Source: Lysobacter auxotrophicus (GTDB lineage: Bacteria; Pseudomonadota; Gammaproteobacteria; Xanthomonadales; Xanthomonadaceae). From it: a DNA stretch of 64,000 nt. Each line of letters starts with the position of its first letter. Positions within the stretch are counted from its first letter, which is position 1. The translations under genes and the position numbers were made by a program. Below the pieces are notes generated by a model. The model did no database searches. It saw only the letters and a program-made list of their open reading frames with translations, and was not told where the DNA came from. The stretch covers positions 744,001-808,000 of the forward strand of contig NZ_AP027041.1 in assembly GCF_027924565.1 (NCBI RefSeq). Reading direction: 5' to 3'. Below are positions 1 through 64,000 of this stretch, in pieces.

Positions 1-217
1 GATGCTGGCCGACCATCCGTCGACAGGAACCTTCTGCGAGGGGAATTCGCCGACGCTGGCCGATTGCTGCCTGGTGCCGCAGGTCTACAACGCGCGACGC
101 TTCGCGGTGGACCTGTCGGCGTACCCGACGATCATGCGCATCGAAAAAGCGTGTTTGGCGTTGCCGGCGTTCGATGCCGCGCGGCCGGAGAAGCAGCCGG
201 ATGCGCCGGTGACATAA
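1..217 (+). CDS. maiA: Maleylacetoacetate isomerase (zeta-class GST), C-terminal fragment
   Basis: Only the last 72 or so codons are present; the 5' part lies before the window. The reading frame continues from base 2. The residues LADCCLVPQVYNARRF, followed by an AYPTI segment and the ending ALPAFDAARPEKQPDAP, are typical of the C-terminal helical domain of zeta-class glutathione transferases. MaiA converts maleylacetoacetate to fumarylacetoacetate in cytoplasmic tyrosine degradation. The family assignment is firm, but the catalytic N-terminal thioredoxin-fold domain cannot be checked here. The following gene is on the opposite strand, so transcription converges on the repeat at 251-329. Confidence 0.85.
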   Translation, partial: MLADHPSTGTFCEGNSPTLADCCLVPQVYNARRFAVDLSAYPTIMRIEKACLALPAFDAARPEKQPDAPVT

Positions 218-250
218 CCGCTTCGGCGTCTGCAGGCAATTGCTGCTTTG

Positions 251-329
251 GTAGCCCGGGTAAGCGAAGCGCACCCGGGTGGCCGCCGTGATGGTGCATT
301 CCCGGGTGCGCTTCGCTTACCCGGGCTAC
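251..329. repeat. Inverted pair of GTAG-type REP hairpins
   Basis: Bases 251-280 begin GTAGCCCGGGT and end ACCCGGGT around an AAGCGAAGCGC core. Bases 301-329 are the reverse complement, ending GGGCTAC. Each unit folds through CCCGGGT/ACCCGGG, and the two units can also pair with each other. A GTAG head plus a short stem-loop is the hallmark of REP elements in Stenotrophomonas and relatives. Related single copies lie at 29303-29331, 42584-42612 (degenerate), 44591-44619 and 49826-49854. The location between convergent genes suits a terminator role (inference). Confidence 0.8.
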
Positions 330-370
330 AACCGCCGAAGCGTTGCTCCGCAACGGCGATTCTGGCGACC

Positions 371-1483
371 TTACTGCGTCGCCGTGTCGTAGATGTCCGC
401 GTACGGATCGTGCTCGCCGGTGGAGCCTTCCGACAGGCGGAACTTGAGCGCCAGGCCTTCGCGGGAGTCGGCGGCCTTGAGCGCCTCTTCCATGTCGATG
501 CGGCCTTCCTTGTGCAGGCGGAACAGGCACTGGTCGAACGACTCCATGCCTTCCTCCAGCGACTCCTCCATCGCCTGCTTGATCTCGTGCACCTGGCCGC
601 GACGCATGAGGTCGCGGATGTGCGGCGTGTTGATCAGCACTTCCGCCGCCGGCACGCGACGGCCATCGGTGCCGACGACCAGTCGCTGGCTGACCACCGC
701 GCGCAGGTTCAGCGCGAGGTTCATCAGCACGTTCTTGTGCGCGGCTTCCGGGAAGAAGTTGAGGATGCGTTCCAGCGTCTGGTCGGCGTTGTTGGAGTGC
801 AGCGTCGCCAGGCACAGGTGGCCGGTTTCGGCGAACGCGATCGCGGCTTCCATCGTCGTGGCGTCGAGGATTTCGCCGATGAGGATGACGTCCGGTGCCT
901 CGCGCATCGCGTTCTTCAGCGCGTTGTGGAAGGCGTGCGTGTCCAGGCCGACTTCGCGCTGGTTCACGATCGACTTCTTGTGCTTGTGCAGATATTCGAT
1001 CGGATCCTCGATGGTGAGGATGTGACCGGAAATATTGCTGTTGCGGTAGTCGATCATCGACGCGAGCGTGGTCGACTTGCCCGAGCCGGTGGAGCCGACG
1101 ATCAGCACCAGGCCGCGCGGGGCCATGATGATGTCCTTGAGCACCTGCGGCAGCTGCAGTTCCTCGATCGACGGGATCACGCTGCGGATGGCACGGATCA
1201 CCATGCCGACTTCGCCGCGCTGCTTGAACACGTTGATGCGGAACCGGCCGGCTTCGGGCAGCGCGAGCGCCATGTTCAGTTCGAGGTCACGCTCGAAAAG
1301 CGGAACCTGTCCCTCGTCCATCAGGGAGTAGGCGATCTTCTTGACCATGCCCGGAGGCAGGCCCGTATTGCCGAGGGGGTACAGCTTGCCTTCGACCTTG
1401 ATATAAACCGGTGCGCCCGTCGTCAGGAACATGTCCGACGCGTTCTTTTCCGTCATCAGCTTCAGGAAATAGCCGATGTCCAT
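371..1483 (-). CDS. pilU: Type IV pilus retraction ATPase PilU
   Basis: The 370-residue protein has the PilT/PilU layout: an N-terminal PAS-like region with SDMFLTTGAPVYIKVEGK, a Walker A motif GSTGSGKST at residues 130-138, and a RecA-like C-terminal domain. PilU works with PilT at the inner-membrane base of the type IV pilus to depolymerise pilin and drive twitching motility. The Walker B region reads GEILD at 203-207, where PilT-like ATPases usually have GE(M/I)RD. The usual partner pilT is not beside it; the upstream neighbour is a divergent lipoprotein gene. PilU is preferred over PilT because of the NILNFFPE-like segment and the long acidic C-terminus. Confidence 0.93.
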   Translation of the reverse strand: MDIGYFLKLMTEKNASDMFLTTGAPVYIKVEGKLYPLGNTGLPPGMVKKIAYSLMDEGQVPLFERDLELNMALALPEAGRFRINVFKQRGEVGMVIRAIRSVIPSIEELQLPQVLKDIIMAPRGLVLIVGSTGSGKSTTLASMIDYRNSNISGHILTIEDPIEYLHKHKKSIVNQREVGLDTHAFHNALKNAMREAPDVILIGEILDATTMEAAIAFAETGHLCLATLHSNNADQTLERILNFFPEAAHKNVLMNLALNLRAVVSQRLVVGTDGRRVPAAEVLINTPHIRDLMRRGQVHEIKQAMEESLEEGMESFDQCLFRLHKEGRIDMEEALKAADSREGLALKFRLSEGSTGEHDPYADIYDTATQ

Positions 1484-1529
1484 GCAAGCAACCCCTATTC
1501 TTGCGCCGTCACGCCCGGAACCCTTCCCG

Positions 1530-1559
1530 TTGCAAGCGTGGCTGCGGCTTTACGACAAT
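1530..1559 (+). promoter_or_regulatory. Candidate sigma70 promoter for the lipoprotein/OmpA pair
   Basis: TTGCAA at 1530-1535 and GACAAT at 1554-1559 are separated by 18 bases and lie about 35 bases before the ATG at 1593. This is a match by eye only. Confidence 0.35.
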
Positions 1560-1592
1560 GGCCGGGTACCTATCTCAGGCACGGCCTCCCCA

Positions 1593-1970
1593 ATGCGTCC
1601 AAGCTTCGCACAAATCCGATTTCCGCTGCTGGCTGCAGTTCTCGCTTCCGCACTCTGCTCGTGCGCGTCGCTACCCCCGCCGACCGGCGAGCTGGCATCG
1701 GCCCGCCAGGCCGTGACCCGCGCCGAAGACGCCGACGCCGACCAGTACGCGCCGCAGGAACTGGGCACGGCTCGCACCGAGCTGTCGCAGGCCCAGGCCG
1801 CGATGAGCGCCGGCGACCAGGACGAGGCGCGTCGCCTCTCGCTCGCCGCCGCCGCCGATGCCGACCTCGCCTACGCCAGGAGCCGCGAGGCGCTGGCCAC
1901 GGCCGAACTCAACCAGCGCCGCGCGGAAGTCGACGAGCTGCGCCGCCGTCTCCAGGAGGCCCAGCCGTGA
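1593..1970 (+). CDS. DUF4398-type lipoprotein
   Basis: This 125-residue protein starts MRPSFAQIRFPLLAAVLAS and has a lipobox-like LCSC, so it is probably exported and lipidated. The mature part carries repeated Ala/Glu/Arg-rich helices (ELASARQAVTRAEDADADQY, then TARTELSQAQAAM), the pattern of the DUF4398 family, and ends in a predicted coiled coil. The ATG at 1593 is chosen because it places the signal sequence at the N-terminus; an earlier ATG at 1476 would add 39 residues that look unlike a leader. The stop overlaps the start of the next gene by 4 bases, so translation is probably coupled. Molecular role unknown; a periplasmic envelope or peptidoglycan-associated role is inferred from the OmpA-like partner. 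Confidence 0.8.
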   Translation: MRPSFAQIRFPLLAAVLASALCSCASLPPPTGELASARQAVTRAEDADADQYAPQELGTARTELSQAQAAMSAGDQDEARRLSLAAAADADLAYARSREALATAELNQRRAEVDELRRRLQEAQP

Positions 1971-2851
1971 ACCTTCGCCCGATGCTCCTGGCGGCCGCGC
2001 TGGTCGCCTGCGTTGCCGCCGCGCCCGCCAGCGCCGCCGACAACCCCGATGCCGCCCGGCTCTCGCAGCGCCTGACCGCGCTGGATGCCGATTCCACCCT
2101 CAACACCTTCGCTGCGTATGAGCGCCTTCAGGCACGGCAGGCCGTCAGCACCCTCGACCAGGCCGCCAAGCGCGATCGCCCCGGCGCGCTGTACGTCGCC
2201 GAGCGTCGCGTCGCAGTGGCCGAGTCGGCGGCCCGCACCCAAGCTATGCAGCGCCAGGTTGACCAGCTCGATCGCGAACGTGCCGAGCTGCTGGTCGAAG
2301 CCAGCCAGCGCGATGCCGCCCGCGCGCGCGCCGAAAACGAACGCCTGCGCCTGCAGGCCCAGATGCAGGCCGAGGAAGCCGAGCGCCTGCGCCAGCAGAG
2401 CGAGGCCGACGCCGCCGCGATGCAGGACGTCGAAAGCGCGCTGAAGGGCGTCGCCGGCGCGCAGACCGCGCGCCTCAATGCCGCCCGCGACCGCCAGGCC
2501 AAGCTGGCCCGCGAGGAAGCCGAGCTGGTGACGGGCGGCAAGCTGCCCTCGTCCAAGCGCGACAGCCGCGGTGAGGTTTTCGCGCTCGACAAGGGCAGCT
2601 TCGGCTCCGGCAAGGCCAGCCTCGGCAGCGGCGCGCAGAACACGGTGAAGACCGTGGCGGCGTACGCGCAGGCGTCGTCGGCACCGGGCGTCCGGGTGGA
2701 TGTCACGGCCGCAGACGCCAAGCTGGCGCAGCGCCGTGCCGAGGCCGTGCGTGACGCGCTGGTTGCCGGTGGCTGGCCGCAGGGCCAGGTCCAGGTGAGC
2801 GGCAAGGCGGGCAAGTCAGAGCGCACCGAGCTTGTCGTTCAGTCCAAGTAA
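1967..2851 (+). CDS. OmpA-family periplasmic protein with coiled coil
   Basis: The product is 294 residues if it starts at the GTG that overlaps the upstream stop codon (GTGA). It has a signal peptide (LLAAALVACVAAAPASAAD), a DUF4398-like region, and a long helical stretch rich in QRQVDQLDRERAELL-type heptads at roughly residues 80-170. The C-terminal OmpA-like domain contains RVDVTAADAKLAQRRAEAVR and normally binds peptidoglycan. The domain is short, and the canonical GHTD-type motif is replaced by VDVTAAD, so binding is uncertain. It is probably co-transcribed with the preceding lipoprotein gene. No ATG lies close to the start, which supports the GTG choice. Confidence 0.8.
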   Translation: MNLRPMLLAAALVACVAAAPASAADNPDAARLSQRLTALDADSTLNTFAAYERLQARQAVSTLDQAAKRDRPGALYVAERRVAVAESAARTQAMQRQVDQLDRERAELLVEASQRDAARARAENERLRLQAQMQAEEAERLRQQSEADAAAMQDVESALKGVAGAQTARLNAARDRQAKLAREEAELVTGGKLPSSKRDSRGEVFALDKGSFGSGKASLGSGAQNTVKTVAAYAQASSAPGVRVDVTAADAKLAQRRAEAVRDALVAGGWPQGQVQVSGKAGKSERTELVVQSK

Positions 2852-2994
2852 ACGTAGTTGAATCAGTCACTTGGCCGATAACAGTGGAAGGCCGGCATTT
2901 GCAGCCTTCCGCTCGTCGCGACCTTCACGACGCAGCGCACATCCCCGTCCCGCCGCCCTTGCCGACCCCGGTGGGGAGGAGTAGGGTCGGTACT

Positions 2995-3170
2995 CCAAGC
3001 GGCCTGTTTTCCGCTTGGCGATGAGCCTGGTCGATGACGTCAACGCCCCTTTCGAAGGACCCCGCAGCCCCACGTCAGTACGGGGCCGGTCCTTGTGAGG
3101 CCGCCGACCCCGACCTGCTCTTCCACGACCCCGCACGACGCCCTGGTCCTTCGAGGACCGGGGCGTTTTC
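2995..3170 (+). ncRNA. Structured leader or small RNA candidate with alternative pairings
   Basis: No gene is seen from 2852 to 3240. The stretch contains a perfect 8-bp hairpin (CCAAGCGG 2995-3002 with CCGCTTGG 3011-3018), a two-part stem (AAGGACC 3055-3061 with GGTCCTT 3088-3094, enclosing GCCCC/GGGGC), and an intrinsic terminator at 3139-3169. CGAAGGACC at 3053-3061 is also fully complementary to GGTCCTTCG at 3145-3153, which is part of the terminator's 5' arm. The two pairings exclude each other. The RNA could be an attenuation leader for the DUF465 gene at 3241 or a separate small RNA. Structure is read directly; function is inference. Confidence 0.5.
3139..3169 (+). terminator. Rho-independent terminator
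   Basis: CGCCCTGGTCC at 3139-3149 pairs with GGACCGGGGCG at 3155-3165, with one G-U pair, around a small TTCGA loop. TTTT follows at 3166-3169. It lies 70 bases before the DUF465 gene and about 290 bases after the OmpA-like gene, so it ends a transcript that begins in the gap or reads through from upstream. Confidence 0.75.
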
Positions 3171-3240
3171 GTCTGCGGGGCCTTCCGCACGGGCCTCGGC
3201 CTCGCGCCGGGGCTTCCATACCCGCTGAAGGAGGCTCTAC

Positions 3241-3459
3241 ATGTTCGAAGAACGACCGCAGCCGGAGATCGAGGCGCTGATGAAGGCCAACCCCGAATTC
3301 AAGCAGCTGTATCAACGCCACAAGGATCTCGACAAGAGAGTGATGGACGCCGAACTGGGCGTGCTACCGATCGACGACATCACCCTGGCGCAGATGAAGC
3401 GCGAAAAACTGGCTGCGAAGGACCGACTGGTCCGCATGTACGACCTGCAACGCCACTGA
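3241..3459 (+). CDS. DUF465 family small protein (YdcH-like)
   Basis: This 72-residue protein begins MFEERPQPEIEALMKANPEF and contains LYQRHKDLDKRVMDAE and LAQMKREKLAAKDRL, matching the short helical DUF465/YdcH family. The whole chain is probably one helical hairpin or coiled coil. A perfect Shine-Dalgarno AAGGAGG lies about 10 bases before the ATG, the strongest ribosome site noticed in this window. Cytoplasmic role unknown in the family. Expression may be controlled by the structured leader just upstream. Confidence 0.85.
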   Translation: MFEERPQPEIEALMKANPEFKQLYQRHKDLDKRVMDAELGVLPIDDITLAQMKREKLAAKDRLVRMYDLQRH

Positions 3460-3525
3460 CGTCCACCCCTTTCCTCGCCGTGGGCGGCGACTTCCTCGTC
3501 GGTCTCTCCGCCCGCGTCTACTGAA

Positions 3526-3556
3526 CCGGGGCGGCTGCGCCCAGCAGCCGCCCCGG
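3526..3556. terminator. Perfect 12-bp hairpin after the DUF465 gene
   Basis: CCGGGGCGGCTG at 3526-3537 pairs with CAGCCGCCCCGG at 3545-3556 around a 7-base loop. There is no clear T-run, so termination would be weak or factor-assisted. It lies 67 bases after the stop of the DUF465 gene. Confidence 0.5.
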
Positions 3557-3682
3557 TGCGAAGGAATCTCCTCTCCCTCCCGCAGGCGCCCGCATGGCCG
3601 GGCGCCCCTCGGCGTGCGTGCGGTCCGGCGCCAAGTCGGAGGCAAATGGGTCCCCGGCCGCGTCCACGAGCCGGTGCGCTCT

Positions 3683-3711
3683 TTCCGCGCTTCACGCGGG
3701 CCTTTTACACT
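3683..3711 (+). promoter_or_regulatory. Candidate cbs promoter giving a near-leaderless mRNA
   Basis: A TACACT -10 hexamer at 3706-3711 ends only 6 bases before the ATG at 3718. With a weak -35 (TTCCGC, 3683-3688; spacer 17), transcription would begin at or next to the start codon. No Shine-Dalgarno sequence is visible before this ATG. Confidence 0.4.
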
Positions 3712-3717
3712 GGCCCC

Positions 3718-5094
3718 ATGAGCATCCATCAATCCGTACTCGAACTGATCGGCGACACGCCGATCATCAAGGCGCAGCGCCTGGACACCGGCGTCTGCGA
3801 GCTCTATCTCAAGCTCGAATCGCAGAACCCCGGCGGCTCCATCAAGGACCGCATCGGCCTGTCGATGATCGAAGCCGCCGAGAAGGCCGGCAAGATCCGC
3901 CCCGGCGACACGCTCGTGGAAGGCACCGCCGGCAACACCGGCATCGGCCTGGCGCTGGTCGCGCAGCAGAAGGGCTACAAGCTGATCCTCGTCGTGCCCG
4001 ACAAGATGAGCCGCGAGAAGATCTTCAACCTCAAGGCGATGGGCGCGCAGGTCGTGCTCACGCGTTCGGATGTCGCCAAGGGCCATCCCGACTACTACCA
4101 GGACCTCGCCGAGCGCCTCGCGCGCGAAACGCCGGGCGCGTACTTCATCAACCAGTTCGGCAATCCGGACAACCCGGCCGCGCACGAGTTCGGAACGGGC
4201 CCGGAAATCCTGCGCCAGATGAACGACGTCGGCGGGCTCGATGCGATCGTGTTCGGCTGCGGCAGCTCGGGCACGATGACCGGCCTGTCGCGCTTCTTCG
4301 CGAGCGAATCGCCGCACACCGAACTGATCCTCGCCGACCCCGTCGGCTCGATCCTCGAGGAATACATCAACCGCGGCACGCTGTCGGACAAGTCGGCGAG
4401 CTGGATGGTCGAAGGCATCGGCGAGGACTTCCTCCCGCCGATCTCCGACTTCACGCGGGTGAAGAAGGCTTACGCGATCAGCGACAAGGAGAGCTTCCTC
4501 ACCGCGCGCGAACTGCTCGAGAAGGAGGGCATCCTCGGCGGCTCGTCCACCGGCACGCTGCTCGCCGCGGCGCTGAAGTACTGCCGCGAGCAGACCACGC
4601 CGAAGAAGGTGCTGACGCTGGTGTGCGACACCGGCAACAAGTACCTGTCGAAGATGTACAACGACTACTGGATGCTGGACAACGGCTTCCTGGCGCGTCA
4701 ATCCAGCGGCGACCTGCGCGACCTGATCCTGCGCCCGTTCTCGCAGCGCGACACGGTGGTCGTGGGTCCAAACGATCTGCTCGTCACCGCGTACCAGCGC
4801 ATGAAGCTGTACGACGTCTCGCAGCTGCCGGTGATGGACGGCGACAACATCGTCGGCATCGTCGATGAAAGCGACGTACTGCTGCACGTGTACGGCGACG
4901 AGTCGCGTTTCCGCGATCCGGTGTCGACCGCGATGGTGAGCAAGCTGGACAAGATCGACGTGCGTTCGCCGATCGAATCGCTGCTGCCGGTGTTCGATCG
5001 CGGCCATGTCGCCATCGTCGTAGACGGCGAGAAGTTCATCGGCCTGATCACGCGCATCGACCTGCTCAACTACCTGCGCAGGCGCGTGCAGTGA
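3718..5094 (+). CDS. cbs: Cystathionine beta-synthase
   Basis: The 458-residue enzyme condenses serine and homocysteine to cystathionine, the first step of reverse transsulfuration. The PLP lysine is K43 in GGSIKDRIG. EGTAGNTGIG and GCGSSGTMTG are the cofactor and phosphate-binding loops. The C-terminal part (about residue 335 onward) is a pair of CBS domains, seen in DLLVTAYQRMKLYDVSQLPV and SLLPVFDRGHVAIVVD. There is no heme-binding N-terminal extension. The ATG at 3718 is chosen because MSIHQSVLELIGDTP is the normal start of the catalytic domain. The lyase for the next step is encoded at 7120. The stop shares a base with the next gene's start. Confidence 0.95.
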   Translation: MSIHQSVLELIGDTPIIKAQRLDTGVCELYLKLESQNPGGSIKDRIGLSMIEAAEKAGKIRPGDTLVEGTAGNTGIGLALVAQQKGYKLILVVPDKMSREKIFNLKAMGAQVVLTRSDVAKGHPDYYQDLAERLARETPGAYFINQFGNPDNPAAHEFGTGPEILRQMNDVGGLDAIVFGCGSSGTMTGLSRFFASESPHTELILADPVGSILEEYINRGTLSDKSASWMVEGIGEDFLPPISDFTRVKKAYAISDKESFLTARELLEKEGILGGSSTGTLLAAALKYCREQTTPKKVLTLVCDTGNKYLSKMYNDYWMLDNGFLARQSSGDLRDLILRPFSQRDTVVVGPNDLLVTAYQRMKLYDVSQLPVMDGDNIVGIVDESDVLLHVYGDESRFRDPVSTAMVSKLDKIDVRSPIESLLPVFDRGHVAIVVDGEKFIGLITRIDLLNYLRRRVQ

Positions 5095-6038
5095 TGAACG
5101 CCGCGGCGTCCGCGCACTGGTTGCCGGGCGACCGCCTGCCGGACGTCCGCCTGCGGGCGGACGACGGCACCAACTGCACGCTGCACGCCGAATTCGCCGG
5201 CGCGCCGCTCTGGCTCGCGACGCCTACCGATGCGCATGCCGCCGCGCTGCTGCCGGTCCCGCCGCCGGGGACGCTCGCGCTGTGCGTCGGACCGCAGGCG
5301 CCGCAGGGCGCGCCCGCGGGATGGCGCGCGTTCGCCGCTGACGCGAGGTGGTGCGAAGGCGTTGGCGCGGGTCTGCTGTGGCTGGTCGATGCCAACCTGC
5401 GTCTGTGCGCGCCGGTGCCCCTGCCACCGCAGAGCGTGCCGACGACGACGCCATCGGTCGAACCGTTGCCCGGCGAACGCACGTTCGCAATCGCTCCCGT
5501 CCTGCAGATCCCCGGCGTGTTCGAACCGGAACTGTGCGCGGCGCTGATTCGCCACCTCGATGTCGACTGCGCCGGCGGCGACGTGTCCGCCGTGCTGGTC
5601 ATGCAGGACGGCGAGCAGCGATTGCAGGTCGATCCCGACATCAAACAGCGTCGCGAGGCGATACCCCGCGATGCACAGCTCGAAGCGCGCATGCACGAGC
5701 GTCTCATGCGCCGCGCGCTGCCCGAGATCGCGCGCGTGTTCAATTTCGAAGTGCGTCGGCGCGATCCGTTCAAGCTGCTGGCGTATCCCGAAAACGCGGG
5801 CTACTTCCGTGCGCATCGCGACAACGAAACGCCGGACGTCGCGCATCGGCGCTTCGCGCTGTCGGTGAACCTCAACCAGGGCGACTACACGGGCGGCGAA
5901 TTCCGCTATCCCGAATTCGGGCCGCATCTGTTCTCGCCGCCGACGGGCGCGGCGCTGGTGTTTTCGTGCTCGATGCTGCACGAAGTGCGGCCGGTGATGC
6001 GCGGCACGCGCTACGCGATGACGACTTTCCTGGCCTGA
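5094..6038 (+). CDS. 2OG-Fe(II) dioxygenase, prolyl 4-hydroxylase-like
   Basis: The 314-residue protein ends in a double-stranded beta-helix oxygenase domain. The iron ligands are visible as H241 and D243 in FRAHRDNE and H296 in SMLHEV, with R306 in GTRYAMT as the likely 2-oxoglutarate anchor. The first 130 residues include LPGDRLPDVRLRADDG and may form a redoxin-like domain (peroxiredoxin/AhpC style), but no CxxC is present. The substrate is unknown. The ATG overlaps the cbs stop, so the two are probably co-translated. The gene ends exactly where the opposite-strand sulfotransferase-like gene ends. Confidence 0.8.
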   Translation: MNAAASAHWLPGDRLPDVRLRADDGTNCTLHAEFAGAPLWLATPTDAHAAALLPVPPPGTLALCVGPQAPQGAPAGWRAFAADARWCEGVGAGLLWLVDANLRLCAPVPLPPQSVPTTTPSVEPLPGERTFAIAPVLQIPGVFEPELCAALIRHLDVDCAGGDVSAVLVMQDGEQRLQVDPDIKQRREAIPRDAQLEARMHERLMRRALPEIARVFNFEVRRRDPFKLLAYPENAGYFRAHRDNETPDVAHRRFALSVNLNQGDYTGGEFRYPEFGPHLFSPPTGAALVFSCSMLHEVRPVMRGTRYAMTTFLA

Positions 6039-7052
6039 TCAGGCGCGCGGGCGCAGGCGCGGGGCGAGATCCGCGACGCCCGCCGATTCGATCGCTTCCT
6101 GCGCCCACTGCAGGCCTTCGACGATGCCGTCCGCATGTTTCTCGGCGGCGGCCGCGAGCTCGCGCCGACGCGCGTTCGCGTCGAAATGCGCGTCTCCGTC
6201 CTTCGCATAGCGGCTGAGCAGTTCGGAGGACTTGATCCGCTGCGCCCAGTCGTCCGGCACGTCGAGACCGTAATGCGCGGCCAGGCGCGCCGTCGCCGGT
6301 GCGGGATCGCGAAGTACGTCGGCGAAATCCAGATCGATGAGTCGTTCCGACAGGGTCGGGTCCGCCGCGAGCGCGCGCCATCGCAGTTGTTCGATGAGCC
6401 AGGCCCGGGCGAGGCGGGCGGCTTCGCTGTCCGCCGGCGGGAGGGCCGGCTGCCGAGCCAGCCGGAGCGGCTCGGTCGAAAGCGCCCCTTCGATGAGGCG
6501 GGCGTCGCGCAGCATGGTGGCCAGCCAGGTCTGCAGGTCGACCCACAGCAGGCATGCGCGACCGGTGGTCGGCAGCAGCCGATCGGCGAGCGTGGTGACC
6601 ACGCTGGTCGGCTTCACGATCACCGCCCGACTGTCCGGGAATCCCCGGGCGAGCAGCGCCAGGACCGGCGTTTCCCACGAGGCCGCAGATGGGTCGTCGC
6701 GGCCGTGGGCGAGGGCGAGCAGGGGCAGGGGTTCGCGCAGCCCGAGCACGCCCGGCACCAGGTCCAGCAGCCGGCTGACCAGCGACGACCCGCAGTGGCC
6801 GATATGGAACAGCCAGTGCACCTCGCGCAGTGGCGGCGAAGGCGCCAGTGCGGCCTCGAGTTCCGACCGGTCCAGGGTCCATCCGGAGACCTCGCGACGC
6901 CCGAGCGCGCGCTGGTCGAGGAAGCTCGCGCGCCGGTAGTCGTCGGCCTCGAAATGCAGCACCCAGGCCCGGTTCTGCGCCGGGTCGATTGCGAACAGCG
7001 GATAGGCTGCACTTCGGCTGAAGTCCGGGGGCAAACGCCGGGGAGGGCTCAT
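6039..7052 (-). CDS. Sulfotransferase-like P-loop protein
   Basis: The 337-residue protein contains WLFHIGHCGSSLVSRLLD, followed by GVLGLREPLPLLAL. This matches the 5'-phosphosulfate loop and following strand-helix of the sulfotransferase superfamily. A later VIVKPTSVV segment fits the core fold. Known members move sulfate from PAPS to small molecules or peptides, or are related phosphoryl-binding enzymes. The substrate cannot be told. Its stop abuts that of the 2OG-dioxygenase, so the two mRNAs would converge with no gap. Adjacent oxygenase and sulfotransferase genes could act on one substrate, but convergent transcription does not prove this. Confidence 0.65.
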   Translation of the reverse strand: MSPPRRLPPDFSRSAAYPLFAIDPAQNRAWVLHFEADDYRRASFLDQRALGRREVSGWTLDRSELEAALAPSPPLREVHWLFHIGHCGSSLVSRLLDLVPGVLGLREPLPLLALAHGRDDPSAASWETPVLALLARGFPDSRAVIVKPTSVVTTLADRLLPTTGRACLLWVDLQTWLATMLRDARLIEGALSTEPLRLARQPALPPADSEAARLARAWLIEQLRWRALAADPTLSERLIDLDFADVLRDPAPATARLAAHYGLDVPDDWAQRIKSSELLSRYAKDGDAHFDANARRRELAAAAEKHADGIVEGLQWAQEAIESAGVADLAPRLRPRA

Positions 7053-7059
7053 GGGCGAT

Positions 7060-7096
7060 GCTAGAATCGGCGACCGCCCATGCTAGCCGGGCTAGC
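7060..7096 (+). promoter_or_regulatory. Extended -10 promoter with palindromic operator before cgl
   Basis: TGCTAGAAT (7059-7067) matches an extended -10 element. It is followed at 7082-7096 by GCTAGC-CGG-GCTAGC, a perfect inverted repeat that would lie at the start of the transcript. A Shine-Dalgarno-like GGAAGG precedes the ATG at 7120. The palindrome may bind a regulator or fold in the leader. Confidence 0.5.
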
Positions 7097-7119
7097 GGGA
7101 AAAAAGACGGAAGGACGCA

Positions 7120-8295
7120 ATGACTGAACGACATGCCGACGGCGGGGCCGGGAAGCCCGGTCTTGGTACCCTGGCGATCCACGCGGGGCAGGCTCCGGAC
7201 CCGAGCACCGGCGCCGTGATGACGCCGATCTACGCGACCTCGACCTACGCCCAGAGCAGCCCGGGCGTGCACCAGGGCTTCGAGTATTCGCGCAGCCACA
7301 ACCCGACCCGTTTCGCCTACGAGCGTTGCGTCGCCGCGCTGGAAGGCGGCACGCGCGGTTTCGCGTTCGCCTCGGGCCTGGCCGCGACCTCGACGATCCT
7401 GGAACTGCTCGATTCGGGCAGTCACGTCATCGCGATGGACGATGTCTACGGCGGCACCTACCGGTTGTTCGAGCGCGTGCGTCGCCGCTCCGCGGGCCTT
7501 GATTTCAGCTGGGTCGACCTGAGCGACGCAGCGGCGTTCGAGGCGGCGATCCGCCCCGAAACCAAGATGGTCTGGATCGAAACGCCGACCAACCCGCTGC
7601 TCAAGCTGGTCGACATCGCGCAGATCGCCGCGATTGCCCGCAAGCGCGGCCTGATCGTCGTGGTCGACAACACGTTCTGCTCGCCGATCCTGCAGCGCCC
7701 GCTCGAGCTGGGCGCGCACATCGTCATGCACTCGGCGACGAAGTACCTCAACGGCCACTCCGACATCGTCGGCGGCATGGCGGTGGTCGGCGACGACGCC
7801 GAAATCGCGGACCAGATGGCCTTCCTGCAGAACGCCATCGGCGGCGTGCAGGGGCCGTTCGACAGCTTCCTCGCGCTGCGCGGCCTGAAGACGCTGCATC
7901 TGCGCATGAAGGCGCACTGCGAGAACGCGCAGGCGCTGGCCGAGTGGCTCCAAACGCACCCGCAGATCGAGAAGGTCATCTACCCGGGCCTGAAGTCGCA
8001 CCCGCAGCACGAACTCGCCCGGCGCCAGATGCATGGCTTCGGCGGCATGGTGAGCATCTACGTCAAGGGCGGCGAAGCCGCGGCGCGCCGCATGATGGAG
8101 CGCTGCGAGCTCTTCGCCGTCGCCGAGTCGCTCGGCGGCGTGGAAAGCCTGATCAACCACCCGGCGATCATGACGCATGCGTCCGTGCCGGCAGAGCGCC
8201 GTGCTGCTCTTGGCATCGCGGACAACCTGGTTCGGTTGAGCGTGGGTGTGGAGGATGTGGCGGACCTCCAGCAGGACATCAGCACGGCTCTATGA
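7120..8295 (+). CDS. Cystathionine gamma-lyase/gamma-synthase (MetB family)
   Basis: This 391-residue Cys/Met-metabolism PLP enzyme has the PLP lysine K208 in SATKYLNGHSD. Other family signatures are YSRSHNPTRFAYE near residue 60, DDVYGGTYRLFE and NTFCSPILQRPLELGA. In Xanthomonas the homologous gene at this locus is called metB, although biochemistry in relatives supports a gamma-lyase. Pairing with cbs favours the lyase, which yields cysteine, 2-oxobutyrate and ammonia. The gene marks the left border of the LPS island, and its stop overlaps the wzm start (ATGA), so wzm may be read from the cgl promoter. Confidence 0.92.
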   Translation: MTERHADGGAGKPGLGTLAIHAGQAPDPSTGAVMTPIYATSTYAQSSPGVHQGFEYSRSHNPTRFAYERCVAALEGGTRGFAFASGLAATSTILELLDSGSHVIAMDDVYGGTYRLFERVRRRSAGLDFSWVDLSDAAAFEAAIRPETKMVWIETPTNPLLKLVDIAQIAAIARKRGLIVVVDNTFCSPILQRPLELGAHIVMHSATKYLNGHSDIVGGMAVVGDDAEIADQMAFLQNAIGGVQGPFDSFLALRGLKTLHLRMKAHCENAQALAEWLQTHPQIEKVIYPGLKSHPQHELARRQMHGFGGMVSIYVKGGEAAARRMMERCELFAVAESLGGVESLINHPAIMTHASVPAERRAALGIADNLVRLSVGVEDVADLQQDISTAL

Positions 8296-9098
8296 ATACG
8301 CACACGGTGTCTCGCACGGAAGTTCTACGTCAGCGGTTTTATCTTTTTCGTCAACTCGTCAAGCGCGATATCGAGCGGCGCTACAAGGCGACCTTTGGCG
8401 GTATGGCTTGGGCGATACTGCAGCCGCTGTTGATGATCGGCATCTATACGATCGTTTTCGGGCTTATTTTCAAACCCCGATGGCCTGCCGTGGAGAGCCC
8501 TTGGGACTACGTGCTCATCCTTTTTCTTGGGAAAGTACCCTATCTCTTCGTAACCGAGTCGATGGCGATGGCTACCGCATCGATGCGGGGCCACATCAAT
8601 CTGGTGAAAAAGGCGGTTTTCCCACTGAACCTGCTGCCGGGCGTGTCGTTAGGTAGCAGCATGTACCACTCTTTGATCGCACTGGCCGTGTGGGTCGTAT
8701 TCTTCGTCGCGATCAAGGGCGCGGTGCCGTGGGCAATCATCGCGCTCCCACTGCTGTGGCTTCCACTCATCCTGTTTTGCATGGGTGCTTGCTGGGTCCT
8801 CGCTGCCTTGGGCGCCTACTTTCGTGACACCGATCAGGTGGTAGGGACGATAAATATCGCATTGATGTTCCTGTCGCCGATCTTCTACCCGTCCTCTAGC
8901 GTGCCGCATGCGCTCAAGCTCGTGATGATGATCAACCCCCTCACTCATGCAATCGAGTGGTCGCGCGCGGCGTTGTTGTGGCCGGCACATCTGGATCTCA
9001 CTTTGTACCCGCTGCTGCTCGCGATCAGCGCCGTGTTCGCGGTGGGCAGCCTATTCTTCTTTAACAGACTGCGTCCCGGGTTCGCGGACGTCCTTTAA
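8292..9098 (+). CDS. wzm: O-antigen ABC exporter, permease subunit
   Basis: The 268-residue inner-membrane protein has about six hydrophobic segments. The ABC-2 signature begins with FRQLVKRDIERRYKATFGG, followed by WAILQPLLMIGIYTIVFG. The segment YFRDTDQVVGTINIALMFLSPIFYP is typical of Wzm/KpsM/TagG permeases. With the next gene it would flip the lipid-linked O-polysaccharide across the inner membrane. The start overlaps the cgl stop. Hand-counted lines here are 53-58% GC against 65-70% in neighbours, consistent with transfer. Confidence 0.92.
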   Translation: MNTHTVSRTEVLRQRFYLFRQLVKRDIERRYKATFGGMAWAILQPLLMIGIYTIVFGLIFKPRWPAVESPWDYVLILFLGKVPYLFVTESMAMATASMRGHINLVKKAVFPLNLLPGVSLGSSMYHSLIALAVWVVFFVAIKGAVPWAIIALPLLWLPLILFCMGACWVLAALGAYFRDTDQVVGTINIALMFLSPIFYPSSSVPHALKLVMMINPLTHAIEWSRAALLWPAHLDLTLYPLLLAISAVFAVGSLFFFNRLRPGFADVL

Positions 9099-10351
9099 TG
9101 ACGATTCTTGAAGTCAGTAATCTAGGAAAAGCCTATCCGCTCAAGCCGGCTGCGGGAGCTTTGTTTCGCTCATTGCTGCTGAAGCGGCAAGCTGTCCAAC
9201 TAGATGAGTTCTGGGCTGTTCGTGGGGTTAGCTTTTCCCTTAGCCCTGGCGAGTCGGTTGGCATAATCGGCCGCAACGGCAGCGGTAAGAGCACGCTCCT
9301 GCAATTGATATGCGGCATCATGCCTCCCACGGAAGGGACGGTTCAACGGAACGGCCGGATCGCAAGCCTGCTCGAGCTTGGTGCTGGATTCGATCCCGAT
9401 TTCACGGGACGGGAAAACGTCTTCCTGAATGCAGCCCTGTTAGGGCTCACTGCAGAAGAAACGGAAGCCAAGTTCGACGAGATTGCCGCCTTCGCAGAGA
9501 TCGGGCGTTTCCTCGATGAACCGGTGAAAACCTATTCAAGCGGCATGTTCGTGCGTTTGGCGTTTGCGGTTGCCTCGCATGTGTCGCCAGACGTACTCGT
9601 CGTCGACGAGGCGCTGGCGGTCGGCGACGCGCGCTTCTCAGCCAAGTGCATCAAGCGAATCCGTGCGCTGCGCGAGTCTGGATGCACGCTCCTCTTCGTC
9701 AGTCATGACGTCGGAATTGTTCGCACTCTGTGCGATCGCGCGCTATGGCTGGAATCGGGACGGCCCGTGGCTATGGGGGATGTATTCACAGTCACCTCCA
9801 AGTACATGGAGCGGATGTTTGAGGACACTGACGACCCGCCTGCGTCGTTGCCGGATGTAACTGGCAATGATGAGGCGGTGGAACCAGTCAGGCCGCAACT
9901 TGCGCCATTGAACCACTGGGGCTCTCATGTCGGCTCCATCAGGCGCTGGAATCTTCGCGCGCTATCGGAGAACGCTTCCGTCGTGGAGTACGGCGAGAAC
10001 GTGTGCCTCGAAGTGGAGTTCACCGCTCCGGCCGGATTTGACCCCGCGCACCTGGCCGTTTCACTCTCCATCAAGGATTTGAAGGGCACCGATCTGTTGG
10101 TGTTGAGTACGCACGACGAAAATCGCGGCGCATTCGGTGGAATCTCAGGGGCTTGCAAAGTGGCTTTCGAGTTCGTCATGCGGCTGACGGAGGGTAAATA
10201 CCTCTTGGTCATCGCGTTGGAAGATAGATCGACTGAAGCGATCCAATACTTCGAGTACATCGAAGGGGCACATTATTTTTCGGTGACGAGCCAGGCCCGT
10301 CGTTTCGGCTTGTTCAACGTGCCCGTCGCGGTATCAGTGAGTAAGAGCTAA
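9098..10351 (+). CDS. wzt: O-antigen ABC exporter, ATPase with C-terminal glycan-binding domain
   Basis: The 417-residue protein has an ATPase domain at about residues 1-240: Walker A GRNGSGKST, signature YSSGMFVRLAFA, Walker B VLVVDEALAVGD, and the H-loop in FVSHDVG. A Wzt-type C-terminal domain follows at about 270-410. In well-studied systems that extra domain reads the capped non-reducing end of the finished O-chain before export, so the partner that adds the cap should be nearby; the methyltransferase module of the next gene is the obvious candidate. Start and stop codons overlap on both sides. Confidence 0.92.
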   Translation: MTILEVSNLGKAYPLKPAAGALFRSLLLKRQAVQLDEFWAVRGVSFSLSPGESVGIIGRNGSGKSTLLQLICGIMPPTEGTVQRNGRIASLLELGAGFDPDFTGRENVFLNAALLGLTAEETEAKFDEIAAFAEIGRFLDEPVKTYSSGMFVRLAFAVASHVSPDVLVVDEALAVGDARFSAKCIKRIRALRESGCTLLFVSHDVGIVRTLCDRALWLESGRPVAMGDVFTVTSKYMERMFEDTDDPPASLPDVTGNDEAVEPVRPQLAPLNHWGSHVGSIRRWNLRALSENASVVEYGENVCLEVEFTAPAGFDPAHLAVSLSIKDLKGTDLLVLSTHDENRGAFGGISGACKVAFEFVMRLTEGKYLLVIALEDRSTEAIQYFEYIEGAHYFSVTSQARRFGLFNVPVAVSVSKS

Positions 10352-13300
10352 TGACTGCCATCAACAGCAAGGATTATTGGGATCGGCGCTTTGAGACTGA
10401 TTGGGAGGCCAACCGCGGCAGGACTCAAAGTCGGTTCTTCTCGTCCCTCGCGCTCAGCATGATGCCCGATTGGTTGAAGTGGAACTTGACCAGCACGCGC
10501 GCGTCCATTCTTGATTGGGGTTGTGCCCTGGGTGACGGCACGGAACTCCTCGCCCAATCGCTGCCTGGCGCGCAAGTGACGGGTTGCGACTTTTCAGAAG
10601 AGGCCATACGCCGCGCTGCGGAGACATACCCTGTCAACAGGTTTGTGTGCAGGGACCTAACCACTTCTGATTCAACGCAGGAAAGCTGGGACTTCGTGTT
10701 TAGCTCGAACACGCTCGAGCACTTTCACGAGCCTTGGAAAGTGTTGGACACTCTTGCGAAGGCCGCGTCCCGTGGCGTGTTGCTGTTACTTCCTTACGAG
10801 GAGATCAACAGGATTGATGAGCATCACTACACGTTCCTGCCTGAGAACGTGCCGCTCGTGATTGCTGATCGCTTCCACTTGGCCTACTGGCGCGCGTTAG
10901 ACGTCTCGGATATGCATGCCACCGAGTGGACCGGGGCGCAGATCTTTCTGGCTTACGTCGATCGCGACGATCCGATGTACCGCGGAATGCGCTTGGAGCA
11001 TGCGGTTGGGGGGCGTGCAGCAGCTGTCGGTCAGGCGAGTGTCGAGCAATTGCATGCCCAGCTTGCTCACGCCAAGGAGCAGGAGGCCCTGGCCCGCACG
11101 CATGCGGCCGAATTCGAGCAGCGAGCCCGTTTCGAGCAAAGCGAGGCGCTCGCGCGTATCGCGGAACGCGATTCGCTTGCTGAAAAAATCACCAGCCTCG
11201 AGAGTGCGCTGCGAGACGAACGGGCGGCTGCCGCCGCCCAGCAAGCCTCGGTCGAGGAGACGCTCCGGCAGCAAGCGGAGCAGTTCGCCGCTGAGCGTGG
11301 TGCGCTTGAATCGAAGTTGCGCGCGCAGTCTGACGCTGCGGCCAATGCCATCGCCGAGAAGGCCGCGCTTCTAGAGAAGTTGAGGCGCTTGCGAGGACTG
11401 CGCAATCATGAACTCACGCAGTCGTACATGCGCTTTATCCATGTCGCCGAAGGCTTTCAGGCAGCAGCCGAAAGCATCATGAGCAAAAATCGGAAGCTGA
11501 GCGCGGACCTTGCTCAGGTCGCAGCCAGTAATAGCTGGCGCATTACGGCACCATTGCGAAAGACGGTCGCATCGCTGAAGGGTGTCAACTCGGAGGTTTT
11601 GTGCGTGCCGGAACTGGCCCTGGAGGCAGATGAGTCCCGAATTGAGGACCTCTCCACGCGCCTTGCATCGCTCCGCTCTTCTTCGCTTGGCCTTGTTCAG
11701 GTTGGGGGCGGCACCCGTACGATCTACATCTTTACCGGTGTTCCTTTCGACGATATCGGAGGTGGACAGCGTGCCGCACAACTCGCCCGGGTTTTGCTGG
11801 CTCGGGGTGAGCAGGTTACTTACGTGTACGCCTATCGTAAGTGGGAAAATGGGCAGCCAGTCGAGAGTGGCTATCAAGCCGAGGGAATGCGTCACCTGTT
11901 CCTGGATCGTACTTCGATGGATGACGTGCTGGGTGGCGCTACAGCTGCCGACGTTGCGCTCTTCGAACTTCCCCATCCGGCTTTCCTGCCCTACTTCTCG
12001 CGTTTGGGTGAGTTGGGCGTGCGTCGCGTGTTCGAGTTGATTGACGCCTGGGACAGCTCGCTAGGCGGCGACTGGTTTGATGCAAGCGTCATGCAGGCAT
12101 ACGTCGATCAAAGCGAGGTTGTTGTTGGGACGGCGAAGATCCTTCAGCACAAACTGATCGAGATGGGGAGGCCGGACGCAAGGTATCTGCCGAATGCGGT
12201 TAACGAAAGCATTTTCGACAGTTACCGAGAGTATCCGCGCCCATCCGAGTACGTGCACGGACAGCGTGCGCTGCTGTACTTCGGCTCGTTATACGGTGAG
12301 TGGTTCGACTGGGAATGTGTGAATGCCGCAGCCCGGAGTTGCAAGGATGCGGCGATATACCTCATTGGAGACCCGCCCGCGAATCGCGAAGTCGAGCCTA
12401 ATGTTCGCTTTCTGGGTGGGCGGCAGATAGAAGAGCTTCCCAAGTATCTGCAGCATTGCGATATCGCACTTCTTCCGTTCCGCCCGGGTCACATCTCCGA
12501 TGCCGTTTCGCCGATCAAGATCTTCGAGTACCTGGCGATGGGCGTTCCCGTTGTGGCCAACGAACTGCCAGAAATCGCCGGCTATCCGAATGTTCATGTC
12601 GCTCGTTCCACGGACGACTTCGCGCGTCTGTGCTCAGATCCGCTGGTCGCGGATCCCACCAAGGTCGATGATTTCCTGATCGAGAATTGTTGGGCAGGGC
12701 GTCTCGATCAGATGGTCCCGGCATTGTCATACGGGCGTGTAGTGACGGTCGTCATCCTCATACACAACAATGTGGACATTATCGAGCGCTGCCTCAAGAG
12801 TTTCAGTGCGCACGCGTCGGCCTACGTCAAGGAGGTGATCGTCGTCGACAACGCGAGTTCCGACGGCGGCCCCGAGTTGGTGAGGGAGAAATTCCCTGAT
12901 GTGAAACTCATCATCAATGACAAGAACGGTTGCAGCTCGGGCAGGAACCTCGGTGCTGCTGCTGCCTCCGGAGAGTACCTGGCGTTTTTCGACTCGGACC
13001 AATGGATCACTGGTCGGGGAGCATTCGAAGAAGCACTTTCCATCCTCGAACGAAATCCTGCAGTCGGAGCTGTCGGCTGGGCAGCCGGTTGGTTTGCTGA
13101 CGGTAGTGACACCTTTGGCGGGCCAATTGTCGACTACCTGCCTCGGCGTGGCACCACAGCCCCTGAGTATCAGGCCCTCGGTTACCGGACCGACATCGCC
13201 TATCTCGGCTCGGGCGGCCTGTTCGTGTCTAAGGAGGTATTCGATCAGGCCGGGGGATTCGATGAGTTCTATGATCCCACTTGCTTTGAGGACACCGACT

Positions 13301-13494
13301 TTTCACTGGCTATCAAAGGCCAGGGGTATCTGCTGGCGTATCGCGATCTTCAAAGTATCCGTCACCAGGCCCACCAGACCACTTCGGCCTCACAAGATAA
13401 CGCCGCGTATCAAGTCCTCTTCAAGCGCAACTCTGCGCATTTCGGCGAGAAATGGTCGGGCAGGCCCGACTTCTTCTTCGACGCGCCGCCTTGA
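10351..13494 (+). CDS. Trimodular methyltransferase, coiled-coil, GT4 and GT2 glycosyltransferase protein
   Basis: The 1047-residue protein has four visible parts. Residues 1-215 are a class I SAM methyltransferase with motif I ILDWGCALGDG from residue 53 and the acidic FDFSEEAI-like turn (GCDFSEEAIRRA). Residues about 226-353 are an uninterrupted coiled coil rich in Ala, Glu and Gln. Residues about 455-780 are a GT4-type glycosyltransferase with IYIFTGVPFDDIGGGQRA and the C-terminal SPIKIFEYLAMGVPVVA motif. Residues 797-1047 are a GT2 transferase with VTVVILIHNNVD, VVDNASSDGG, DSD near 878 and GGFDEFYDPTCFEDTD. A SWRITAPLR stretch links coil and GT4. It probably builds and caps the O-chain exported by Wzm/Wzt. 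Confidence 0.85.
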   Translation: MTAINSKDYWDRRFETDWEANRGRTQSRFFSSLALSMMPDWLKWNLTSTRASILDWGCALGDGTELLAQSLPGAQVTGCDFSEEAIRRAAETYPVNRFVCRDLTTSDSTQESWDFVFSSNTLEHFHEPWKVLDTLAKAASRGVLLLLPYEEINRIDEHHYTFLPENVPLVIADRFHLAYWRALDVSDMHATEWTGAQIFLAYVDRDDPMYRGMRLEHAVGGRAAAVGQASVEQLHAQLAHAKEQEALARTHAAEFEQRARFEQSEALARIAERDSLAEKITSLESALRDERAAAAAQQASVEETLRQQAEQFAAERGALESKLRAQSDAAANAIAEKAALLEKLRRLRGLRNHELTQSYMRFIHVAEGFQAAAESIMSKNRKLSADLAQVAASNSWRITAPLRKTVASLKGVNSEVLCVPELALEADESRIEDLSTRLASLRSSSLGLVQVGGGTRTIYIFTGVPFDDIGGGQRAAQLARVLLARGEQVTYVYAYRKWENGQPVESGYQAEGMRHLFLDRTSMDDVLGGATAADVALFELPHPAFLPYFSRLGELGVRRVFELIDAWDSSLGGDWFDASVMQAYVDQSEVVVGTAKILQHKLIEMGRPDARYLPNAVNESIFDSYREYPRPSEYVHGQRALLYFGSLYGEWFDWECVNAAARSCKDAAIYLIGDPPANREVEPNVRFLGGRQIEELPKYLQHCDIALLPFRPGHISDAVSPIKIFEYLAMGVPVVANELPEIAGYPNVHVARSTDDFARLCSDPLVADPTKVDDFLIENCWAGRLDQMVPALSYGRVVTVVILIHNNVDIIERCLKSFSAHASAYVKEVIVVDNASSDGGPELVREKFPDVKLIINDKNGCSSGRNLGAAAASGEYLAFFDSDQWITGRGAFEEALSILERNPAVGAVGWAAGWFADGSDTFGGPIVDYLPRRGTTAPEYQALGYRTDIAYLGSGGLFVSKEVFDQAGGFDEFYDPTCFEDTDFSLAIKGQGYLLAYRDLQSIRHQAHQTTSASQDNAAYQVLFKRNSAHFGEKWSGRPDFFFDAPP

Positions 13495-13558
13495 TCCGGA
13501 GGGACCTCTCGCTAGGTTATGAGAGTCCTGCCGCCAGCTCGTGCGCGTGTAGACCATT

Positions 13559-13583
13559 CGAATGGGGACGTTGTCCCCATTCG
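13559..13583. terminator. Perfect 11-bp hairpin between convergent genes
   Basis: CGAATGGGGAC at 13559-13569 pairs with GTCCCCATTCG at 13573-13583 around GTT. It sits between the ends of the trimodular gene and wecB and could serve both strands, although no T-run follows. Confidence 0.6.
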
Positions 13584-13606
13584 ATGTTCGCTAGCCCTTA
13601 ACGCGG

Positions 13607-14740
13607 TTATTGAGGCACAAGGGTGGACCGCACAATAGCTGCGATTTTCGTCGCGGCTTGCCCATCGCCGTAGGGATTGTGCGCACGTGCCATGGCCTCG
13701 TAAGTCGAGGCGTCATCGAGCAGACGGTTGGTCTCCTCGACGATGCGAGCACTGTCCGTGCCCACGAGTAGGACGGTGCCGGCTTGGACGGCCTCGGGTC
13801 GCTCGGTGGTATCGCGCATGACGAGCACCGGCTTACCTAGAGAAGGTGCTTCCTCCTGGATGCCACCAGAGTCGGTGATGATCATGTACGAGCGTGACAT
13901 CAGGTATACGAACGGCAGGTAATCCAGCGGTTCGATCAGGTGTACGTCGTCTGCATCGGCCAGGATGCGATTGACCGGTTCCCGAACGTTCGGGTTCAGA
14001 TGCACCGGATAAACCACCTGCACGTCTCCGCGTGAGGCGATCTGCTTCAACGCCTCGCAGATCTGCTCGAACCCGGAACCGAAGTTCTCGCGCCGGTGGC
14101 CCGTGACCAGCACGAGCCGCTTGCTTGGATCCAAGAACGGGAAGCGGTCCGCCAATTTCCCCGAGAGTTCTGCGTCGCGCTGGAAGCGGTCCACCACCGA
14201 CAGGAGCGCGTCGATGACTGTGTTGCCCGTCACGTGCACATCCGCTTCGGACATGCCTTCGTCCAGCAGGTTCCGTCGCGATTGATCGGTGGGCGCGAAG
14301 TGCAGGCGCGCGAGCTTTCCGGTGAGACAACGGTTGGCTTCCTCCGGCCACGGCGAATACAGGTCGCCGGTACGTAGACCCGCTTCAACGTGGGCGATGG
14401 CGGTTCGATTGTAAAAGGCAGCCAGGGCGGTTGCGAACGTCGTCGTCGTATCGCCATGAACCAGCACGAGATCCGGCTGCTGACGCGCGATAAGGTCCGT
14501 CATGCCCTGCAGGATCCGGCCTGTGAGTTGTGCGAGCGTTTGGCCCGGCTGCATGACGTCCAGGTCTTCGTCCGGCTGGATGCCGAACAATTCCAGGACC
14601 TGGTCAAGCATCTGCCGGTGCTGCGCGGTCACTGCGACCACGGTTTCCAGCCCAGGCAGGTTCCGGAGGGCTTCCACCACCGGCGCCATCTTGATGGCTT
14701 CCGGCCTCGTGCCGAACACCACCATCACTTTCTTGCTCAT
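13607..14740 (-). CDS. wecB: UDP-N-acetylglucosamine 2-epimerase, non-hydrolysing
   Basis: The 377-residue cytoplasmic enzyme interconverts UDP-GlcNAc and UDP-ManNAc. The opening [20 protein letters not shown] is characteristic. Active-site signatures are [28 protein letters not shown] and [19 protein letters not shown]. Length matches the family. No UDP-ManNAc dehydrogenase (wecC) lies nearby, so ManNAc itself may enter the O-chain or the product may be used elsewhere. It is transcribed towards the LPS genes and away from etfA, with mixed GC content, and forms the right border of the island. Confidence 0.95.
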
Positions 14741-14771
14741 TGTAAGGTCGCTTCCCTTGTGGACTTGTGCT

Positions 14772-15713
14772 TCAGCCGATGGCCTTTTCGAGCTCAGGCA
14801 ACAGCGTGAACAAATCCCCCACCAGCCCGATGTCCGCGATCTCGAAGATCGGCGCGTCGCCGTCCTTGTTGATGGCGACGATGGTGCCGGCGTCCTTGAT
14901 GCCGGTCAGGTGCTGGATCGCGCCAGAAATGCCGACGGCGACGTACAGCTCCGGCGCGATGATCTTGCCGGTCTGGCCGACCTGCAGTTCGTTCGGCACG
15001 TAGCCCGCGTCCACCGCGGCGCGCGAGGCGCCCACTGCGGCGCCGAGCTTGTCGGCCAGCGCGTAGATGACCTTGAAGTTCTCGGCCGAACCGACGCCAC
15101 GGCCGCCGGAGACGACGCGGCGCGCCGACTGCAGGTCAGGGCGATCCGACTTGCCGGCCGCGAGGCCAACGAAGCGCGTGTGCGAGGGCAGGGCGGCGTC
15201 GACGGAGGCCGCTTCGACGGTGGCGCTGCCGCCCTTGGCGGCTTCCGGCCACGACGCCGTGCGCACGGTGGCGACCACGGTCTGTCCGGCGGGCGCCTCG
15301 ACGGTGATGATCGCGTTGCCGGCGTAGATCGGGCGCTTGAAGGTGTGGCTGCCCTCCACGGCCATGACGTCGGACACCTGCGACACGCCCAGCAGCGCGG
15401 CGACGCACGGCATCAGGTCCTTGCCGAAGGTCGTGCTCGGGCCGAAGACATGGGTGTAGCCGGCGGCGAGCTTGGCCACCTGCGGCGCCAGTACCTGCGC
15501 GACCGCGTTCGCGTTGGCGGCGTTGGCGACGGTCAGCACCTTGCCGACGCCGGCGATCTGCGCCGCGTCGCCCGCGACGGCGGCCGGATCGGAGGCCAGC
15601 ACGACGATGTCGATCGACTCGGGATTCAGCGCCTGCGCGGCGGAAACGCACTTGGCGGTGGAGGCGTTGAGCTTGCCGTCCAGGTGTTCGGCGACGATCA
15701 GAATCTTGCTCAT
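14772..15713 (-). CDS. etfA: Electron transfer flavoprotein alpha subunit
   Basis: The 313-residue protein starts [16 protein letters not shown] and has the C-terminal FAD domain motifs [14 protein letters not shown] and [20 protein letters not shown]. It carries the FAD of the EtfAB heterodimer, which passes electrons from acyl-CoA and other dehydrogenases to ETF:quinone oxidoreductase (encoded at 21625-23247). The ATG overlaps the etfB stop codon (TAATG), indicating coupled translation. In Xanthomonas genomes etfA borders the LPS cluster, as here. Confidence 0.96.
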
Positions 15714-16459
15714 TACAGGAGCCCCTTCTGCTTGAGTGCGGCGACCAGTTCGGCCGCGTCCTTCACCATCACGCCCTTGGTGCGCTTGCCCGGCGCGGCG
15801 TAGTGGGTGGTCTTCAGGCCTTCGCCGGCGTCCACGCCGAGGTCGGCGAACTGCACGGTTTCCAGCGGCTTGCTCTTGGCCTTCATGATGTCTGGCAGCT
15901 TGATGAAGCGCGGCTCGTTGAGGCGCAGGTCGGTGGTGACCACCGCCGGCAGGTCGACTTCCAGCGTTTCCAGGCCCGCGTCGACTTCGCGCGTGACCGT
16001 GGCCTTGCCGCCTTCGACCTCCAGCTTGGAGGCGAACGTCGCCTGCGGACGGCCCCACAGCGTGGCGAGCATCTGGCCGGTCTGGTTGGCGTCGTCGTCG
16101 ATGGCCTGCTTGCCGAGGATGACGAGATCCGGCTGCTCCTTCTCGATGAGCTTGAGCAGCGTGCGTGCGGCGGTCAGGGGCTGGATCGGCTGGTCGGACA
16201 CGACGTGGATGGCGCGGTTGGCGCCCATCGCCAGACCGTTGCGCAGGTGCGCCTGGGCGTCGGCCGGGGCGATGGTGGCGACCACGACCTCGGTCGCGAT
16301 GCCCTTGTCGCGAAGGCGCAGGGCTTCTTCGAGCGCGATTTCGTCGAACGGGTTGGCCGACAGCTTGACGCCGTCGGTGACCACGCCGGAGCCGTCCGGC
16401 TTGACCTGGATGCGGACGTTGTAGTCCACCACGCGCTTGTAGCCGACGAGGATCTTCAT
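15713..16459 (-). CDS. etfB: Electron transfer flavoprotein beta subunit
   Basis: The 248-residue protein begins MKILVGYKRVVDYNVRIQVK and contains NPFDEIALEEALRLRDKG and the AMP-binding ILGKQAIDDDANQTGQM region. The final VKDAAELVAALKQKG is the recognition-loop and tail region of EtfB. It partners EtfA. A TAGAAT -10-like hexamer on the minus strand at 16511-16516 is a candidate promoter. It is divergent from xanB with a 224-base gap. Confidence 0.96.
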   Translation of the reverse strand: MKILVGYKRVVDYNVRIQVKPDGSGVVTDGVKLSANPFDEIALEEALRLRDKGIATEVVVATIAPADAQAHLRNGLAMGANRAIHVVSDQPIQPLTAARTLLKLIEKEQPDLVILGKQAIDDDANQTGQMLATLWGRPQATFASKLEVEGGKATVTREVDAGLETLEVDLPAVVTTDLRLNEPRFIKLPDIMKAKSKPLETVQFADLGVDAGEGLKTTHYAAPGKRTKGVMVKDAAELVAALKQKGLL

Positions 16460-16683
16460 CGTGCGGGGATTCCTATGGTTGCGCGGCCGGAAGCGGGCCG
16501 AGAACCGCCGATTCTAGCCGAGAGGGCGCTCCCTACGCAGGCGGATGGTGGTCGTTCACGGTCGCCGGCGCGGACGGTCGAGTGCCCGCTCTCCGTTCAT
16601 GATCTGGAAGTCCCACCGCTTCGGGCGGGGCAGCCCGATCCGTTAACCTTCACCGCGCTCGTTCCCCAAAAGGCGGAGTCCAA

Positions 16684-18096
16684 ATGCTTCATCCGGTCAT
16701 TCTCAGCGGCGGCAGCGGCACGCGCCTGTGGCCGCTGTCCCGCCAGAACCAGCCCAAGCAGTTCCTCGCGCTGGTCGGCGACCGCTCGCTGTACCAGGAG
16801 ACGGTCCTGCGGGCGAGCAAGCTCCCCGGGGCGCAACCGCCGATCACCGTCTGCGCGGACGACCATCGCTTCATGGTCGGCGAGCAGCTGCAGGCGGTGG
16901 GCATCGGCAGCGGCGGCATCCTGTTGGAGCCCGCGGCCCGAAGCACCGCCCCGGCCATCGCCATCGCCGCGCTGCATGCGCTCGCGCGCGACGGCGAAGC
17001 GACGCTGCTGGTCATGCCGGCCGATCACCTCATCGAGGACGAGGCGGCCTTTCGCGCCGCCGTCGAGGCCGCAACGGGGCTCGCCCACGAAGGCTGGCTG
17101 GTGACCTTCGGCATCCGGCCCGAATACGCCGAGACCGGGTACGGCTACATCCTGCGCGGCGACGCGTTGGGCGAAGGTGGATTCCGCGTCGAGCGTTTCG
17201 TGGAGAAACCCGACAAGCCCACCGCTGAGCGTTATCTCGCGGAAGGCACCTACGCGTGGAACTCGGGCATGTTCCTGTTCGGCGCGCAGCGGTATCTCGA
17301 CGAACTGGCGCGCCATGCGCCGGCCATCCTGGACGCGGCGCGCGCGGCGATGGACGCGGCAAAGGCCGACCTGGACTTCACCCGCGTCGACCACGACGCC
17401 TTCGCGGCGAGCCCGAGCGATTCGATCGACTATGCCGTGATGGAAAAGACGGACCGCGCCGCGGTGGTGCCGGTCAGTTGCGGCTGGAGCGACATCGGCT
17501 CGTGGTCGTCGCTGTGGTCCGTCGCGCAGCGCGACGGCGACGGCAACCGCTACGAGGGCGACGTGATCGCCGTCGACACGCAGGGCAGCCTCGTGCGCGC
17601 GTCGGAGCGGCGCATGATCGCGACCATCGGCGTGGAAGACCTCGTGATCGTCGATACGCCCGACGCCACGCTGGTCGCCCGCAAGGACCGCGTGCAGGAC
17701 GTGAAGGCGGTCGTCGACAAATTGAAGTCGGCCGGTCGCCAGGAGCATCTGTTCCACCGCAAGGTGTACCGCCCGTGGGGCAGTTACGATTCGATCGGCG
17801 TGGGCGAGCGGTTCCAGGTGAAGCGCATCGTCGTGAAGCCCGGCGCCGCGTTGAGCCTGCAGAAGCACGCGCATCGCGCCGAACACTGGATCGTCGTCTC
17901 CGGCGTCGCCGAAGTCACCTGCGACGATCGCGTGTTCGACCTCCACGAGAACGAGAGCACCTATATCCCGCTGGGCAGCGTGCATCGGTTGCGTAATCGC
18001 GGCACCGAGCCGGTGGAACTGATCGAGGTGCAGTCCGGCAGTTACCTGGGCGAGGACGACATCGTCCGGCTCGAAGACGTCTACGGGCGTTCCTGA
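16684..18096 (+). CDS. xanB: Mannose-1-phosphate guanylyltransferase / mannose-6-phosphate isomerase
   Basis: This 470-residue bifunctional enzyme makes GDP-mannose and interconverts fructose-6-P and mannose-6-P. The nucleotidyltransferase signature LSGGSGTRLWPLSR is at residues 7-20, and FVEKPDKPTAE marks the sugar-phosphate site. The C-terminal third is a cupin-type isomerase with LQKHAHRAEHWIVVSG metal ligands. It supplies LPS and exopolysaccharide precursors. In Xanthomonas xanA (phosphomannomutase) normally sits beside it; it is absent here. A strong terminator follows. Confidence 0.95.
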   Translation: MLHPVILSGGSGTRLWPLSRQNQPKQFLALVGDRSLYQETVLRASKLPGAQPPITVCADDHRFMVGEQLQAVGIGSGGILLEPAARSTAPAIAIAALHALARDGEATLLVMPADHLIEDEAAFRAAVEAATGLAHEGWLVTFGIRPEYAETGYGYILRGDALGEGGFRVERFVEKPDKPTAERYLAEGTYAWNSGMFLFGAQRYLDELARHAPAILDAARAAMDAAKADLDFTRVDHDAFAASPSDSIDYAVMEKTDRAAVVPVSCGWSDIGSWSSLWSVAQRDGDGNRYEGDVIAVDTQGSLVRASERRMIATIGVEDLVIVDTPDATLVARKDRVQDVKAVVDKLKSAGRQEHLFHRKVYRPWGSYDSIGVGERFQVKRIVVKPGAALSLQKHAHRAEHWIVVSGVAEVTCDDRVFDLHENESTYIPLGSVHRLRNRGTEPVELIEVQSGSYLGEDDIVRLEDVYGRS

Positions 18097-18113
18097 AACA
18101 GCCGGTTCGATCG

Positions 18114-18141
18114 AAAACGCCCCGACCATCGGGGCGTTTTT
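18114..18141. terminator. Bidirectional rho-independent terminator
   Basis: AACGCCCCGA at 18116-18125 pairs with TCGGGGCGTT at 18129-18138. Flanking A- and T-runs extend the stem and provide a T-tract on both strands. It lies between the ends of xanB and the convergent ATP-grasp gene. Confidence 0.9.
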
Positions 18142-18155
18142 GTTGAGGCGTTTCG

Positions 18156-19070
18156 TCAGGTGGCCGCGCCGCCCAAGGTCTTCGCCAGCACGGCCGCGAA
18201 CCGGTTCGCGCTCCCCGCCGCATGGGCGAAGAACAACGACGGTTCGCACAGCTCCAGTTCGAGCAGGCAGGCGTTGCCCGCTTCGTCGCGTATGAGATCC
18301 ACGCGCGCATAAAGCGGCGCCTGGTCCAGTCCCAACGCGTCGCGCGCTGCGGCGATCACCCGTTCGGCGAGCGCCAGTTCGTCCTGCGAGGGGACGCGCG
18401 GCGTGATCGCCTCGGCGGCGAACAGGTGGTTCGTCGCGCCTTCGTCCCGCCGCAGCAACGCACCCTTGCGTATCGCGTGGCTGAACTCACCGGCGAAGTA
18501 CATCAGCGCGGTTTCGCCGTGTTCGTCGACGGACGTCAGATACGGCTGCAGCATCGCGCTGCGGTCGGCGTCGAGCAGTCGCGCGAGGTGGTTCGCAGCG
18601 GCGAACTCCTGCGATCGCGCGTAACGCTGCGCATCCTTCGAACCCGCGCCGACGCTGGGCTTCACCACGAACTCCGCCGCATCCGCGTGCGCGGCCAGGA
18701 AATCCTGCAGCGCCGGCAACGCTTCGCCGTCCGGCTCGACGAATGCCGTGGGTACGACCGGCACGCCGCGCGCCGCGAGGTCGGCGAGATAATGCTTGTC
18801 GGTATTCCAGCGCACGACGGGCAATGGATTGATCAGCCGCGTCTGTGAGGACACGCGCGTGCACCAGTCGAGGAACTCCCCGAGGCGCGGCACGTAGTCC
18901 CAGGGCGAGCGCAGGATCGCCGCATCGAAACGGCTCCATCCCACCGTCGAGTCGTCCCAGGCGCGAACCTGCACCGCGAATCCGGCGCGGGCGCAGGCAT
19001 CCAGCAGGGGATCCAGGTCGTCGTCCACGCCCGCGGCGGCGATGGCGGTCACGAGGGCGATGCGGGTCAT
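18156..19070 (-). CDS. ATP-grasp superfamily protein of unknown substrate
   Basis: The 304-residue protein starts [19 protein letters not shown]. It has the ATP-grasp plan: an N-terminal Rossmann-like part with [13 protein letters not shown], a central [17 protein letters not shown] nucleotide-binding segment, and a C-terminal metal site in [10 protein letters not shown] and [13 protein letters not shown]. Such enzymes join a carboxylate to an amine or thiol using ATP. The closest recognisable group is the RimK/glutathione synthetase-like set; a link to DcsG-type cycloserine enzymes is possible but not shown. It stands alone, convergent with xanB. Confidence 0.7.
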
Positions 19071-19210
19071 GGCCGGAGTCTAGACGCTGGGCCCCGCGCC
19101 GCGCGATGTCCGCACATCGCATGCCGCCACCTGCCCGAACGTACGGTGGGGGACGCGCCCGCGGTCACGGTAAACTCCGGGGCATTGCGCAGAACCGAAC
19201 GGAGTCCGAC

Positions 19211-19930
19211 GTGGCCGCGACGCAAAACGGCAAGAACAAGCTTTTCCCCAGCGCGAAGGCCGCGCTCGAGGGCATCGTCGCCGACGGGCAGACGCTCGCC
19301 GTCGGCGGCTTCGGGCTGTGCGGCATTCCCGAGGCGCTGATCGGCGCGCTGCGCGACAGCGGCGTCAAGGGCCTCACCGCCATTTCGAACAACGCCGGCG
19401 TGGACGGTTTCGGCTTGGGCCTGCTGCTGGAAACGCGGCAGATCAAGAAGATGATTTCGTCCTACGTGGGCGAGAACAAGGAGTTCGAACGGCAGTTCCT
19501 GTCGGGCGAACTCGAACTCGAATTCAACCCGCAGGGCACGCTGGCCGAACGCCTGCGCGCCGGCGGCGCGGGCATTCCGGCGTTCTTCACGCGCACCGGC
19601 TACGGCACCGTCGTCGCCGAAGGCAAGGAAACGCGCGAATTCGACGGCCACCACTACGTGATGGAAACCGCGCTGAAGGCCGACGTCTCGCTGGTGAAGG
19701 CGTGGAAGGCCGACAGGGCGGGCAACCTCGTGTTCCGCAAGACCGCGCGCAATTTCAACCCGGCGTGCGCGATGGCCGGCGCGGTGTGCGTGGTCGAAGT
19801 GGAGGAGCTGGTGGAAACCGGCCAGATCGATCCGGACCATGTGCACCTTCCGGGCATCTACGTCGACCGCATCGTCTTGAACGCCACGCCCGAGAAGCGC
19901 ATCGAGCAGCGCACCGTGCGCGCCGACTGA
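19211..19930 (+). CDS. lpsI: 3-oxoacid CoA-transferase alpha subunit, LpsI-like
   Basis: The 239-residue protein contains [30 protein letters not shown] and [19 protein letters not shown], all typical of subunit A of succinyl-CoA:3-oxoacid CoA-transferases. In X. campestris, lpsI and lpsJ encode this pair, lie near xanAB, and were reported to affect LPS synthesis. The GTG at 19211 is used because no in-frame ATG precedes the conserved [15 protein letters not shown] core. The beta subunit follows after 25 bases. Substrate is unproven; fatty-acid or ketone-body metabolism is equally possible. Confidence 0.88.
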
Positions 19931-19955
19931 CCCCATCGAACACAGGACTAACGAC

Positions 19956-20591
19956 ATGGCTTGGACCCGCGACCAGATGGCGCAGCGCGCCGCCCAGGAA
20001 CTCACCGACGGCGCCTACGTCAACCTCGGCATCGGCCTGCCGACGTTGGTGGCCAACTTCATTCCCGACGGCGTGGACGTGTGGCTGCAGAGCGAGAATG
20101 GCCTGCTCGGCATCGGCCCGTTCCCGACCGAAGCCGAAGTCGACGCCGACCTCATCAACGCTGGCAAGCAGACCGTCACCGCCCGTCCTGGTGCCAGCTA
20201 TTTCGGCAGCCACGATTCGTTCGCGATGATCCGCGGCGGCCACATCGACCTGGCGATCCTCGGCGCGATGCAGGTCACCGAAAAGGGCGATCTCGCCAAC
20301 TGGATGGTGCCCGGCAAGATGGTGAAGGGCATGGGCGGCGCGATGGATCTGGTCGCCGGCGTGAAGCGCGTCGTCGTGCTGATGGAGCACACCGCGAAGA
20401 ACGGCGAGCACAAGATCCTGCCCGAATGCACGCTGCCGCTGACCGGCGTGGGCGTGGTGAATCGCATCATCACCGACCTTGCGGTGATGGACGTGGCCGA
20501 CGACGGGCTCAAGCTGGTCGAGCTGGCGCCGGGCGTGAGCGAAGACGAGCTGCGCGAGAAGACCGGCGTGTCGTTCTCGCGCGCCGCGTGA
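19956..20591 (+). CDS. lpsJ: 3-oxoacid CoA-transferase beta subunit, LpsJ-like
   Basis: The 211-residue protein carries the catalytic glutamate E47 in [10 protein letters not shown], which forms the enzyme-CoA thioester. [28 protein letters not shown] and [16 protein letters not shown] complete the family pattern. It forms a heterotetramer with the preceding subunit. galE follows after 13 bases, so the three genes are probably one unit. Confidence 0.9.
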
Positions 20592-20604
20592 GGTCGACCG
20601 CTGC

Positions 20605-21579
20605 ATGAAAGTGCTGGTTTGCGGAGGTGCGGGCTACATCGGCTCACACATGGTGCGTCACCTCGTCGGCGACGGTGTTTCCACGGTGGTGTTCGACAAT
20701 CTTTCCACCGGTCATCGCGAGTCGGTCGGCGACACCGCCTTCGTGCGCGGCGATCTGCTCGATGCGACGCAGCTGCGCGATCTGTTCTCGCAGCATCGCT
20801 TCGACGCGGTGATGCATTTCTGCGCGCGCTCGCTGGTCGGCGAATCCGTCCAGCAGCCTTACGCGTACTACGAAAATAACGTTGCCGGTACGCTCAACCT
20901 TCTGCAGGCGATGCGCGATGCCAGCGTCGGGAAGCTCGTGTTCTCGTCCACCGCGGCAGTGTTCGGTCATCCCGAGTCGGAGCTGATCGACGAATCGCAT
21001 CCGACGCGTCCGATCAATCCCTACGGCGCGAGCAAGCGGATGGTCGAGACCATTCTGGAAGATGCGGCGCGCGCGTACGGGCTGCGCTCGGTCGCGCTTC
21101 GCTATTTCAACGCGGCGGGTGCATCGCCGCAGGGCGACATCGGCGAGTCGCATTCGCCCGAGACGCACCTGATTCCAAACATGCTGCGTGCCGCCAACGG
21201 CGATGCGCCCTCGCTGAAAGTCTTCGGCAACGATTACTCCACGCCCGACGGCACCTGCGTGCGCGATTACGTGCATGTCGACGACCTGGCCGATGCGCAC
21301 TCGCGCGCGCTGGATTTCATGGCATCGAACGAAGGCGCGCACGCGTTCAACCTCGGCAACGGCGCGGGGTTCAGCGTGATGCAGATGATCCATGCCGCGG
21401 GCGAGGTGGCGAAGCAACCCATCCCGTTCGAGATCGCTCCACGGCGCGCGGGAGATCCGGACCGGCTCGTCGCCTCAAGCGGGAAGGCGCGCCGTGAACT
21501 GGGGTGGCAGCCGCGTTATACGGATATCGCGGACATCATCGACACCGCGTGGCGCTGGCATCGCAATCCGCGCTACTGA
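20605..21579 (+). CDS. galE: UDP-glucose 4-epimerase
   Basis: This 324-residue SDR enzyme interconverts UDP-glucose and UDP-galactose for surface polysaccharides. The NAD-binding motif is GGAGYIGSH at the N-terminus. The active-site YGASK supplies the Tyr-Lys pair, and SSTAAVFG holds the catalytic Ser/Thr. TCVRDYVHVDDLADAH and FNLGNGAGFSV are standard GalE blocks. It is positioned directly after the lpsI/lpsJ-like genes. Confidence 0.93.
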   Translation: MKVLVCGGAGYIGSHMVRHLVGDGVSTVVFDNLSTGHRESVGDTAFVRGDLLDATQLRDLFSQHRFDAVMHFCARSLVGESVQQPYAYYENNVAGTLNLLQAMRDASVGKLVFSSTAAVFGHPESELIDESHPTRPINPYGASKRMVETILEDAARAYGLRSVALRYFNAAGASPQGDIGESHSPETHLIPNMLRAANGDAPSLKVFGNDYSTPDGTCVRDYVHVDDLADAHSRALDFMASNEGAHAFNLGNGAGFSVMQMIHAAGEVAKQPIPFEIAPRRAGDPDRLVASSGKARRELGWQPRYTDIADIIDTAWRWHRNPRY

Positions 21580-21589
21580 TGTCCGCCGG

Positions 21590-21618
21590 GCGCCTGCGAG
21601 GAAATTCCCCGCAGGCGC
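21590..21618. terminator. Hairpin between convergent galE and ETF-QO genes
   Basis: GCGCCTGCG at 21590-21598 pairs with CGCAGGCGC at 21610-21618. The loop contains a smaller GGAA/TTCC pairing. There is no strong T-run. It lies in the 45-base gap between the two stop codons. Confidence 0.6.
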
Positions 21619-21624
21619 GGTGCC

Positions 21625-23247
21625 TCACAGATTCTGATAATTCGGCCCCGAACCGCCTTCCGGCGTCACCCAGTCGATGATCTCGTACGGGTCCTTGATG
21701 TCGCAGGTCTTGCAGTGCACGCAGTTGGCGGCGTTGATCTGCAGGCGCTTTCCCGCCTCGTCCTGCACGATCTCGTACACGCCCGCCGGGCAGAAGCGGG
21801 TGCAGGGGTTGTCGTATTCCTCGACACAGCGCGTGACGCAGATGGACGTGTCGCGCACCTTCAGGTGCACGGGCTGGTCCTCGTCGTGTTCGGTGGCGGC
21901 GTAATAGACGCCCTGCAGGCGGTCGCGCGGTGCGAGCGTGCGGTCGATGTAGTCGCGCTTCGGGCTTTCGTAATCGGCGACCTTTTCCAGCGCGCACCAG
22001 TCGGGCTTGTTCTTCAGCGTCCACGGCGAGAGGCCGCCGGTGACGGTTTCCCAGGCCGAATTCAGGATGCCGAACCACAATCCGCGCTTGAAGCCCGGCT
22101 TGATGTTCCGGACCTTCTTCAGCTCGGCCATGATGTTGGACTCGCGCAGTTTCGCGTCGAAGCCCTTCGGCGACAGCTGCGAGGCGACCAGGTGCTCGGC
22201 CGCGAGCATGCCCGAACGGATCGCCTGGTGCGTGCCCTTGATCTTGGGCACGTTGAGCAGGCCGGCGGTGTCGCCGATCAGCAATGCGCCCGGCATGTCG
22301 ATCTTCGGAAGCGACTGGTAACCGCCCGTCACGATCGCACGCGCGCCGGCCGACAGGATGGTGCCGCCTTCCAGCAGCGGCTTGAACAGCGGGTGGTTCT
22401 TCCACTGCTGGAAGGCCTCCCACGGCTTGTATTCGGGATCCTTGTAATCCAGGCCGCTGACGTAGCCCAGCGCGATGCGGCCCTTGTCCAGGTGGTACAG
22501 GAAGCCGCCACCGTAGATGGCGTTGTCCGCCGGCCAGCCGAAGCTGTGCACGATCTTGCCCGGCGTCACGCGGTCTTCCGGCACCTGCCACAGCTCCTTG
22601 ATGCCGATCGAATACCCCTGCGGATCGCTGTCGGCGTCGAGCTTGAACTGCTTGATCAGGCGCTTGGTGAGATGGCCGCGCGCGCCTTCGGCGAGCACCG
22701 TGACCTTCGCGCGGATGTCGATGCCCGGCGTGTAGCCAGGCTTGTGCGAGCCGTCCTTCGCCACGCCCATGTCGCCGATGCGCACGCCGACCACGGCGCC
22801 GCTGTCGTCGTGCAGCGTCTCGGCGGCGGCGAAGCCGGGGTAGATCTCCACGCCCAGCGCCTCGGCCTGCGGCGCGAGCCACGCGCACATCGCGCCGAGG
22901 CTGACGATGAAGTTGCCGTGGTTGTGCATGCCGGGCGGAATCGGCAGGCGGCGATGGCCTTCATGCGTGAGCAGCCAGAACTCGTCTTCCTTCGCCGGCA
23001 CGCAGACCGGCGGCGGATTCTCGCGCCAGTTCGGCAGCAGCGCGTCCAGCGGTCCGGGTTCGATCACCGCGCCGGACAGGATGTGCGCGCCGATGGTGGA
23101 GGCCTTCTCGATCACGCAGACGGACAGCTCCGGATTAAGCTGCTTGAGGCGGATCGCGAACGACAGCCCGGCCGGACCGGCACCGACGGTGACGACGTCG
23201 TACTCCATCACGTCGCGTTCGACGGCGTTCGGATCGGGTTGGCTCAT
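21625..23247 (-). CDS. Electron transfer flavoprotein-ubiquinone oxidoreductase
   Basis: The 540-residue membrane-associated enzyme accepts electrons from EtfAB and reduces ubiquinone. The FAD motif is YDVVTVGAGPAGLSFAIRL near the N-terminus. The C-terminal cysteines in NPCTRFCPAGVYE and NAANCVHCKTCDIKDP bind the 4Fe-4S cluster. [16 protein letters not shown] belongs to the flavin fold. The start at 23247 (MSQPDPNAVERDV) is preferred because upstream codons look non-coding. It is separated from etfAB by about 5 kb. Confidence 0.95.
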   Translation of the reverse strand: MSQPDPNAVERDVMEYDVVTVGAGPAGLSFAIRLKQLNPELSVCVIEKASTIGAHILSGAVIEPGPLDALLPNWRENPPPVCVPAKEDEFWLLTHEGHRRLPIPPGMHNHGNFIVSLGAMCAWLAPQAEALGVEIYPGFAAAETLHDDSGAVVGVRIGDMGVAKDGSHKPGYTPGIDIRAKVTVLAEGARGHLTKRLIKQFKLDADSDPQGYSIGIKELWQVPEDRVTPGKIVHSFGWPADNAIYGGGFLYHLDKGRIALGYVSGLDYKDPEYKPWEAFQQWKNHPLFKPLLEGGTILSAGARAIVTGGYQSLPKIDMPGALLIGDTAGLLNVPKIKGTHQAIRSGMLAAEHLVASQLSPKGFDAKLRESNIMAELKKVRNIKPGFKRGLWFGILNSAWETVTGGLSPWTLKNKPDWCALEKVADYESPKRDYIDRTLAPRDRLQGVYYAATEHDEDQPVHLKVRDTSICVTRCVEEYDNPCTRFCPAGVYEIVQDEAGKRLQINAANCVHCKTCDIKDPYEIIDWVTPEGGSGPNYQNL

Positions 23248-23395
23248 GGGGGGACTCCAAGACGGGCTGGCGTACAGCGGCTGGCTGATCGCGTGGGACG
23301 TTGCAAGGGTGGATTGTCGCGGGTTTGCGCGGCCCACGCCAAGTTTTGGCCGGTAAATCCAGTGGCACCGGCGATACGCCGTGCTAGCGTGGCGT

Positions 23396-23992
23396 ATGGT
23401 GCTCGCCCCCGTTCCGCTGCCCGACGCGCAGTTGCAGTTCGATCCGCACTGGCTCGGGCCGCTGGAGGCCGATGCGCTGCTCGCCGGGCTAGGCCGCGAT
23501 ATCCACTGGGAAACACACCGCATCCGCATCTTCGGCCGCGAGGTCGATTCGCCCCGGCTGAGTTGCTGGATCGGCGATCCCGACGCGCGTTACCGCTATT
23601 CGGGGACGCTGTTCGAGCCGCATCCGTGGCCGGATGCGCTGCGGCCCGTGCGCGAGCGCCTGGAGCGCACGCTCGGCATCGCCTTCGACAGCGTGCTGGC
23701 GAACCTGTATCGCGACGGGAACGACGCGATGGGCTGGCACAGCGATGCCGAGCCTGAACTCGGGCCGGCGCCGGTGATCGCATCGATCAGCCTGGGTGCC
23801 ACACGACGTTTTGCGCTGAAGCACCGCGACGATCCCACGCGCAAGCTCGCGCTGGACCTGCCGCACGGCAGCCTGCTGGTGATGTCCGGCGCGACGCAGC
23901 GCCACTACCGCCACGCGTTGCCGCGCACGACACGGCCGATCGGCGCGCGCATCAACCTGACGTTCCGGCGGATCCTCGCGCCAGCGCGCTGA
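23396..23992 (+). CDS. alkB: AlkB-family 2OG-Fe(II) DNA/RNA dealkylase
   Basis: The 198-residue protein has the AlkB core: NLYRDGNDAMGWHSDAE with the HxD iron ligands, ISLGATRRFALKHR, and the distal HYRHALPRTTRPIGARIN with the second histidine and the 2OG-binding Arg pair. It resembles the short ABH2/ABH3-like bacterial group more than E. coli AlkB. It oxidatively removes 1-methyladenine and 3-methylcytosine lesions. The ATG at 23396 is chosen over an in-frame GTG 15 bases earlier. It faces ETF-QO divergently. Confidence 0.9.
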   Translation: MVLAPVPLPDAQLQFDPHWLGPLEADALLAGLGRDIHWETHRIRIFGREVDSPRLSCWIGDPDARYRYSGTLFEPHPWPDALRPVRERLERTLGIAFDSVLANLYRDGNDAMGWHSDAEPELGPAPVIASISLGATRRFALKHRDDPTRKLALDLPHGSLLVMSGATQRHYRHALPRTTRPIGARINLTFRRILAPAR

Positions 23993-24007
23993 CGCGTCGA
24001 ACGACGC

Positions 24008-24706
24008 TTACGGCGCAGCGGGCGGCGGCAAGGTGCGGCGATAGGCTTCGCCGCTGACCAGCGTCCAGCCGGCGATTTCGCCACCGATCTTCGACAGCGA
24101 CTGCTCGAACGCGCGCGCGACGTCGGGTACGGCCGTGCTCGCCGCTGGCGTCGACTGCGTGAACACGCGCGACGCGGCGACCTTCTGCTGCTGCACGTGC
24201 AGCAGCTTGGCGCTGACCTCGATCGTCGCCGACGGCACGGGGCCGCCCGCGTAGTCGGATTCGAAGCGGCGCACTTCGAAAAAGAGTTTGTACTCGCCGG
24301 CGACGCCCATGCCCTGGCGCGCGACGCCGCCGATGCGACCGGAGTCCTCCAGCGCGCGCAGCACGGTGTCGACGAGCATGTCCGACGGCGGGCGCGCCCA
24401 CTGCGCATCGCGGTACACCTGCACCTCGCCCGGCGTCGGGCGCACGGCGATGCGCAGGCTGTCCACGAAGCGCGCGGCCGCGGGCGGGGCGATCACGAGT
24501 TGCCAGTCCACCTTCGGCCAGGATGGATCGGCCTGCACGGCCGGCTCCGGCGCGAAGATCGTGTTGTTGCTCTTGGGCTTGTCGCCCAGGATCGAGCAGC
24601 CCGCCAGCGCCAGCATCATGCCGGCAGCCACGGCGAGCCGCGCGTGGCGCGCAAAGGGGCGTGCGAAGTGGAAGGCGGTCGTCGTCATGTCGGCGCGCGT
24701 GGTCAT
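24008..24706 (-). CDS. ABC transport auxiliary lipoprotein (PqiC-like)
   Basis: The 232-residue protein has a lipoprotein signal ending MMLALAGCSILG, then VDWQLVIAPPAAARFVDSLRIAV, VYRDAQWARPPSDMLVDTVL and ALEDSGRIGGVARQ. These match the ABC-type transport auxiliary lipoprotein family paired with MCE systems. It probably sits on the inner leaflet of the outer membrane and connects with the MCE protein encoded upstream. The ATG overlaps the upstream stop. It is last in the four-gene lipid transport operon, convergent with alkB. Confidence 0.88.
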   Translation of the reverse strand: MTTRADMTTTAFHFARPFARHARLAVAAGMMLALAGCSILGDKPKSNNTIFAPEPAVQADPSWPKVDWQLVIAPPAAARFVDSLRIAVRPTPGEVQVYRDAQWARPPSDMLVDTVLRALEDSGRIGGVARQGMGVAGEYKLFFEVRRFESDYAGGPVPSATIEVSAKLLHVQQQKVAASRVFTQSTPAASTAVPDVARAFEQSLSKIGGEIAGWTLVSGEAYRRTLPPPAAP

Positions 24707-25644
24707 TCGGGTTTGAATTCCGCGGGGTCGAACTGCTTGGGGCCGTCGCGGCCCAGGAGATAGCGCGTCGGGTTGCCGTCGAGGCGGTCGCTGATGCGGC
24801 GCAGGTCGCGAACCAGCCCGCGCAGTTCGGCGAGCGTGGGGCCGAGCTGCGCCAGGCCGTCGTTGGCGAAGCTGTTGATCGCGGCGCGGTTGTCGGTGAG
24901 CAGGCCGTTGGCGTTGTTGGCCGCCGAATCCAGGCGCGTGAGCGTGCTGTCGAGCTTGGCGATCAGGCCCGGCAGCTTGTCCACCAGTTCGCGATCCACG
25001 CTCTGCACGGCGCGATTGGTGTTGTCGAGCGTGGCCGACAGCTGCTCGCTGGACTTGCGCGCGTTGACGATCAGCGCACGCAGGTCCTCGCGCTGGTCGG
25101 CGATGGAGCCGGTCATCGATTCGATGTTCGCCAGCGTGTTCGACACGCGCTTGACGTTCTCGTCGCTCAGCACCTGGTCCATGCGCGCGACCAGGCGGTT
25201 CGCGGTGTCGGCGATGTTCTGCAACGCGGAGGCTTCGGTCTGGATCACCGGCACTTCGCGATGGTCGGTGTCGGCCAGCAACGGGCTGCGCGGATCGCCA
25301 CCGGTGAGCTGGATGAAGGGACTGCCGGTGATGCCCTGGATCGACAGCTTGGCGCGCGTGTCGGTCTTGATCGGCGCGTTGGCCTGCAGGCGCAGGATCG
25401 CGATCACGCGTCGCGGATCGTCCGGCGCGAGGCTCAGGTTCTGCACGGTGCCGACCGAAATGCCGTTGTACTGCACCGAACTGCCTTCGGTCAGGCCCGT
25501 CACCGGTTCGTTGAACAGCACCGCGTAGGTGCGCCATTCCTTCTCGGACGAGTACTTCGCCGCCCACAGTGCGAACAGCAGCAACAGCAGCGTCACCAGG
25601 ATGGTGAAGGCGCCGATGAGGACGTAATTGGCCCGGGTTTCCAT
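24703..25644 (-). CDS. MCE/MlaD-family lipid-binding protein
   Basis: The 313-residue protein has one N-terminal membrane helix (NYVLIGAFTILVTLLLLLFA), followed by an MCE domain containing GLTEGSSVQYNGISVGTVQ and ITGSPFIQLTGG. A long helical C-terminal region (about residues 145-290) resembles PqiB/Mce tails more than short MlaD. It would form a hexameric ring carrying phospholipids across the periplasm. The start METRANYVL at 25644 matches the membrane segment. It partners the ATPase and permease upstream in the operon. Confidence 0.9.
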   Translation of the reverse strand: METRANYVLIGAFTILVTLLLLLFALWAAKYSSEKEWRTYAVLFNEPVTGLTEGSSVQYNGISVGTVQNLSLAPDDPRRVIAILRLQANAPIKTDTRAKLSIQGITGSPFIQLTGGDPRSPLLADTDHREVPVIQTEASALQNIADTANRLVARMDQVLSDENVKRVSNTLANIESMTGSIADQREDLRALIVNARKSSEQLSATLDNTNRAVQSVDRELVDKLPGLIAKLDSTLTRLDSAANNANGLLTDNRAAINSFANDGLAQLGPTLAELRGLVRDLRRISDRLDGNPTRYLLGRDGPKQFDPAEFKPE

Positions 25645-25648
25645 GACT

Positions 25649-26500
25649 TCAGCTCGTCGCGTCGCGGGTGGTGCGTGCGGCGCGCGCACGCGGTCCGTGG
25701 AAATACTCCTGCACCCACGGGTGTTCGAATCGTTCGACTTCCTGGATCGGCGCGCACACCACGACCTTCCTGTCGGCGAGCACGGCCACCCGATCGCAGA
25801 TAGCGTAAAGCGTGTCGAGATCGTGTGTGATCAGGAACACCGTCAGCCCCAGCGCCTGCTGCAGCGTGCGGATCAGGCGGTCGAAGGCGGCGGCGCCGAT
25901 CGGATCCAGGCCGGCGGTGGGCTCGTCGAGGAACAGCAGCGGCGGATCCAGCGCCAGCGCGCGCGCCAGACCCGCGCGCTTGCGCATGCCGCCCGACAGC
26001 TGCGACGGCAACTTGTTCAGCGCATCGGCCGGCAGGCCGGCGAGCTTCACCTTGAGCAGCGCCAGCTCGTAGCGCAGCGAATCGGGCAGGTCGCCGTGGT
26101 ACTCCTTCAGCGGCACCTGCACGTTCTCGCCGACGGTCAGCGAGGAGAACAGCGCGCCGTCCTGGAACAGCACGCCGGTGTTGCGTTCGATCGCGCGGCG
26201 CTGGGTCGCATCGTCGGTGAGCGCGTTGAGGCCCAGCACCTCGATCCGGCCTTCCTGCGGCTCGCGCAGGCCAAGGATCGCGCGCATCAGCACCGACTTG
26301 CCCGTGCCCGATCCGCCGACCACGCCGATGATCTCGCCGGGCCGCACGTCCAGGTCCAGTCCGTCGTGCACGACCTGTTCGCCGAAGCGGTTGACCAGCC
26401 CGCGCACGCTCACGATCGGACGGCCGCTCTGCGGTGTAGGGCACAGCGGATGCATCGCGTTCGCGCCGTTGCGCATCGTGCCGGGCGGGGTCTTCGACAT
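25649..26500 (-). CDS. MlaF-family ABC ATPase
   Basis: The 283-residue cytoplasmic ATPase has Walker A GGSGTGKS, signature LSGGMRKRAGLARALA, Walker B LLFLDEPTAGLD and H-loop ITHDLD. The MRKR extension of the signature is typical of MlaF/Mkl-type proteins that power MCE lipid transport. The start MSKTPPG at 26500 follows the permease stop closely. Confidence 0.92.
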   Translation of the reverse strand: MSKTPPGTMRNGANAMHPLCPTPQSGRPIVSVRGLVNRFGEQVVHDGLDLDVRPGEIIGVVGGSGTGKSVLMRAILGLREPQEGRIEVLGLNALTDDATQRRAIERNTGVLFQDGALFSSLTVGENVQVPLKEYHGDLPDSLRYELALLKVKLAGLPADALNKLPSQLSGGMRKRAGLARALALDPPLLFLDEPTAGLDPIGAAAFDRLIRTLQQALGLTVFLITHDLDTLYAICDRVAVLADRKVVVCAPIQEVERFEHPWVQEYFHGPRARAARTTRDATS

Positions 26501-26505
26501 CCTAC

Positions 26506-27624
26506 TCACACGCCCATCTCCATGAACCAGATGGCGAAGAACGCGTCGAGGATGATCACCATCGAGATCGACTGCACCACGCTGGACGTCGTGCGTTCGC
26601 CCACCGACTGCGCCGTGCCTTCGACCTGCAGGCCTTCCAGGCAGCCGATGAGGCTGATCAGCAGCGCGAACACCGGCGCCTTCGCCAGGCCGACGAGGAA
26701 GTGGCGCAGCTCGATGGTCTCGTGCATGCGCGTGAGGTACTGCTGCGGCGGGATGTCCAGGCTGTACGCGCCGACCGTGAGGCCGCCGAGCAGGCCGAAG
26801 ATCATCGCGATGAAGGTGAGCATCGGCAGCATCACCAGCAGCGCGAGCATGCGCGGGATCACCAGCAGGTCGATCGGGTCCATGCCCAGCGTGCGGATGG
26901 CGTCGACTTCCTCGCGGCTCACCATCGCGCCGATCTGCGCGGTGAACGCGCTCGCGGTGCGGCCGGCGAGCACGATGGCCGTGAGCAGCACGGCGAATTC
27001 GCGCAGGAACGAGATGTTGACCAGCTCGACGACGAAGATCTCCGCGCCGAAGTCGCGCAGGATGTTCGCGCCGAGGAACGCCACCACCGCGCCGACGAGG
27101 AAGCACAGCAGCGCGACCAGGGGCACGGCGTCGAGGCCCACCTGCTCCATGTGGTGCACGGTAGCGGTGGGGCGGAAGCGGCTGGGCTCCTTGAACATGC
27201 GCAGCAGTTTCATCTGCGTCTCGCCGAGGAAGCCGACCAGCGCCATCGCCTCGCGCCAGTTGTTGTGCACCGCGCGGCCGAGTCGTTCCAGTGCGGCGCT
27301 CACGCCGTACTCGCGCTTCTTGCGCGGACGGTCGTCGGCGACGTCCTCGATGGCCGACACCAGCGCCTGGTGCGACTCGTGGAAGGTGAAGACGTCGAAG
27401 TCGAGGTTGGCGCGGCGCGCGAAACGCAGCAACTGCAGCACGCCGACCGAGTCCAGGCGCTCGACGCTCGTGGCGTCGATGGCATCGACGCTGCCCGGTG
27501 CGCCGCCCAGCGCGGTGCCGATCTGCCCGGCGTAGTCGAGCGTCCAGGAACCGGACAGCCGCAACCGCGACGGCGAGGAACCGTCGGCGTCGATCTGCGG
27601 CGGGTGCGCGGTGGTGTCCGTCAT
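26506..27624 (-). CDS. MlaE-family permease with N-terminal STAS domain
   Basis: The 372-residue protein fuses an MlaB-like STAS domain (about residues 1-105, with DAIDATSVERLDSVGVLQLL) to an MlaE permease. The permease part shows the EF loop-like SREEVDAIRTLGMDPIDLLVIPR and five or so hydrophobic helices. In the E. coli Mla system STAS and permease are separate proteins. It starts the operon permease-ATPase-MCE-lipoprotein. The MTDTTAHPP start at 27624 is chosen because the STAS domain begins soon after. Confidence 0.92.
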   Translation of the reverse strand: MTDTTAHPPQIDADGSSPSRLRLSGSWTLDYAGQIGTALGGAPGSVDAIDATSVERLDSVGVLQLLRFARRANLDFDVFTFHESHQALVSAIEDVADDRPRKKREYGVSAALERLGRAVHNNWREAMALVGFLGETQMKLLRMFKEPSRFRPTATVHHMEQVGLDAVPLVALLCFLVGAVVAFLGANILRDFGAEIFVVELVNISFLREFAVLLTAIVLAGRTASAFTAQIGAMVSREEVDAIRTLGMDPIDLLVIPRMLALLVMLPMLTFIAMIFGLLGGLTVGAYSLDIPPQQYLTRMHETIELRHFLVGLAKAPVFALLISLIGCLEGLQVEGTAQSVGERTTSSVVQSISMVIILDAFFAIWFMEMGV

Positions 27625-27752
27625 CGGGCGGGCCAGGGCAATTCGCGGAGAATAGCAGCCTGCGTATCGTGGCCGCCGCGAACGTGGCGCGAAGGCGCAG
27701 GCGCGCATCGGGCCCGCTGCCAAGCGGCGGGGTCGCGTGCGATGCTTCGCGC

Positions 27753-29003
27753 ATGTCGAATCCGCCTCCCCTGAGCGCCGCCAGCTACGCCGCACGGATG
27801 AACTTCGTGATCGAGCTGGCCGAGCGCCTGCACGCCTACGGCACCACCGCGCAGCGCCTGGAAGGCGCGATCACCGCGGTCGCGCATCGCCTGCGGCTGG
27901 AGTGCGAACCCTGGTCGAACCCGACCGGCATGATCCTCACCTTCTCCGATCCGCAGCGCGAGCCGGGCGAGAGCGACACCACGCGCGTGATCCGCATGCC
28001 GCCGGGCGAAACCGACCTGCATCGGCTGGCCGAAACGGACCGCATCGCCGAGGAAGTGCTCGCCGGCCGGCTCGGCCTGGTCGACGCGCATGCACAGATG
28101 AGCGCGCTCGACACGCCGCCGACGTGGCGTTCGCGCGCGATGCAGGTGCTGGCCTATGGCATGGCGGCGCTCGGCATCGCCGGCGTGCTGCGCCTGCCGT
28201 GGCTCGACATCGGCGTGGCGGGGATCAACGGCCTGATGATCGGCCTGCTCGTGCAGTGGTCCGAACTCCACCCGCGCTTCAAGGAAGCGCTGGAAGCGGT
28301 GACGGCGATGTTCGCCGCGATGGTGACCCTGCTGGTGGCGTCGTACGTCGCGCCGCTCAACCAGAACACGGTGATCATCGCCTCGCTCATCGTCCTGCTG
28401 CCCGGCATGGCGCTGACCAATGCAGTGAACGAACTGACCAGCCAGCACCTGGTGTCGGGCACGGCCCGGTTCTCCGGCGCGGTGACCACGGTACTCAAGC
28501 TCGCCATCGGCACGGTGATCGCGTTGTACCTGGCGAACGTGATCGGCCTGCACGCGCAGGTGCGCGCGTCGCGACCGCAGCCGGTGTGGGTGGAGTGGGG
28601 TGCGCTGGCGACCGCGTCGTTCGCCTTCGCGGTGCTGTTCCGCGCACAGTGGCGCGACTACCCGAAGGTGATGGCCGCCGCCGCCGGCGGGTACCTGATC
28701 TCACGCTACGGCGGGCAGGCCTTCGGCAGTCCCGCCGGCATCTTCCTCGCCGCGCTCGTGCTCACCGCCGCGGGCAATGCCTACGCGCGCTGGTGGAACC
28801 GCCCCGGCGCGATCCTGCGCGTGCCCGGCATCATCATGCTGGTGCCCGGCAGCGTGAGCCTGCGCGGCCTGCTGACGCTGATCCAGCAGCAGGACATCGA
28901 CGCCGGCCAGGCCGCGATGCTCGGCGTGCTCAACATCCTGCTGGCGCTGATCGCGGGGCTCCTGTTCGGCAACCTGTTGCTGCCGGCTCGGCGGAATCTT
29001 TGA
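27753..29003 (+). CDS. ThrE-like threonine/serine exporter
   Basis: The 416-residue membrane protein joins a soluble N-terminal part (FVIELAERLHAYGTTAQRLE, then EPWSNPTGMILTF) to about ten hydrophobic helices. GINGLMIGLLVQWSEL and PGIIMLVPGSVSLRGLLTL are typical of the fused DUF1212/ThrE_2 family. Corynebacterium ThrE exports threonine and serine; the substrate here is inferred from family. It is divergent from the lipid transport operon. A long heptamer repeat array begins 10 bases after its stop. Confidence 0.8.
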   Translation: MSNPPPLSAASYAARMNFVIELAERLHAYGTTAQRLEGAITAVAHRLRLECEPWSNPTGMILTFSDPQREPGESDTTRVIRMPPGETDLHRLAETDRIAEEVLAGRLGLVDAHAQMSALDTPPTWRSRAMQVLAYGMAALGIAGVLRLPWLDIGVAGINGLMIGLLVQWSELHPRFKEALEAVTAMFAAMVTLLVASYVAPLNQNTVIIASLIVLLPGMALTNAVNELTSQHLVSGTARFSGAVTTVLKLAIGTVIALYLANVIGLHAQVRASRPQPVWVEWGALATASFAFAVLFRAQWRDYPKVMAAAAGGYLISRYGGQAFGSPAGIFLAALVLTAAGNAYARWWNRPGAILRVPGIIMLVPGSVSLRGLLTLIQQQDIDAGQAAMLGVLNILLALIAGLLFGNLLLPARRNL

Positions 29004-29012
29004 TTGCTTTTT

Positions 29013-29201
29013 GTGATTCGTGATTCGTGATTCGTGATTCGTGATTCGTGATTCGTGATTCGGGAAGCGGGAATCGGGAATCGGGAATCGGGAATCGGGA
29101 ATCGGGAATCGGGAATCGGGAATCGGGAATCGGGAATCGGGAATCGGGAATCGGGAAGCGGGAAGCGGGAAGCGGGAAGCGGGAAGCGGGAAGCGGGAAG
29201 C
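29013..29201 (+). repeat. Array of 27 heptamers in four blocks
   Basis: Seven GTGATTC units (29013-29061) are followed by one GGGAAGC, twelve GGGAATC (29069-29152) and seven GGGAAGC (29153-29201). Unit length never varies, but the unit sequence changes in blocks. Related short heptamer stretches appear at 37608-37704, 38228-38255 and around 52455-52480. Such simple repeats arise by slippage and are likely variable in copy number between strains. Confidence 0.95.
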
Positions 29202-29238
29202 GGGATTTGTGTAGCCGACTCCCGGAGGCTTCTTTGCC

Positions 29239-29263
29239 GTCATCCCGGCGAAGGCCGGGATCC
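29239..29263. repeat. GTCATCCCGGC hairpin repeat
   Basis: GTCATCCCGGC, GAAG, GCCGGGATCC forms an 8-9 bp stem. It belongs to a dispersed family also seen at 34781-34806, 44380-44527 and 52389-52416. Confidence 0.8.
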
Positions 29264-29302
29264 AGGCCGGTGGCCTGTCCGTGATGGCGCCTTAGCGCTC
29301 TG

Positions 29303-29331
29303 CCCGGATGCGCTTGGCTTACCCGGGCTAC
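29303..29331 (-). repeat. Degenerate GTAG-type REP unit
   Basis: CCCGGATGCGCTTGGCTTAC followed by CCGGGCTAC is a diverged copy, in reverse orientation, of the REP pair at 251-329. Confidence 0.75.
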
Positions 29332-29348
29332 AAACGCTCCATCACGAA

Positions 29349-29376
29349 GAAAAAACGCCGGCACGTGGCCGGCGTT
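29349..29376 (-). terminator. Rho-independent terminator of the H-NS-like gene
   Basis: On the minus strand AACGCCGGC pairs with GCCGGCGTT and is followed by TTTTTT (plus-strand A-run at 29349-29355). It lies 40 bases beyond the stop of the xrvA-like gene. Confidence 0.9.
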
Positions 29377-29416
29377 CTGGCAACTCGAGCGATCCGCGCG
29401 GATCAGCGGATCCGCA

Positions 29417-29785
29417 TCAGCGGATCAGGAAATCCTCGAGCTTCTTCCCCGCGCTCGTCTGCGCCGCCAGCCAGCGCGGCTGCTTGCCGCGGCCGGCCCA
29501 GGTTTCGGAGGGATTGGCGGGGTTGCGGTATTTCGGCGCGACCGACTTTCCGGCGTTCTTCGACACCTTGCGCGCGGCGGCCTTGGGCGCGCGGGCCGGC
29601 GCAGCCGGAGCGGCTCCACCAAACAGCTCGGCGATGCTGTAACCCTCCGCCTTCGCCAGTTGCGTGAGTTTCTTGCGCACCACGGCGATCGGTTTGCGCT
29701 TGCTGAGCGTGGTCTTGCGCTTCTTCGCCTGGTTGATCAGCGCGTCGAGTTCCTTCGCGGAGAGGGAATCGAGATCGATCGACAT
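29417..29785 (-). CDS. H-NS family nucleoid protein, XrvA-like
   Basis: The 122-residue protein has an N-terminal oligomerisation helix (LSAKELDALINQAKKRKTTL), a basic Ala-rich linker, and the C-terminal DNA-binding motif KYRNPANPSETWAGRGKQPR. That motif is the H-NS TWxGRGRxPxW pattern. XrvA-type proteins in Xanthomonas silence AT-rich and virulence genes, so this protein may act on the low-GC LPS island in this same window (inference). A strong terminator follows. Confidence 0.92.
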   Translation of the reverse strand: MSIDLDSLSAKELDALINQAKKRKTTLSKRKPIAVVRKKLTQLAKAEGYSIAELFGGAAPAAPARAPKAAARKVSKNAGKSVAPKYRNPANPSETWAGRGKQPRWLAAQTSAGKKLEDFLIR

Positions 29786-29984
29786 ATGACCTCCGGAGCC
29801 TGCGGGAATATCGGGGGAAAATCAGGATGAAAATCGCGGATTTACCGCGGCCGGGTAACCGGCGCATTTTCCCGATGATAATCGCCGGGCTCGGGCGGCG
29901 TAAACGAAGACGCTTTCCCGCGTACCCGCGTGGATAGCTCGCCCCGCCCCGTCCCGCGTGCGGGACAGGGCATGGGCGAGGCGT

Positions 29985-31697
29985 TTACTTCCCGAACTTC
30001 GCGAAGACGCCGGCGCGATCGAGGTTTTCCGACTCGCTCGCCTGGCGATGGCGATACTCGAACGTCCCGGCCGCCAGGCCGCGTTCGGACACGACGACGC
30101 GATGCGGGATGCCGATCAGTTCCATGTCGGCGAACATCGCGCCCGGACGCAGGCCGCGATCGTCGAGCGCGGTTTCCACGCCGGCAGCGTTGAGGTCGCG
30201 ATACAGCGACTGCGCGGCCTCGGCCACGGCGGCATCGTTCTTCGGATTGATCACGCACACCACGGCCTGCCACGGCGCCATGGGTTCCGGCCAGACGATG
30301 CCGTTCTCGTCGAAGTTCTGCTCGATCGCCGCCGCGACGATGCGCGACACGCCGATGCCGTAGCAGCCCATCACCGGCGTGGTGGCCTTGCCGTTGGAGT
30401 CCAGCACGGTGAGCTTCAGCGCCTGCGCGTACTTGTTGCCGAGCTGGAACACGTGGCCGACCTCGATGCCGCGCGCGATCTGCAGCGTGCCCTTCCCGTC
30501 GGGCGAGGGATCGCCTTCGACGACGTTGCGGATGTCGGCGACTTCATCGGGCTCGGGCAGGTCGCGGCCCCAGTTCACGCCGGCGAGGTGGTAGCCCTTC
30601 TCGTTGGCGCCGACGACGAAGTCGGCCATCGCCGCGACGCTGCGGTCGGCGATGACGCGGATCGCCTTCTTCGGCGCGACGGGACCGAGGAAACCCGGTT
30701 CGCTGCCGAGGTGTTCGGCGATCTCCGCCTCGGTCGCCAGGCGATACGCCGCCAGGCCCGCGAGCTTGCCGAGCTTCACTTCGTTGACGACGTGGTCGCC
30801 GCGCACCAGCGCGAGCACGAACTGCGGGTTGCCTTCGGCATCGGCGCCCATGAGGGCGACGGACTTCACCGTGCGATCGAGCGTGATCCCCATCAGCGCG
30901 GCGACGTCCTCGCAGGTCTTCTGGTGGGGCGTGTCGATCCGGCGCATCGCTTCGCTCGCGGCCGCGCGCGGGCCGGGCGAGATCGCCTCGGCCAGCTCGA
31001 CGTTCGCCGCGTAGTCGGAACTGTCGGAGAAGAAGATCGCGTCCTCGCCCGAATCGGCCAGCACCTGGAACTCATGCGACACCGCACCGCCGATCGCGCC
31101 GCTGTCGGCCGCCACGGCACGGAACTTCAGCCCAAGGCGCGTGAAGATGCGCCCGTAGGTGTCGTACATGTTCTTGTATTCCAGGCCCAGGTCCTCTTCG
31201 CTGACATGGAAGGAGTAGCTGTCCTTCATCAGGAACTCGCGCGCGCGCATCACGCCGAAACGCGGGCGGATCTCGTCGCGGAACTTGGTCTGGATCTGGT
31301 AGAAGTTGACCGGCAGCTGCTTGTAGCTGGACAGCTCGTTGCGCGCGAAGTCGGTGATGACTTCCTCGTGCGTGGGGCCGTAGCAGTACCAGGCGTCCTT
31401 GCGGTCCTTGATCTTCAGCAGCTGGCCGCCGAACTTCTCCCAGCGGCCGGTCTCTTCCCACAGTTCCTTCGGCTGCACGGCCGGCATCAGCACTTCGATC
31501 GCGCCGGCGGCGTTCATTTCCTCGCGCACCGCGCGCTCGACCTTGCGCAGCACGCGCAGGCCCAGCGGCGACCAGGTGTACAGGCCGGCGGCGAGCTTGC
31601 GGATCATGCCGGCCTTGAGCATCAGCTTGTGGCTGGCGATCTCGGCCTCGGCGGGGGTTTCCTTGCTGGTGTGGAGGTGGAACTGCGACAGGCGCAT
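29985..31697 (-). CDS. proS: Prolyl-tRNA synthetase
   Basis: The 570-residue class II synthetase charges tRNA-Pro. [19 protein letters not shown] is the standard bacterial N-terminus, so the ATG at 31697 is used rather than one 57 bases upstream. Class II motif 2 lies in [21 protein letters not shown] and motif 3 in [13 protein letters not shown]. The insertion at about residues 225-400 is the editing domain that clears mis-charged Ala-tRNA-Pro. The 199-base gap to xrvA (29786-29984) contains short hairpins but no gene. Confidence 0.97.
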
Positions 31698-31786
31698 CGG
31701 CGTGGGGCTTTCGAACGTAAGGGAGGCGGCCATTCTGCCATGCGTTCCCCGCATCGCCGGCGCGCGGCGGCCGGCCTTCCGAAACG

Positions 31787-31813
31787 ACGAAGCCGGCGCG
31801 AGGCCGGCTTCGT
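31787..31813 (-). terminator. Perfect 11-bp hairpin after the DUF4124 gene
   Basis: ACGAAGCCGGC at 31787-31797 pairs with GCCGGCTTCGT at 31803-31813. On the minus strand a short CGTTTC follows, so the T-run is weak. It lies 32 bases after the DUF4124 stop and before the proS gene. Confidence 0.65.
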
Positions 31814-31844
31814 TCGTGCATCGGTGGAGCGGACGATCGGGCGG

Positions 31845-32261
31845 TCAGGCGCCGCTGGCGACCGCCGGGCCATCGCAGTAGGTCTTGATCTGCGCTTCGG
31901 CCAGCGCGGTGCGGTTTGCGCGCTCGGTCTGGTTGAGGCTGCGATCGGGCTTGCCGTCCTTGTCCTCGTCGACGCCGACGTCGCCGGCGCCCTGGAGCAC
32001 CGACAGGTTGCTGCGCGCGTTGGAGCAGTTGGCGTTGGCGACCGGCTTGGCTGCCGCCTGCTGGGCGCCCTGGGGCTGCGTGCCGCCCTTGTCGGCGACA
32101 TTGCGACCCTTGATGTTCTGGTCCGGCGGCGGGGCGTCGGAGTAGTGCGTGACGCCCTTGTCGTCCTTCCACTGGTACACCTTCGCGGCGAAGGCCGGCG
32201 TGGCGAGGAGCAGGCTCAGGCCGGCCACGAGGCCGGGCAGCAGGCGGACAAGCTTGGACAT
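31845..32261 (-). CDS. DUF4124 domain secreted protein
   Basis: The 138-residue protein has a signal peptide (LLPGLVAGLSLLLATPAFA) and then KVYQWKDDKGVTHYSDAPPP, the exact pattern of the DUF4124 domain found in many proteobacterial periplasmic proteins. Two cysteines later in the chain (NCSNARSN and TYCDG) could form a disulfide. Function is not known for the family. It stands between proS and the divergent pssA. Confidence 0.85.
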   Translation of the reverse strand: MSKLVRLLPGLVAGLSLLLATPAFAAKVYQWKDDKGVTHYSDAPPPDQNIKGRNVADKGGTQPQGAQQAAAKPVANANCSNARSNLSVLQGAGDVGVDEDKDGKPDRSLNQTERANRTALAEAQIKTYCDGPAVASGA

Positions 32262-32467
32262 GCGGGGCTCCGGGCTCGGAAAGGGCAGGGGATGGCCGGG
32301 ATTGCAGCACCGCGCCCGGCCGCAGGCAAGCGCCGCGTGACGGGAGCGTCGACATATGTGGAGGCGGTCTCGTTGTCGGCGCGACCGGGCCGGCGGAAGG
32401 GGAATGCCGGGTCGCCCGCCGATGGACTTACACTTTCCAGTCGCGGTCCGCCGCTTTCCCGATCCGA

Positions 32468-33262
32468 ATGGTCAACGCCCCCCACATGGACGACACGCAA
32501 CCGACCCCGCGCCCACGCGGCCGCGGGATCTACCTGCTGCCCAACCTGTTCACCACCGGCGGCCTGTTCGCCGGCTTCTACGCGATCATCGCCGCGACCC
32601 AGGGACGCTTCGACGACGCGTGCATCGCGGTGTTCGTCGCCGGCATCCTCGACGGCCTGGACGGGCGCGTGGCGCGCCTGACCAACACGCAGAGCGAGTT
32701 CGGCGTGCAGTACGACTCGCTGGCCGACCTGGTCAGCTTCGGCCTCGCGCCGGCGCTGGTGATGTACCACTGGGCGCTGCAGGAAATGCGGCTGGACGGT
32801 GCGATCCCCGGCAAGATCGGCTGGGTCGCGTCGTTCGTGTACGCCGCGTGCGCCGCGCTGCGGCTGGCGCGCTTCAATTCGCAGGTGGGCACGGTGGACA
32901 AGCGCTGGTTCATCGGGCTGGCCAGCCCTGCCGCCGCCGGGCTGGTCGCCAGCTTCGTGTGGACCTGCGACGACCTGGGGTTCACCGGCGAACAGCTGCG
33001 CTACCTGGCGCTGGGCGTGACCGTCACCGCGGGCCTGCTGATGGTCAGCCGGCTGCGCTACTTCAGCTTCAAGGGCGGCGGTCCGCGCCACGATCGCGTG
33101 CCGTTCCTCGCCATCGTCGTCGTGCTCGCGGTGCTGGTCGGCATCGCCATCGATCCGCCGCGCGTGCTGCTGGCCATCGGCGCGCTGTATGCGTTGTCGG
33201 GCCCGGCCTACGCGGCGTTCCGCCGCCTGCGCCGCGCGCCGGTGACCGAGGCCGCCCCATGA
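32468..33262 (+). CDS. pssA: CDP-diacylglycerol-serine O-phosphatidyltransferase
   Basis: The 264-residue inner-membrane enzyme makes phosphatidylserine, the precursor of phosphatidylethanolamine. The CDP-alcohol transferase motif spans DGLDGRVAR, EFG and YDSLAD, with all acidic ligands present. Multiple hydrophobic helices follow (LLPNLFTTGGLFAGFYAIIA and others). An in-frame ATG six codons later is an alternative start. A TACACT -10-like element lies at 32430-32435. Its stop overlaps the next start, giving a pssA-holD-rimI run. Confidence 0.93.
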   Translation: MVNAPHMDDTQPTPRPRGRGIYLLPNLFTTGGLFAGFYAIIAATQGRFDDACIAVFVAGILDGLDGRVARLTNTQSEFGVQYDSLADLVSFGLAPALVMYHWALQEMRLDGAIPGKIGWVASFVYAACAALRLARFNSQVGTVDKRWFIGLASPAAAGLVASFVWTCDDLGFTGEQLRYLALGVTVTAGLLMVSRLRYFSFKGGGPRHDRVPFLAIVVVLAVLVGIAIDPPRVLLAIGALYALSGPAYAAFRRLRRAPVTEAAP

Positions 33263-33678
33263 GCGAGCCGTGGACCGCCGAACAGCGCGAATGGCTGCAG
33301 GCCATGGGCCACACGGTGTGGTCCGTCGCCCCAGCCGACGCGCTCGCGGCGGAGCGCGAGCCGGACACCCGCGGCGCTGACGCGTCCGCATCCTCGGGCC
33401 CCCGCGGCGCCATGCGCGAAGCGGCGGCGCTGCTCGCGCGCGACGAACGCCCGGCGCGTCCGGCACCGGTGCAGGCCCGCTCTGCGGCGGCCCGCCCCGC
33501 GCCAGGACGCCCGGCTGGCGACCGCCTGACGCACGCACTGTTGCGCGCGGCCGGCGGCGTCGACAAAGCACGCGTGATGGAGCTGGTCGGCGACATCGCG
33601 GCGCTGCGCGGCAACGCGGCCGCCAAACGTGCGCTGTGGCCGCGACTGCGCGCACTGCGCCGGGAATCGCGCGGATGA
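33259..33678 (+). CDS. holD: Probable divergent DNA polymerase III psi subunit (HolD)
   Basis: The 139-residue protein would usually be called hypothetical. Three clues point to HolD. First, it overlaps rimI, the neighbour of holD in E. coli. Second, its N-terminus QREWLQAMGHTVWSVAP lines up with the E. coli psi clamp-loader-binding peptide RRDWQLQQLGITQWSL. Third, residues 115-127, ALRGNAAAKRALW, resemble the psi C-terminal segment LRANPTARAALW. Residues 24-88 are a low-complexity Ala/Arg/Pro linker, so part of the psi fold appears shortened. HolC (chi), its partner, is encoded at 37711-38133. The comparison is from memory by eye. Confidence 0.6.
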   Translation: MSEPWTAEQREWLQAMGHTVWSVAPADALAAEREPDTRGADASASSGPRGAMREAAALLARDERPARPAPVQARSAAARPAPGRPAGDRLTHALLRAAGGVDKARVMELVGDIAALRGNAAAKRALWPRLRALRRESRG

Positions 33679-34169
33679 ACGCGCTCGCCTCCGACGCCGG
33701 CCATCGCCCGCTTCCCGGCGCGCTGCGTCCGATGCGGGAGGACGATCTCGACGCCGTCCATGCGGTGGAGATACGCGCATACGAATTCCCGTGGACCGTC
33801 GGCATCTTCCGCGACTGCCTGCGCGCCGATTACCCGGCGTGGGTGATGCAGCACGAAAGCCGCATCATCGGCTACTTCCTGATGAGCATCGCCGCCGACG
33901 AGGCGCACGTGCTCAACATCTGCATCGACCCCGGTTTCCAGGGGCAGGGCCTCGGCCGGCAGCTGCTGCGCGCGCTGGTGCGGGTTGCCCGCGGTCGCGG
34001 CGCCGAGCGCGTCTTCCTGGAAGTGCGCCCGTCCAATGCCGGCGCGATCGCGCTGTACCACTCGGAAGGCTTCAACGAGATCGGCCGCCGGCCGCGTTAC
34101 TACCCGGCGCGCGACGGCCGGGAGGACGCACTGGTGATGGCGATCGAGCTGCTGCCGCCGGAGCAGTGA
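33675..34169 (+). CDS. rimI: Ribosomal protein S18-alanine N-acetyltransferase
   Basis: The 164-residue GNAT protein acetylates the N-terminal alanine of ribosomal protein S18. Typical features are AVEIRAYEFPWTVGIFRDCL, the acetyl-CoA loop DPGFQGQGLGRQLL and the C-terminal ALYHSEGFNEIGRRPRYYP. The ATG at 33675 overlaps the holD stop codon. A GG-rich spacer and the next gene follow. Confidence 0.93.
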   Translation: MNALASDAGHRPLPGALRPMREDDLDAVHAVEIRAYEFPWTVGIFRDCLRADYPAWVMQHESRIIGYFLMSIAADEAHVLNICIDPGFQGQGLGRQLLRALVRVARGRGAERVFLEVRPSNAGAIALYHSEGFNEIGRRPRYYPARDGREDALVMAIELLPPEQ

Positions 34170-34229
34170 GCGCATAGATCCCCGTCCGGGTGTGGCATCC
34201 TGCGATCAGGACGCCTGACGGGGGTAGGG

Positions 34230-34751
34230 ATGAACCTGTTGTCGAGTTGGCCCGCGTGCCTTGCGCTGGCCCTGGTCGCGCCGCTGCACGCCGGAGAGCA
34301 CGAACGCGCGCCCGCCAACGCGGAGCGGGTCGAAGCGGTGGCGACGCAGGTTCCGCTGATCCTTGAATCGCCGGCGTGCGAGCACGAGAAGCTCGGCGCC
34401 ATCGAGATCACGATCGGCGAGAAAGTCAGCGAGATCACGCAGGACACCAACGTGCCGACCGTCGATTACGGGCGGGCCATGGACAAGCTGGCGGCCGCGG
34501 CGCAGCAGCGCGGCGCCAATGCCGTCGTGCTGCGGATGCACCAAGGCGTGTACTTCACCCGTTCGGGCAAGCAGAGCCGCAAGCCGGTCTACGTGAAGTT
34601 GCGCGGGGCCGCGATCCACCTGTCGCCGGAAGCGCTGGCGCAGTGTTCGCTGACGCCGCTGTCCGTCGCCGAGCTGGAGGCGCGCTCGCGCGACGGCAAG
34701 CCGCAGAACGTCAGTTCGCGAACGGCGTTCGAAGACGAAACGGCGAAGTAG
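34230..34751 (+). CDS. Secreted protein of unknown function
   Basis: The 173-residue protein has a signal-like N-terminus (LLSSWPACLALALVAPLHAG) and a core IEITIGEKVSEITQDTNVPT followed by LAAAAQQRGANAVVLRMH. The AAxxGANAVV pattern resembles small surface/periplasmic domains such as RcsF or YbjQ-like folds, but no family can be assigned. Two cysteines (ACEHE and QCSLT) may be paired. A GGGGGTAGGG stretch before the ATG may serve as ribosome site. Confidence 0.6.
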   Translation: MNLLSSWPACLALALVAPLHAGEHERAPANAERVEAVATQVPLILESPACEHEKLGAIEITIGEKVSEITQDTNVPTVDYGRAMDKLAAAAQQRGANAVVLRMHQGVYFTRSGKQSRKPVYVKLRGAAIHLSPEALAQCSLTPLSVAELEARSRDGKPQNVSSRTAFEDETAK

Positions 34752-34780
34752 CGGCGACGCGGCGCTTCGTGGCGCCGCTC

Positions 34781-34806
34781 GTCATCCCGGCTTCCACCGG
34801 GATGAC
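34781..34806. repeat. GTCATCCCGG hairpin repeat
   Basis: GTCATCCCGG at 34781-34790 pairs exactly with CCGGGATGAC at 34797-34806. It lies between the convergent unknown-function gene and valS and may help end transcription. Confidence 0.85.
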
Positions 34807-34823
34807 GCAGCCGGTCGAACGCG

Positions 34824-37601
34824 TCAGCCGAGCTTCGCGCGCTGCACGGCCAGCGCATCGCGCTGCAGGTTCCAGTCGGCCAGGCGCTTGCGCTCCTGTT
34901 CGACCACCGCCGGCGGGGCGTTGGCGACGAAGGTCTCGCTCGCCAGCTTGTTGTGGCACTTGGCGATCTCGCCCTCGACGCGCTTGAGTTCCTTGTCCAG
35001 GCGCGTGCGTTCGGCGCCGAGGTCGACCAGGCCTTCCAGCGGCACGAACAACTTCAGCTCGCCCACCAGCGTGGTGGCGGCGGCTGGCGCGGCGTTCGCG
35101 TCGTCGAGCACCGTGATGCTGTCCAGGCGAGTCAGAAAGCGCAGCTGCGAATCGAAACGCGCCACGCGTTCGCGGTCGCTCGCGCTCGCATCGGCGAGCA
35201 GCAGCGGCACGGTCTTCGACGGGGCGACATTGAGCTCGCTGCGGATCTTGCGCAGCGACGTCACCATCGCCTTGAGCCACTCGACGTCGCTCTCGGCCGC
35301 GGTGTAATCCTGGCCGGCGAAGTCCGACGCCTGCGGATACGGGCGCAGCATGATCGTCTTCTCGGTCACGCCGAGCTTCGGCGCGACCTGCTGCCACAGC
35401 TCTTCCGTCACGAACGGGATCAGCGGGTGCAGCAGCGACAGCAGGCGTTCGAGCACGAACAGCAGCGTGTGGCGCGTGCCGTTCGCGGCGATCGCGTCGT
35501 CGCCCTGCAACGCGGGCTTGGCCAGTTCGACGAACCAGTCGCAGAACTCGTTCCATGCGAACTCGTAGAGCGCCTGCGAAAGCAGGTCGAAGCGGTAGCC
35601 GGCGAAATGCTGTTCCGCTTCGGCCGACACCTTCGCCAGGCGCGAGAGGATCCAGCGCTCCGCATCCGTCTTCGGCTCGGGCGCGCCGATGAAGTTCGCG
35701 CCCTCGGTGTTCATCAGAACGAAGCGCGTGGCGTTCCACAGCTTGTTGCAGAAGTTCTTGTAGCCCTCGGCGCGGCCGAGATCGAACTTGATGTCGCGGC
35801 CGTGCGTCGCCAGCGCGGCGATGGTGAAGCGCAGCGCGTCGGCGCCGAAGGCGGGAATGCCGTCCGGGAATTCCTTGCGCGTGGCCTTCTCGATCTTCTC
35901 GGCCATCTTCGGTTGCATCAGCCCGCCGGTACGCTTGGCGACGAGATCGTCGAGCGAAATGCCGTCGATGAGGTCGAGCGGATCGAGCACGTTGCCCTTC
36001 GACTTCGACATCTTCTGGCCGTGCGAATCGCGGATCAGGCCGGTGACGTAGACGTCGCGGAACGGCACGCGGCCGGTGAAGTGGTCGGTCGCCATGATCA
36101 TGCGCGCGACCCAGAAGAAGATGATGTCGAAACCGGTGACGAGCACGCTCGACGGCACGTAGCGGTCGAAACCGCGCTGCGCCATCGCCTGCTCGTCCGG
36201 CCAGCCCATCGTGGAGAACGGCCACAGCTGCGAGGAGAACCACGTCTCCAGCACGTCGCTGTCCTGCGAGAGCGTGACGCTCGAAGCAAGCGAATGCTTC
36301 GCGCGGACTTCCTCTTCCGTGCGGCCGACGTAGATTTTGCCTTCGTCGTCGTACCACGCCGGGATGCGATGGCCCCACCAGAGCTGGCGGCTGATGCACC
36401 AGTCCTGGATGTTCTCCATCCAGTGGCGGTAGGTGTTGATCCAGTTCGCCGGGACGAACTTCACATCGCCCTTCTCGACCAGTTCAAGCCCGCGCGCGGC
36501 GAGGCCGTCCATCTTCACGAACCACTGGTCCGTGAGGTACGGCTCGATCACCTGGCCGGTGCGGTCGCCGCGCGGCACCTGCAGCTTGTGCGGCTTGGTT
36601 TCGACCAGGCGGCCTTCGGCTTCAAGGTCGGCGAGCACGACCTTGCGCGCATCAAAGCGGTCGAGGCCGCGGTATTTTTCCGGCGCGTTGTCGTTCACCG
36701 CCGCGACCGGCGTGAAGATGTTGATCAGCGCAAGGTTGTGGCGCTGGCCGACGGCGTAGTCGTTGAAGTCGTGCGCGGGCGTGACCTTCACCACGCCGGT
36801 GCCGAACTCGCGATCGACGTAGTCGTCGGCGATGACGGGAATCTCGCGGCCGGTCAGCGGCAGCGTGACCGTCTTGCCGATCAGATGCGTGTAGCGCTCG
36901 TCCTGCGGATGCACCATGACGGCGACGTCGCCCAGCATGGTTTCCGGACGCGTGGTGGCGACCGTGAGTTCGCCGCTGCCGTCGGTCAGCGGATAGCTGA
37001 TCGACCACAGGAAACCATCTTCTTCTTCGTTGACGACTTCGAGATCGGAGATCGCCGTCTTCAGCACCGGGTCCCAGTTGACCAGGCGCTGGCCGCGATA
37101 GATCAGGCCCTCCTCGTACAGGCGCACGAAGGCCTCGATCACCGCGTCGGCGGCCATCGGGTCCATCGTGAAGACGCTGCGCGACCAGTCGCCGGACGCG
37201 CCGATGCGGCGCATCTGCTTCTCGATCGTGTCGCCCGACTGCTGCTTCCACTCCCAGACCTTGGCGATGAAGCCGTCGCGGCCGAGCGAATCGCGCGTCT
37301 CGCCCGCGCCTTCGGCGGCGAGATTGCGCGAGACCACCATTTCCGTCGCGATGCCCGCGTGGTCGGTACCCATCTGCCACAGCGTGTCGTAGCCGCGCAT
37401 GCGGTGGTAGCGGATCAGCGCGTCCATCAGCGTGTGCTGGAACGCGTGGCCCATGTGCAGCGTGCCGGTCACGTTCGGCGGCGGCAGCAGGATCGAATAC
37501 GGCTCGCCTTCGCCGCGCGGCTGGAATACGCCGCTGGATTCCCACTCCTGGTAGAGGCGGGTTTCGAACTGCTTGGGATCGTAGGAGGAGGCGAGGGACA
37601 T
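34824..37601 (-). CDS. valS: Valyl-tRNA synthetase
   Basis: The 925-residue class I synthetase charges tRNA-Val. The HIGH motif is in [15 protein letters not shown] near residue 40, and the KMSKS motif is in [18 protein letters not shown]. The editing domain lies between them. The C-terminal tail ([17 protein letters not shown], then [11 protein letters not shown]) is the coiled-coil arm specific to ValRS. Length is normal. holC lies upstream on the same strand, as in many gammaproteobacteria. Confidence 0.97.
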
Positions 37602-37607
37602 GGGGCC

Positions 37608-37704
37608 GTGATTCGTGATTAGTGATTCGTGATTCGCAAAAGCGGGAGCAGGATCGGCGTGCGGCTTGGCTTTATCGAATCACCAATCACGAATCGCCCA
37701 TCAC
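37608..37704. repeat. Opposed heptamer repeats between valS and holC
   Basis: GTGATTC-type units at 37608-37635 (four units, one GTGATTA) face GAATCAC-type units at 37677-37704. The opposed blocks can pair, with about 40 bases between. The unit is the same as in the 29013-29201 array. Confidence 0.85.
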
Positions 37705-37710
37705 GGCTCC

Positions 37711-38133
37711 TCACATGTCGTACTTCTTCAACTCCAGCCCGCGCGACTGGTACTGCTTCCAGCGCTCGCGCAGCGGGCCGCGTGCGCTGTCGTCGGCGGG
37801 CACCACTTCCAGCACGCGTTCGAAGCTGCCGTTGACCGGTTCGTCGCGCAGGTTGATCACCAGCGCGCGCATCGGCGTGTCGCTCTCGGGCGATGCGATC
37901 AGCACGGGCGCGAGTTCGTCCTCTTCGTCGCCGGCCAGCTGGTGCGGGATGTAGGCGTCCTCGTCGAACTCCCACAGCAGCTCGTCCAGCCGCTCGGCCT
38001 GCTCGGCATCGCGCGCCAGCACCAGCGTCCACAGGTTCGCGTCGTGCGCCTTGCGCGCCAGTTCGCACACCAGCAGGAGCGGCTCCTCGCGGAACCGGTC
38101 CTTCTGGATCAGGTAGAAGTCGGCGCGTGCCAT
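37711..38133 (-). CDS. holC: DNA polymerase III chi subunit
   Basis: The 140-residue protein starts MARADFYLIQKDRFREEPLL and contains VCELARKAHDANLWTLVLAR, DELLWEFDEDAYIPHQL and LVINLRDEPVNGSFERVLEV. These are the conserved blocks of HolC. Chi links the clamp loader (through psi) to SSB at the replication fork. It lies between pepA and valS, a widespread order. The candidate psi gene is at 33259-33678. Confidence 0.93.
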   Translation of the reverse strand: MARADFYLIQKDRFREEPLLLVCELARKAHDANLWTLVLARDAEQAERLDELLWEFDEDAYIPHQLAGDEEDELAPVLIASPESDTPMRALVINLRDEPVNGSFERVLEVVPADDSARGPLRERWKQYQSRGLELKKYDM

Positions 38134-38247
38134 CAGGATCGGTATGGGGCAGAAGAGAACGGGGAATCGTGGAAGCGGCAGGCCTCACGACTCGTAGCGA
38201 GTCCACCTGCGTGGTGCGTGCGTTTCACGATTCTCGATTCCCGTTTC

Positions 38248-39726
38248 TCAATTCCCGGCCCGGTCGAGCAGCCACTGGCTCAGCAGGCCGACCGGACGGC
38301 CGGTCGCCATGCCGCGCTTGCCTTCATCCGATGCGGAACCGGCGATGTCCAGGTGCGCCCAGCGCTGGCCTTCGGCGAAACGGCCGAGGAAGCAACCGGC
38401 CGTGATCGCGCCGGCCCAGCGGCCGCCGATGTTGTAGACGTCGGCGAAGCTGGATTCCAGCAGCGTCTGGTACTCGTCCCACAGCGGCAGGCGCCACGCG
38501 CGGTCGAACACGTTCTCGCCGGCGTCCAGCAGCTCGTTCGCGAGGTCGTCGTGCTTGCTCATCAGGCCCGAGGCGAACTTGCCCAGCGCGACCATGCATG
38601 CGCCGGTCAGCGTGGCCACGTCTACCAGCGCCTGCGGCTCGAAACGCTGCGCGTAGGTCAGCGCATCGCACAGGATCAGGCGGCCTTCGGCGTCGGTGTT
38701 GCCCACTTCGATCGTCTTGCCGGACATGCTGGTGAGCACGTCGGACGGACGGTACGCGTCGGCGTCGGGCATGTTCTCCACGGCCGGCACGATGACGACC
38801 AGGTTCACCGGCAACTGCATGCCCACCGCGGCGACGAAGGTGCCCATGACGGTGGCGCCACCGCACATGTCGTACTTCATTTCCTCGATGCCGCCCTGCG
38901 TCTTCAGGTTGATGCCGCCGGTATCGAAGGTGATGCCCTTGCCGACGAGCACGTACGGCTTGGCGTCCCCGCCGTTGGTGTACTTGAGCACGATGAGCTT
39001 GGGCGGGTTGGCCGAGCCGCGGCCGACGGCCAGCAGCGAGCCCATGCCCAGTTCCTGCATCTGCGCCACGTCGAGCACGTCGCACGACGTGGTCGGGAAG
39101 CGGCCGGCGAATTCCTGCGCCTGCTGCGCGAGGTAGGCCGGATTGCAGATGTTCGGCGGCAGGTTGCCCAGCTCGCGCGAGAACTGCACGCCGGCGGCGA
39201 TCGCCTGGCCCTGCGCCAGCGCGACGGCGTCGTCGCCCAGCACGGAGAACGCGCGCAGGCCCGGTTCGTCCTTCTTGCGCGAGGTGCCGAGCGTCGCGGT
39301 GTAGCGGTAGCAGGCGTGGTCGGCGGCGATCACGGCCTGGCGGATGTTCCAGGCCTTGTCGCGGCCGGCGACGTCGAGTTCGGACAGCGTGAACAGCGCG
39401 GTCGACACCGGGCCGCTCTTCAGCGTGCGGGCCGCGTCGCCGACGGCCTTGAGGTACTGCGGCACGCCGAACTTGGCGGCATCGCCCAGCCCGATCACGA
39501 GCACGCGCGGCGCGGTCACGCCCGGCAGGTCGTGCAGCAGTGCGGTCTTGCCGGTCTTGCCGCTGGCGTCGCCGCGTTCGAGCAGCGCGCGGATGCGGCC
39601 GTTGCTGGCCTCGTCGAGGGCCTTCGCCGCGGGCGTCAGGCTGTTGTCGGCGAAGGCGCCGACCACGATGCAGTCGGTGTGGGCGCCGGCAGGCGCGTCG
39701 CGGTTCAGGTCGAATTCGAGGGCCAT
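38248..39726 (-). CDS. pepA: Leucyl aminopeptidase PepA
   Basis: The 492-residue M17 metallopeptidase removes N-terminal amino acids; E. coli PepA also binds DNA at xer recombination and carAB sites. Metal ligands and active site are in [27 protein letters not shown] and the family signature NTDAEGRL. The start [14 protein letters not shown] at 39726 is chosen; upstream codons contain the promoter repeats. xerD is also in this window, but no functional link is shown. A short degenerate heptamer stretch (38228-38255) overlaps its 3' end and flank. Confidence 0.95.
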
Positions 39727-39757
39727 CCAACAGATTCCCGAAGCAGATTGAGAGGCG

Positions 39758-39799
39758 GTTCCGTACGGGAGTTCCGTACGGAGTACGACAGTTCCGTAC
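39758..39799. promoter_or_regulatory. Three GTTCCGTAC direct repeats between pepA and lptF
   Basis: GTTCCGTAC occurs at 39758-39766, 39771-39779 and 39791-39799, spaced 13 and 20 bases apart. The second copy is part of the palindrome TCCGTACGGA. They lie 32-73 bases before the pepA start and about 250 bases before lptF. The rest of the 319-base gap holds no gene and no clear promoter. A regulator binding site or the pepA leader is the likely role (inference). Confidence 0.55.
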
Positions 39800-40045
39800 A
39801 ATTGGGCGGTGAGGGGGATCCGATCCCGGGCCGCGCATCGCGCTGCCACCTCACGCCCTCGGACGAAACTGCGATTCTAGCAGGCCGCACCCAACGGCCC
39901 GCTGGCCGTCGGGGCGGCCGGGGCGACGACGGCGGGCGCGACACGGCCCGCACGACGTCCGCGCGACGCTTGCGTCCGCCTGCTTCACCGCTCCTGCTTC
40001 ACACTGGCCCGTCCACCCCCGAAACGCCCAGGCCCGACCGACCCG

Positions 40046-41152
40046 ATGCCCAAGCTGGACCGCTATCTCATCAGCGAATTCGCGCAGGCGATCCTCGCCA
40101 CGCTGATCGTCCTGCTGATCGTCACCGTCGGCGGCGCCTTCACCGACGTCCTCCAGGACATCGCCCGCGGCCGCGTGCCGGCCGGGCTGATGCTCGCCCA
40201 GCTGGGGCTGGTGCTGCTCAAGTGGCTGCCCCTGATCCTGCCGCTGGCCCTGATGCTCGGCCTGATGATGGGCGTCGGCCGGCTGTACCGCGATTCGGAA
40301 ATGCCGGTGATCGCCTCCATCGGCGTGGGTCCGCGCCGCATGCTCAAGCCGCTGCTGTACGTGGTCGGGCCGCTGGTCGCGATCGTCGCGGCGTGTTCGC
40401 TGTGGCTGGGGCCGTGGGCCGACCGGGTATCCAAGCAGATGATCAACGACGCCAACCGCAGCCTGGTCATGGCCGGGCTGGAGCCGGGAACGTTCACCGG
40501 CATCCCGGGCGGCGGTGGGGTGATCTACGTGTCGAACATGTCGAAAGATGGCAGCGGCTTGGAAAAAATCTTCGTCTATCGCGACAACGGCCAGGGCGTG
40601 CTGGACGTGGTCACCGCCAACGAAGGCAAGCTCACGGTGGATGAAGCGGGCCATCGCTACCTCACGCTCACCCGCGGCTTCCAGATCGAAGGCCGCTCGG
40701 ACGGGCCGAAGGATTTCCGCCTGATGCGCTACGCGCGCAACGAGATCCTGCTGCCGGCCAACGACGAGCGCTTCGACCCCGACGCGCCGGAAATGCAGCC
40801 CACGCTGACGCTGCTGGGCGACGACAGCCGCGAGGCGCGCGCGCAGCTGCATTACCGCATCGCGCCGCCGCTGCTGGCGCTGGCCTTCGCGCTGATGGCC
40901 GTGCCGCTCGCGCGCAGCATGCCGCGCCAGGCGCGTTACGGCCGCATCCTGATCGGTTTCCTGGCGTACCTCATCGGCCAGAACCTGATGACCGCCGGCC
41001 GCGGCTGGTTGGAAGACGGCAAGATCGCCAGCGGCCTCGGCCTGTGGTGGCTGGTGGTGCCGATCATGGCGATCGCGCTGTGGCTGTACTTCACCGATGG
41101 CCGCCTGGGTCGTCGCAAGACGGCGCCGACGCGTAATGGAGCGGCCGCATGA
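40046..41152 (+). CDS. lptF: LPS export permease LptF
   Basis: The 368-residue inner-membrane protein is part of the LptB2FG transporter that extracts LPS and passes it to LptC. It has N-terminal helices (FAQAILATLIVLLIVTVGG and more), a periplasmic jellyroll in the middle (VIYVSNMSKDGSGLEKIFVY, LTRGFQIEG) and C-terminal helices. lptG follows with a 4-base overlap. The pair next to pepA and holC is common in gammaproteobacteria. Confidence 0.94.
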   Translation: MPKLDRYLISEFAQAILATLIVLLIVTVGGAFTDVLQDIARGRVPAGLMLAQLGLVLLKWLPLILPLALMLGLMMGVGRLYRDSEMPVIASIGVGPRRMLKPLLYVVGPLVAIVAACSLWLGPWADRVSKQMINDANRSLVMAGLEPGTFTGIPGGGGVIYVSNMSKDGSGLEKIFVYRDNGQGVLDVVTANEGKLTVDEAGHRYLTLTRGFQIEGRSDGPKDFRLMRYARNEILLPANDERFDPDAPEMQPTLTLLGDDSREARAQLHYRIAPPLLALAFALMAVPLARSMPRQARYGRILIGFLAYLIGQNLMTAGRGWLEDGKIASGLGLWWLVVPIMAIALWLYFTDGRLGRRKTAPTRNGAAA

Positions 41153-42249
41153 AGCCGTTTCCGAAGATCCACGACCTGTATGTCGGTCGCGTCGTGCTGG
41201 GCACGGTCGCGCTGACCTGGGCGGTGCTGGCCGGCCTCGACGTGATGCTCGGCCTGGTGAGCGAGTTCGGCGACATCGGCAAGGGCAAGTACGGCATCTC
41301 CGAAGCCTTCGTCTACATGGCGCTGAGCATTCCGCGACGGCTGTATTACCTGTTTCCCTACGCCGCGGTGATCGGTTCGCTGATGGCGCTGGGCCAGTTG
41401 GCGGCAACGTCGGAACTCACCGCCTTACGCGCATTGGGACTGTCCCGTCGCCGCCTCGGCCTCGCGGTGGCCGGCGCGCTGGCCCTGCTGACGGCGCTGA
41501 TGGTGGTCAACGGCGAGAGCGTCGCGCCGTGGACGCAACAGCGCGCGGACGCGCTGAAATCCGGCGCCAAGTCGGGCAACACGGTCGTCGCGCAGTACAC
41601 GGGTCTGTGGGCGCGCGAAGGCGAGACGATCCTCAGCGCGACCGGCGGCCAGGAGCGCGAGCGCAACGGCGACCGGTTCCTCGAACTGACGGACGTGAGA
41701 CTGTTCGAGTTCGCGCCCGACGGGCACCTTCGCTCCCTCGCGCATGCGCGCATCGCCGAGCATCGCCCCGGCGGCTGGCTGCTGCGCGACGTCACGCGCA
41801 ACACGTTCGAGGAGCGCTCGGTGCGGCAGGTGAAGGTGCCCGAGGAACGCTGGAAATCGCAGCTGGATGCCGCCGCGCTGTCGGCGGGGACCGAGCGCCC
41901 GCGCTATCTCTCGGCGGCGAGCCTTCGTGCCGCGATCGAGTATCGCGAGCGCAACCAGCTGGACGCGTCGGAGTTCGAGGAACACTACTGGGGCCGCTGG
42001 TTCTACCCGATCAACGTGCTCGCGTTGTGCCTGGCGGCCGTGCCGTTCGCCTTCGGCACGCTGCGCAGCGGCGGCATGGGGAAACGGTTGTTCATCGGCA
42101 TCGTGTTCGCGCTGGGCTTCTGGCTGCTGCAGACGCAATTCGTGAAGTTGGCGACGGTGTACAAGTTCGACTACCGCATCGCGTACCTGTTGCCGACGAT
42201 GATCATGCTCGGTGTCTCCAGCTTCCTCTTCAGAAGGAGGAGTGGGTGA
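41149..42249 (+). CDS. lptG: LPS export permease LptG
   Basis: The 366-residue partner of LptF begins MKPFPKIHDLYVGRVVLGT and has the FVYMALSIPRRLYYLFPYAAVIG helix block, SELTALRALGLSRRRL coupling helix and a periplasmic domain with RLFEFAPDGHLRSLAHAR. The final residues are FLFRRRSG, and the stop codon is the TGA of a GGGTGAG boundary that begins a structured repeat. Confidence 0.94.
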   Translation: MKPFPKIHDLYVGRVVLGTVALTWAVLAGLDVMLGLVSEFGDIGKGKYGISEAFVYMALSIPRRLYYLFPYAAVIGSLMALGQLAATSELTALRALGLSRRRLGLAVAGALALLTALMVVNGESVAPWTQQRADALKSGAKSGNTVVAQYTGLWAREGETILSATGGQERERNGDRFLELTDVRLFEFAPDGHLRSLAHARIAEHRPGGWLLRDVTRNTFEERSVRQVKVPEERWKSQLDAAALSAGTERPRYLSAASLRAAIEYRERNQLDASEFEEHYWGRWFYPINVLALCLAAVPFAFGTLRSGGMGKRLFIGIVFALGFWLLQTQFVKLATVYKFDYRIAYLLPTMIMLGVSSFLFRRRSG

Positions 42250-42530
42250 GCGGCCGCGCTTGCGCGCCACTGGCGCGCGCGGCCGCGAACGCCCGGCCAT
42301 GGAATGGTCGGGCAGGGCGACCCGAAGCGAAAGCGTGACGCCATGGATGGCAGCGGCATCCTCATCGAAGTGAGCGCTTTTGCTCTGCGCGGCCGCGAAC
42401 GCCCGGCCACGGAATGGTCGGCAGGGCCACCCGAAGGCGAAAGCGTGACGTCATGGATGGCAGCGGCATCCTCATCGAAGTGAGCGCTTTTGCTCCGCGC
42501 GGCTGCGAAACGCCATGCAGAGCAGCAAGC
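42250..42530 (+). repeat. Structured repeat, family B, beginning at the lptG stop
   Basis: Directly after the TGA, bases 42250-42286 fold as an 8-bp stem (GCGGCCGC with GCGGCCGC), a GCTT bulge, a 7-bp stem (GCGCGCC with GGCGCGC) and an ACT loop. GAACGCCC and a second hairpin (GCCCGGCCA with TGGTCGGGC) follow. Anchors at 42279, 42389 and 42499 show about 110-base tandem spacing; the third is degenerate. No gene lies in 42250-42629. Confidence 0.85.
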
Positions 42531-42629
42531 CCCTCATCGAAGTGAGCGCTCTTGCCCTGCACGACGAGCCACACGCAAGCAAACCCGGGCTGCACTCCGC
42601 CTACCCAGCCTACAAACGCCGGGTAAAAC

Positions 42630-43097
42630 CTACCGCTTAGGCAACCGCACCATCCGCGTCCCGCTCGCGCGGTCGTGCCAGGTGAGCCGATCACGATCCA
42701 CCCACGCCCACCAGAACCCGAGCCCCGCGAGCAGCAGCGACGCGCTGCCGACGGCGAACCGGATAACCAGCGCACGAAGCTGCGGTGCGGAAACCCCATC
42801 GTCCGCGACGACCTTCAAACGCCACGGGCGCATCCCCAGCGTCTGCCCGCCACGGCGCCAGCTCAGCAGCGCGTAGCCGCCGGTGATCAGCCAGCACACC
42901 AGCCACAGCACCCACTGCACGGCGCTGAATGGCGCGATGTTTTCGCGGCTCGCGTGCCCGCTCATCGTGTAGCCGACGGTGAACACCAGCGAGGCCACCA
43001 TCCACATCGCGATCACCGGCCACATGTCGTAGACGAGCGCGAGCACGCGCCAGCCGATGAGCGCGGAAGGGCGGGACGATGCGGGAGTCGATGCCAT
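42630..43097 (-). CDS. RDD family membrane protein
   Basis: The 155-residue protein has three hydrophobic segments and the RDD pattern: an initial RVLALVYDMWPV, WRRGGQTLGMRPWRLKVV in the middle and WHDRASGTRMV at the end. The first motif position reads YDM instead of the usual (F/L)DxxxV, a minor change. Function is unknown for most members; some act in ion exchange. It converges with lptG across the repeat and is divergent from xerD. Confidence 0.85.
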   Translation of the reverse strand: MASTPASSRPSALIGWRVLALVYDMWPVIAMWMVASLVFTVGYTMSGHASRENIAPFSAVQWVLWLVCWLITGGYALLSWRRGGQTLGMRPWRLKVVADDGVSAPQLRALVIRFAVGSASLLLAGLGFWWAWVDRDRLTWHDRASGTRMVRLPKR

Positions 43098-43126
43098 CGC
43101 ATCAGGATAGCCGCTAAGCTGCGGCG

Positions 43127-44080
43127 ATGACCGCACGCACGCCCGCGCAACGCCGCTCCATCGCCATGGCGTTGCCGCCGCTTCCCGACGAAGACGCCGT
43201 GCTGATCGGCCGTTTCCTCGATGCGATCTGGGCCGAAAACGGCCTCGCGCAGCCCACGCTCGACAGCTATCGCCGCGACCTGGAACTGCTCGCCCGTTAT
43301 CGCAGCGGGCGCGCCGGCGCATTGGCCGGAGCCGATCGCGCGGCGCTGTTCGACTACCTCGCATGGCGTTCGCAGCAGGGGTATTCGCCGCGCAGCAACG
43401 CGCGCCTGCTGTCGGCGTTGCGCGCGTTCTATGCGTGGCTGGTGCGGCGCGGCGCGCGTTCCGACGACCCGACCGCGTTGCTCGATCCGCCGAAACTGCC
43501 GCGTTCCCTGCCGAAGGCGCTGGCCGAGAGCCAGATCGAGGCGCTGCTCGCCGCGCCCGACATCGCGACGCCGCTGGGACTTCGCGATCGCGCCATGCTC
43601 GAGTTGATGTATGCCGCCGGCCTTCGCGTGAGCGAGCTGGTGAACCTGCCCGCAACCGCGGTGAACCTGCGCCAGGGCGCGCTGCGCGTGATGGGCAAGG
43701 GCAGCAAGGAGCGCCTGGTACCACTGGGCGAGGAAGCGCAGCACTGGCTCGAACGCTACCTCGCCAAGGCGCGTCCGCAGCTGGCCGGCAAGCGCGCGCT
43801 GGCACCGCTGTTCCTCTCGTCGAACGGCGAAGCGCCGACGCGCCAACAGTTCTGGCTGCTGGTGAAGAAATACGCCGCGGCGGCGGGTATCGATCCCGAT
43901 CGCATCAGTCCCCACGGCCTGCGCCACAGCTTCGCCACGCATCTGCTCAACCACGGCGCCGACCTGCGCGCGTTGCAGATGCTCCTGGGCCACAGCTCGC
44001 TGTCCACCACGCAGATCTACACGCTGGTGGCGCGCGAGCAGCTCAAGCAACTCCACGCAAAGCACCATCCGAGGGGGTGA
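43127..44080 (+). CDS. xerD: Tyrosine recombinase XerD
   Basis: The 317-residue recombinase resolves chromosome dimers at dif with XerC. The catalytic residues are visible: Arg in [12 protein letters not shown], Lys in [13 protein letters not shown], His-Arg in [13 protein letters not shown], His in [11 protein letters not shown] and the nucleophile Y298 in QIYTLVARE. XerD is favoured over XerC by the [19 protein letters not shown] linker and the C-terminal HAKHHPRG. A second in-frame ATG at 43166 is an alternative start. The stop TGA is part of a structured repeat boundary. Confidence 0.93.
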
Positions 44081-44330
44081 GGCAGGCCGCTTACGCGGCA
44101 CTGCCGCGTGGCCTGCCGAACGCCCGACCACGGAGGGTCGGGCAGGGCCATCCGAAGCCCACTACGTCGCGCCATGGATGGCAGCCGCACCACCATCGAA
44201 CCCGTGCCAAGCGGCACTGCCGCGCGGCCGCGAACGCCCGGCCATGGAGGGCCGGGCAGGGCGGCCCGGAGCCGGCGGCGTGCCGCCATGGATGGCAGCG
44301 AAGCGCGCATCGAAGCTGCGCTTTTGCGGT
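44081..44330 (+). repeat. Structured repeat, family A, beginning at the xerD stop
   Basis: Bases 44081-44117 fold as GGCAGGCC with GGCCTGCC (8 bp), GCTT bulge, ACGCGGC with GCCGCGT (7 bp) and ACT loop. The second hairpin is GCCCGACC with GGTCGGGC. A second unit starts near 44213 without the outer 5' arm. The first 40 bases are nearly identical to those after the gspF stop. Confidence 0.85.
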
Positions 44331-44379
44331 TGCGTTTGCAGTTGCAAGTTGCAAGTTGCATTGCAGTTGCCTTGCGCTT

Positions 44380-44527
44380 GATCGTCATCCCGGCAAGGGC
44401 GGGGTCGGCAACAGCGGCAACAGCAAGGGGTTCCAGCGTTCGCTGGAATGACGGTGGAATGGTTCACCGGGAAGGGAGTGCCCGAACGTTGCGAGCCTGG
44501 GTCCCGGCGTTCGCCGGGATGACGATC
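44380..44527. repeat. 15-bp inverted-repeat element
   Basis: GATCGTCATCCCGGC at 44380-44394 and GCCGGGATGACGATC at 44513-44527 are exact inverted copies enclosing about 118 bases. Inside is a further hairpin, TTCCAGCG with CGCTGGAA. The arms belong to the GTCATCCCGGC family, so this is a paired, MITE-like arrangement. The flanking 44335-44370 is a short GTTGCA-rich simple repeat. No gene is seen in 44081-44824. Confidence 0.8.
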
Positions 44528-44590
44528 TTCTGGGATGACGTTCCAAGGGTGATGTTCCTCCAGCGCACCCGGGACGGGAGGCGACCGCGC

Positions 44591-44619
44591 CCCGGGTGCG
44601 CCTCGCTTACCCGGGCTAC
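44591..44619 (-). repeat. GTAG-type REP unit
   Basis: CCCGGGTGCGCCTCGCTTAC followed by CCGGGCTAC, with a partial opposed GCGCACCCGGG just before at 44563-44573. It matches the REP at 251-329. Confidence 0.8.
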
Positions 44620-44824
44620 CACGGCAACAGCCCAAAACCCAGCCGAACATCGGCCTCGTGCGGCAGGGCTGTGGCGACAACCCGGCCATGGCCCCGAAAC
44701 GCCACCCCATAACCCCACCCAAACCCCGTCCCCACACCGGGACCTACGACACTCGACCCACCGCGACCCCGTGCCACAATCGGCCATTCCCCCTCGCGGC
44801 CCCGGCCGCCCGACAGGATTGCGA

Positions 44825-45679
44825 ATGAAACGACTCGTCCTTGCCGTGCTCGGCGCCATCAGCCTCTCCGCATGCGCGCAGGCCCCCGGCGGCAACACGG
44901 ACCCCGTCCCCGCGGCGACCACCGCCGCCGCCACCGCGCCGATCGCCGCCCCCAAGCCCGCGGCCGGCACGCCCGACGCGCGCGCCATCGAGGCCGTCCG
45001 CGCGCTGAATCCGCAGGTCGAAGTCGAACGCGTCGCCGCCGCGGCGATGCCCGGCTTCCGCGAAGCCATCGTCGCCGGCCAGGTTGTCTACGTCAGCGAC
45101 GACGGCCGCTATCTGTTCCTGCCCGGCTCCGGCGGCGCCCTGTTCGACGTCGCCGCGAAGAAGAACCTCAGCGAAGACGCGATGGCCGGCCTGCGCAAGC
45201 AGCTGATCGCCACCATCCCCGCCAGCGAGCGCATCGTCTTCTCGCCGGCCAAGCCCAAATACACCGTCACCGTCTTCACCGACGTGGAATGCGGCTACTG
45301 CCGCAAGCTGCACAGCCAGATCGCCGAATACAACCGCGAAGGCATCGCCATCGAATACCTCGCCTTCCCGCGCATGGGCCTGGGTAGCGACGACTACCGC
45401 AAGATGGTCGCGGTCTGGTGCGCGCCCGATCGCCGCAAGGCGCTCACCGCCGCCAAGAGCGACCACGGCCCGACCAAGGCCGACTGCAAGACCAGCGTGA
45501 ACCAGCAGTACGACGTCGGCCAGCGCGTGGGCCTGACGGGCACACCGATGATCGTGACCGCCGAAGGCGTCCAGGTCGGCGGTTACGTCCCGCCGGCCGC
45601 GCTGCGCGAGACCCTGGACAAGCTGGCCGCCGAGAACGCCCGCACCGCGTCCGCGGCGCCCGCCAAGCCGGGCACCTGA
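44825..45679 (+). CDS. dsbC: Thiol:disulfide isomerase DsbC-type, lipoprotein form
   Basis: The 284-residue protein has a signal with a lipobox-like LSACAQ, an Ala/Pro linker, a dimerisation domain ([20 protein letters not shown]) and a thioredoxin domain with the redox motif C156-GY-C159 in [20 protein letters not shown] gives the cis-proline. It corrects wrong disulfides in the periplasm. The usual DsbC is soluble; the cysteine at the lipobox suggests anchoring. The ATG at 44825 is chosen because [17 protein letters not shown] is a complete leader. Confidence 0.92.
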
Positions 45680-45684
45680 GCGTT

Positions 45685-45730
45685 CCGACAAGCCGCTCCG
45701 GCGCCGCCCGATGGGCGGCGTCGGCGTTTT
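45685..45730 (+). terminator. Terminator after dsbC
   Basis: CGCCGCCC at 45702-45709 pairs with GGGCGGCG at 45713-45720, with CCGAC/GTCGG pairing outside. GTTTT follows at 45726-45730. Confidence 0.75.
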
Positions 45731-45815
45731 CGGACCCCGGATCGGCCGGTTCCGGCGGCGGGGCGCGGGGCGCTTGGGTACAATGTCGGGCCCGACGTTG
45801 CACGGTTCCCCGGAC

Positions 45816-48800
45816 ATGATCGTCCTCGAGGGCGCTTCCGCCCTGTCGCCGTTCCGACTGGAACGGCTCCAAGCCCGACTGCAAGCCCTCCATCCGTCTG
45901 TCCGCCTCCTCGGCGCGTGGCCCGTCTACTGGGTCGAGCCGGAGCCCGGCGCAACGCCCGATGCGGATGCGCTGCGCCGCATCCTCCAGGCCGAACCCGA
46001 CGCCGCGCCGCGCGCGAACGACGCGGTGTCCCGCTACGTCACGCCGCGCCTGGGCACGCTGTCGCCCTGGGCGAGCAAGGCGACCGAACTGCTGCACGGC
46101 GCCGAACTCCCGGTGAAGCGCGTCGAGCGCGGCACGCGTTACGACCTGGCCGGCTGGCCGACGGACGCGCCGACGCAGGGCGCGCTGGCGAAGGTGCTGC
46201 ACGACCCGATGACGCAGTCGCTGCTGGAAGCGCGCGAGGACGCCATCGCGCTGTTCTCCGTGCCGGTGCGCGGCGAGCTCGAACGCATCCCGCTGTCCGA
46301 CCTCGAACTGGCCAACACACGCCTGGGCCTGGCGCTGGCCGACGACGAAATCGCCTACCTGCGCGAGCGCTACGCCGCGCTGGGCCGCGAACCGTCGGAC
46401 GTCGAGCTGATGATGTTCGCGCAGGCCAATTCCGAGCACTGCCGCCACAAGATCTTCAACGCATCGTGGACCATCGACGGCGTCGAGCAGACGACCTCGC
46501 TGTTCAAGATGATCAAGCACACGCACGCGACCACGCCCGAGCACACGCTCTCGGCGTACAGCGACAACGCGGCGGTGGTGGAAGGCTACGCGAGCCGCCG
46601 CTTCCGTCCCGACCCGCACACGCACGCGTACCGCGAGGAAGCGCAGGTCGATTCGGCCTTCGCGATCAAGGTCGAAACGCACAACCACCCCACCGCCATC
46701 GCGCCGTTCCCGGGCGCCTCGACGGGCGCCGGCGGCGAAATCCGCGACGAAGGCGCGACGGGTCGCGGCGGTCGTCCGAAGGCCGGCCTGGCCGGTTTCA
46801 GCGTGTCGCACCTGCGCATTCCGACGCTGCCGCAGCCGTGGGAGCGCCCGCGCGCGCTCAATCCGCGCATGGCCTCGGCGCTGGAGATCATGATCGAAGG
46901 CCCGATCGGTGCCGCCGCGTTCAACAACGAATTCGGCCGCCCGAACCTCACCGGCTACTTCCGCAGCTTCGAGCTGGACGAAGGCACGCAGGCGCGCGCC
47001 TACGACAAGCCGATCATGCTCGCCGGCGGCCTGGGCGCGATCGACCGCGTGCAGGTGAAGAAACTCGGCTTGCAGCCGGGCGATGCGGTGATCGTGCTTG
47101 GCGGCCCGGCGATGCTCATCGGCCTGGGTGGCGGCGCGGCGAGTTCGGTCGCCTCGGGCGAGAGCCACGAGGAACTGGATTTCGCCAGCGTGCAACGCGA
47201 CAACCCGGAGATGGAGCGTCGCTGCCAGGAAGTTATCGACCGCTGCGTCGCGCGCGGCGAGGACAACCCCATCGCGACCGCGCACGACGTCGGCGCGGGC
47301 GGCCTGTCGAACGCGATCCCCGAACTGCTGCACGACTCCGGCCTGGGCGGCATCATCGATCTGGCGAAGGTGCCCAGCGACGATCCGTCCCTGTCGCCGA
47401 TGCAGTTGTGGTGCAACGAATCGCAGGAGCGTTACGTGCTCGGCATTCCGGCCGACCGCGTCGCCGAATTCGCCGCCATCTGCGAGCGCGAGCGCTGCCC
47501 GTTCGCCGCGGTCGGTTTCGCCACGGCGGAGGAGCGCCTGGTCGTCGGCTACGGCGCCACGCGCGAGACCGCGCGCGAAGCCGGTCGTGAGTGGCCGATC
47601 GACCTGCCGATGGACGTGCTGTTCGGCAAGCCGCCGAAGATGCACCGCGACACGCGCCGCCCCGGTGCCGCGCCGTGGCCCGCGCTGCGCTGGGACGGCC
47701 TGGAACTGCGCGATGCCGCGCTGCGCGTGATGGCGCATCCTTCGGTCGCGTCGAAGAACTTCCTGGTCACCATCGGCGACCGCAGCGTCGGCGGCCTGAC
47801 CGCGCGCGACCAGATGATCGGCCCGTGGCAGCTGCCGCTGGCCGACTGCGCGATCACGCTGTCGGGCTTCGACGGGTTCGTCGGCGAGGCGATGGCGATC
47901 GGCGAGCGCACGCCGCTGGCGCTGATCGATGCCGCCGCCGCCGCACGCATGGCCGTCGGCGAGGCGATCACCAACCTGTGCGCCGCACCGGTGGAATCGC
48001 TGAACCGCGTGAAGCTCTCCGCCAACTGGATGGCCGCCGCCGGCCACGACGGCGAGGACGCGCGCCTGTTCGATGCGGTGAAGGCCGTCGGCCTGGAGCT
48101 GTGCCCCGAACTCGACCTGAGCATTCCCGTCGGCAAGGACTCGCTGTCCATGCAGGCGCAGTGGCATGCCGACGGCGAAGCGCACAAGTCGGTGTCGCCC
48201 GTGTCGCTGATCGTCAGCGCGTTCGCGCCGGTCGTCGACGTGCGCGCGCAGCTGACGCCGCTGCTTTCGCGCGAGGACGACTCCGAGCTGTGGCTGATCG
48301 GCCTGGGCGCCGGCAAGCAGCGCCTGGGCGGTTCGGTGCTGGCGCAGTGCCATCCCGAGGCCGCGGACGGCCAGGGCTCGTTGCCCGCGTTCTCCGGTCC
48401 GCTCGGCGTGCCGGACCTCGACAACCCGCAGCGCCTGCGCGATTTCTTCGAACTGATCCGCGATGCGCGCGAGGCCGGCCTCGTGCGCGCGTACCACGAC
48501 CGTTCCGATGGCGGCGCGTTCGCGGCGCTGTGCGAGATGGCGTTCTGCTCGCGCGTGGGCCTGGACATTACGCTGGACGGCTGGGGCGACGATCCGTTCC
48601 GCACGCTGTTCAACGAGGAGCTCGGCGCGATCGTGCAGGTTTCGCTGGAAGATCGCGCCGAATTCGCCGACCTCGTCGCGCGCCACGGCTTGATCGACTG
48701 CGCCCAGCGCATCGCCCGCCCGACCACGGCGCCGGCGATCCGCGTGCGCGACGACGGCCGGACGCTCGTCGAATGGCGCTGGGAAGAACTCTTCGACGCG

Positions 48801-49724
48801 TGGTGGTCCACCACCCACGCAATCCAGAAGCTGCGCGACAACCCGGAAGGCGCCGACGAGGAACGCACCGTCGCGCGCGATTTCAACGCGCCGGGCCTGA
48901 AGCCGAAGCTGGTGTTCGATCCGGCCGACGACGTCGCCGCGCCGTTCGTCAACACCGGCGTGCGGCCGAAGGTCGCCATCCTGCGCGAGCAGGGCGTCAA
49001 CGGCCAGATCGAGATGGCGCTGGGCTTCACGCGCGCCGGCTTCGAAGCGGTCGACGTGCACATGAGCGACCTCATCGCCGGCCGCGTCGCGCTGGCCGAC
49101 TTCAAGGGCATCGCCGCCTGCGGCGGTTTCAGCTACGGCGACGTGCTCGGCGCGGGCCGCGGCTGGGCGACGTCGGTGCTGGAACGCAACGCGCTTCGCG
49201 ATGCCTTCGAGGCGTTCTTCGCGCGCGAGGACAGTTTCTCGCTGGGTGTGTGCAACGGCTGCCAGATGCTCTCGCAGCTCAAGCCGATCATCCCGGGCGC
49301 CGAACACTGGCCGACGTTCCTGCGCAACCGCAGCGAGCAGTTCGAGGCGCGCACGGGCCTGCTGGAAGTGGTCGAGTCGCCGTCGCTGTTCCTGCGCGGC
49401 ATGGCGGGTTCGCGCATTCCGGTGGCGATCGCCCATGGCGAGGGACGCGCCGACTTCGACAGCACGCTGGACCAGACGGCCGCGAACGTGTCGCTGCGCT
49501 ATGTCGACGGCAACGGCAACGTGGCCACGCGTTATCCGCTCAACCCGAACGGCTCGCCGGACGGCATCGCCGGCCTCACCAGCCGCGACGGCCGCGCGAC
49601 CATCCTGATGCCGCATCCCGAACGCACGCTGCGCACGGCCAACCTGAGCTGGGCGCCGGCGGACTGGGGCGTGGATTCGCCGTGGATGCGGATGTTCCGC
49701 AACGCGCGGGTGTGGGTCGGCTGA
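45816..49724 (+). CDS. purL: Phosphoribosylformylglycinamidine synthase
   Basis: The 1302-residue large-type PurL converts FGAR to FGAM with glutamine in purine synthesis. The N-terminal and FGAM synthase domains contain [35 protein letters not shown] and [19 protein letters not shown]. The C-terminal glutaminase has its nucleophile in [14 protein letters not shown] and the partner His in [10 protein letters not shown]. The ATG at 45816 ([13 protein letters not shown]) is preferred to one at 45783 because a TACAAT -10-like hexamer lies at 45779-45784. Confidence 0.96.
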
Positions 49725-49732
49725 TGGGCCGA

Positions 49733-49766
49733 TGAACGCGACAGGCGAAGGCGCCTGTTGCGTTCA
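49733..49766 (+). terminator. 15-bp hairpin after purL
   Basis: TGAACGCGACAGGCG at 49733-49747 pairs with CGCCTGTTGCGTTCA at 49752-49766, with one G-U pair and an AAGG loop. It starts 8 bases after the purL stop. No T-run follows. Confidence 0.7.
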
Positions 49767-49825
49767 CCGCGACGCGGTACGCGTTGGCAATGCGAGTATC
49801 GGCAGCGATCTCGTGCGTGAAGCTC

Positions 49826-49854
49826 CCCGGGTGCGCTTCGCTTACCCGGGCTAC
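49826..49854 (-). repeat. GTAG-type REP unit
   Basis: The sequence is the exact 29-base unit found at 301-329, in the same orientation. It lies between the ends of purL and the convergent TPR gene. Confidence 0.9.
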
Positions 49855-49930
49855 GATCGCCACGCGAGGACAGCGACCACGTGGATAACCGGCGACCGCA
49901 TCGCATGCGATCGCCGGCGGACGCGTCGCG

Positions 49931-50464
49931 TTATTCCTGCGGCCGGACGTTCAGATAGGCGCCGGCCATGTGCAGCGTCGCCCACAGGTCGTTGGATTCC
50001 AGCGCGACCGAGCGATCGAACATCTCCTCGCCAATCGCACGGTCGCCGCGCATGACGTAAAGCGCGCCCACTTCGGCGTAGCCGGTGCCGTCGTCGTCGG
50101 TGCCCTGGAAATAGCGCGCGAACAGCGGCTTGGCCTTGTCCCATTCGCCGGCCTCGCTGTAGACGCGGGCGATGCGGAACACGTCGCTGTCCTCGTGCTT
50201 GCCGGCCAGGATCGCGTCGAAGATCGCCTGGCCTTCGGCCTTGAAGCCGCCGAGGTAGTACACGCGACCCACCGCGATCTGTTCCCAGCTGCCCTTGCCG
50301 GCCTGGAGCTTCGCGACCGCGAGCAGTTCCTTCGCCGCGTCCTGGTTGGCCTTGGCGTGATACATCTGCGTCGTGGTCTTCTGCTGCTTCTGCGCGGTGT
50401 AACCGACGCCGGCACCGGCGATGAACACGACAACGGCCGCGGCTGCGGCGTGGCGGATCTTCAT
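49931..50464 (-). CDS. TPR-like exported or membrane-anchored protein
   Basis: The 177-residue protein starts MKIRHAAAAAVVVFIAGAG, an N-terminal membrane or signal segment. The rest is helical and TPR-like: WEQIAVGRVYYLGGFKAEG, VFRIARVYSEAGEWDKAKPL and AEVGALYVMRGDRAIGEEMF. Such proteins act as scaffolds in the periplasm. It is divergent from the type II secretion operon, which suggests but does not prove a link. The start at 50464 fits the leader sequence. Confidence 0.75.
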   Translation of the reverse strand: MKIRHAAAAAVVVFIAGAGVGYTAQKQQKTTTQMYHAKANQDAAKELLAVAKLQAGKGSWEQIAVGRVYYLGGFKAEGQAIFDAILAGKHEDSDVFRIARVYSEAGEWDKAKPLFARYFQGTDDDGTGYAEVGALYVMRGDRAIGEEMFDRSVALESNDLWATLHMAGAYLNVRPQE

Positions 50465-50609
50465 GCGTTGACTCCCCTGTGAGTGCGGCAAGGCTAAACG
50501 ATCGGCGGGCGCCACGGTCGAAACGGACGGCGTAGACAAAACCGCCGTTCCGAACGGGTCGTACGCGCTGGCATAAACGCCGGCCTGCTACAGTCCCCGG
50601 ACCCGTCGC

Positions 50610-50640
50610 GGAGGAGGTCGGAAACGACCTGATTAGCGTG
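50610..50640 (+). promoter_or_regulatory. Hairpin between Shine-Dalgarno and GTG start of gspE
   Basis: GGAGG at 50613-50617 lies 20 bases before the GTG at 50638, too far for a normal ribosome site. AGGTCG (50615-50620) pairs with CGACCT (50625-50630) under a GAAA tetraloop. The folded stem would bring GGAG to within about 7 bases of the start, or hide it. A TACAGT -10-like element lies at 50589-50594. Confidence 0.5.
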
Positions 50641-52359
50641 AACGCCGTCGCCAACGACCTCATTCCCCCCTCGGACGCCGAGGCCCGTATCGTCGATGCA
50701 CTGCTCGCGCGCGGCCGCCTCAAGGATGCGGACCTCGCCCGCGCGCGCCGCCTGCAGGAGGAAACCGGCGGCAGCCTGCTGGCCCTGCTCGCACGGCTGG
50801 GCCTGGTGTCCGAGCGCGACCACGCCGAGACCTGCGCCGAGGTGCTGGACCTGCCGCTGGTCGCCATCAAGGACGCGCCCGAACTGCCGCCTGAAGGCGT
50901 CGCGCTGTCGACGCGTTTCATGAAGCAGTTCGCGGTGTGCCCGGTCGGCGAGAACGAGACCGCGGTCGACGTGCTCATGGCCGACCCGCAGGACGCCTAC
51001 ACCGTCGACGCGCTGCGCCTGGCGACCGGTCGCGACATCCGCCCCGCCGTGGCGCTGCGTTCGGAAATCGGCGACCTGGTCGAACGCTGGTACGGCCAGG
51101 GCCGCAGCGCCATGGGCGCGATCATCGAAACCGCGGAAGGCGAAGGCGCCGGCGGCGACCTCGACGACGTCGAGCATCTGCGCGACCTGGCATCCGAAGC
51201 GCCGGTCATCCGGCTGGTGAACCTGATCATCCAGCGCGCGGTCGAGCTGCGCGCCTCCGACATCCACATCGAACCGTTCGAGAACCGCCTGAAGGTGCGC
51301 TACCGCATCGACGGCGTGCTGAGCGAAGGCGAAAGCCCGCCGGCCAACCTCACCGCCGCCGTGATCAGCCGCATCAAGATCATGGCCAAGCTCAACATCG
51401 CCGAACGCCGCCTGCCGCAGGACGGCCGCATCATGCTGCGCGTGCAGGGCAAGGAACTCGACCTTCGCGTGAGCACCGTGCCGACCGCGCACGGCGAAAG
51501 CGTGGTGATGCGACTGCTCGATCGCGAAACGGTGGTGTTCGACTTCAAGCGGCTGGGCTTCACCGACGCGTTCCTGCCGCAGTTCCAGAAGGTGCTCGAC
51601 CAGCCGCACGGCATCTTGCTGGTCACCGGCCCGACTGGCTCGGGCAAGACGACCACGCTGTACACCGCGCTGAGCAAGCTCAACACGCCGGACGTCAAGA
51701 TCATCACGGTCGAGGACCCGGTCGAATACCAGATCGAAGGCATCAACCAGATCCAGGCCAAGCCGCAGATCGGGCTCGACTTCGCGCACGCGCTGCGCAG
51801 CATCGTCCGACAGGATCCGGACATCATCATGATCGGCGAAATGCGCGACCTGGAGACGTGCCGCATCGCGATCCAGTCCGCGCTCACCGGCCACCTGGTG
51901 CTGTCGACGCTGCACACCAACAACGCCGCGGGCGGCATCACGCGCCTGCTCGACATGGGCGTGGAGGACTACCTGCTGACCTCCACCATCAACGGCATCC
52001 TCGCGCAGCGCCTGGTGCGTCGCCTGGAATTGACGCACGCGCGCCGCTATCCCGCGTCGCCGGAGGAAATCGAACGTTTCGACCTGCGCCGTTACCAGCC
52101 CGAAGGCGAGATCTTCCTGTACCACCCGATGCCGTCGCCGATCGCGCCGACCGGTTACCACGGCCGCACGACGATCATGGAATTCCTCGTCATGAACGAC
52201 GAACTGCGCCGCGCGGTGATGCGCCACGCCGGCATGGGCGAGATCGAACAGATCGCGCGCCAGCACGGCATGCGCACGATGTACGAGGACGGCATCGCGA
52301 AGGCCCTGCGCGGCGAGACGACGATCGAGGAAGTGCTGCGGGTTACGGAGGATGCGTAG
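50638..52359 (+). CDS. gspE: Type II secretion ATPase GspE (XpsE)
   Basis: The 573-residue cytoplasmic ATPase powers pseudopilus assembly. The N-terminal region (ARIVDALLARGRLKDADLAR, LLARLGLVSERDHAETCAEV) resembles the GspL-binding domain of XpsE. Walker A GPTGSGKT is at 331-338, GEMRD at 400-404 and the His box near TLHTNNA. The usual zinc-binding tetracysteine loop is missing: residues about 462-502 contain no cysteine (LELTHARRYP and MPSPIAPTGYHGRT). The GTG at 50638 is the only start that keeps the N-terminal domain. Confidence 0.95.
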   Translation: MNAVANDLIPPSDAEARIVDALLARGRLKDADLARARRLQEETGGSLLALLARLGLVSERDHAETCAEVLDLPLVAIKDAPELPPEGVALSTRFMKQFAVCPVGENETAVDVLMADPQDAYTVDALRLATGRDIRPAVALRSEIGDLVERWYGQGRSAMGAIIETAEGEGAGGDLDDVEHLRDLASEAPVIRLVNLIIQRAVELRASDIHIEPFENRLKVRYRIDGVLSEGESPPANLTAAVISRIKIMAKLNIAERRLPQDGRIMLRVQGKELDLRVSTVPTAHGESVVMRLLDRETVVFDFKRLGFTDAFLPQFQKVLDQPHGILLVTGPTGSGKTTTLYTALSKLNTPDVKIITVEDPVEYQIEGINQIQAKPQIGLDFAHALRSIVRQDPDIIMIGEMRDLETCRIAIQSALTGHLVLSTLHTNNAAGGITRLLDMGVEDYLLTSTINGILAQRLVRRLELTHARRYPASPEEIERFDLRRYQPEGEIFLYHPMPSPIAPTGYHGRTTIMEFLVMNDELRRAVMRHAGMGEIEQIARQHGMRTMYEDGIAKALRGETTIEEVLRVTEDA

Positions 52360-52388
52360 CGGGACGAGCCTATTCGCGCTTTCGCGGT

Positions 52389-52416
52389 CGTCATTCCCGC
52401 CTTCGCGGGAATGACG
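52389..52416. repeat. GTCATTCCCGC hairpin between gspE and gspF
   Basis: CGTCATTCCCGC at 52389-52400 pairs exactly with GCGGGAATGACG at 52405-52416 around CTTC. Degenerate heptamers (CCGACTC twice) follow before gspF. The 124-base gap holds no gene. Confidence 0.85.
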
Positions 52417-52483
52417 AGCAAAAGCAAACCCAGATCCCGGATCGCAGAACCCTGGTCCCCGACTCCCGACTCCCATCCCACCC

Positions 52484-53701
52484 ATGCCCCTCTACCACTA
52501 CAAAGCCCTCAACCCGCGCGGCGAGCTGCTCGATGGCCAGATGGAAGCCGGCAGCAGCGCGGAGGTCGTGGCGCGATTGCAGGAGCAGGGGCATTTGCCG
52601 GTCGAAGCGAAGCTCGCGAGCGAGGCATCCAGTGCGTCGGTCTGGAAAGGGCTGTTCAAGCCCAAGCCGTTCGCCGGCGCGCGGCTGGTTCAGTTCACGC
52701 AGCAGCTTGCAACGCTGCTCGGCGCCGGGCAGCCGCTGGATCGCGCGCTCACCATCCTGCTGGAACTGCCCGAAGACGAAGCCGCGCGACGCACGATCGG
52801 CGACGTGCGCGATGCGGTGCGCGGCGGCAGTTCGCTCTCGACGGCGCTTGAGCGCCAGCACGGCACGTTCTCGCGCCTGTACGTGAACATGGTGCGCGCC
52901 GGCGAGGCCGGCGGCAGCCTGCAGGAAACGCTCGCGCGACTGGCCGATTACCTCGAACGCACGCGCGCGCTGCAGGGCCGCGTGGTGAATGCGCTGATCT
53001 ATCCGGCGATCCTGCTGGTGATGGTCGGCGGCAGCCTGCTGTTCCTGTTCGGCTACGTCGTCCCGCAATTCGGCGCGATGTACGAAAGCCTGGACGCCGA
53101 GCTGCCGTTGTTCACCAGGATCGTGCTCGGCATCGGCCTGTTCGTGCGCGACTGGTGGATCGTGCTGCTCGCAGTGCCGGCGCTGGGCTTGTGGTGGTTC
53201 GATCGCAAGCGCCGCGATCCGGTGTTCCGCGAAGCCTTCGACGCATGGCTGCTGCAGCGCCGTTTCGTCGGCGGGCTCGTCGCCAAGGCGGAGACGGCGC
53301 GCCTCGCGCGCACGCTCGGCACGCTCGTGCGCAACGGCGTGCCGCTGATCACCGCGCTGGGCATCGGCCGCAACGTGCTCGGCAACCGCGTGCTGGCGGC
53401 GGACGTGGATGCCGCCGCGCAGGAAGTGAAGAACGGCGTCGCGCTCTCGACGGCGCTCGGCCGCGGCAAGCGCTATCCGCGACTGGCCTTGCAGATGATC
53501 CAGGTCGGCGAGGAATCCGGCGCGCTCGACACCATGCTGGTGAAGGCGGCCGAAACCTTCGAGCAGGAAACCTCCATCGCCCTCGACCGCATGCTCGCCG
53601 CCCTGGTCCCGGTGGTGACGATCGTGCTGGCGGGGGTGGTCGGCATCGTCGTGATGGCCGTGCTCATGCCGCTATACGGCCTAACCAATGCGATTGGGTG
53701 A
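52484..53701 (+). CDS. gspF: Type II secretion inner-membrane platform protein GspF
   Basis: The 405-residue protein begins MPLYHYKALNPRGELLDGQM and has two homologous cytoplasmic GspF domains (FTQQLATLLGAGQPLDRAL and LARTLGTLVRNGVPLITAL) and three membrane helices. It forms the platform around GspE/GspL. The end LTNAIG and the stop codon are part of a GGGTGAG boundary, after which a large repeat array separates it from gspG. Confidence 0.95.
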   Translation: MPLYHYKALNPRGELLDGQMEAGSSAEVVARLQEQGHLPVEAKLASEASSASVWKGLFKPKPFAGARLVQFTQQLATLLGAGQPLDRALTILLELPEDEAARRTIGDVRDAVRGGSSLSTALERQHGTFSRLYVNMVRAGEAGGSLQETLARLADYLERTRALQGRVVNALIYPAILLVMVGGSLLFLFGYVVPQFGAMYESLDAELPLFTRIVLGIGLFVRDWWIVLLAVPALGLWWFDRKRRDPVFREAFDAWLLQRRFVGGLVAKAETARLARTLGTLVRNGVPLITALGIGRNVLGNRVLAADVDAAAQEVKNGVALSTALGRGKRYPRLALQMIQVGEESGALDTMLVKAAETFEQETSIALDRMLAALVPVVTIVLAGVVGIVVMAVLMPLYGLTNAIG

Positions 53702-54330
53702 GGCAGGCCGCTTACGCGGCACTGCCGCGTGGCCTGCCGAACGCCCGGCCATGGATGGCCGGGCAGGGCATTCCGGAGTCGGTAACGTCCCGCCATGGAT
53801 GGCCGTGCGCGAGTGCATCGGAGCGCTTGCACGCGGCACTGCCGCGTGGCCTGCCGAACGCCCGGCCATGGATGGCCGGGCAGGGCGTTCCGGAGTCGGT
53901 AACGTCCCGCCATGGATGGCCGTGCGCGAGTGCATCGGAGCGGCTGCACGCGGCACTGCCGTGTGGCCTGCCGAACGCCCGGCCAGGGATGGCCGGGCAG
54001 GGCATTCCGGAGCCGTAACGTCCCGCCATGGATGGCCGTGCGCGAGAGCGTCGGAGCGGTTGCACGCGGCACTGCCGCGTGGCCTGCCGAACGCCCGGCC
54101 ATGGATGGCCGGGCAGGGCATTCCGGAGCCGGTAACGTCTCGCCATGGATGGCCGTGCGAGTGTGCATCGGAGCGGTTGCACGCGGTACTGCCACGTGGC
54201 CTGCCGAACGCCCGGCCATGGATGGCCGGGCAGGGCATTCCGGAGCCGGTAACGTCCCGTCATGGATGGCCGTGCGCGAGTGCATCGGAGCGGTTCACGC
54301 GGGACTGCCGCGCGGCCTGCCGATGTCCCG
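53702..54330 (+). repeat. Six-copy 116-117 bp structured tandem array inside the secretion operon
   Basis: GCCTGCCGAAC-type anchors occur at 53732, 53849, 53966, 54082, 54199 and 54315, giving periods of 117, 117, 116, 117 and 116. The first unit has the full double-stem hairpin (53702-53738); inner units keep the ACGCGGC-ACT-GCCGCGT hairpin and the GCCCGGCCA/TGGCCGGGC hairpin. The last copy is truncated. From 54331 to 54499 there is no gene; a TATAAG hexamer at 54333-54338 could be a -10 for gspG. Confidence 0.95.
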
Positions 54331-54499
54331 CTTATAAGGACCGGATCGCCGAACGAACCGCCCCGGCCACCCCAGGCGACATTCCCCCCTTCACACCCGC
54401 GTCGCAGGAACTGAACATCGGCCCCCGCAGTCAGACCACTGGCAACCGTTTTCGGGTAAACATCCCCTGTTTCCAGATGCACCTTCCAAAGGAACCCCC

Positions 54500-54934
54500 A
54501 TGCGCAACCGTCGTTCCCTGACCCGTTCGCCATCGGCCGCCCGCCAGCGCGGCATGAGCCTGATCGAGATCATCATCGTGATCGTGCTGATCGGCGCCGT
54601 GCTGGCCTTCGTCGGCAGCCGCGTGCTGGGCGGCAAGGATCGCGGCGACTACAACATCGCCAAGGCGCAGGTGCAGACGATGGCCGGCAAGATCGAGTCC
54701 TTCCAGATGGACACCGGCCGGCTGCCGACCTCGCTGGAGGAACTGGTCACCCAGCCCAGCGACGTGAACGGCTGGCTCGGCCCGTACGCCAAGGCGACCG
54801 AACTGAAGGACCCGTGGGGCCATGCGCTCGAGTACCGCGCGCCGGGCGAAGGCGGCCCGTTCGACCTGGTGAGCCTGGGCAAGGACGGCAAGCCCGGCGG
54901 CACCAGCGTCGATGGCGACATCAAGTACGAGTAA
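54500..54934 (+). CDS. gspG: Major pseudopilin GspG
   Basis: The 144-residue prepilin has a basic leader and the cleavage/methylation site RQRG-MSLIEIIIVIVLIG, followed by the GspG core (DYNIAKAQVQTMAGKIESFQ, RLPTSLEELV and DPWGHALEY). It forms the main shaft of the secretion pseudopilus. The residue after the cleaved glycine is Met instead of the usual Phe. The sequence before the ATG is AAGGAACCCCC, a possible ribosome site. Confidence 0.95.
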   Translation: MRNRRSLTRSPSAARQRGMSLIEIIIVIVLIGAVLAFVGSRVLGGKDRGDYNIAKAQVQTMAGKIESFQMDTGRLPTSLEELVTQPSDVNGWLGPYAKATELKDPWGHALEYRAPGEGGPFDLVSLGKDGKPGGTSVDGDIKYE

Positions 54935-54953
54935 GCGGCCCGTCGGAGCTGCC

Positions 54954-55406
54954 ATGCATCGCGCACGCGGCGTTTCCCTGCTGGAGATGCTGCTGGTGAT
55001 CGCGTTGATCGCCGCCATCAGCGTGCTCGCGCTGGCGGCGATGAGCGGCGGCCGCGAAGGCATGCAGCTGCGATCCACCGCGAAGGAAGTCTCCACCGCG
55101 CTGCGCTTCACCCGCGCCCATGCCATCGGCTCGGGCGCGCCGCAGCGCTTCACGATCGATCCGGCGAAACACACCTGGACCGCGCCGATGGGCCGCGGCG
55201 GCAAGGTGCCGCCGAACCTGCGCATCACCTTCACCGGCGCGCGCGAAGTGCAACCGACGCGCGGCGAAGGCGCGATCGTGTTCTTTCCCGATGGCGCGAG
55301 CACCGGCGGCCGCGTGCAGCTCGGTGCGCGGCAGGCGGCCTGGAACATCGACGTCGCGTGGCTCACGGGCGAGGTGAAGTTGAAACGCGCGCAGGTTTCG
55401 CCGTGA
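54954..55406 (+). CDS. gspH: Minor pseudopilin GspH
   Basis: The 150-residue protein has the prepilin site RARG-VSLLEMLLVIALIA and a body with LRSTAKEVSTALRFTRAHAI and GAIVFFPDGASTGGRVQL, typical of GspH. It belongs to the pseudopilus tip complex. The ATG at 54954 is chosen to leave a short basic leader; a longer in-frame start at 54912 overlaps gspG. The stop overlaps the gspI GTG. Confidence 0.9.
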   Translation: MHRARGVSLLEMLLVIALIAAISVLALAAMSGGREGMQLRSTAKEVSTALRFTRAHAIGSGAPQRFTIDPAKHTWTAPMGRGGKVPPNLRITFTGAREVQPTRGEGAIVFFPDGASTGGRVQLGARQAAWNIDVAWLTGEVKLKRAQVSP

Positions 55407-55912
55407 AGCAGGCACGCGCGCAGCGCAGCATCGAGCAGGCGCAACGCGCAGGCGGACACGCGCCGCCGCGATGCCCATTCCCCATTTCCCTTTCCTCGCA
55501 TCAACGCGGCTACACGCTGCTCGAAGTCATCGTCGCCTTCGCGTTGCTCGCGATGGCGCTGACGCTGCTGCTGGGCATCCTGTCCGGCTCGGCGCGGCAG
55601 GTGCGGCAATCGGCGGACGCCGGACGTGCCGCGATGTACGCGCAATCGCTGATGGACCAGGTCGGCGTCGGCGAACGCCTGGCCGGGAGCGAACGCAATG
55701 GCGAATTCGAACAGGGCCGTTACCGCTGGCGCCTGCGCGTGTCGCCGTGGCGCGACCCGGCGATCGCCGCGAGCGGCCAGCCGATGGCGCTCGGTGGGCC
55801 GGAGTTGTTCGAGATCACGCTGGCGATGCAGTGGGGCGACGGCCCCGGCCAACGCCTGCAATTGCGCACGCTGCGCATCGCCGCCGCCGGCAGCGGAGGC
55901 ACGTTGCAATGA
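55403..55912 (+). CDS. gspI: Minor pseudopilin GspI
   Basis: The 169-residue protein has the prepilin site HQRG-YTLLEVIVAFALLAMAL after an unusually long leader of about 35 residues. The GTG at 55403 overlaps the gspH stop (GTGA); no in-frame ATG lies closer to the cleavage site, which explains the long leader. The body is short, as expected for GspI, with SLMDQVGVGERL and LQLRTLRIAA. Confidence 0.88.
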   Translation: MKQARAQRSIEQAQRAGGHAPPRCPFPISLSSHQRGYTLLEVIVAFALLAMALTLLLGILSGSARQVRQSADAGRAAMYAQSLMDQVGVGERLAGSERNGEFEQGRYRWRLRVSPWRDPAIAASGQPMALGGPELFEITLAMQWGDGPGQRLQLRTLRIAAAGSGGTLQ

Positions 55913-56568
55913 CGCGCGTGCATGGTTCATCGCGCGGCTTCACGCTGATCGAAGTGCTGATCGCGATGGTGCTGCTCGTCGCGGGCCTCGCGCTCGCCTT
56001 CGCCACGCTGGGCGCGGCGACGCGCACCGCCGCGCGCGGTGAAGCGATGGCCGACCACAGCGAGCGCATGCGCGCGGTCGAAGGCTTTCTGCGAACGCGC
56101 CTCACCGGCGCGCGCCCGGTTCCGTTCGACATCGACCAGACGCGCGCGATCGCCGTGCGGTTCATCGGCGAACGCGAGCGCATGCGGTTCGTGGCCGATA
56201 TTCCCGATTACCTCGGGCGCGGCGGCCCGTACCTGCACGACTTCAAGGTGGAAGATGCCGGCGACGGCGTGCGCATGACGCTCGCGCTCAATATGGTGCA
56301 GGCGGGCACGACCGTGGAGGAACGCGATCCTCGTCCGCCGGAACTGCTGGTCGAAGGCCTGCGCGAGGTGCGTTTCCGCTATCGCGCGCTCGATCAGGAA
56401 GGCCGGCTCGGCGACTGGCTCGACACGTGGGAAGCCACCGAACAACTGCCGCTGCTGGTGGAAGTGACGATGATCGACCGCAACGGCGCGGCGTGGCCGC
56501 CGCTGGTGGTGTCGTTGCCGCTCGCGCCGGCGATCAGCGGCTTCGCGCAGCCGGTGCAGACGCAATGA
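55909..56568 (+). CDS. gspJ: Minor pseudopilin GspJ
   Basis: The 219-residue protein has the cleavage site SRG-FTLIEVLIAMVLLVAGLAL at about residue 10. The body has DHSERMRAVEGFLRTRLTGA and EGLREVRFRYRALDQEGRL, the GspJ pattern. It assembles with GspH, GspI and GspK at the tip. Start and stop overlap its neighbours by 4 bases each. Confidence 0.9.
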   Translation: MTRVHGSSRGFTLIEVLIAMVLLVAGLALAFATLGAATRTAARGEAMADHSERMRAVEGFLRTRLTGARPVPFDIDQTRAIAVRFIGERERMRFVADIPDYLGRGGPYLHDFKVEDAGDGVRMTLALNMVQAGTTVEERDPRPPELLVEGLREVRFRYRALDQEGRLGDWLDTWEATEQLPLLVEVTMIDRNGAAWPPLVVSLPLAPAISGFAQPVQTQ

Positions 56569-57467
56569 CCGCCGTGCATCGGATGACCACTGCGCGATCG
56601 ACGTCGCGCGGCGCGGCGCTGATCCTCGTGCTGTGGTTGATCGTGCTGCTCACCGCGTTGATTGGCGGCTTCGCACTGGCCGCACGCGTGGAATCGCTGC
56701 AGGGTCGCGTGCTGGTGCGCGGCCTGGTCGCGTCGAACGCCGCGCGTGCCGGGCTGGAGTATTCGCTCACGCGCGTCGCGCTGCCGGACGCGCGCCTGCA
56801 ATGGAAGCCCGACGGCACGGCGCATCGCTGGCGCTTCGGCGACGCGCAGGTCGAGGTGAAGATCGTCGACGAGAACGGCAAGCTCGACCTCAACCAGGCG
56901 CCGCATCCGCTCATCGCCGCGCTGATCCAGCGCCATGGGGTGGAGGCGTCCGAGGCTGGGCGCATCGCCGGGGCGATCGTGGACTGGCGCGATCCCGACC
57001 CGCTGACGCAGCCCGCTGGTGGCGCGGAGGACGGCGACTACGAGGCCGCCGGCCGGCCGTACGGCGCCAAGGACGCGGACTTCGAAAGCGTGGCCGAACT
57101 GCTGCAGGTGCTGGGCATGACGCCGGCGCTGTTCGCGAAACTCGAGCCGGACCTGACGGTCTACAGCGGCCGCGCACAGCCGGATCCGGCGTATGCGTCT
57201 GCAGAACTGCTCGATGCGATGGGCTTGAACGGCGCGGACCTGGTCGCACAACGCGGGCGACCGGCCGGCGCCTTGCCGGTGGACGGCGCCCTGCCAGGCG
57301 CAAGCATGGTCGGCGCCGGCAGCGGCACCTATAGTATCGACAGCCGCGCGCGGCTCCCCGACGGTCGACAGTCGCTGCTGCGAGCGGTGGTTCGCACGGG
57401 CGGAGGGGGCTTGCCTGGCATGGCGTACGTGCCGTTGCGCTGGGAGGAGGGAGCATCACCGCGATGA
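56565..57467 (+). CDS. gspK: Minor pseudopilin GspK
   Basis: The 300-residue protein has SRG-AALILVLWLIVLLTALI as prepilin site, then KIVDENGKLDLNQAP, AGAIVDWRDPDPLTQPAGGA and DADFESVAELLQVLGM. The SAM-like helical insert with these blocks is specific to GspK, the tip cap. It lacks the usual glutamate at position +5 (residues AALIL), a known feature of GspK. Overlaps gspJ and gspL by 4 bases. Confidence 0.92.
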   Translation: MTAVHRMTTARSTSRGAALILVLWLIVLLTALIGGFALAARVESLQGRVLVRGLVASNAARAGLEYSLTRVALPDARLQWKPDGTAHRWRFGDAQVEVKIVDENGKLDLNQAPHPLIAALIQRHGVEASEAGRIAGAIVDWRDPDPLTQPAGGAEDGDYEAAGRPYGAKDADFESVAELLQVLGMTPALFAKLEPDLTVYSGRAQPDPAYASAELLDAMGLNGADLVAQRGRPAGALPVDGALPGASMVGAGSGTYSIDSRARLPDGRQSLLRAVVRTGGGGLPGMAYVPLRWEEGASPR

Positions 57468-58681
57468 ACGCAAGGAGCGAAAGCCGGCCACAGAACCGGC
57501 CTGCCGCCGACTGGGCGCAGGACCGGCTGCGTCGCCTGGGGGCGCGTCTCGCGCCGGGCGCGGGCGGGTTCGCGCACTGGTGGGCGCACAACCTCGCCGC
57601 GTGGCTGCCGGCGCGCGTGCGCCGCGTGCTCGGTTTCGACCGCGGCCGCCTGTTGCTGCAGGTGCAGGGCGATGCGGTGCAATTGCGCCTCCAGCAGGCC
57701 GGCGACCTTCGCGACCTCGGCGCCGTCCCGCAGCTGGCGCTGCCCGATGGCGATGCCATCGTCGCCCCCGTCGATCCGCTGGCGACGCTGCTTCCGCCGC
57801 GACTCACCGATCTTCCGCGCTGGCTGCTGCTGCCCGCCGCCGCCGGGCTGCGTCGACCGCTTACCCTGCCGGCCGCTGCCGGCGACCGCCTTCGCGACGT
57901 CGTCGGTTTCGAGATCGACCGCCAGACGCCGTTCACTGCCGACAACGTCGCCTTCGATGCGCGCCTGCTCGGCCGTCGCGAGGCCGACGGCATGATCGAG
58001 GCCGAGCTCGTCGTCGTTCCGCGCCAGCGCCTGGATGCGCCGGTGGCGGCGCTGGGCCCGTTGGCCGGCTCGCTCGCCGGCATCGACCTGTGCGCCGAGA
58101 ACGGCCAGCCGCTGGGCGTGAACCTGCTCGATCCGGCGCTGCGCCGCCGCCATGGCGATGCGTTCCGCTACTGGAACCTCGCGCTCGCCGCGCTGGCGGT
58201 CATCGCCGTCGCCGCGACGATGTGGCAGTTGCTCGCCAATCGCCGGGCCGCCGCGGACGAACTCGAAGCGCGCATCGCCAGCCAGGCGACCGCCGCGCGC
58301 GCTGCCGCCGCGCAACGGCAGGCGCTGATCGACCTTATCGAAGGCCAGGCCTTCCTCGACCGCGAGCGCGCGCAGCGACCGACCACGGTGGAAGTGCTCG
58401 ACGAACTCACCCAGCGCCTGCCCGACAGCACGTACCTGGAAAAGCTCGCCATCGAGGACACCAACCTGCTGATGATCGGCCTCAGTCGCGAGGCGCCGTC
58501 GCTGGTGCAGCGCCTGCAAGGGTCGAAGCTCTGGCGCGCGCCGTCGCTCACCGGCGCGTTGATGCCCGATCCGGTCAGCGGACGCGACCGCTTCACGCTG
58601 ACCGCCGAACTCGGCGCGCCCACGTCCACCGGACAGCGCACCACGCCGCCGCCGCAACCGGAGGACGCCGATGGCGGTTGA
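57464..58681 (+). CDS. gspL: Type II secretion protein GspL
   Basis: The 405-residue protein has a cytoplasmic actin-like part (LPAAAGDRLRDVVGFEIDRQ, then TPFTADNVAFD), a single membrane helix near residue 240 (LALAALAVIAVAATMWQLL) and a periplasmic PilN-like ferredoxin fold with TTVEVLDELTQRLPDSTYLE. It links GspE to the inner-membrane platform. The first 55 residues are a basic, low-complexity extension. Confidence 0.9.
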   Translation: MNARSESRPQNRPAADWAQDRLRRLGARLAPGAGGFAHWWAHNLAAWLPARVRRVLGFDRGRLLLQVQGDAVQLRLQQAGDLRDLGAVPQLALPDGDAIVAPVDPLATLLPPRLTDLPRWLLLPAAAGLRRPLTLPAAAGDRLRDVVGFEIDRQTPFTADNVAFDARLLGRREADGMIEAELVVVPRQRLDAPVAALGPLAGSLAGIDLCAENGQPLGVNLLDPALRRRHGDAFRYWNLALAALAVIAVAATMWQLLANRRAAADELEARIASQATAARAAAAQRQALIDLIEGQAFLDRERAQRPTTVEVLDELTQRLPDSTYLEKLAIEDTNLLMIGLSREAPSLVQRLQGSKLWRAPSLTGALMPDPVSGRDRFTLTAELGAPTSTGQRTTPPPQPEDADGG

Positions 58682-59342
58682 TCCGACGCACGCCCGTCCG
58701 CAGGCGCCGTCGGCCACAGCGCCGCCCCGCATCGGTCGCGACCAGTGGCTCGCGCTCGGATTGCTGCTCGCCGCGTTGCTGCTGGGCTATCTGGTGCTCG
58801 TGCATCCGTGGTTCACCGCGCCGATGCTGGAAGCCAACGACCGCGTCGAAAGCCTGCAGCAGCGCGAACTGCGCCAGCGCATGCAATTGCAGCAGGCGCC
58901 GCAGGTGCAGCAGCGACTCGCGCAGGTGCGCGCGCAGCAGGCGCGTTCGCCGGGCTTCCTTCCGGAAAGCAGCGCGGAACTGGCGACGGCCGGGCTCGTG
59001 CAGCGGCTGGAGCGCGTCGTCGCCGAAGCGAGCCCGGGCAACCGCAGCTGCGCGATCAGCAACCGTTCGCCGCTGAGCGAGCCGCGTCGCGACCGCTATG
59101 CGCGCGTGATCGTGCAGGTGCGCCTGCGCTGCGGCACGCCGGAACTGATGAGCGTGCTCTACGCGCTGGAAAGCGGTTCGCCGCGGCTGTTCGTCGGCAA
59201 CCTCAACCTGCTGTCCTCGCGCGGCTACTTCCTGCCGGGCGCGAACCAGCCCAGCGGCGACGGCGGCCTGGACGTGACGTTCGATCTCTACGGCTACCTG
59301 CGTCCGTTGCCCAACGTGTCGGAGGTACCGCGTGCGCCTTGA
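58671..59342 (+). CDS. gspM: Type II secretion protein GspM
   Basis: The 223-residue protein has one N-terminal membrane helix (WLALGLLLAALLLGYLVLVH) and a coiled coil (NDRVESLQQRELRQRMQLQ). The C-terminal ferredoxin-like part includes RYARVIVQVRLRCGTPELMS. It partners GspL. The start lies 11 bases inside the end of gspL. Confidence 0.9.
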   Translation: MAVDPTHARPQAPSATAPPRIGRDQWLALGLLLAALLLGYLVLVHPWFTAPMLEANDRVESLQQRELRQRMQLQQAPQVQQRLAQVRAQQARSPGFLPESSAELATAGLVQRLERVVAEASPGNRSCAISNRSPLSEPRRDRYARVIVQVRLRCGTPELMSVLYALESGSPRLFVGNLNLLSSRGYFLPGANQPSGDGGLDVTFDLYGYLRPLPNVSEVPRAP

Positions 59343-60171
59343 CGACGCCGGTCCGCGCACCTGGTTGCTCGCCACCGTCGCGGGCTGGGCGGTGATCGCC
59401 TGGCTGCTGGCGGTGCTCGGCATGGGCCGGCATGCGCAGGCGCTGGACGCCGATCCCGGCCTGCTGCGTCCCTTGCCCAATGCGCGCCCGCCGGCGGCGC
59501 AGCGCCTCGGCCCGCTGTCGCAGTACGCCGCGATCGCGCAGCGCCCGCTGTTCTCGCAGGATCGCCAGCCCAAGCCGTTCTTCCTGCAGGGCGGCGGCGA
59601 AGGCGAAAGCCAGCAGACGGCGTTCGATTACGTGCTGACCAGCGTGCTGATCACGCCGACGCTGAAGATGGCGATCCTGCAGCCGGCCGACGGCAGCGAA
59701 TCGGTGCGCGTGAAGCTCGGCGAAGTGCCCGAATCGCATCCCGCGTGGCGCCTGACCTCGCTCGACGCGCGCAGTGCGGTGTTCGAAGGTCCGGAAGGCC
59801 GGCGCGAGATGACCCTGCGCGTGTTCGACGGCCAGGGCGGCCAGCCGCCGACCGCGGTGAGCAATGCGCCGGGCGCGAACCGCACGCAGCCGGTAGGCGT
59901 GCCGGTGCCGCCCGCCGCGGCGAACGCGGCGGCGGCCAACGGTGGCCGCAACGTTCCCGCCAACGCACGGCCCGTCGGCAACAACGCCTCGCCCAACCGC
60001 AACGCGAACAACAACGCCCAGACGCCGGCGCCGCCGCCCGCGCCGGAGCCCAGCGAAAACACGCCGATGACGCCGGAGGCGCAGATGGAAGCCATCCGCA
60101 AGCGGATCGAAGCACGTCGTGCACAGATGCGGCAGCAGCAATCCGCGCAACCCCCGGCCCAGACGCCTTGA
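59332..60171 (+). CDS. gspN: Type II secretion protein XpsN-like (GspC/GspN role)
   Basis: The 279-residue protein begins at a GTG with GGAGGT nine bases before it. It has one membrane helix (LLATVAGWAVIAWLLAVLG), then a GspC-like homology region (AIAQRPLFSQDRQP, TSVLITPTLKMAILQ, AWRLTSLDARSAVFEG). The second half is a Pro/Ala/Asn-rich tail with no PDZ domain. In Xanthomonas, XpsN at this place bridges the platform to the secretin and stands in for GspC. No separate gspC is seen. Confidence 0.88.
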   Translation: MRLDDAGPRTWLLATVAGWAVIAWLLAVLGMGRHAQALDADPGLLRPLPNARPPAAQRLGPLSQYAAIAQRPLFSQDRQPKPFFLQGGGEGESQQTAFDYVLTSVLITPTLKMAILQPADGSESVRVKLGEVPESHPAWRLTSLDARSAVFEGPEGRREMTLRVFDGQGGQPPTAVSNAPGANRTQPVGVPVPPAAANAAAANGGRNVPANARPVGNNASPNRNANNNAQTPAPPPAPEPSENTPMTPEAQMEAIRKRIEARRAQMRQQQSAQPPAQTP

Positions 60172-60179
60172 GAGACCGC

Positions 60180-62417
60180 ATGAATTCCCCTTCGATCAAG
60201 ACCCGCCAAAGCCCCCTAGCGCAGGCGATCGCGATTGCGACCATCGCCAGCCTGCTGGCGTCGTGCGCGACCGCGCCGGTGCCGAACATCCGGCGAGCGG
60301 ACACCTCCGCCGCGCAGCCCGGCGCCGCCAGCGGCACGCGCGGCGCGACGGCGCAGGAACCGCTGCCCGAATCCACCGACGCCGGCGATGCACGCCCGCA
60401 GATCCGTCGCGGCACCGGCCAGGTGATCAACCGCAGCGCCGCCGCCTCGCCGCCGCCGGGCCTGGGCGCGACGACCGGCTCGGCGACGTTCAATTTCGAA
60501 GGCGAGTCGCTGCACGCGGTGGTCAAGGCGATCCTCGGCGACATGCTCGGCCAGAACTACGTCATCGCGCCGGGCGTGCAGGGCACCGTGACGCTGGCCA
60601 CGCCTAAGCCGGTGAGCCCGGCCGAAGCGCTCAACCTGCTGGAGATGGTGCTGGGCTGGAACAACGCGCGCCTGGTCTACAGCGGCGGCCGCTACAACAT
60701 CGTGCCGGGCGACCAGGCGTTGCCCGGCAACGTCGCCGCCCGCACGGGCGAGGCGAGCACCGCACGCGGTTTCGAAGTGCGCACCGTGCCGCTGAAGTAC
60801 GTGTCGGCGACGGAGATGGAGAAGATCCTCAAGCCGTACGCGCGCCCGAACGCCATCGTCAACGTCGACAACTCGCGCAACGTCATCACCGTCGGCGGCA
60901 GCCGCGCCGAGCTGGAGAACTACCTGCGCACGATCGAAGTGTTCGACGTCGACTGGCTGTCGGGCATGTCGGTCGGCGTGTTCCCGCTGCAGTCGGGCAA
61001 GGCGACGAAGGTCGTCGCGGACCTGGAAAAAGTGTTCGGCGAGCAGAGCAAGTCGCCGGTCGCGGGCATGTTCCGTTTCATGCCGCTGGACGGCGCCAAC
61101 GCGGTGCTCGTCATCACCTCGCAGCCGAACTACCTGGACGACATCCAGCAGTGGCTGGAGCGCATCGACAGCGCGGGCGGCACGGTGCAGCTGTATTCGT
61201 ACGAGCTGAAGTACATCAAGGCCAAGGACCTCGCGGATCGTCTCGCCGACGTGTTCGGCTCCGGACGCGGCGGAACGTCGGGTGAGGGCGGTGGTCCGCC
61301 GTCGCTGATGCCGGGGCTGGAATCGGTCGAATTGAAGGACAGCAGCGACGGCAGCGGCAGCACCGCCACGCTGGGCAGCGACACGGGGTCCGGAAGCGGC
61401 ACCGGCGGCAACGGCACGCTGGCGCTGAACCAGCAGCAGACCGGCAACGCGAGCCTCACGCTGGACGTCAACGGCGATCGCGTCGGCGTGTCGGCGGTGG
61501 AGGAAACCAACTCGATCATCGTGCGCAGCAGCCCGTCGGCGTGGAAGTCGATCCGCGACGTCATCGAGCGCCTGGACGTCATGCCGATGCAGGTGCACAT
61601 CGAGGCGCAGGTGGTCGAAGTGCAGCTCGCGGGCGACCTCAAGTACGGCGTGAACTGGTATTTCGAACGCGCCGTCACCGACGCGGGCCTGCCGGATGCG
61701 GTGGGCCGCACGACGTGGAGCACGCTGGCAGGCAGCATCGTGCCGGGTAACGGGGAAGGTGGTGGCGGTCTGTCCTGGACGTTCCTCGGCCGCAACGCGG
61801 CGGCGATCATCAGCGCGCTGGACGAGATCACCGACCTGCAACTCCTGCAGACACCGTCGGTGATGGTGCGAAACAACGCCGAAGCCACACTCAACGTCGG
61901 CAGCAAGATTCCGATTTCGTCGGTGACGTTCAACCCGACCACCGGAAGCGACAACACCTACAGCCAAGTCCAATACCTCGATACCGGCATCATCCTCAAA
62001 GTGCGCCCGCGTGTTGCGAAGGACGGCATGGTGTTCCTGGACATGGTGCAGGAAGTCAGTTCACCCGGCGCCCAGTCCACGGCGGATCGCAACGGCAACG
62101 TGCGCATCGACACGCGCCGCCTGAAGACCGAAGCGGCCGTGCAGAGCGGCGACACGGTGATGCTCGCGGGCCTGATCAGCGACTCCGTCGAGCGGGGCGC
62201 GTCGGGTTTCCCCGGGCTGAGCCGCATTCCGGTGATCGGCGGCCTGTTCGGCCAGCAGCGTTCCAGCAAGACGCGCAACGAGGTGATCGTGCTGCTCACG
62301 CCGACCATCGTGCGCAATCCGCAAGAGACGCGCGACCTGACGGACGACTACACGCGCCGCTTCCGTGCGATGGAACCGCTGCAGAAGAAACCGCGCCGCC
62401 CGGGCCAGCAACAGTGA
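60180..62417 (+). CDS. gspD: Type II secretion secretin GspD (XpsD)
   Basis: The 745-residue outer-membrane channel starts with a lipoprotein-like leader (IAIATIASLLASCATAP). Repeated N domains follow (FEGESLHAVVKAILGDMLGQ, TVPLKYVSATEMEKILKPYA, YELKYIKAKDLADRLADVF). A Gly/Ser-rich insert lies at about 360-420. The secretin core includes QLLQTPSVMVRNNAEATLNVG and FPGLSRIPVIGGLFGQQ. The lipobox fits reports that XpsD is a lipoprotein. Start codon is the ATG at 60180. Confidence 0.95.
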   Translation: MNSPSIKTRQSPLAQAIAIATIASLLASCATAPVPNIRRADTSAAQPGAASGTRGATAQEPLPESTDAGDARPQIRRGTGQVINRSAAASPPPGLGATTGSATFNFEGESLHAVVKAILGDMLGQNYVIAPGVQGTVTLATPKPVSPAEALNLLEMVLGWNNARLVYSGGRYNIVPGDQALPGNVAARTGEASTARGFEVRTVPLKYVSATEMEKILKPYARPNAIVNVDNSRNVITVGGSRAELENYLRTIEVFDVDWLSGMSVGVFPLQSGKATKVVADLEKVFGEQSKSPVAGMFRFMPLDGANAVLVITSQPNYLDDIQQWLERIDSAGGTVQLYSYELKYIKAKDLADRLADVFGSGRGGTSGEGGGPPSLMPGLESVELKDSSDGSGSTATLGSDTGSGSGTGGNGTLALNQQQTGNASLTLDVNGDRVGVSAVEETNSIIVRSSPSAWKSIRDVIERLDVMPMQVHIEAQVVEVQLAGDLKYGVNWYFERAVTDAGLPDAVGRTTWSTLAGSIVPGNGEGGGGLSWTFLGRNAAAIISALDEITDLQLLQTPSVMVRNNAEATLNVGSKIPISSVTFNPTTGSDNTYSQVQYLDTGIILKVRPRVAKDGMVFLDMVQEVSSPGAQSTADRNGNVRIDTRRLKTEAAVQSGDTVMLAGLISDSVERGASGFPGLSRIPVIGGLFGQQRSSKTRNEVIVLLTPTIVRNPQETRDLTDDYTRRFRAMEPLQKKPRRPGQQQ

Positions 62418-63271
62418 CCCAGGCGGCCGCCTCGCCGGCGGTCGTCGGGCCCATCGTCGTCGTCCCGGTCGGCACGGACGACGAAGCGCTCGATGCCTGC
62501 CTGGCCGCCCTCGACGCCGCCACCGCGCCGGGCACTCCGGTGTGGCTGGCCGACGACGCGCAGGCGGGCCCGCGTGGCTACGCGATCATCGAGCGCTGGA
62601 TCGCGCGCACCGCGCTGAAGGCCGATTACACGCGCCGGCAGCGCAGCGTCGGCGAAGTCGCACACCTGGACGAAGTGCTGGCCGCGTGCGGCGATGCCGA
62701 CGTCGCCGTGCTCGCGAGCGATGCGATTCCCGCACCGGGCTGGTTGTCGCGCCTGGCGACCGGGCTGGCGAGCGACGGCGCGATCGCCACCGCCACGCCG
62801 TGGAGCAACGCGGGCGAAGCCGCCGCGTGGCCGCGCATCGGCGAGATCGATCCGGTGCCGGACGACCTGGAACGCATCGCGCGCGCCGCCAAGGCGATGC
62901 CCGCGCTGCATCCCGAACTTCCCGCCGCGGTGAGCCACGCCGTGCTCATCCGCGGCGCGGCGCGACGTCGTGCGGGCGGCCTGGACGCGAGCAGCTACGC
63001 GTCGTGGTACGCCGCGCTGATCGACCTGTCGTTGCGGCTCGCGGGCCTGGGCTGGCGCAACGCGCTGTGCGATACCGCCTTCGTCGCACGCCGTGGCGAG
63101 GGCGGGCCGTTCGATGGCGACATGGACGCGCTCGCCGCGCGCTGGCCCGACTGGCACGCGCGGCTCGCGCATTACCTCATGCAGGATCCGCTGCGCGCCT
63201 CGCGCGTGCAGCTGGCGACGCTGCTCGAACACCTCGGACCACCGGAACCGCAACGTGATCTCTTCGTCTGA
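62414..63271 (+). CDS. GT2-like glycosyltransferase
   Basis: The 285-residue protein begins at a GTG overlapping the gspD stop (GTGA). VGPIVVVPVGTDDEALDACL, GDADVAVLASDAIPAPGWLS and ATATPWSNAGEAAAWP are typical of GT2-fold transferases, but the expected DxD is only loosely matched (ASDAI), so activity is uncertain. Coupling to gspD suggests it belongs to the secretion operon transcript. Confidence 0.7.
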   Translation: MTQAAASPAVVGPIVVVPVGTDDEALDACLAALDAATAPGTPVWLADDAQAGPRGYAIIERWIARTALKADYTRRQRSVGEVAHLDEVLAACGDADVAVLASDAIPAPGWLSRLATGLASDGAIATATPWSNAGEAAAWPRIGEIDPVPDDLERIARAAKAMPALHPELPAAVSHAVLIRGAARRRAGGLDASSYASWYAALIDLSLRLAGLGWRNALCDTAFVARRGEGGPFDGDMDALAARWPDWHARLAHYLMQDPLRASRVQLATLLEHLGPPEPQRDLFV

Positions 63272-64000
63272 CGCCAGCGCCGGCATCGCCGCGGTGGTGG
63301 TGACCTACCGCAGCGCCGACACCATCGACGACTGCCTCGCGCGCCTGCGCGCGGCGGACGGCGTGGACGCCATCCGCGTGGTCGACAACAACTCCGACGA
63401 CGGCACGCTGGAGATCGTGCAGCGCCATGCCAGCAGCGACGCGCGCGTGCGCTTCATCGCCAACCCGGACAACCCCGGCTTCGGCATGGCCTGCAACCAG
63501 GGCGCGCGCGATGTGGAGGCGGGCGTGCAATGGCTGGCGTTCGTCAATCCCGATTGCATGGTCGAACGCGACACGCTATCGCGCCTGCGTGCGCTCGCCG
63601 CGCACCAGGGCGAGGCGCTGCTCGGTGCCGATCTCGTCGACGACGGTGGCGTGCGCGACGGCGCCGCACGACGCCGCGACCCCGACTTCGGCGCGATGCT
63701 CTCCGCCGCGCTCGGCGGCACGCCCGCGCCGAAGCTCGAACTTCCCATCGACGACACGCGCGCGCTCCAGCAGGTCGAGGCGGTGTCGGGTGCGCTGATG
63801 CTCATGCCGCGCGCGCTGTTCGAGCGCCTGCACGGTTTCGACGAAGGCTATCGCCTGCACGCCGAAGACCTCGACCTCTCGCGTCGTGCGCGCGAATCCG
63901 GCGCGCTGGTCGCCGTCGCCAACCACGTACGCGTGCTGCACGTGCGTGGCGTGTCGAGCCGCTCGCGACCGTTCTTCGTCGAATGGCACAAGCATCGTGG
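63255..64000 (+). CDS. GT2 glycosyltransferase, rhamnosyltransferase-like, 3' end missing
   Basis: The open frame runs from a GTG at 63255 (17 bases before the previous stop) to the window edge, 248 codons with no stop. The opening AGIAAVVVTYRSADTIDDCL, VVDNNSDDGT, NPGFGMACNQGA and FVNPDCMVERDTL are strong GT2 motifs, and ALFERLHGFDEGYRLHAEDL holds the catalytic region. It resembles rhamnosyltransferases of the WbbL group. It probably acts in surface polysaccharide synthesis with the preceding gene. Confidence 0.88.
   Translation, partial: MISSSDASAGIAAVVVTYRSADTIDDCLARLRAADGVDAIRVVDNNSDDGTLEIVQRHASSDARVRFIANPDNPGFGMACNQGARDVEAGVQWLAFVNPDCMVERDTLSRLRALAAHQGEALLGADLVDDGGVRDGAARRRDPDFGAMLSAALGGTPAPKLELPIDDTRALQQVEAVSGALMLMPRALFERLHGFDEGYRLHAEDLDLSRRARESGALVAVANHVRVLHVRGVSSRSRPFFVEWHKHR

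Follow-up and report, generated by a model that had tools for sequence, protein, structure and literature searches.

Repeat units behind lptG, xerD and gspF

Three sites in the window (the whole 64,000-nucleotide stretch of the Lysobacter auxotrophicus genome analysed here) carry a repeat whose unit, approximately 108 nt long, begins with GGGTGA and a bulged hairpin (hp1), after which the tetranucleotide GAAC leads to two more hairpins, hp2 and the small hp3. The sites follow the open reading frames 41149-42249, 43127-44080 and 52484-53701, for which NCBIfam gave the names LptG, XerD and XpsF (GspF scores under its cut-off), and reading these frames bore out that the TGA within GGGTGAG is the genes' own stop (42247-42249, 44078-44080 and 53699-53701). 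The features are given below, with the type of evidence in brackets.

42244-42249, + strand: GGGTGA tag, TGA being the lptG stop (sequence, ORF, NCBIfam)
42250-42286, + strand: hp1 of the lptG copy; outer stem GCGGCCGC, bulge GCTT, inner stem GCGCGCC, loop ACT (sequence, covariance model)
42291-42313, + strand: hp2 of the lptG copy; GGA loop with one additional A, ATGGAAT (sequence, covariance model)
42340-42351, + strand: hp3 of the lptG copy, GCCATGGATGGC (sequence)
42368-42461, + strand: tandem unit 2 after lptG; the array runs to ~42514 (covariance model)
44075-44080, + strand: GGGTGA tag, TGA being the xerD stop (sequence, ORF, NCBIfam)
44081-44117, + strand: hp1 of the xerD copy (sequence, covariance model)
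44122-44143, + strand: hp2 of the xerD copy; loop ACGGAG, compensated A-T pair in the stem (sequence, covariance model)
44171-44182, + strand: hp3 of the xerD copy; loop ATGGAT (sequence)
44194-44296, + strand: tandem unit 2 after xerD (covariance model)
53696-53701, + strand: GGGTGA tag, TGA being the gspF/xpsF stop (sequence, ORF, NCBIfam)
53702-53738, + strand: hp1 of the gspF copy (sequence, covariance model)
53743-53764, + strand: hp2 of the gspF copy; loop ATGGAT (sequence, covariance model)
53792-53803, + strand: hp3 of the gspF copy; loop ATGGAT (sequence)
53811-54270, + strand: tandem units 2-5 after gspF, at 53811-53920, 53936-54036, 54044-54153 and 54169-54270 (sequence, covariance model)

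The covariance model resolved all three sites as tandem arrays (two, two and five units after lptG, xerD and gspF, respectively); units 2-5 of the gspF array, which ends near 54323, have an hp1 without its 5' outer arm. Model E-values of 7e-23, 4.8e-21 and 1.6e-18 place the structured window copies above chance (the model was built on 83 rows, with the xerD copy among them and the lptG and gspF copies outside), and GGGTGAG alone is not enriched (8 occurrences in the window vs 7.3 expected). As an earlier note on this DNA had described, the 37-nt bulged hairpin begins one base after the TGA at 3/3 sites, with the same GCTT bulge, ACT loop and GAACGCCC; the hp1 stems vary among the three copies while their pairing is kept, and hp2 shows a compensatory change (GGCC/GGCC to GACC/GGTC) between the gspF and xerD copies.

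The selection on structure proposed from these differences holds for hp1. Among the aligned copies, hp1 measures 37 or 45 nt and has a 4-nt GYYY bulge and covarying stems, of which 17 pairs were changed on both sides in the 83-row alignment; the covariation score of the whole structure was 0.502 (vs 0.138 when shuffled). The proposal does not extend to hp2 and hp3 of the window type, where sequence rather than pairing is kept: the stable 9-bp stem of hp2 is near-invariant, with 1 of its 9 pairs changed on both sides.

Placement at stop codons

Of the boundary described previously, the stop-codon edge stands and the 7-base GGGTGAG does not: its final G already belongs to the stem, as the first base, and covaries with its partner (pair 7-53 is G-C in 70, A-U in 10, G-U in 2 and other in 1 of 83 rows), and the true boundary is GGTGA. 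This tag was present in 83/83 alignment rows, recovered by a search pattern that demanded it, and the own-genome model matches, which were not selected by tag, show GGGTGA, GGGTAA, GGATGA and GGTTGA.

Placement at stops beyond chance, as the note had supposed, was confirmed with 61 of 116 copies lying exactly at the stops of called genes (2 of 118 boundary matches, L113 and L141, were left out as chance). In a set of 141 boundary sites, which still includes these two, 78 had an in-frame TGA with coding sequence upstream, and the other two frames gave 10 and 13; the codon model behind the frame calls had 356 ORFs of the same loci as its training set, the call for the own-genome locus L299 resting on 28 vs 27. 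Element-free GGTGA was found 24 times at stops and ~296 times in intergenic positions, vs 61 and 33 for the elements (odds ratio 23, p = 2.5e-29), in loci chosen for holding an element and with the 24 and 296 obtained as totals minus element sites.

Such a distribution could be left behind by a purely selfish REP-like element of single-stranded DNA that inserts 3' of GGTGA, if purging removes the copies that land in genes or promoters, those adjacent to stops remain, and the loops are read by a putative transposase instead of CsrA. We consider this somewhat unlikely, as an odds ratio of 23 would call for very strong purging of harmful intergenic insertions, even though the 21 intergenic copies off stops in one-way gene pairs (15 antisense, 6 sense) and the covariation of hp1, which keeps structure and not sequence, both speak for it.

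The next gene lies on the same strand for 45 of the 61 stop-attached copies, and the distance from insertion point to next gene has a median of 309 nt (element length counted in). Hairpins situated directly behind genes, and upstream of a same-strand neighbour, might be taken for signals that terminate or attenuate transcription of the preceding gene; we hold this to be highly improbable, given that neither the three window copies nor the aligned copies inspected by eye show a T-run after any of the hairpins hp1 to hp3, and that the median spacing leaves room for other signals. An intrinsic terminator was rejected on the same reading for T-runs.

Family spread and probable insertion target

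The repeat is a real dispersed family: 12/12 Lysobacter genomes carry 1-63 covariance-model matches each, and copies were also found in other gammaproteobacterial genera. No clear replichore bias was apparent by eye among the own-genome copies listed.

Whether or not they carry the element, orthologues have the same ends, indicating that the stop codons of xerD and gspF are older than the element. XerD ends in HHPRG in 29 of the 30 orthologues read (HHPRA in one), with the element in 5/30 by regular expression, and GspF ends in ...AIG in the 10 of 12 genus members that could be parsed, 3 with the element and 7 without; among the orthologue rows listed, the stop codon and the last residue are common to filled and empty sites. 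For these two genes the last residue shared with element-free orthologues rules out an element that brings its own stop codon. No clean empty 3' junction was found (the own gspF site and that of genome G003 are not alignable base for base beside the stop). In 30 loci scanned by regular expression and hairpin rules, no line was judged to be the element.

GGTGA thus looks like the insertion target, with hp1 starting at the next base, and the repeat is REP-like and probably mobile, mobility being deduced from copy number and from filled and empty orthologues. The mobile element with target specificity that the note had envisaged accordingly keeps its specificity, for GGTGA and not GGGTGAG.

Relationship to known elements and RNAs

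The closest architectural parallel is offered by the GTAG- and CGTC-tagged REPs, in which a short, unpaired tag immediately precedes a palindrome with a bulged stem (PMC3733652, PMC6006769, PMC8266576). They occur as many dispersed copies that adjoin gene 3' ends, and the stop codon TAG is often provided by the termini of GTAG REPs (PMC3733652). This tag-and-bulged-hairpin likeness again favours a selfish element, and hp1 is indeed a palindrome of the REP range (20-50 nt, often bulged, directly 3' of the tag). The repeat differs in its tag (GGTGA, not GTAG/GTGG or CGTC), in the conserved GAAC, hp2 and hp3 that follow the 37-nt hp1 and bring the total to ~108 nt, in its head-to-tail arrays and in its lack of a RAYT (tnpA-REP) partner: no gene with the element on both sides was found in 56 loci covering 57 of 58 Y1 transposase matches, which argues against selfish mobilisation. 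PF01797 matches occur in 24 of 30 element-bearing genomes, and four model hits lie in the loci searched (L289, ~0.9 kb from the gene; L282 and L284, both weak; and L278). The L278 hit, which scores 37 bits, is a weak variant that follows a RAYT at ~150 nt and is absent from its other side. By eye, the RAYTs of L044, L278 and L289 adjoin GTAG-type repeats.

Non-autonomous elements derived from IS200/IS605 insert 3' of a fixed, short, unduplicated target, a trait that the repeat may share, and resemble it in their subterminal hairpins and single-strand structure; for the repeat, no TnpA gene with matching ends was found. Integron cassettes and a group II intron core were not seen at the three window sites (attC and intron ends considered).

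Among RNAs, CsrB, RsmX/Y/Z and RsmU of Xanthomonas share multiple GGA-loop hairpins with the repeat. These RNAs that sequester CsrA/RsmA are dedicated sRNA genes, whereas the repeat is dispersed behind many different genes and its binding is predicted. RsmU is reported to be 3'-UTR derived and to bind RsmA, a binding that persists in vitro when its four GGA motifs are changed, and the same source states that sequenced Xanthomonas genomes hold no significant homologue of known Rsm sRNA families (PMC7694677). TwoAYGGAY RNA has been proposed to bind CsrA (PMC4333381), and its Rfam model (RF01731) reached at best 19 bits in 53680-54340, on one hairpin only, vs a gathering score of 43. Rfam gave no family at gathering score in the window, and low-threshold hits (e.g. 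to H19, minus strand) seem to be chance matches. Judging by its name, TwoAYGGAY presumably comprises two hairpins with AYGGAY loops, and we know of no dispersed placement of it behind stop codons. A search by literal strings, titles and abstract openings found no published description of the repeat. Hence, the statement that no described family fits remains true of the sequence, within the searches made, and is too strong in that close kinds exist, namely GTAG-tagged REPs and CsrA-binding RNAs.

GGA loops in hp2 and hp3

The loops of hp2 and hp3, overlooked in the earlier note, read A-N-GGA-N, the hexaloop of CsrA/RsmA sites (ANGGAN with variable N for RsmE; PMC7652899), and vary chiefly at the two N. 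In hp2 the triplet after CCAN, which was not part of the search pattern, is GGA in 128/141 copies. For the 120 of 141 copies with hp2 = CCANGGANGG, hp3 was located by a CGCC anchor in 111, and its successive columns are A (109), N (T61, G23, C17, A10), G (107), G (109), A (108), N (T60, C40, G6, A5) and G (109); an hp3 of the form GCCANGGANGGC stands behind 133 of 159 window-type hp2. Tandem units behave alike: in 33 annotated adjacent pairs (75% to <100% identical; the other 20 of 53 were filtered out) differences fell on 24/131 N, 5/198 GGA and 251/2127 other positions (N vs GGA, p = 1.1e-6), and the second unit is without the 5' outer arm of hp1 in 27/33. Changes confined largely to the N of ANGGAN, tandem units included, are not what a selfish element would lead one to expect. 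By eye, the nine units of the window hold 18 GGA loops.

The host side fits as well, with csrA (PF02599) present in 42/42 genome entries tested (at most 38 distinct genomes) and a Lysobacter auxotrophicus CsrA that retains L4 and R44. Since csrA is common in Gammaproteobacteria, its presence discriminates little.

Stable hairpins behind a stop could also act as a 3'-end stabiliser or processing signal, blocking 3'-5' exonucleases or shaping the termination of translation, and the GGA loops would then have no particular function. The predicted folding stability of the three window copies (z = -3.7, -4.1 and -2.3) is consistent with such a role, as is the position next to stops, whose start at least is necessarily transcribed, and mRNA stabilisation has been put forward as a hypothesis for REPs (PMC3733652). 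This explanation leaves both the constrained GGA with its free N and the rarity at stops of relatives with a GGA-less hp2 unaccounted for, and seems improbable to us.

Location of GGA-less relatives

Some relatives share the tag and hp1 but have a different hp2 that lacks GGA, from which it follows that the GGA loop is unnecessary for spread, a point in keeping with selfish propagation. A family-wide search gave matches in 90/197 family genomes, with many hp2 types devoid of GGA; CsrA loops as the defining trait of the whole superfamily were therefore discarded.

The two kinds differ in location, in a manner that a selfish element with a common tag does not readily explain: 92 of 159 copies with the window-type hp2 were at in-frame stops vs 3 of 72 with the other, GGA-less stem, the former coming mainly from one search and the latter from another, in partly different genomes. 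Because a larger repeat (CCTCTCCCGC...GCGGGGTGA) encloses many of the GGA-less copies, counting was also done by distinct upstream context, with 46/102 vs 3/28 at stops (p = 7.8e-4). A strict split by loop gave 88/147 (GGA) vs 7/65, and 46/96 vs 7/28 by distinct context (p = 0.049), so that the link between loop and stop is weak under this split. GGA loops on other stems were at stops in 2/4 cases (L384, ACGGAT; L385, AGGAA; L383 is noncoding and L062 off frame), and the own-genome L302 has an AGGAA loop on another stem at a TAA stop.

Proposed mechanism and implications

We put the chances at about even that the window subfamily, built on a REP-like repeat, brings a module with two CsrA-binding sites into 3' UTRs; the 3'-end RNA module that the note had offered as an alternative gains support, in a more specific form, from the fit of the hp2 and hp3 loops to ANGGAN. 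The element would insert 3' of GGTGA, with hp1 read as single-stranded DNA by a putative enzyme. As the element begins right after the stop, at least its first part belongs to the 3' UTR of any mRNA that spans the gene completely; transcription would follow from position only for stop-attached copies. In the mRNA, hp2 and hp3 would present A-N-GGA-N loops ~44 nt apart to both binding faces of a CsrA/RsmA dimer. The end of a message would gain two sites with every copy and more with tandem arrays, and the copies together may sequester free CsrA or couple the stability of host mRNAs to it.

CsrA binding, which the repeat may possess judging from loop sequence, has points against it: the very stable, nearly invariant 9-bp stem of hp2 is more than such binding alone needs, antisense copies would present UCC instead of GGA, and hp3 is short (4 pairs only) and forms in the MFE fold of 1/3 window copies.

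More speculative, and rather unlikely in our estimate, is the extension by which the mobile repeat spreads paired CsrA sites to gene ends in Lysobacteraceae and Nevskiaceae-type bacteria, and this pool, rather than a dedicated sRNA of the CsrB/RsmZ type, sets free CsrA; if true, CsrA titration would report how dozens of ordinary genes are transcribed. Should the loops prove to be CsrA sites, a transposable repeat would be distributing regulator sites behind stops, a global RNA regulon built by insertion, and the copies would be candidate CsrA antagonists where known Rsm sRNAs escape sequence search (as in Xanthomonas; PMC7694677). With two subfamilies that have tag and hp1 in common, and mainly the one with GGA-type hp2/hp3 at stops, the old question of why tagged palindromes of the REP kind are so often found exactly at stop codons becomes testable.

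Architecture of the element

The repeat under study, a dispersed element of ~108 nt, opens at three places in the window with a GGGTGA tag, identified from the sequence and the gene calls:

42247, + strand: TGA of the tag, being the stop codon of lptG
44078, + strand: TGA of the tag, being the stop codon of xerD
53699, + strand: TGA of the tag, being the stop codon of gspF/xpsF

The earlier note had proposed that the tag supplies each gene's own stop and that a hairpin starts at the very next base, and both statements hold at all three sites, where a 37-nt bulged hairpin (hp1) begins directly behind the stop. It is followed by GAAC, a second hairpin (hp2, of the GCCCGGCC-ANGGAN-GGCCGGGC type), a linker and a small third hairpin (hp3, GCCANGGANGGC), past which sequence conservation drops; the description in that note ended with hp2, short of hp3. 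With a covariance model built from 83 copies, the window yielded nine strong matches (three of them first units and six tandem units, all on the + strand), and units 2-5 of the gspF array miss the 5' outer arm of hp1. By eye (window 53811-54323 and the arrays of loci L028, L034 and L036), tandem units begin again near the hp1 bulge and are joined by a near-constant spacer of ~27-33 nt, the sequence of which varies from array to array, with TCGAA frequent within it.

In 83 distinct copies, 95.7% of cells were paired, and the covariation score reached 0.502 (vs 0.138 when shuffled and <=0.09 with partners slid). Both-sided changes were found at 18 pairs, 17 of them within hp1, so that the claim of covarying stems stands for hp1; it gains little from hp2 and hp3 of the window type, whose stems are nearly invariant. 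In a wider set, hp2 carries the GGA loop on other stems (GCCCGTCC/GGACGGGC, GCCCAGCC/GGCTGGGC, GCCCGCAC/GTGCGGGC, GCCCTCGAC/GTCGAGGGC), as it does on a further one (GCCCGGGC/GCCCGGGC) at locus L302 of the Lysobacter auxotrophicus genome. Folded as single strands, the three copies of the window scored z = -3.7, -4.1 and -2.3, and only one of them formed hp3 as drawn.

The window also holds heptanucleotide arrays at 29013-29205 (GTGATTC, then TCGGGAA) and 37607-37636 (CGTGATT); for comparison, a G-rich repeat is reported to be enriched in Xanthomonas (PMC4692102).

Placement at stop codons

Under a codon model, the TGA was in frame at 78 of 141 boundary sites; the other two frames accounted for 10 and 13, reverse coding for 8, and 32 were without a clear frame. 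As 78 of 101 against a one-third expectation (p = 2e-19), and with 61 of 116 copies exactly at the stop of a called gene, the element sits at stop codons beyond chance, which was the check that the earlier note had called for. The remaining copies were located within a same-strand gene (20, of which 11 were <=5 codons from the gene end), within an opposite-strand gene (2) or between genes (33). Element-free GGTGA at the same loci (which, as a caveat, were chosen for holding the element) occurred 24 times at stops vs ~296 times between genes, indicating that stops are heavily over-used by the element. In the L. auxotrophicus genome the best score was in frame for 15 of 18 first units examined (among 37 matches including tandem ones; narrowly so at locus L299), and the variant tags GGGTAA and GGATGA still hold a stop codon. 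The 88 in-frame copies with a GGA loop fall into 46 C-terminus clusters; orthologous insertions recur.

Where the tag lies in another frame, the gene stops <=5 codons into the element (loci L072, L077, L091, L092, L103, L105, L107, L139, L140, L153 and L160; at L107 by a TAG at the bulge, GCTTAG); frames other than the tag's own can also be stopped by it. Some antisense copies (L059, L061, L088, L102, L162) reach with their 3' end to within ~1-20 nt of the opposite-strand gene's stop codon.

At two genes, xerD and gspF, the stop codon predates the element. A xerD match was present in 60/60 family genomes searched, and the XerD C-terminus reads HHPRG in 29 of 30 loci (HHPRA in one), the element being found by regular expression at five of the 30, with apparent variants or relics at some others. 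GspF ends in ...AIG in all 10 parsed of 12 genus orthologues (three with the element, seven without), and among the empty sites listed the sequence is GGCTGA, GGGTGA or GGATAG. Since filled and empty orthologues share the same protein ends, GGTGA looks like a target lying 5' of the element, which supports the earlier suggestion of target specificity, for GGTGA. Two GGGTGA stops without a window-type element were directly followed by other palindromes: an hp1-like one and then an AGGA-loop hairpin at the xerD of L168, and another GC-rich one at the gspF of L260, as if several repeat families used one target.

Relatives lacking the GGA loop

A relaxed pattern (tag, hp1 and GAACGCCC, GGA not required) matched in 90 of 197 family genomes, and many hp2 types without the GGA loop were among the matches. 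Only one of 40 GGA-less copies from five genomes (G232, G199, G073, G138, G033) lay at an in-frame stop, and in a further 40 loci the proportions were 2/26 for GGA-less vs 9/14 for GGA copies. Split by hp2 type with all loci pooled, stops were used by 92/159 window-type copies vs 3/72 with another stem and no GGA (46/102 vs 3/28 in distinct upstream contexts, p = 7.8e-4). With a strict split by loop, which moves window-type copies whose loop is mutated into the GGA-less class, the values were 88/147 vs 7/65 (46/96 vs 7/28 in distinct contexts, p = 0.049). In both comparisons the classes came out of separate searches and in part out of different genomes, and a larger repeat encloses many of the GGA-less copies. 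Furthermore, hp3 stood behind 133/159 window-type hp2 vs 0/72 of the other class. Hence, hp2 type is linked to placement at stops, and tag and hp1 alone are insufficient to explain it; the explanation is the window-type hp2-hp3 part, with the loop itself as a possible cause, or something linked to that part. Many GGA-less relatives (L309-L342) sit within a larger dispersed compound repeat, CCTCTCCCGC...GCGGGGTGA or CTCGCCCCGC...GCGGGGTGA.

Distribution and candidate mobilising enzymes

The L. auxotrophicus genome (a single contig of 4.16 Mb) holds 37 model matches, and the element was found in all 12 genus genomes (1 to 63 matches each, tandem units counted in both cases), among them, by the csrA coordinates that they share with the genomes of loci L090, L066 and L087, Lysobacter arvi (G001), Lysobacter sp. 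MMG2 (G004) and Lysobacter changpingensis (G007). At least 120 stretches in named genomes match the strict pattern, the genera among the matches listed being Lysobacter, Luteimonas, Xanthomonas, Pseudoxanthomonas, Stenotrophomonas, Solimonas and Nevskia; those at L113 and L141 are probably coincidental.

Y1 transposases (PF01797) were matched in 24 of 30 element-bearing genomes, and none of the 57 matches examined (of 58, in 56 loci) had the element on both sides of the gene. At L278 a weak variant follows a RAYT (tnpA-REP) gene at a distance of ~150 nt, and at L289 a good copy is ~0.9 kb away from such a gene. GTAG-type repeats adjoin the RAYTs of L044, L278 and L289. Within the genus, PF01797 was matched in L. 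auxotrophicus only, once and below cut-off. The RAYT-like gene of L044 (1426-1950; C1 ~591.4 kb of that genome; PF01797 22 bits, below cut-off) is flanked by GTAG-type repeats (TTGTAGCCCGGGTAAGCGAAGCGCACCCGGG), a family separate from the element.

ANGGAN loops and a putative link to CsrA

The loops of hp2 and hp3 both read A-N-GGA-N. GGA, absent from the search pattern, was present at hp2 in 128/141 copies, and the variation of hp3 sits at the two N positions (111 anchors, from 120 copies with a GGA hp2). Between tandem units, differences affected N in 24/131 comparisons, GGA in 5/198 and the hp2 stem in 9/527, the stem being no less conserved than the loop. Constraint acts on the ANGGAN loops. 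As the second unit lacked the hp1 5' arm in 27 of 33 tandem pairs compared, this constancy argues that resident copies are held, and not merely potentially mobile ones.

A hairpin with an ANGGAN hexaloop, N being variable, is the RsmE/CsrA site as given in a review (PMC7652899). The CsrA of L. auxotrophicus is canonical, and CsrA was present under 42/42 genome handles tested (<=38 distinct genomes). Of the Rfam models, TwoAYGGAY is the closest in kind and scored 19 bits vs a gathering score of 43; its RNA is predicted to bind CsrA (PMC4333381). One genome (G011, C1 475726-476097) carries, beside a normal csrA, two additional CsrA-family matches in one open frame of 213 aa.

Judging from sequence, we give about even chances to a REP-like, probably mobile repeat that places putative CsrA/RsmA sites in 3' UTRs, and clearly lower ones to a purely selfish REP-like element. 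Counted against the first reading are the antisense orientation of 15 of the 21 intergenic copies that lie in one-way gene pairs away from stops, an unusually stable and sequence-bound hp2 stem, and the weak loop-only contrast in stop placement. If this REP-like, CsrA-binding module is real, the element would insert as single-strand DNA and its RNA would bind CsrA, from which CsrA titration or an effect on mRNA stability may follow.
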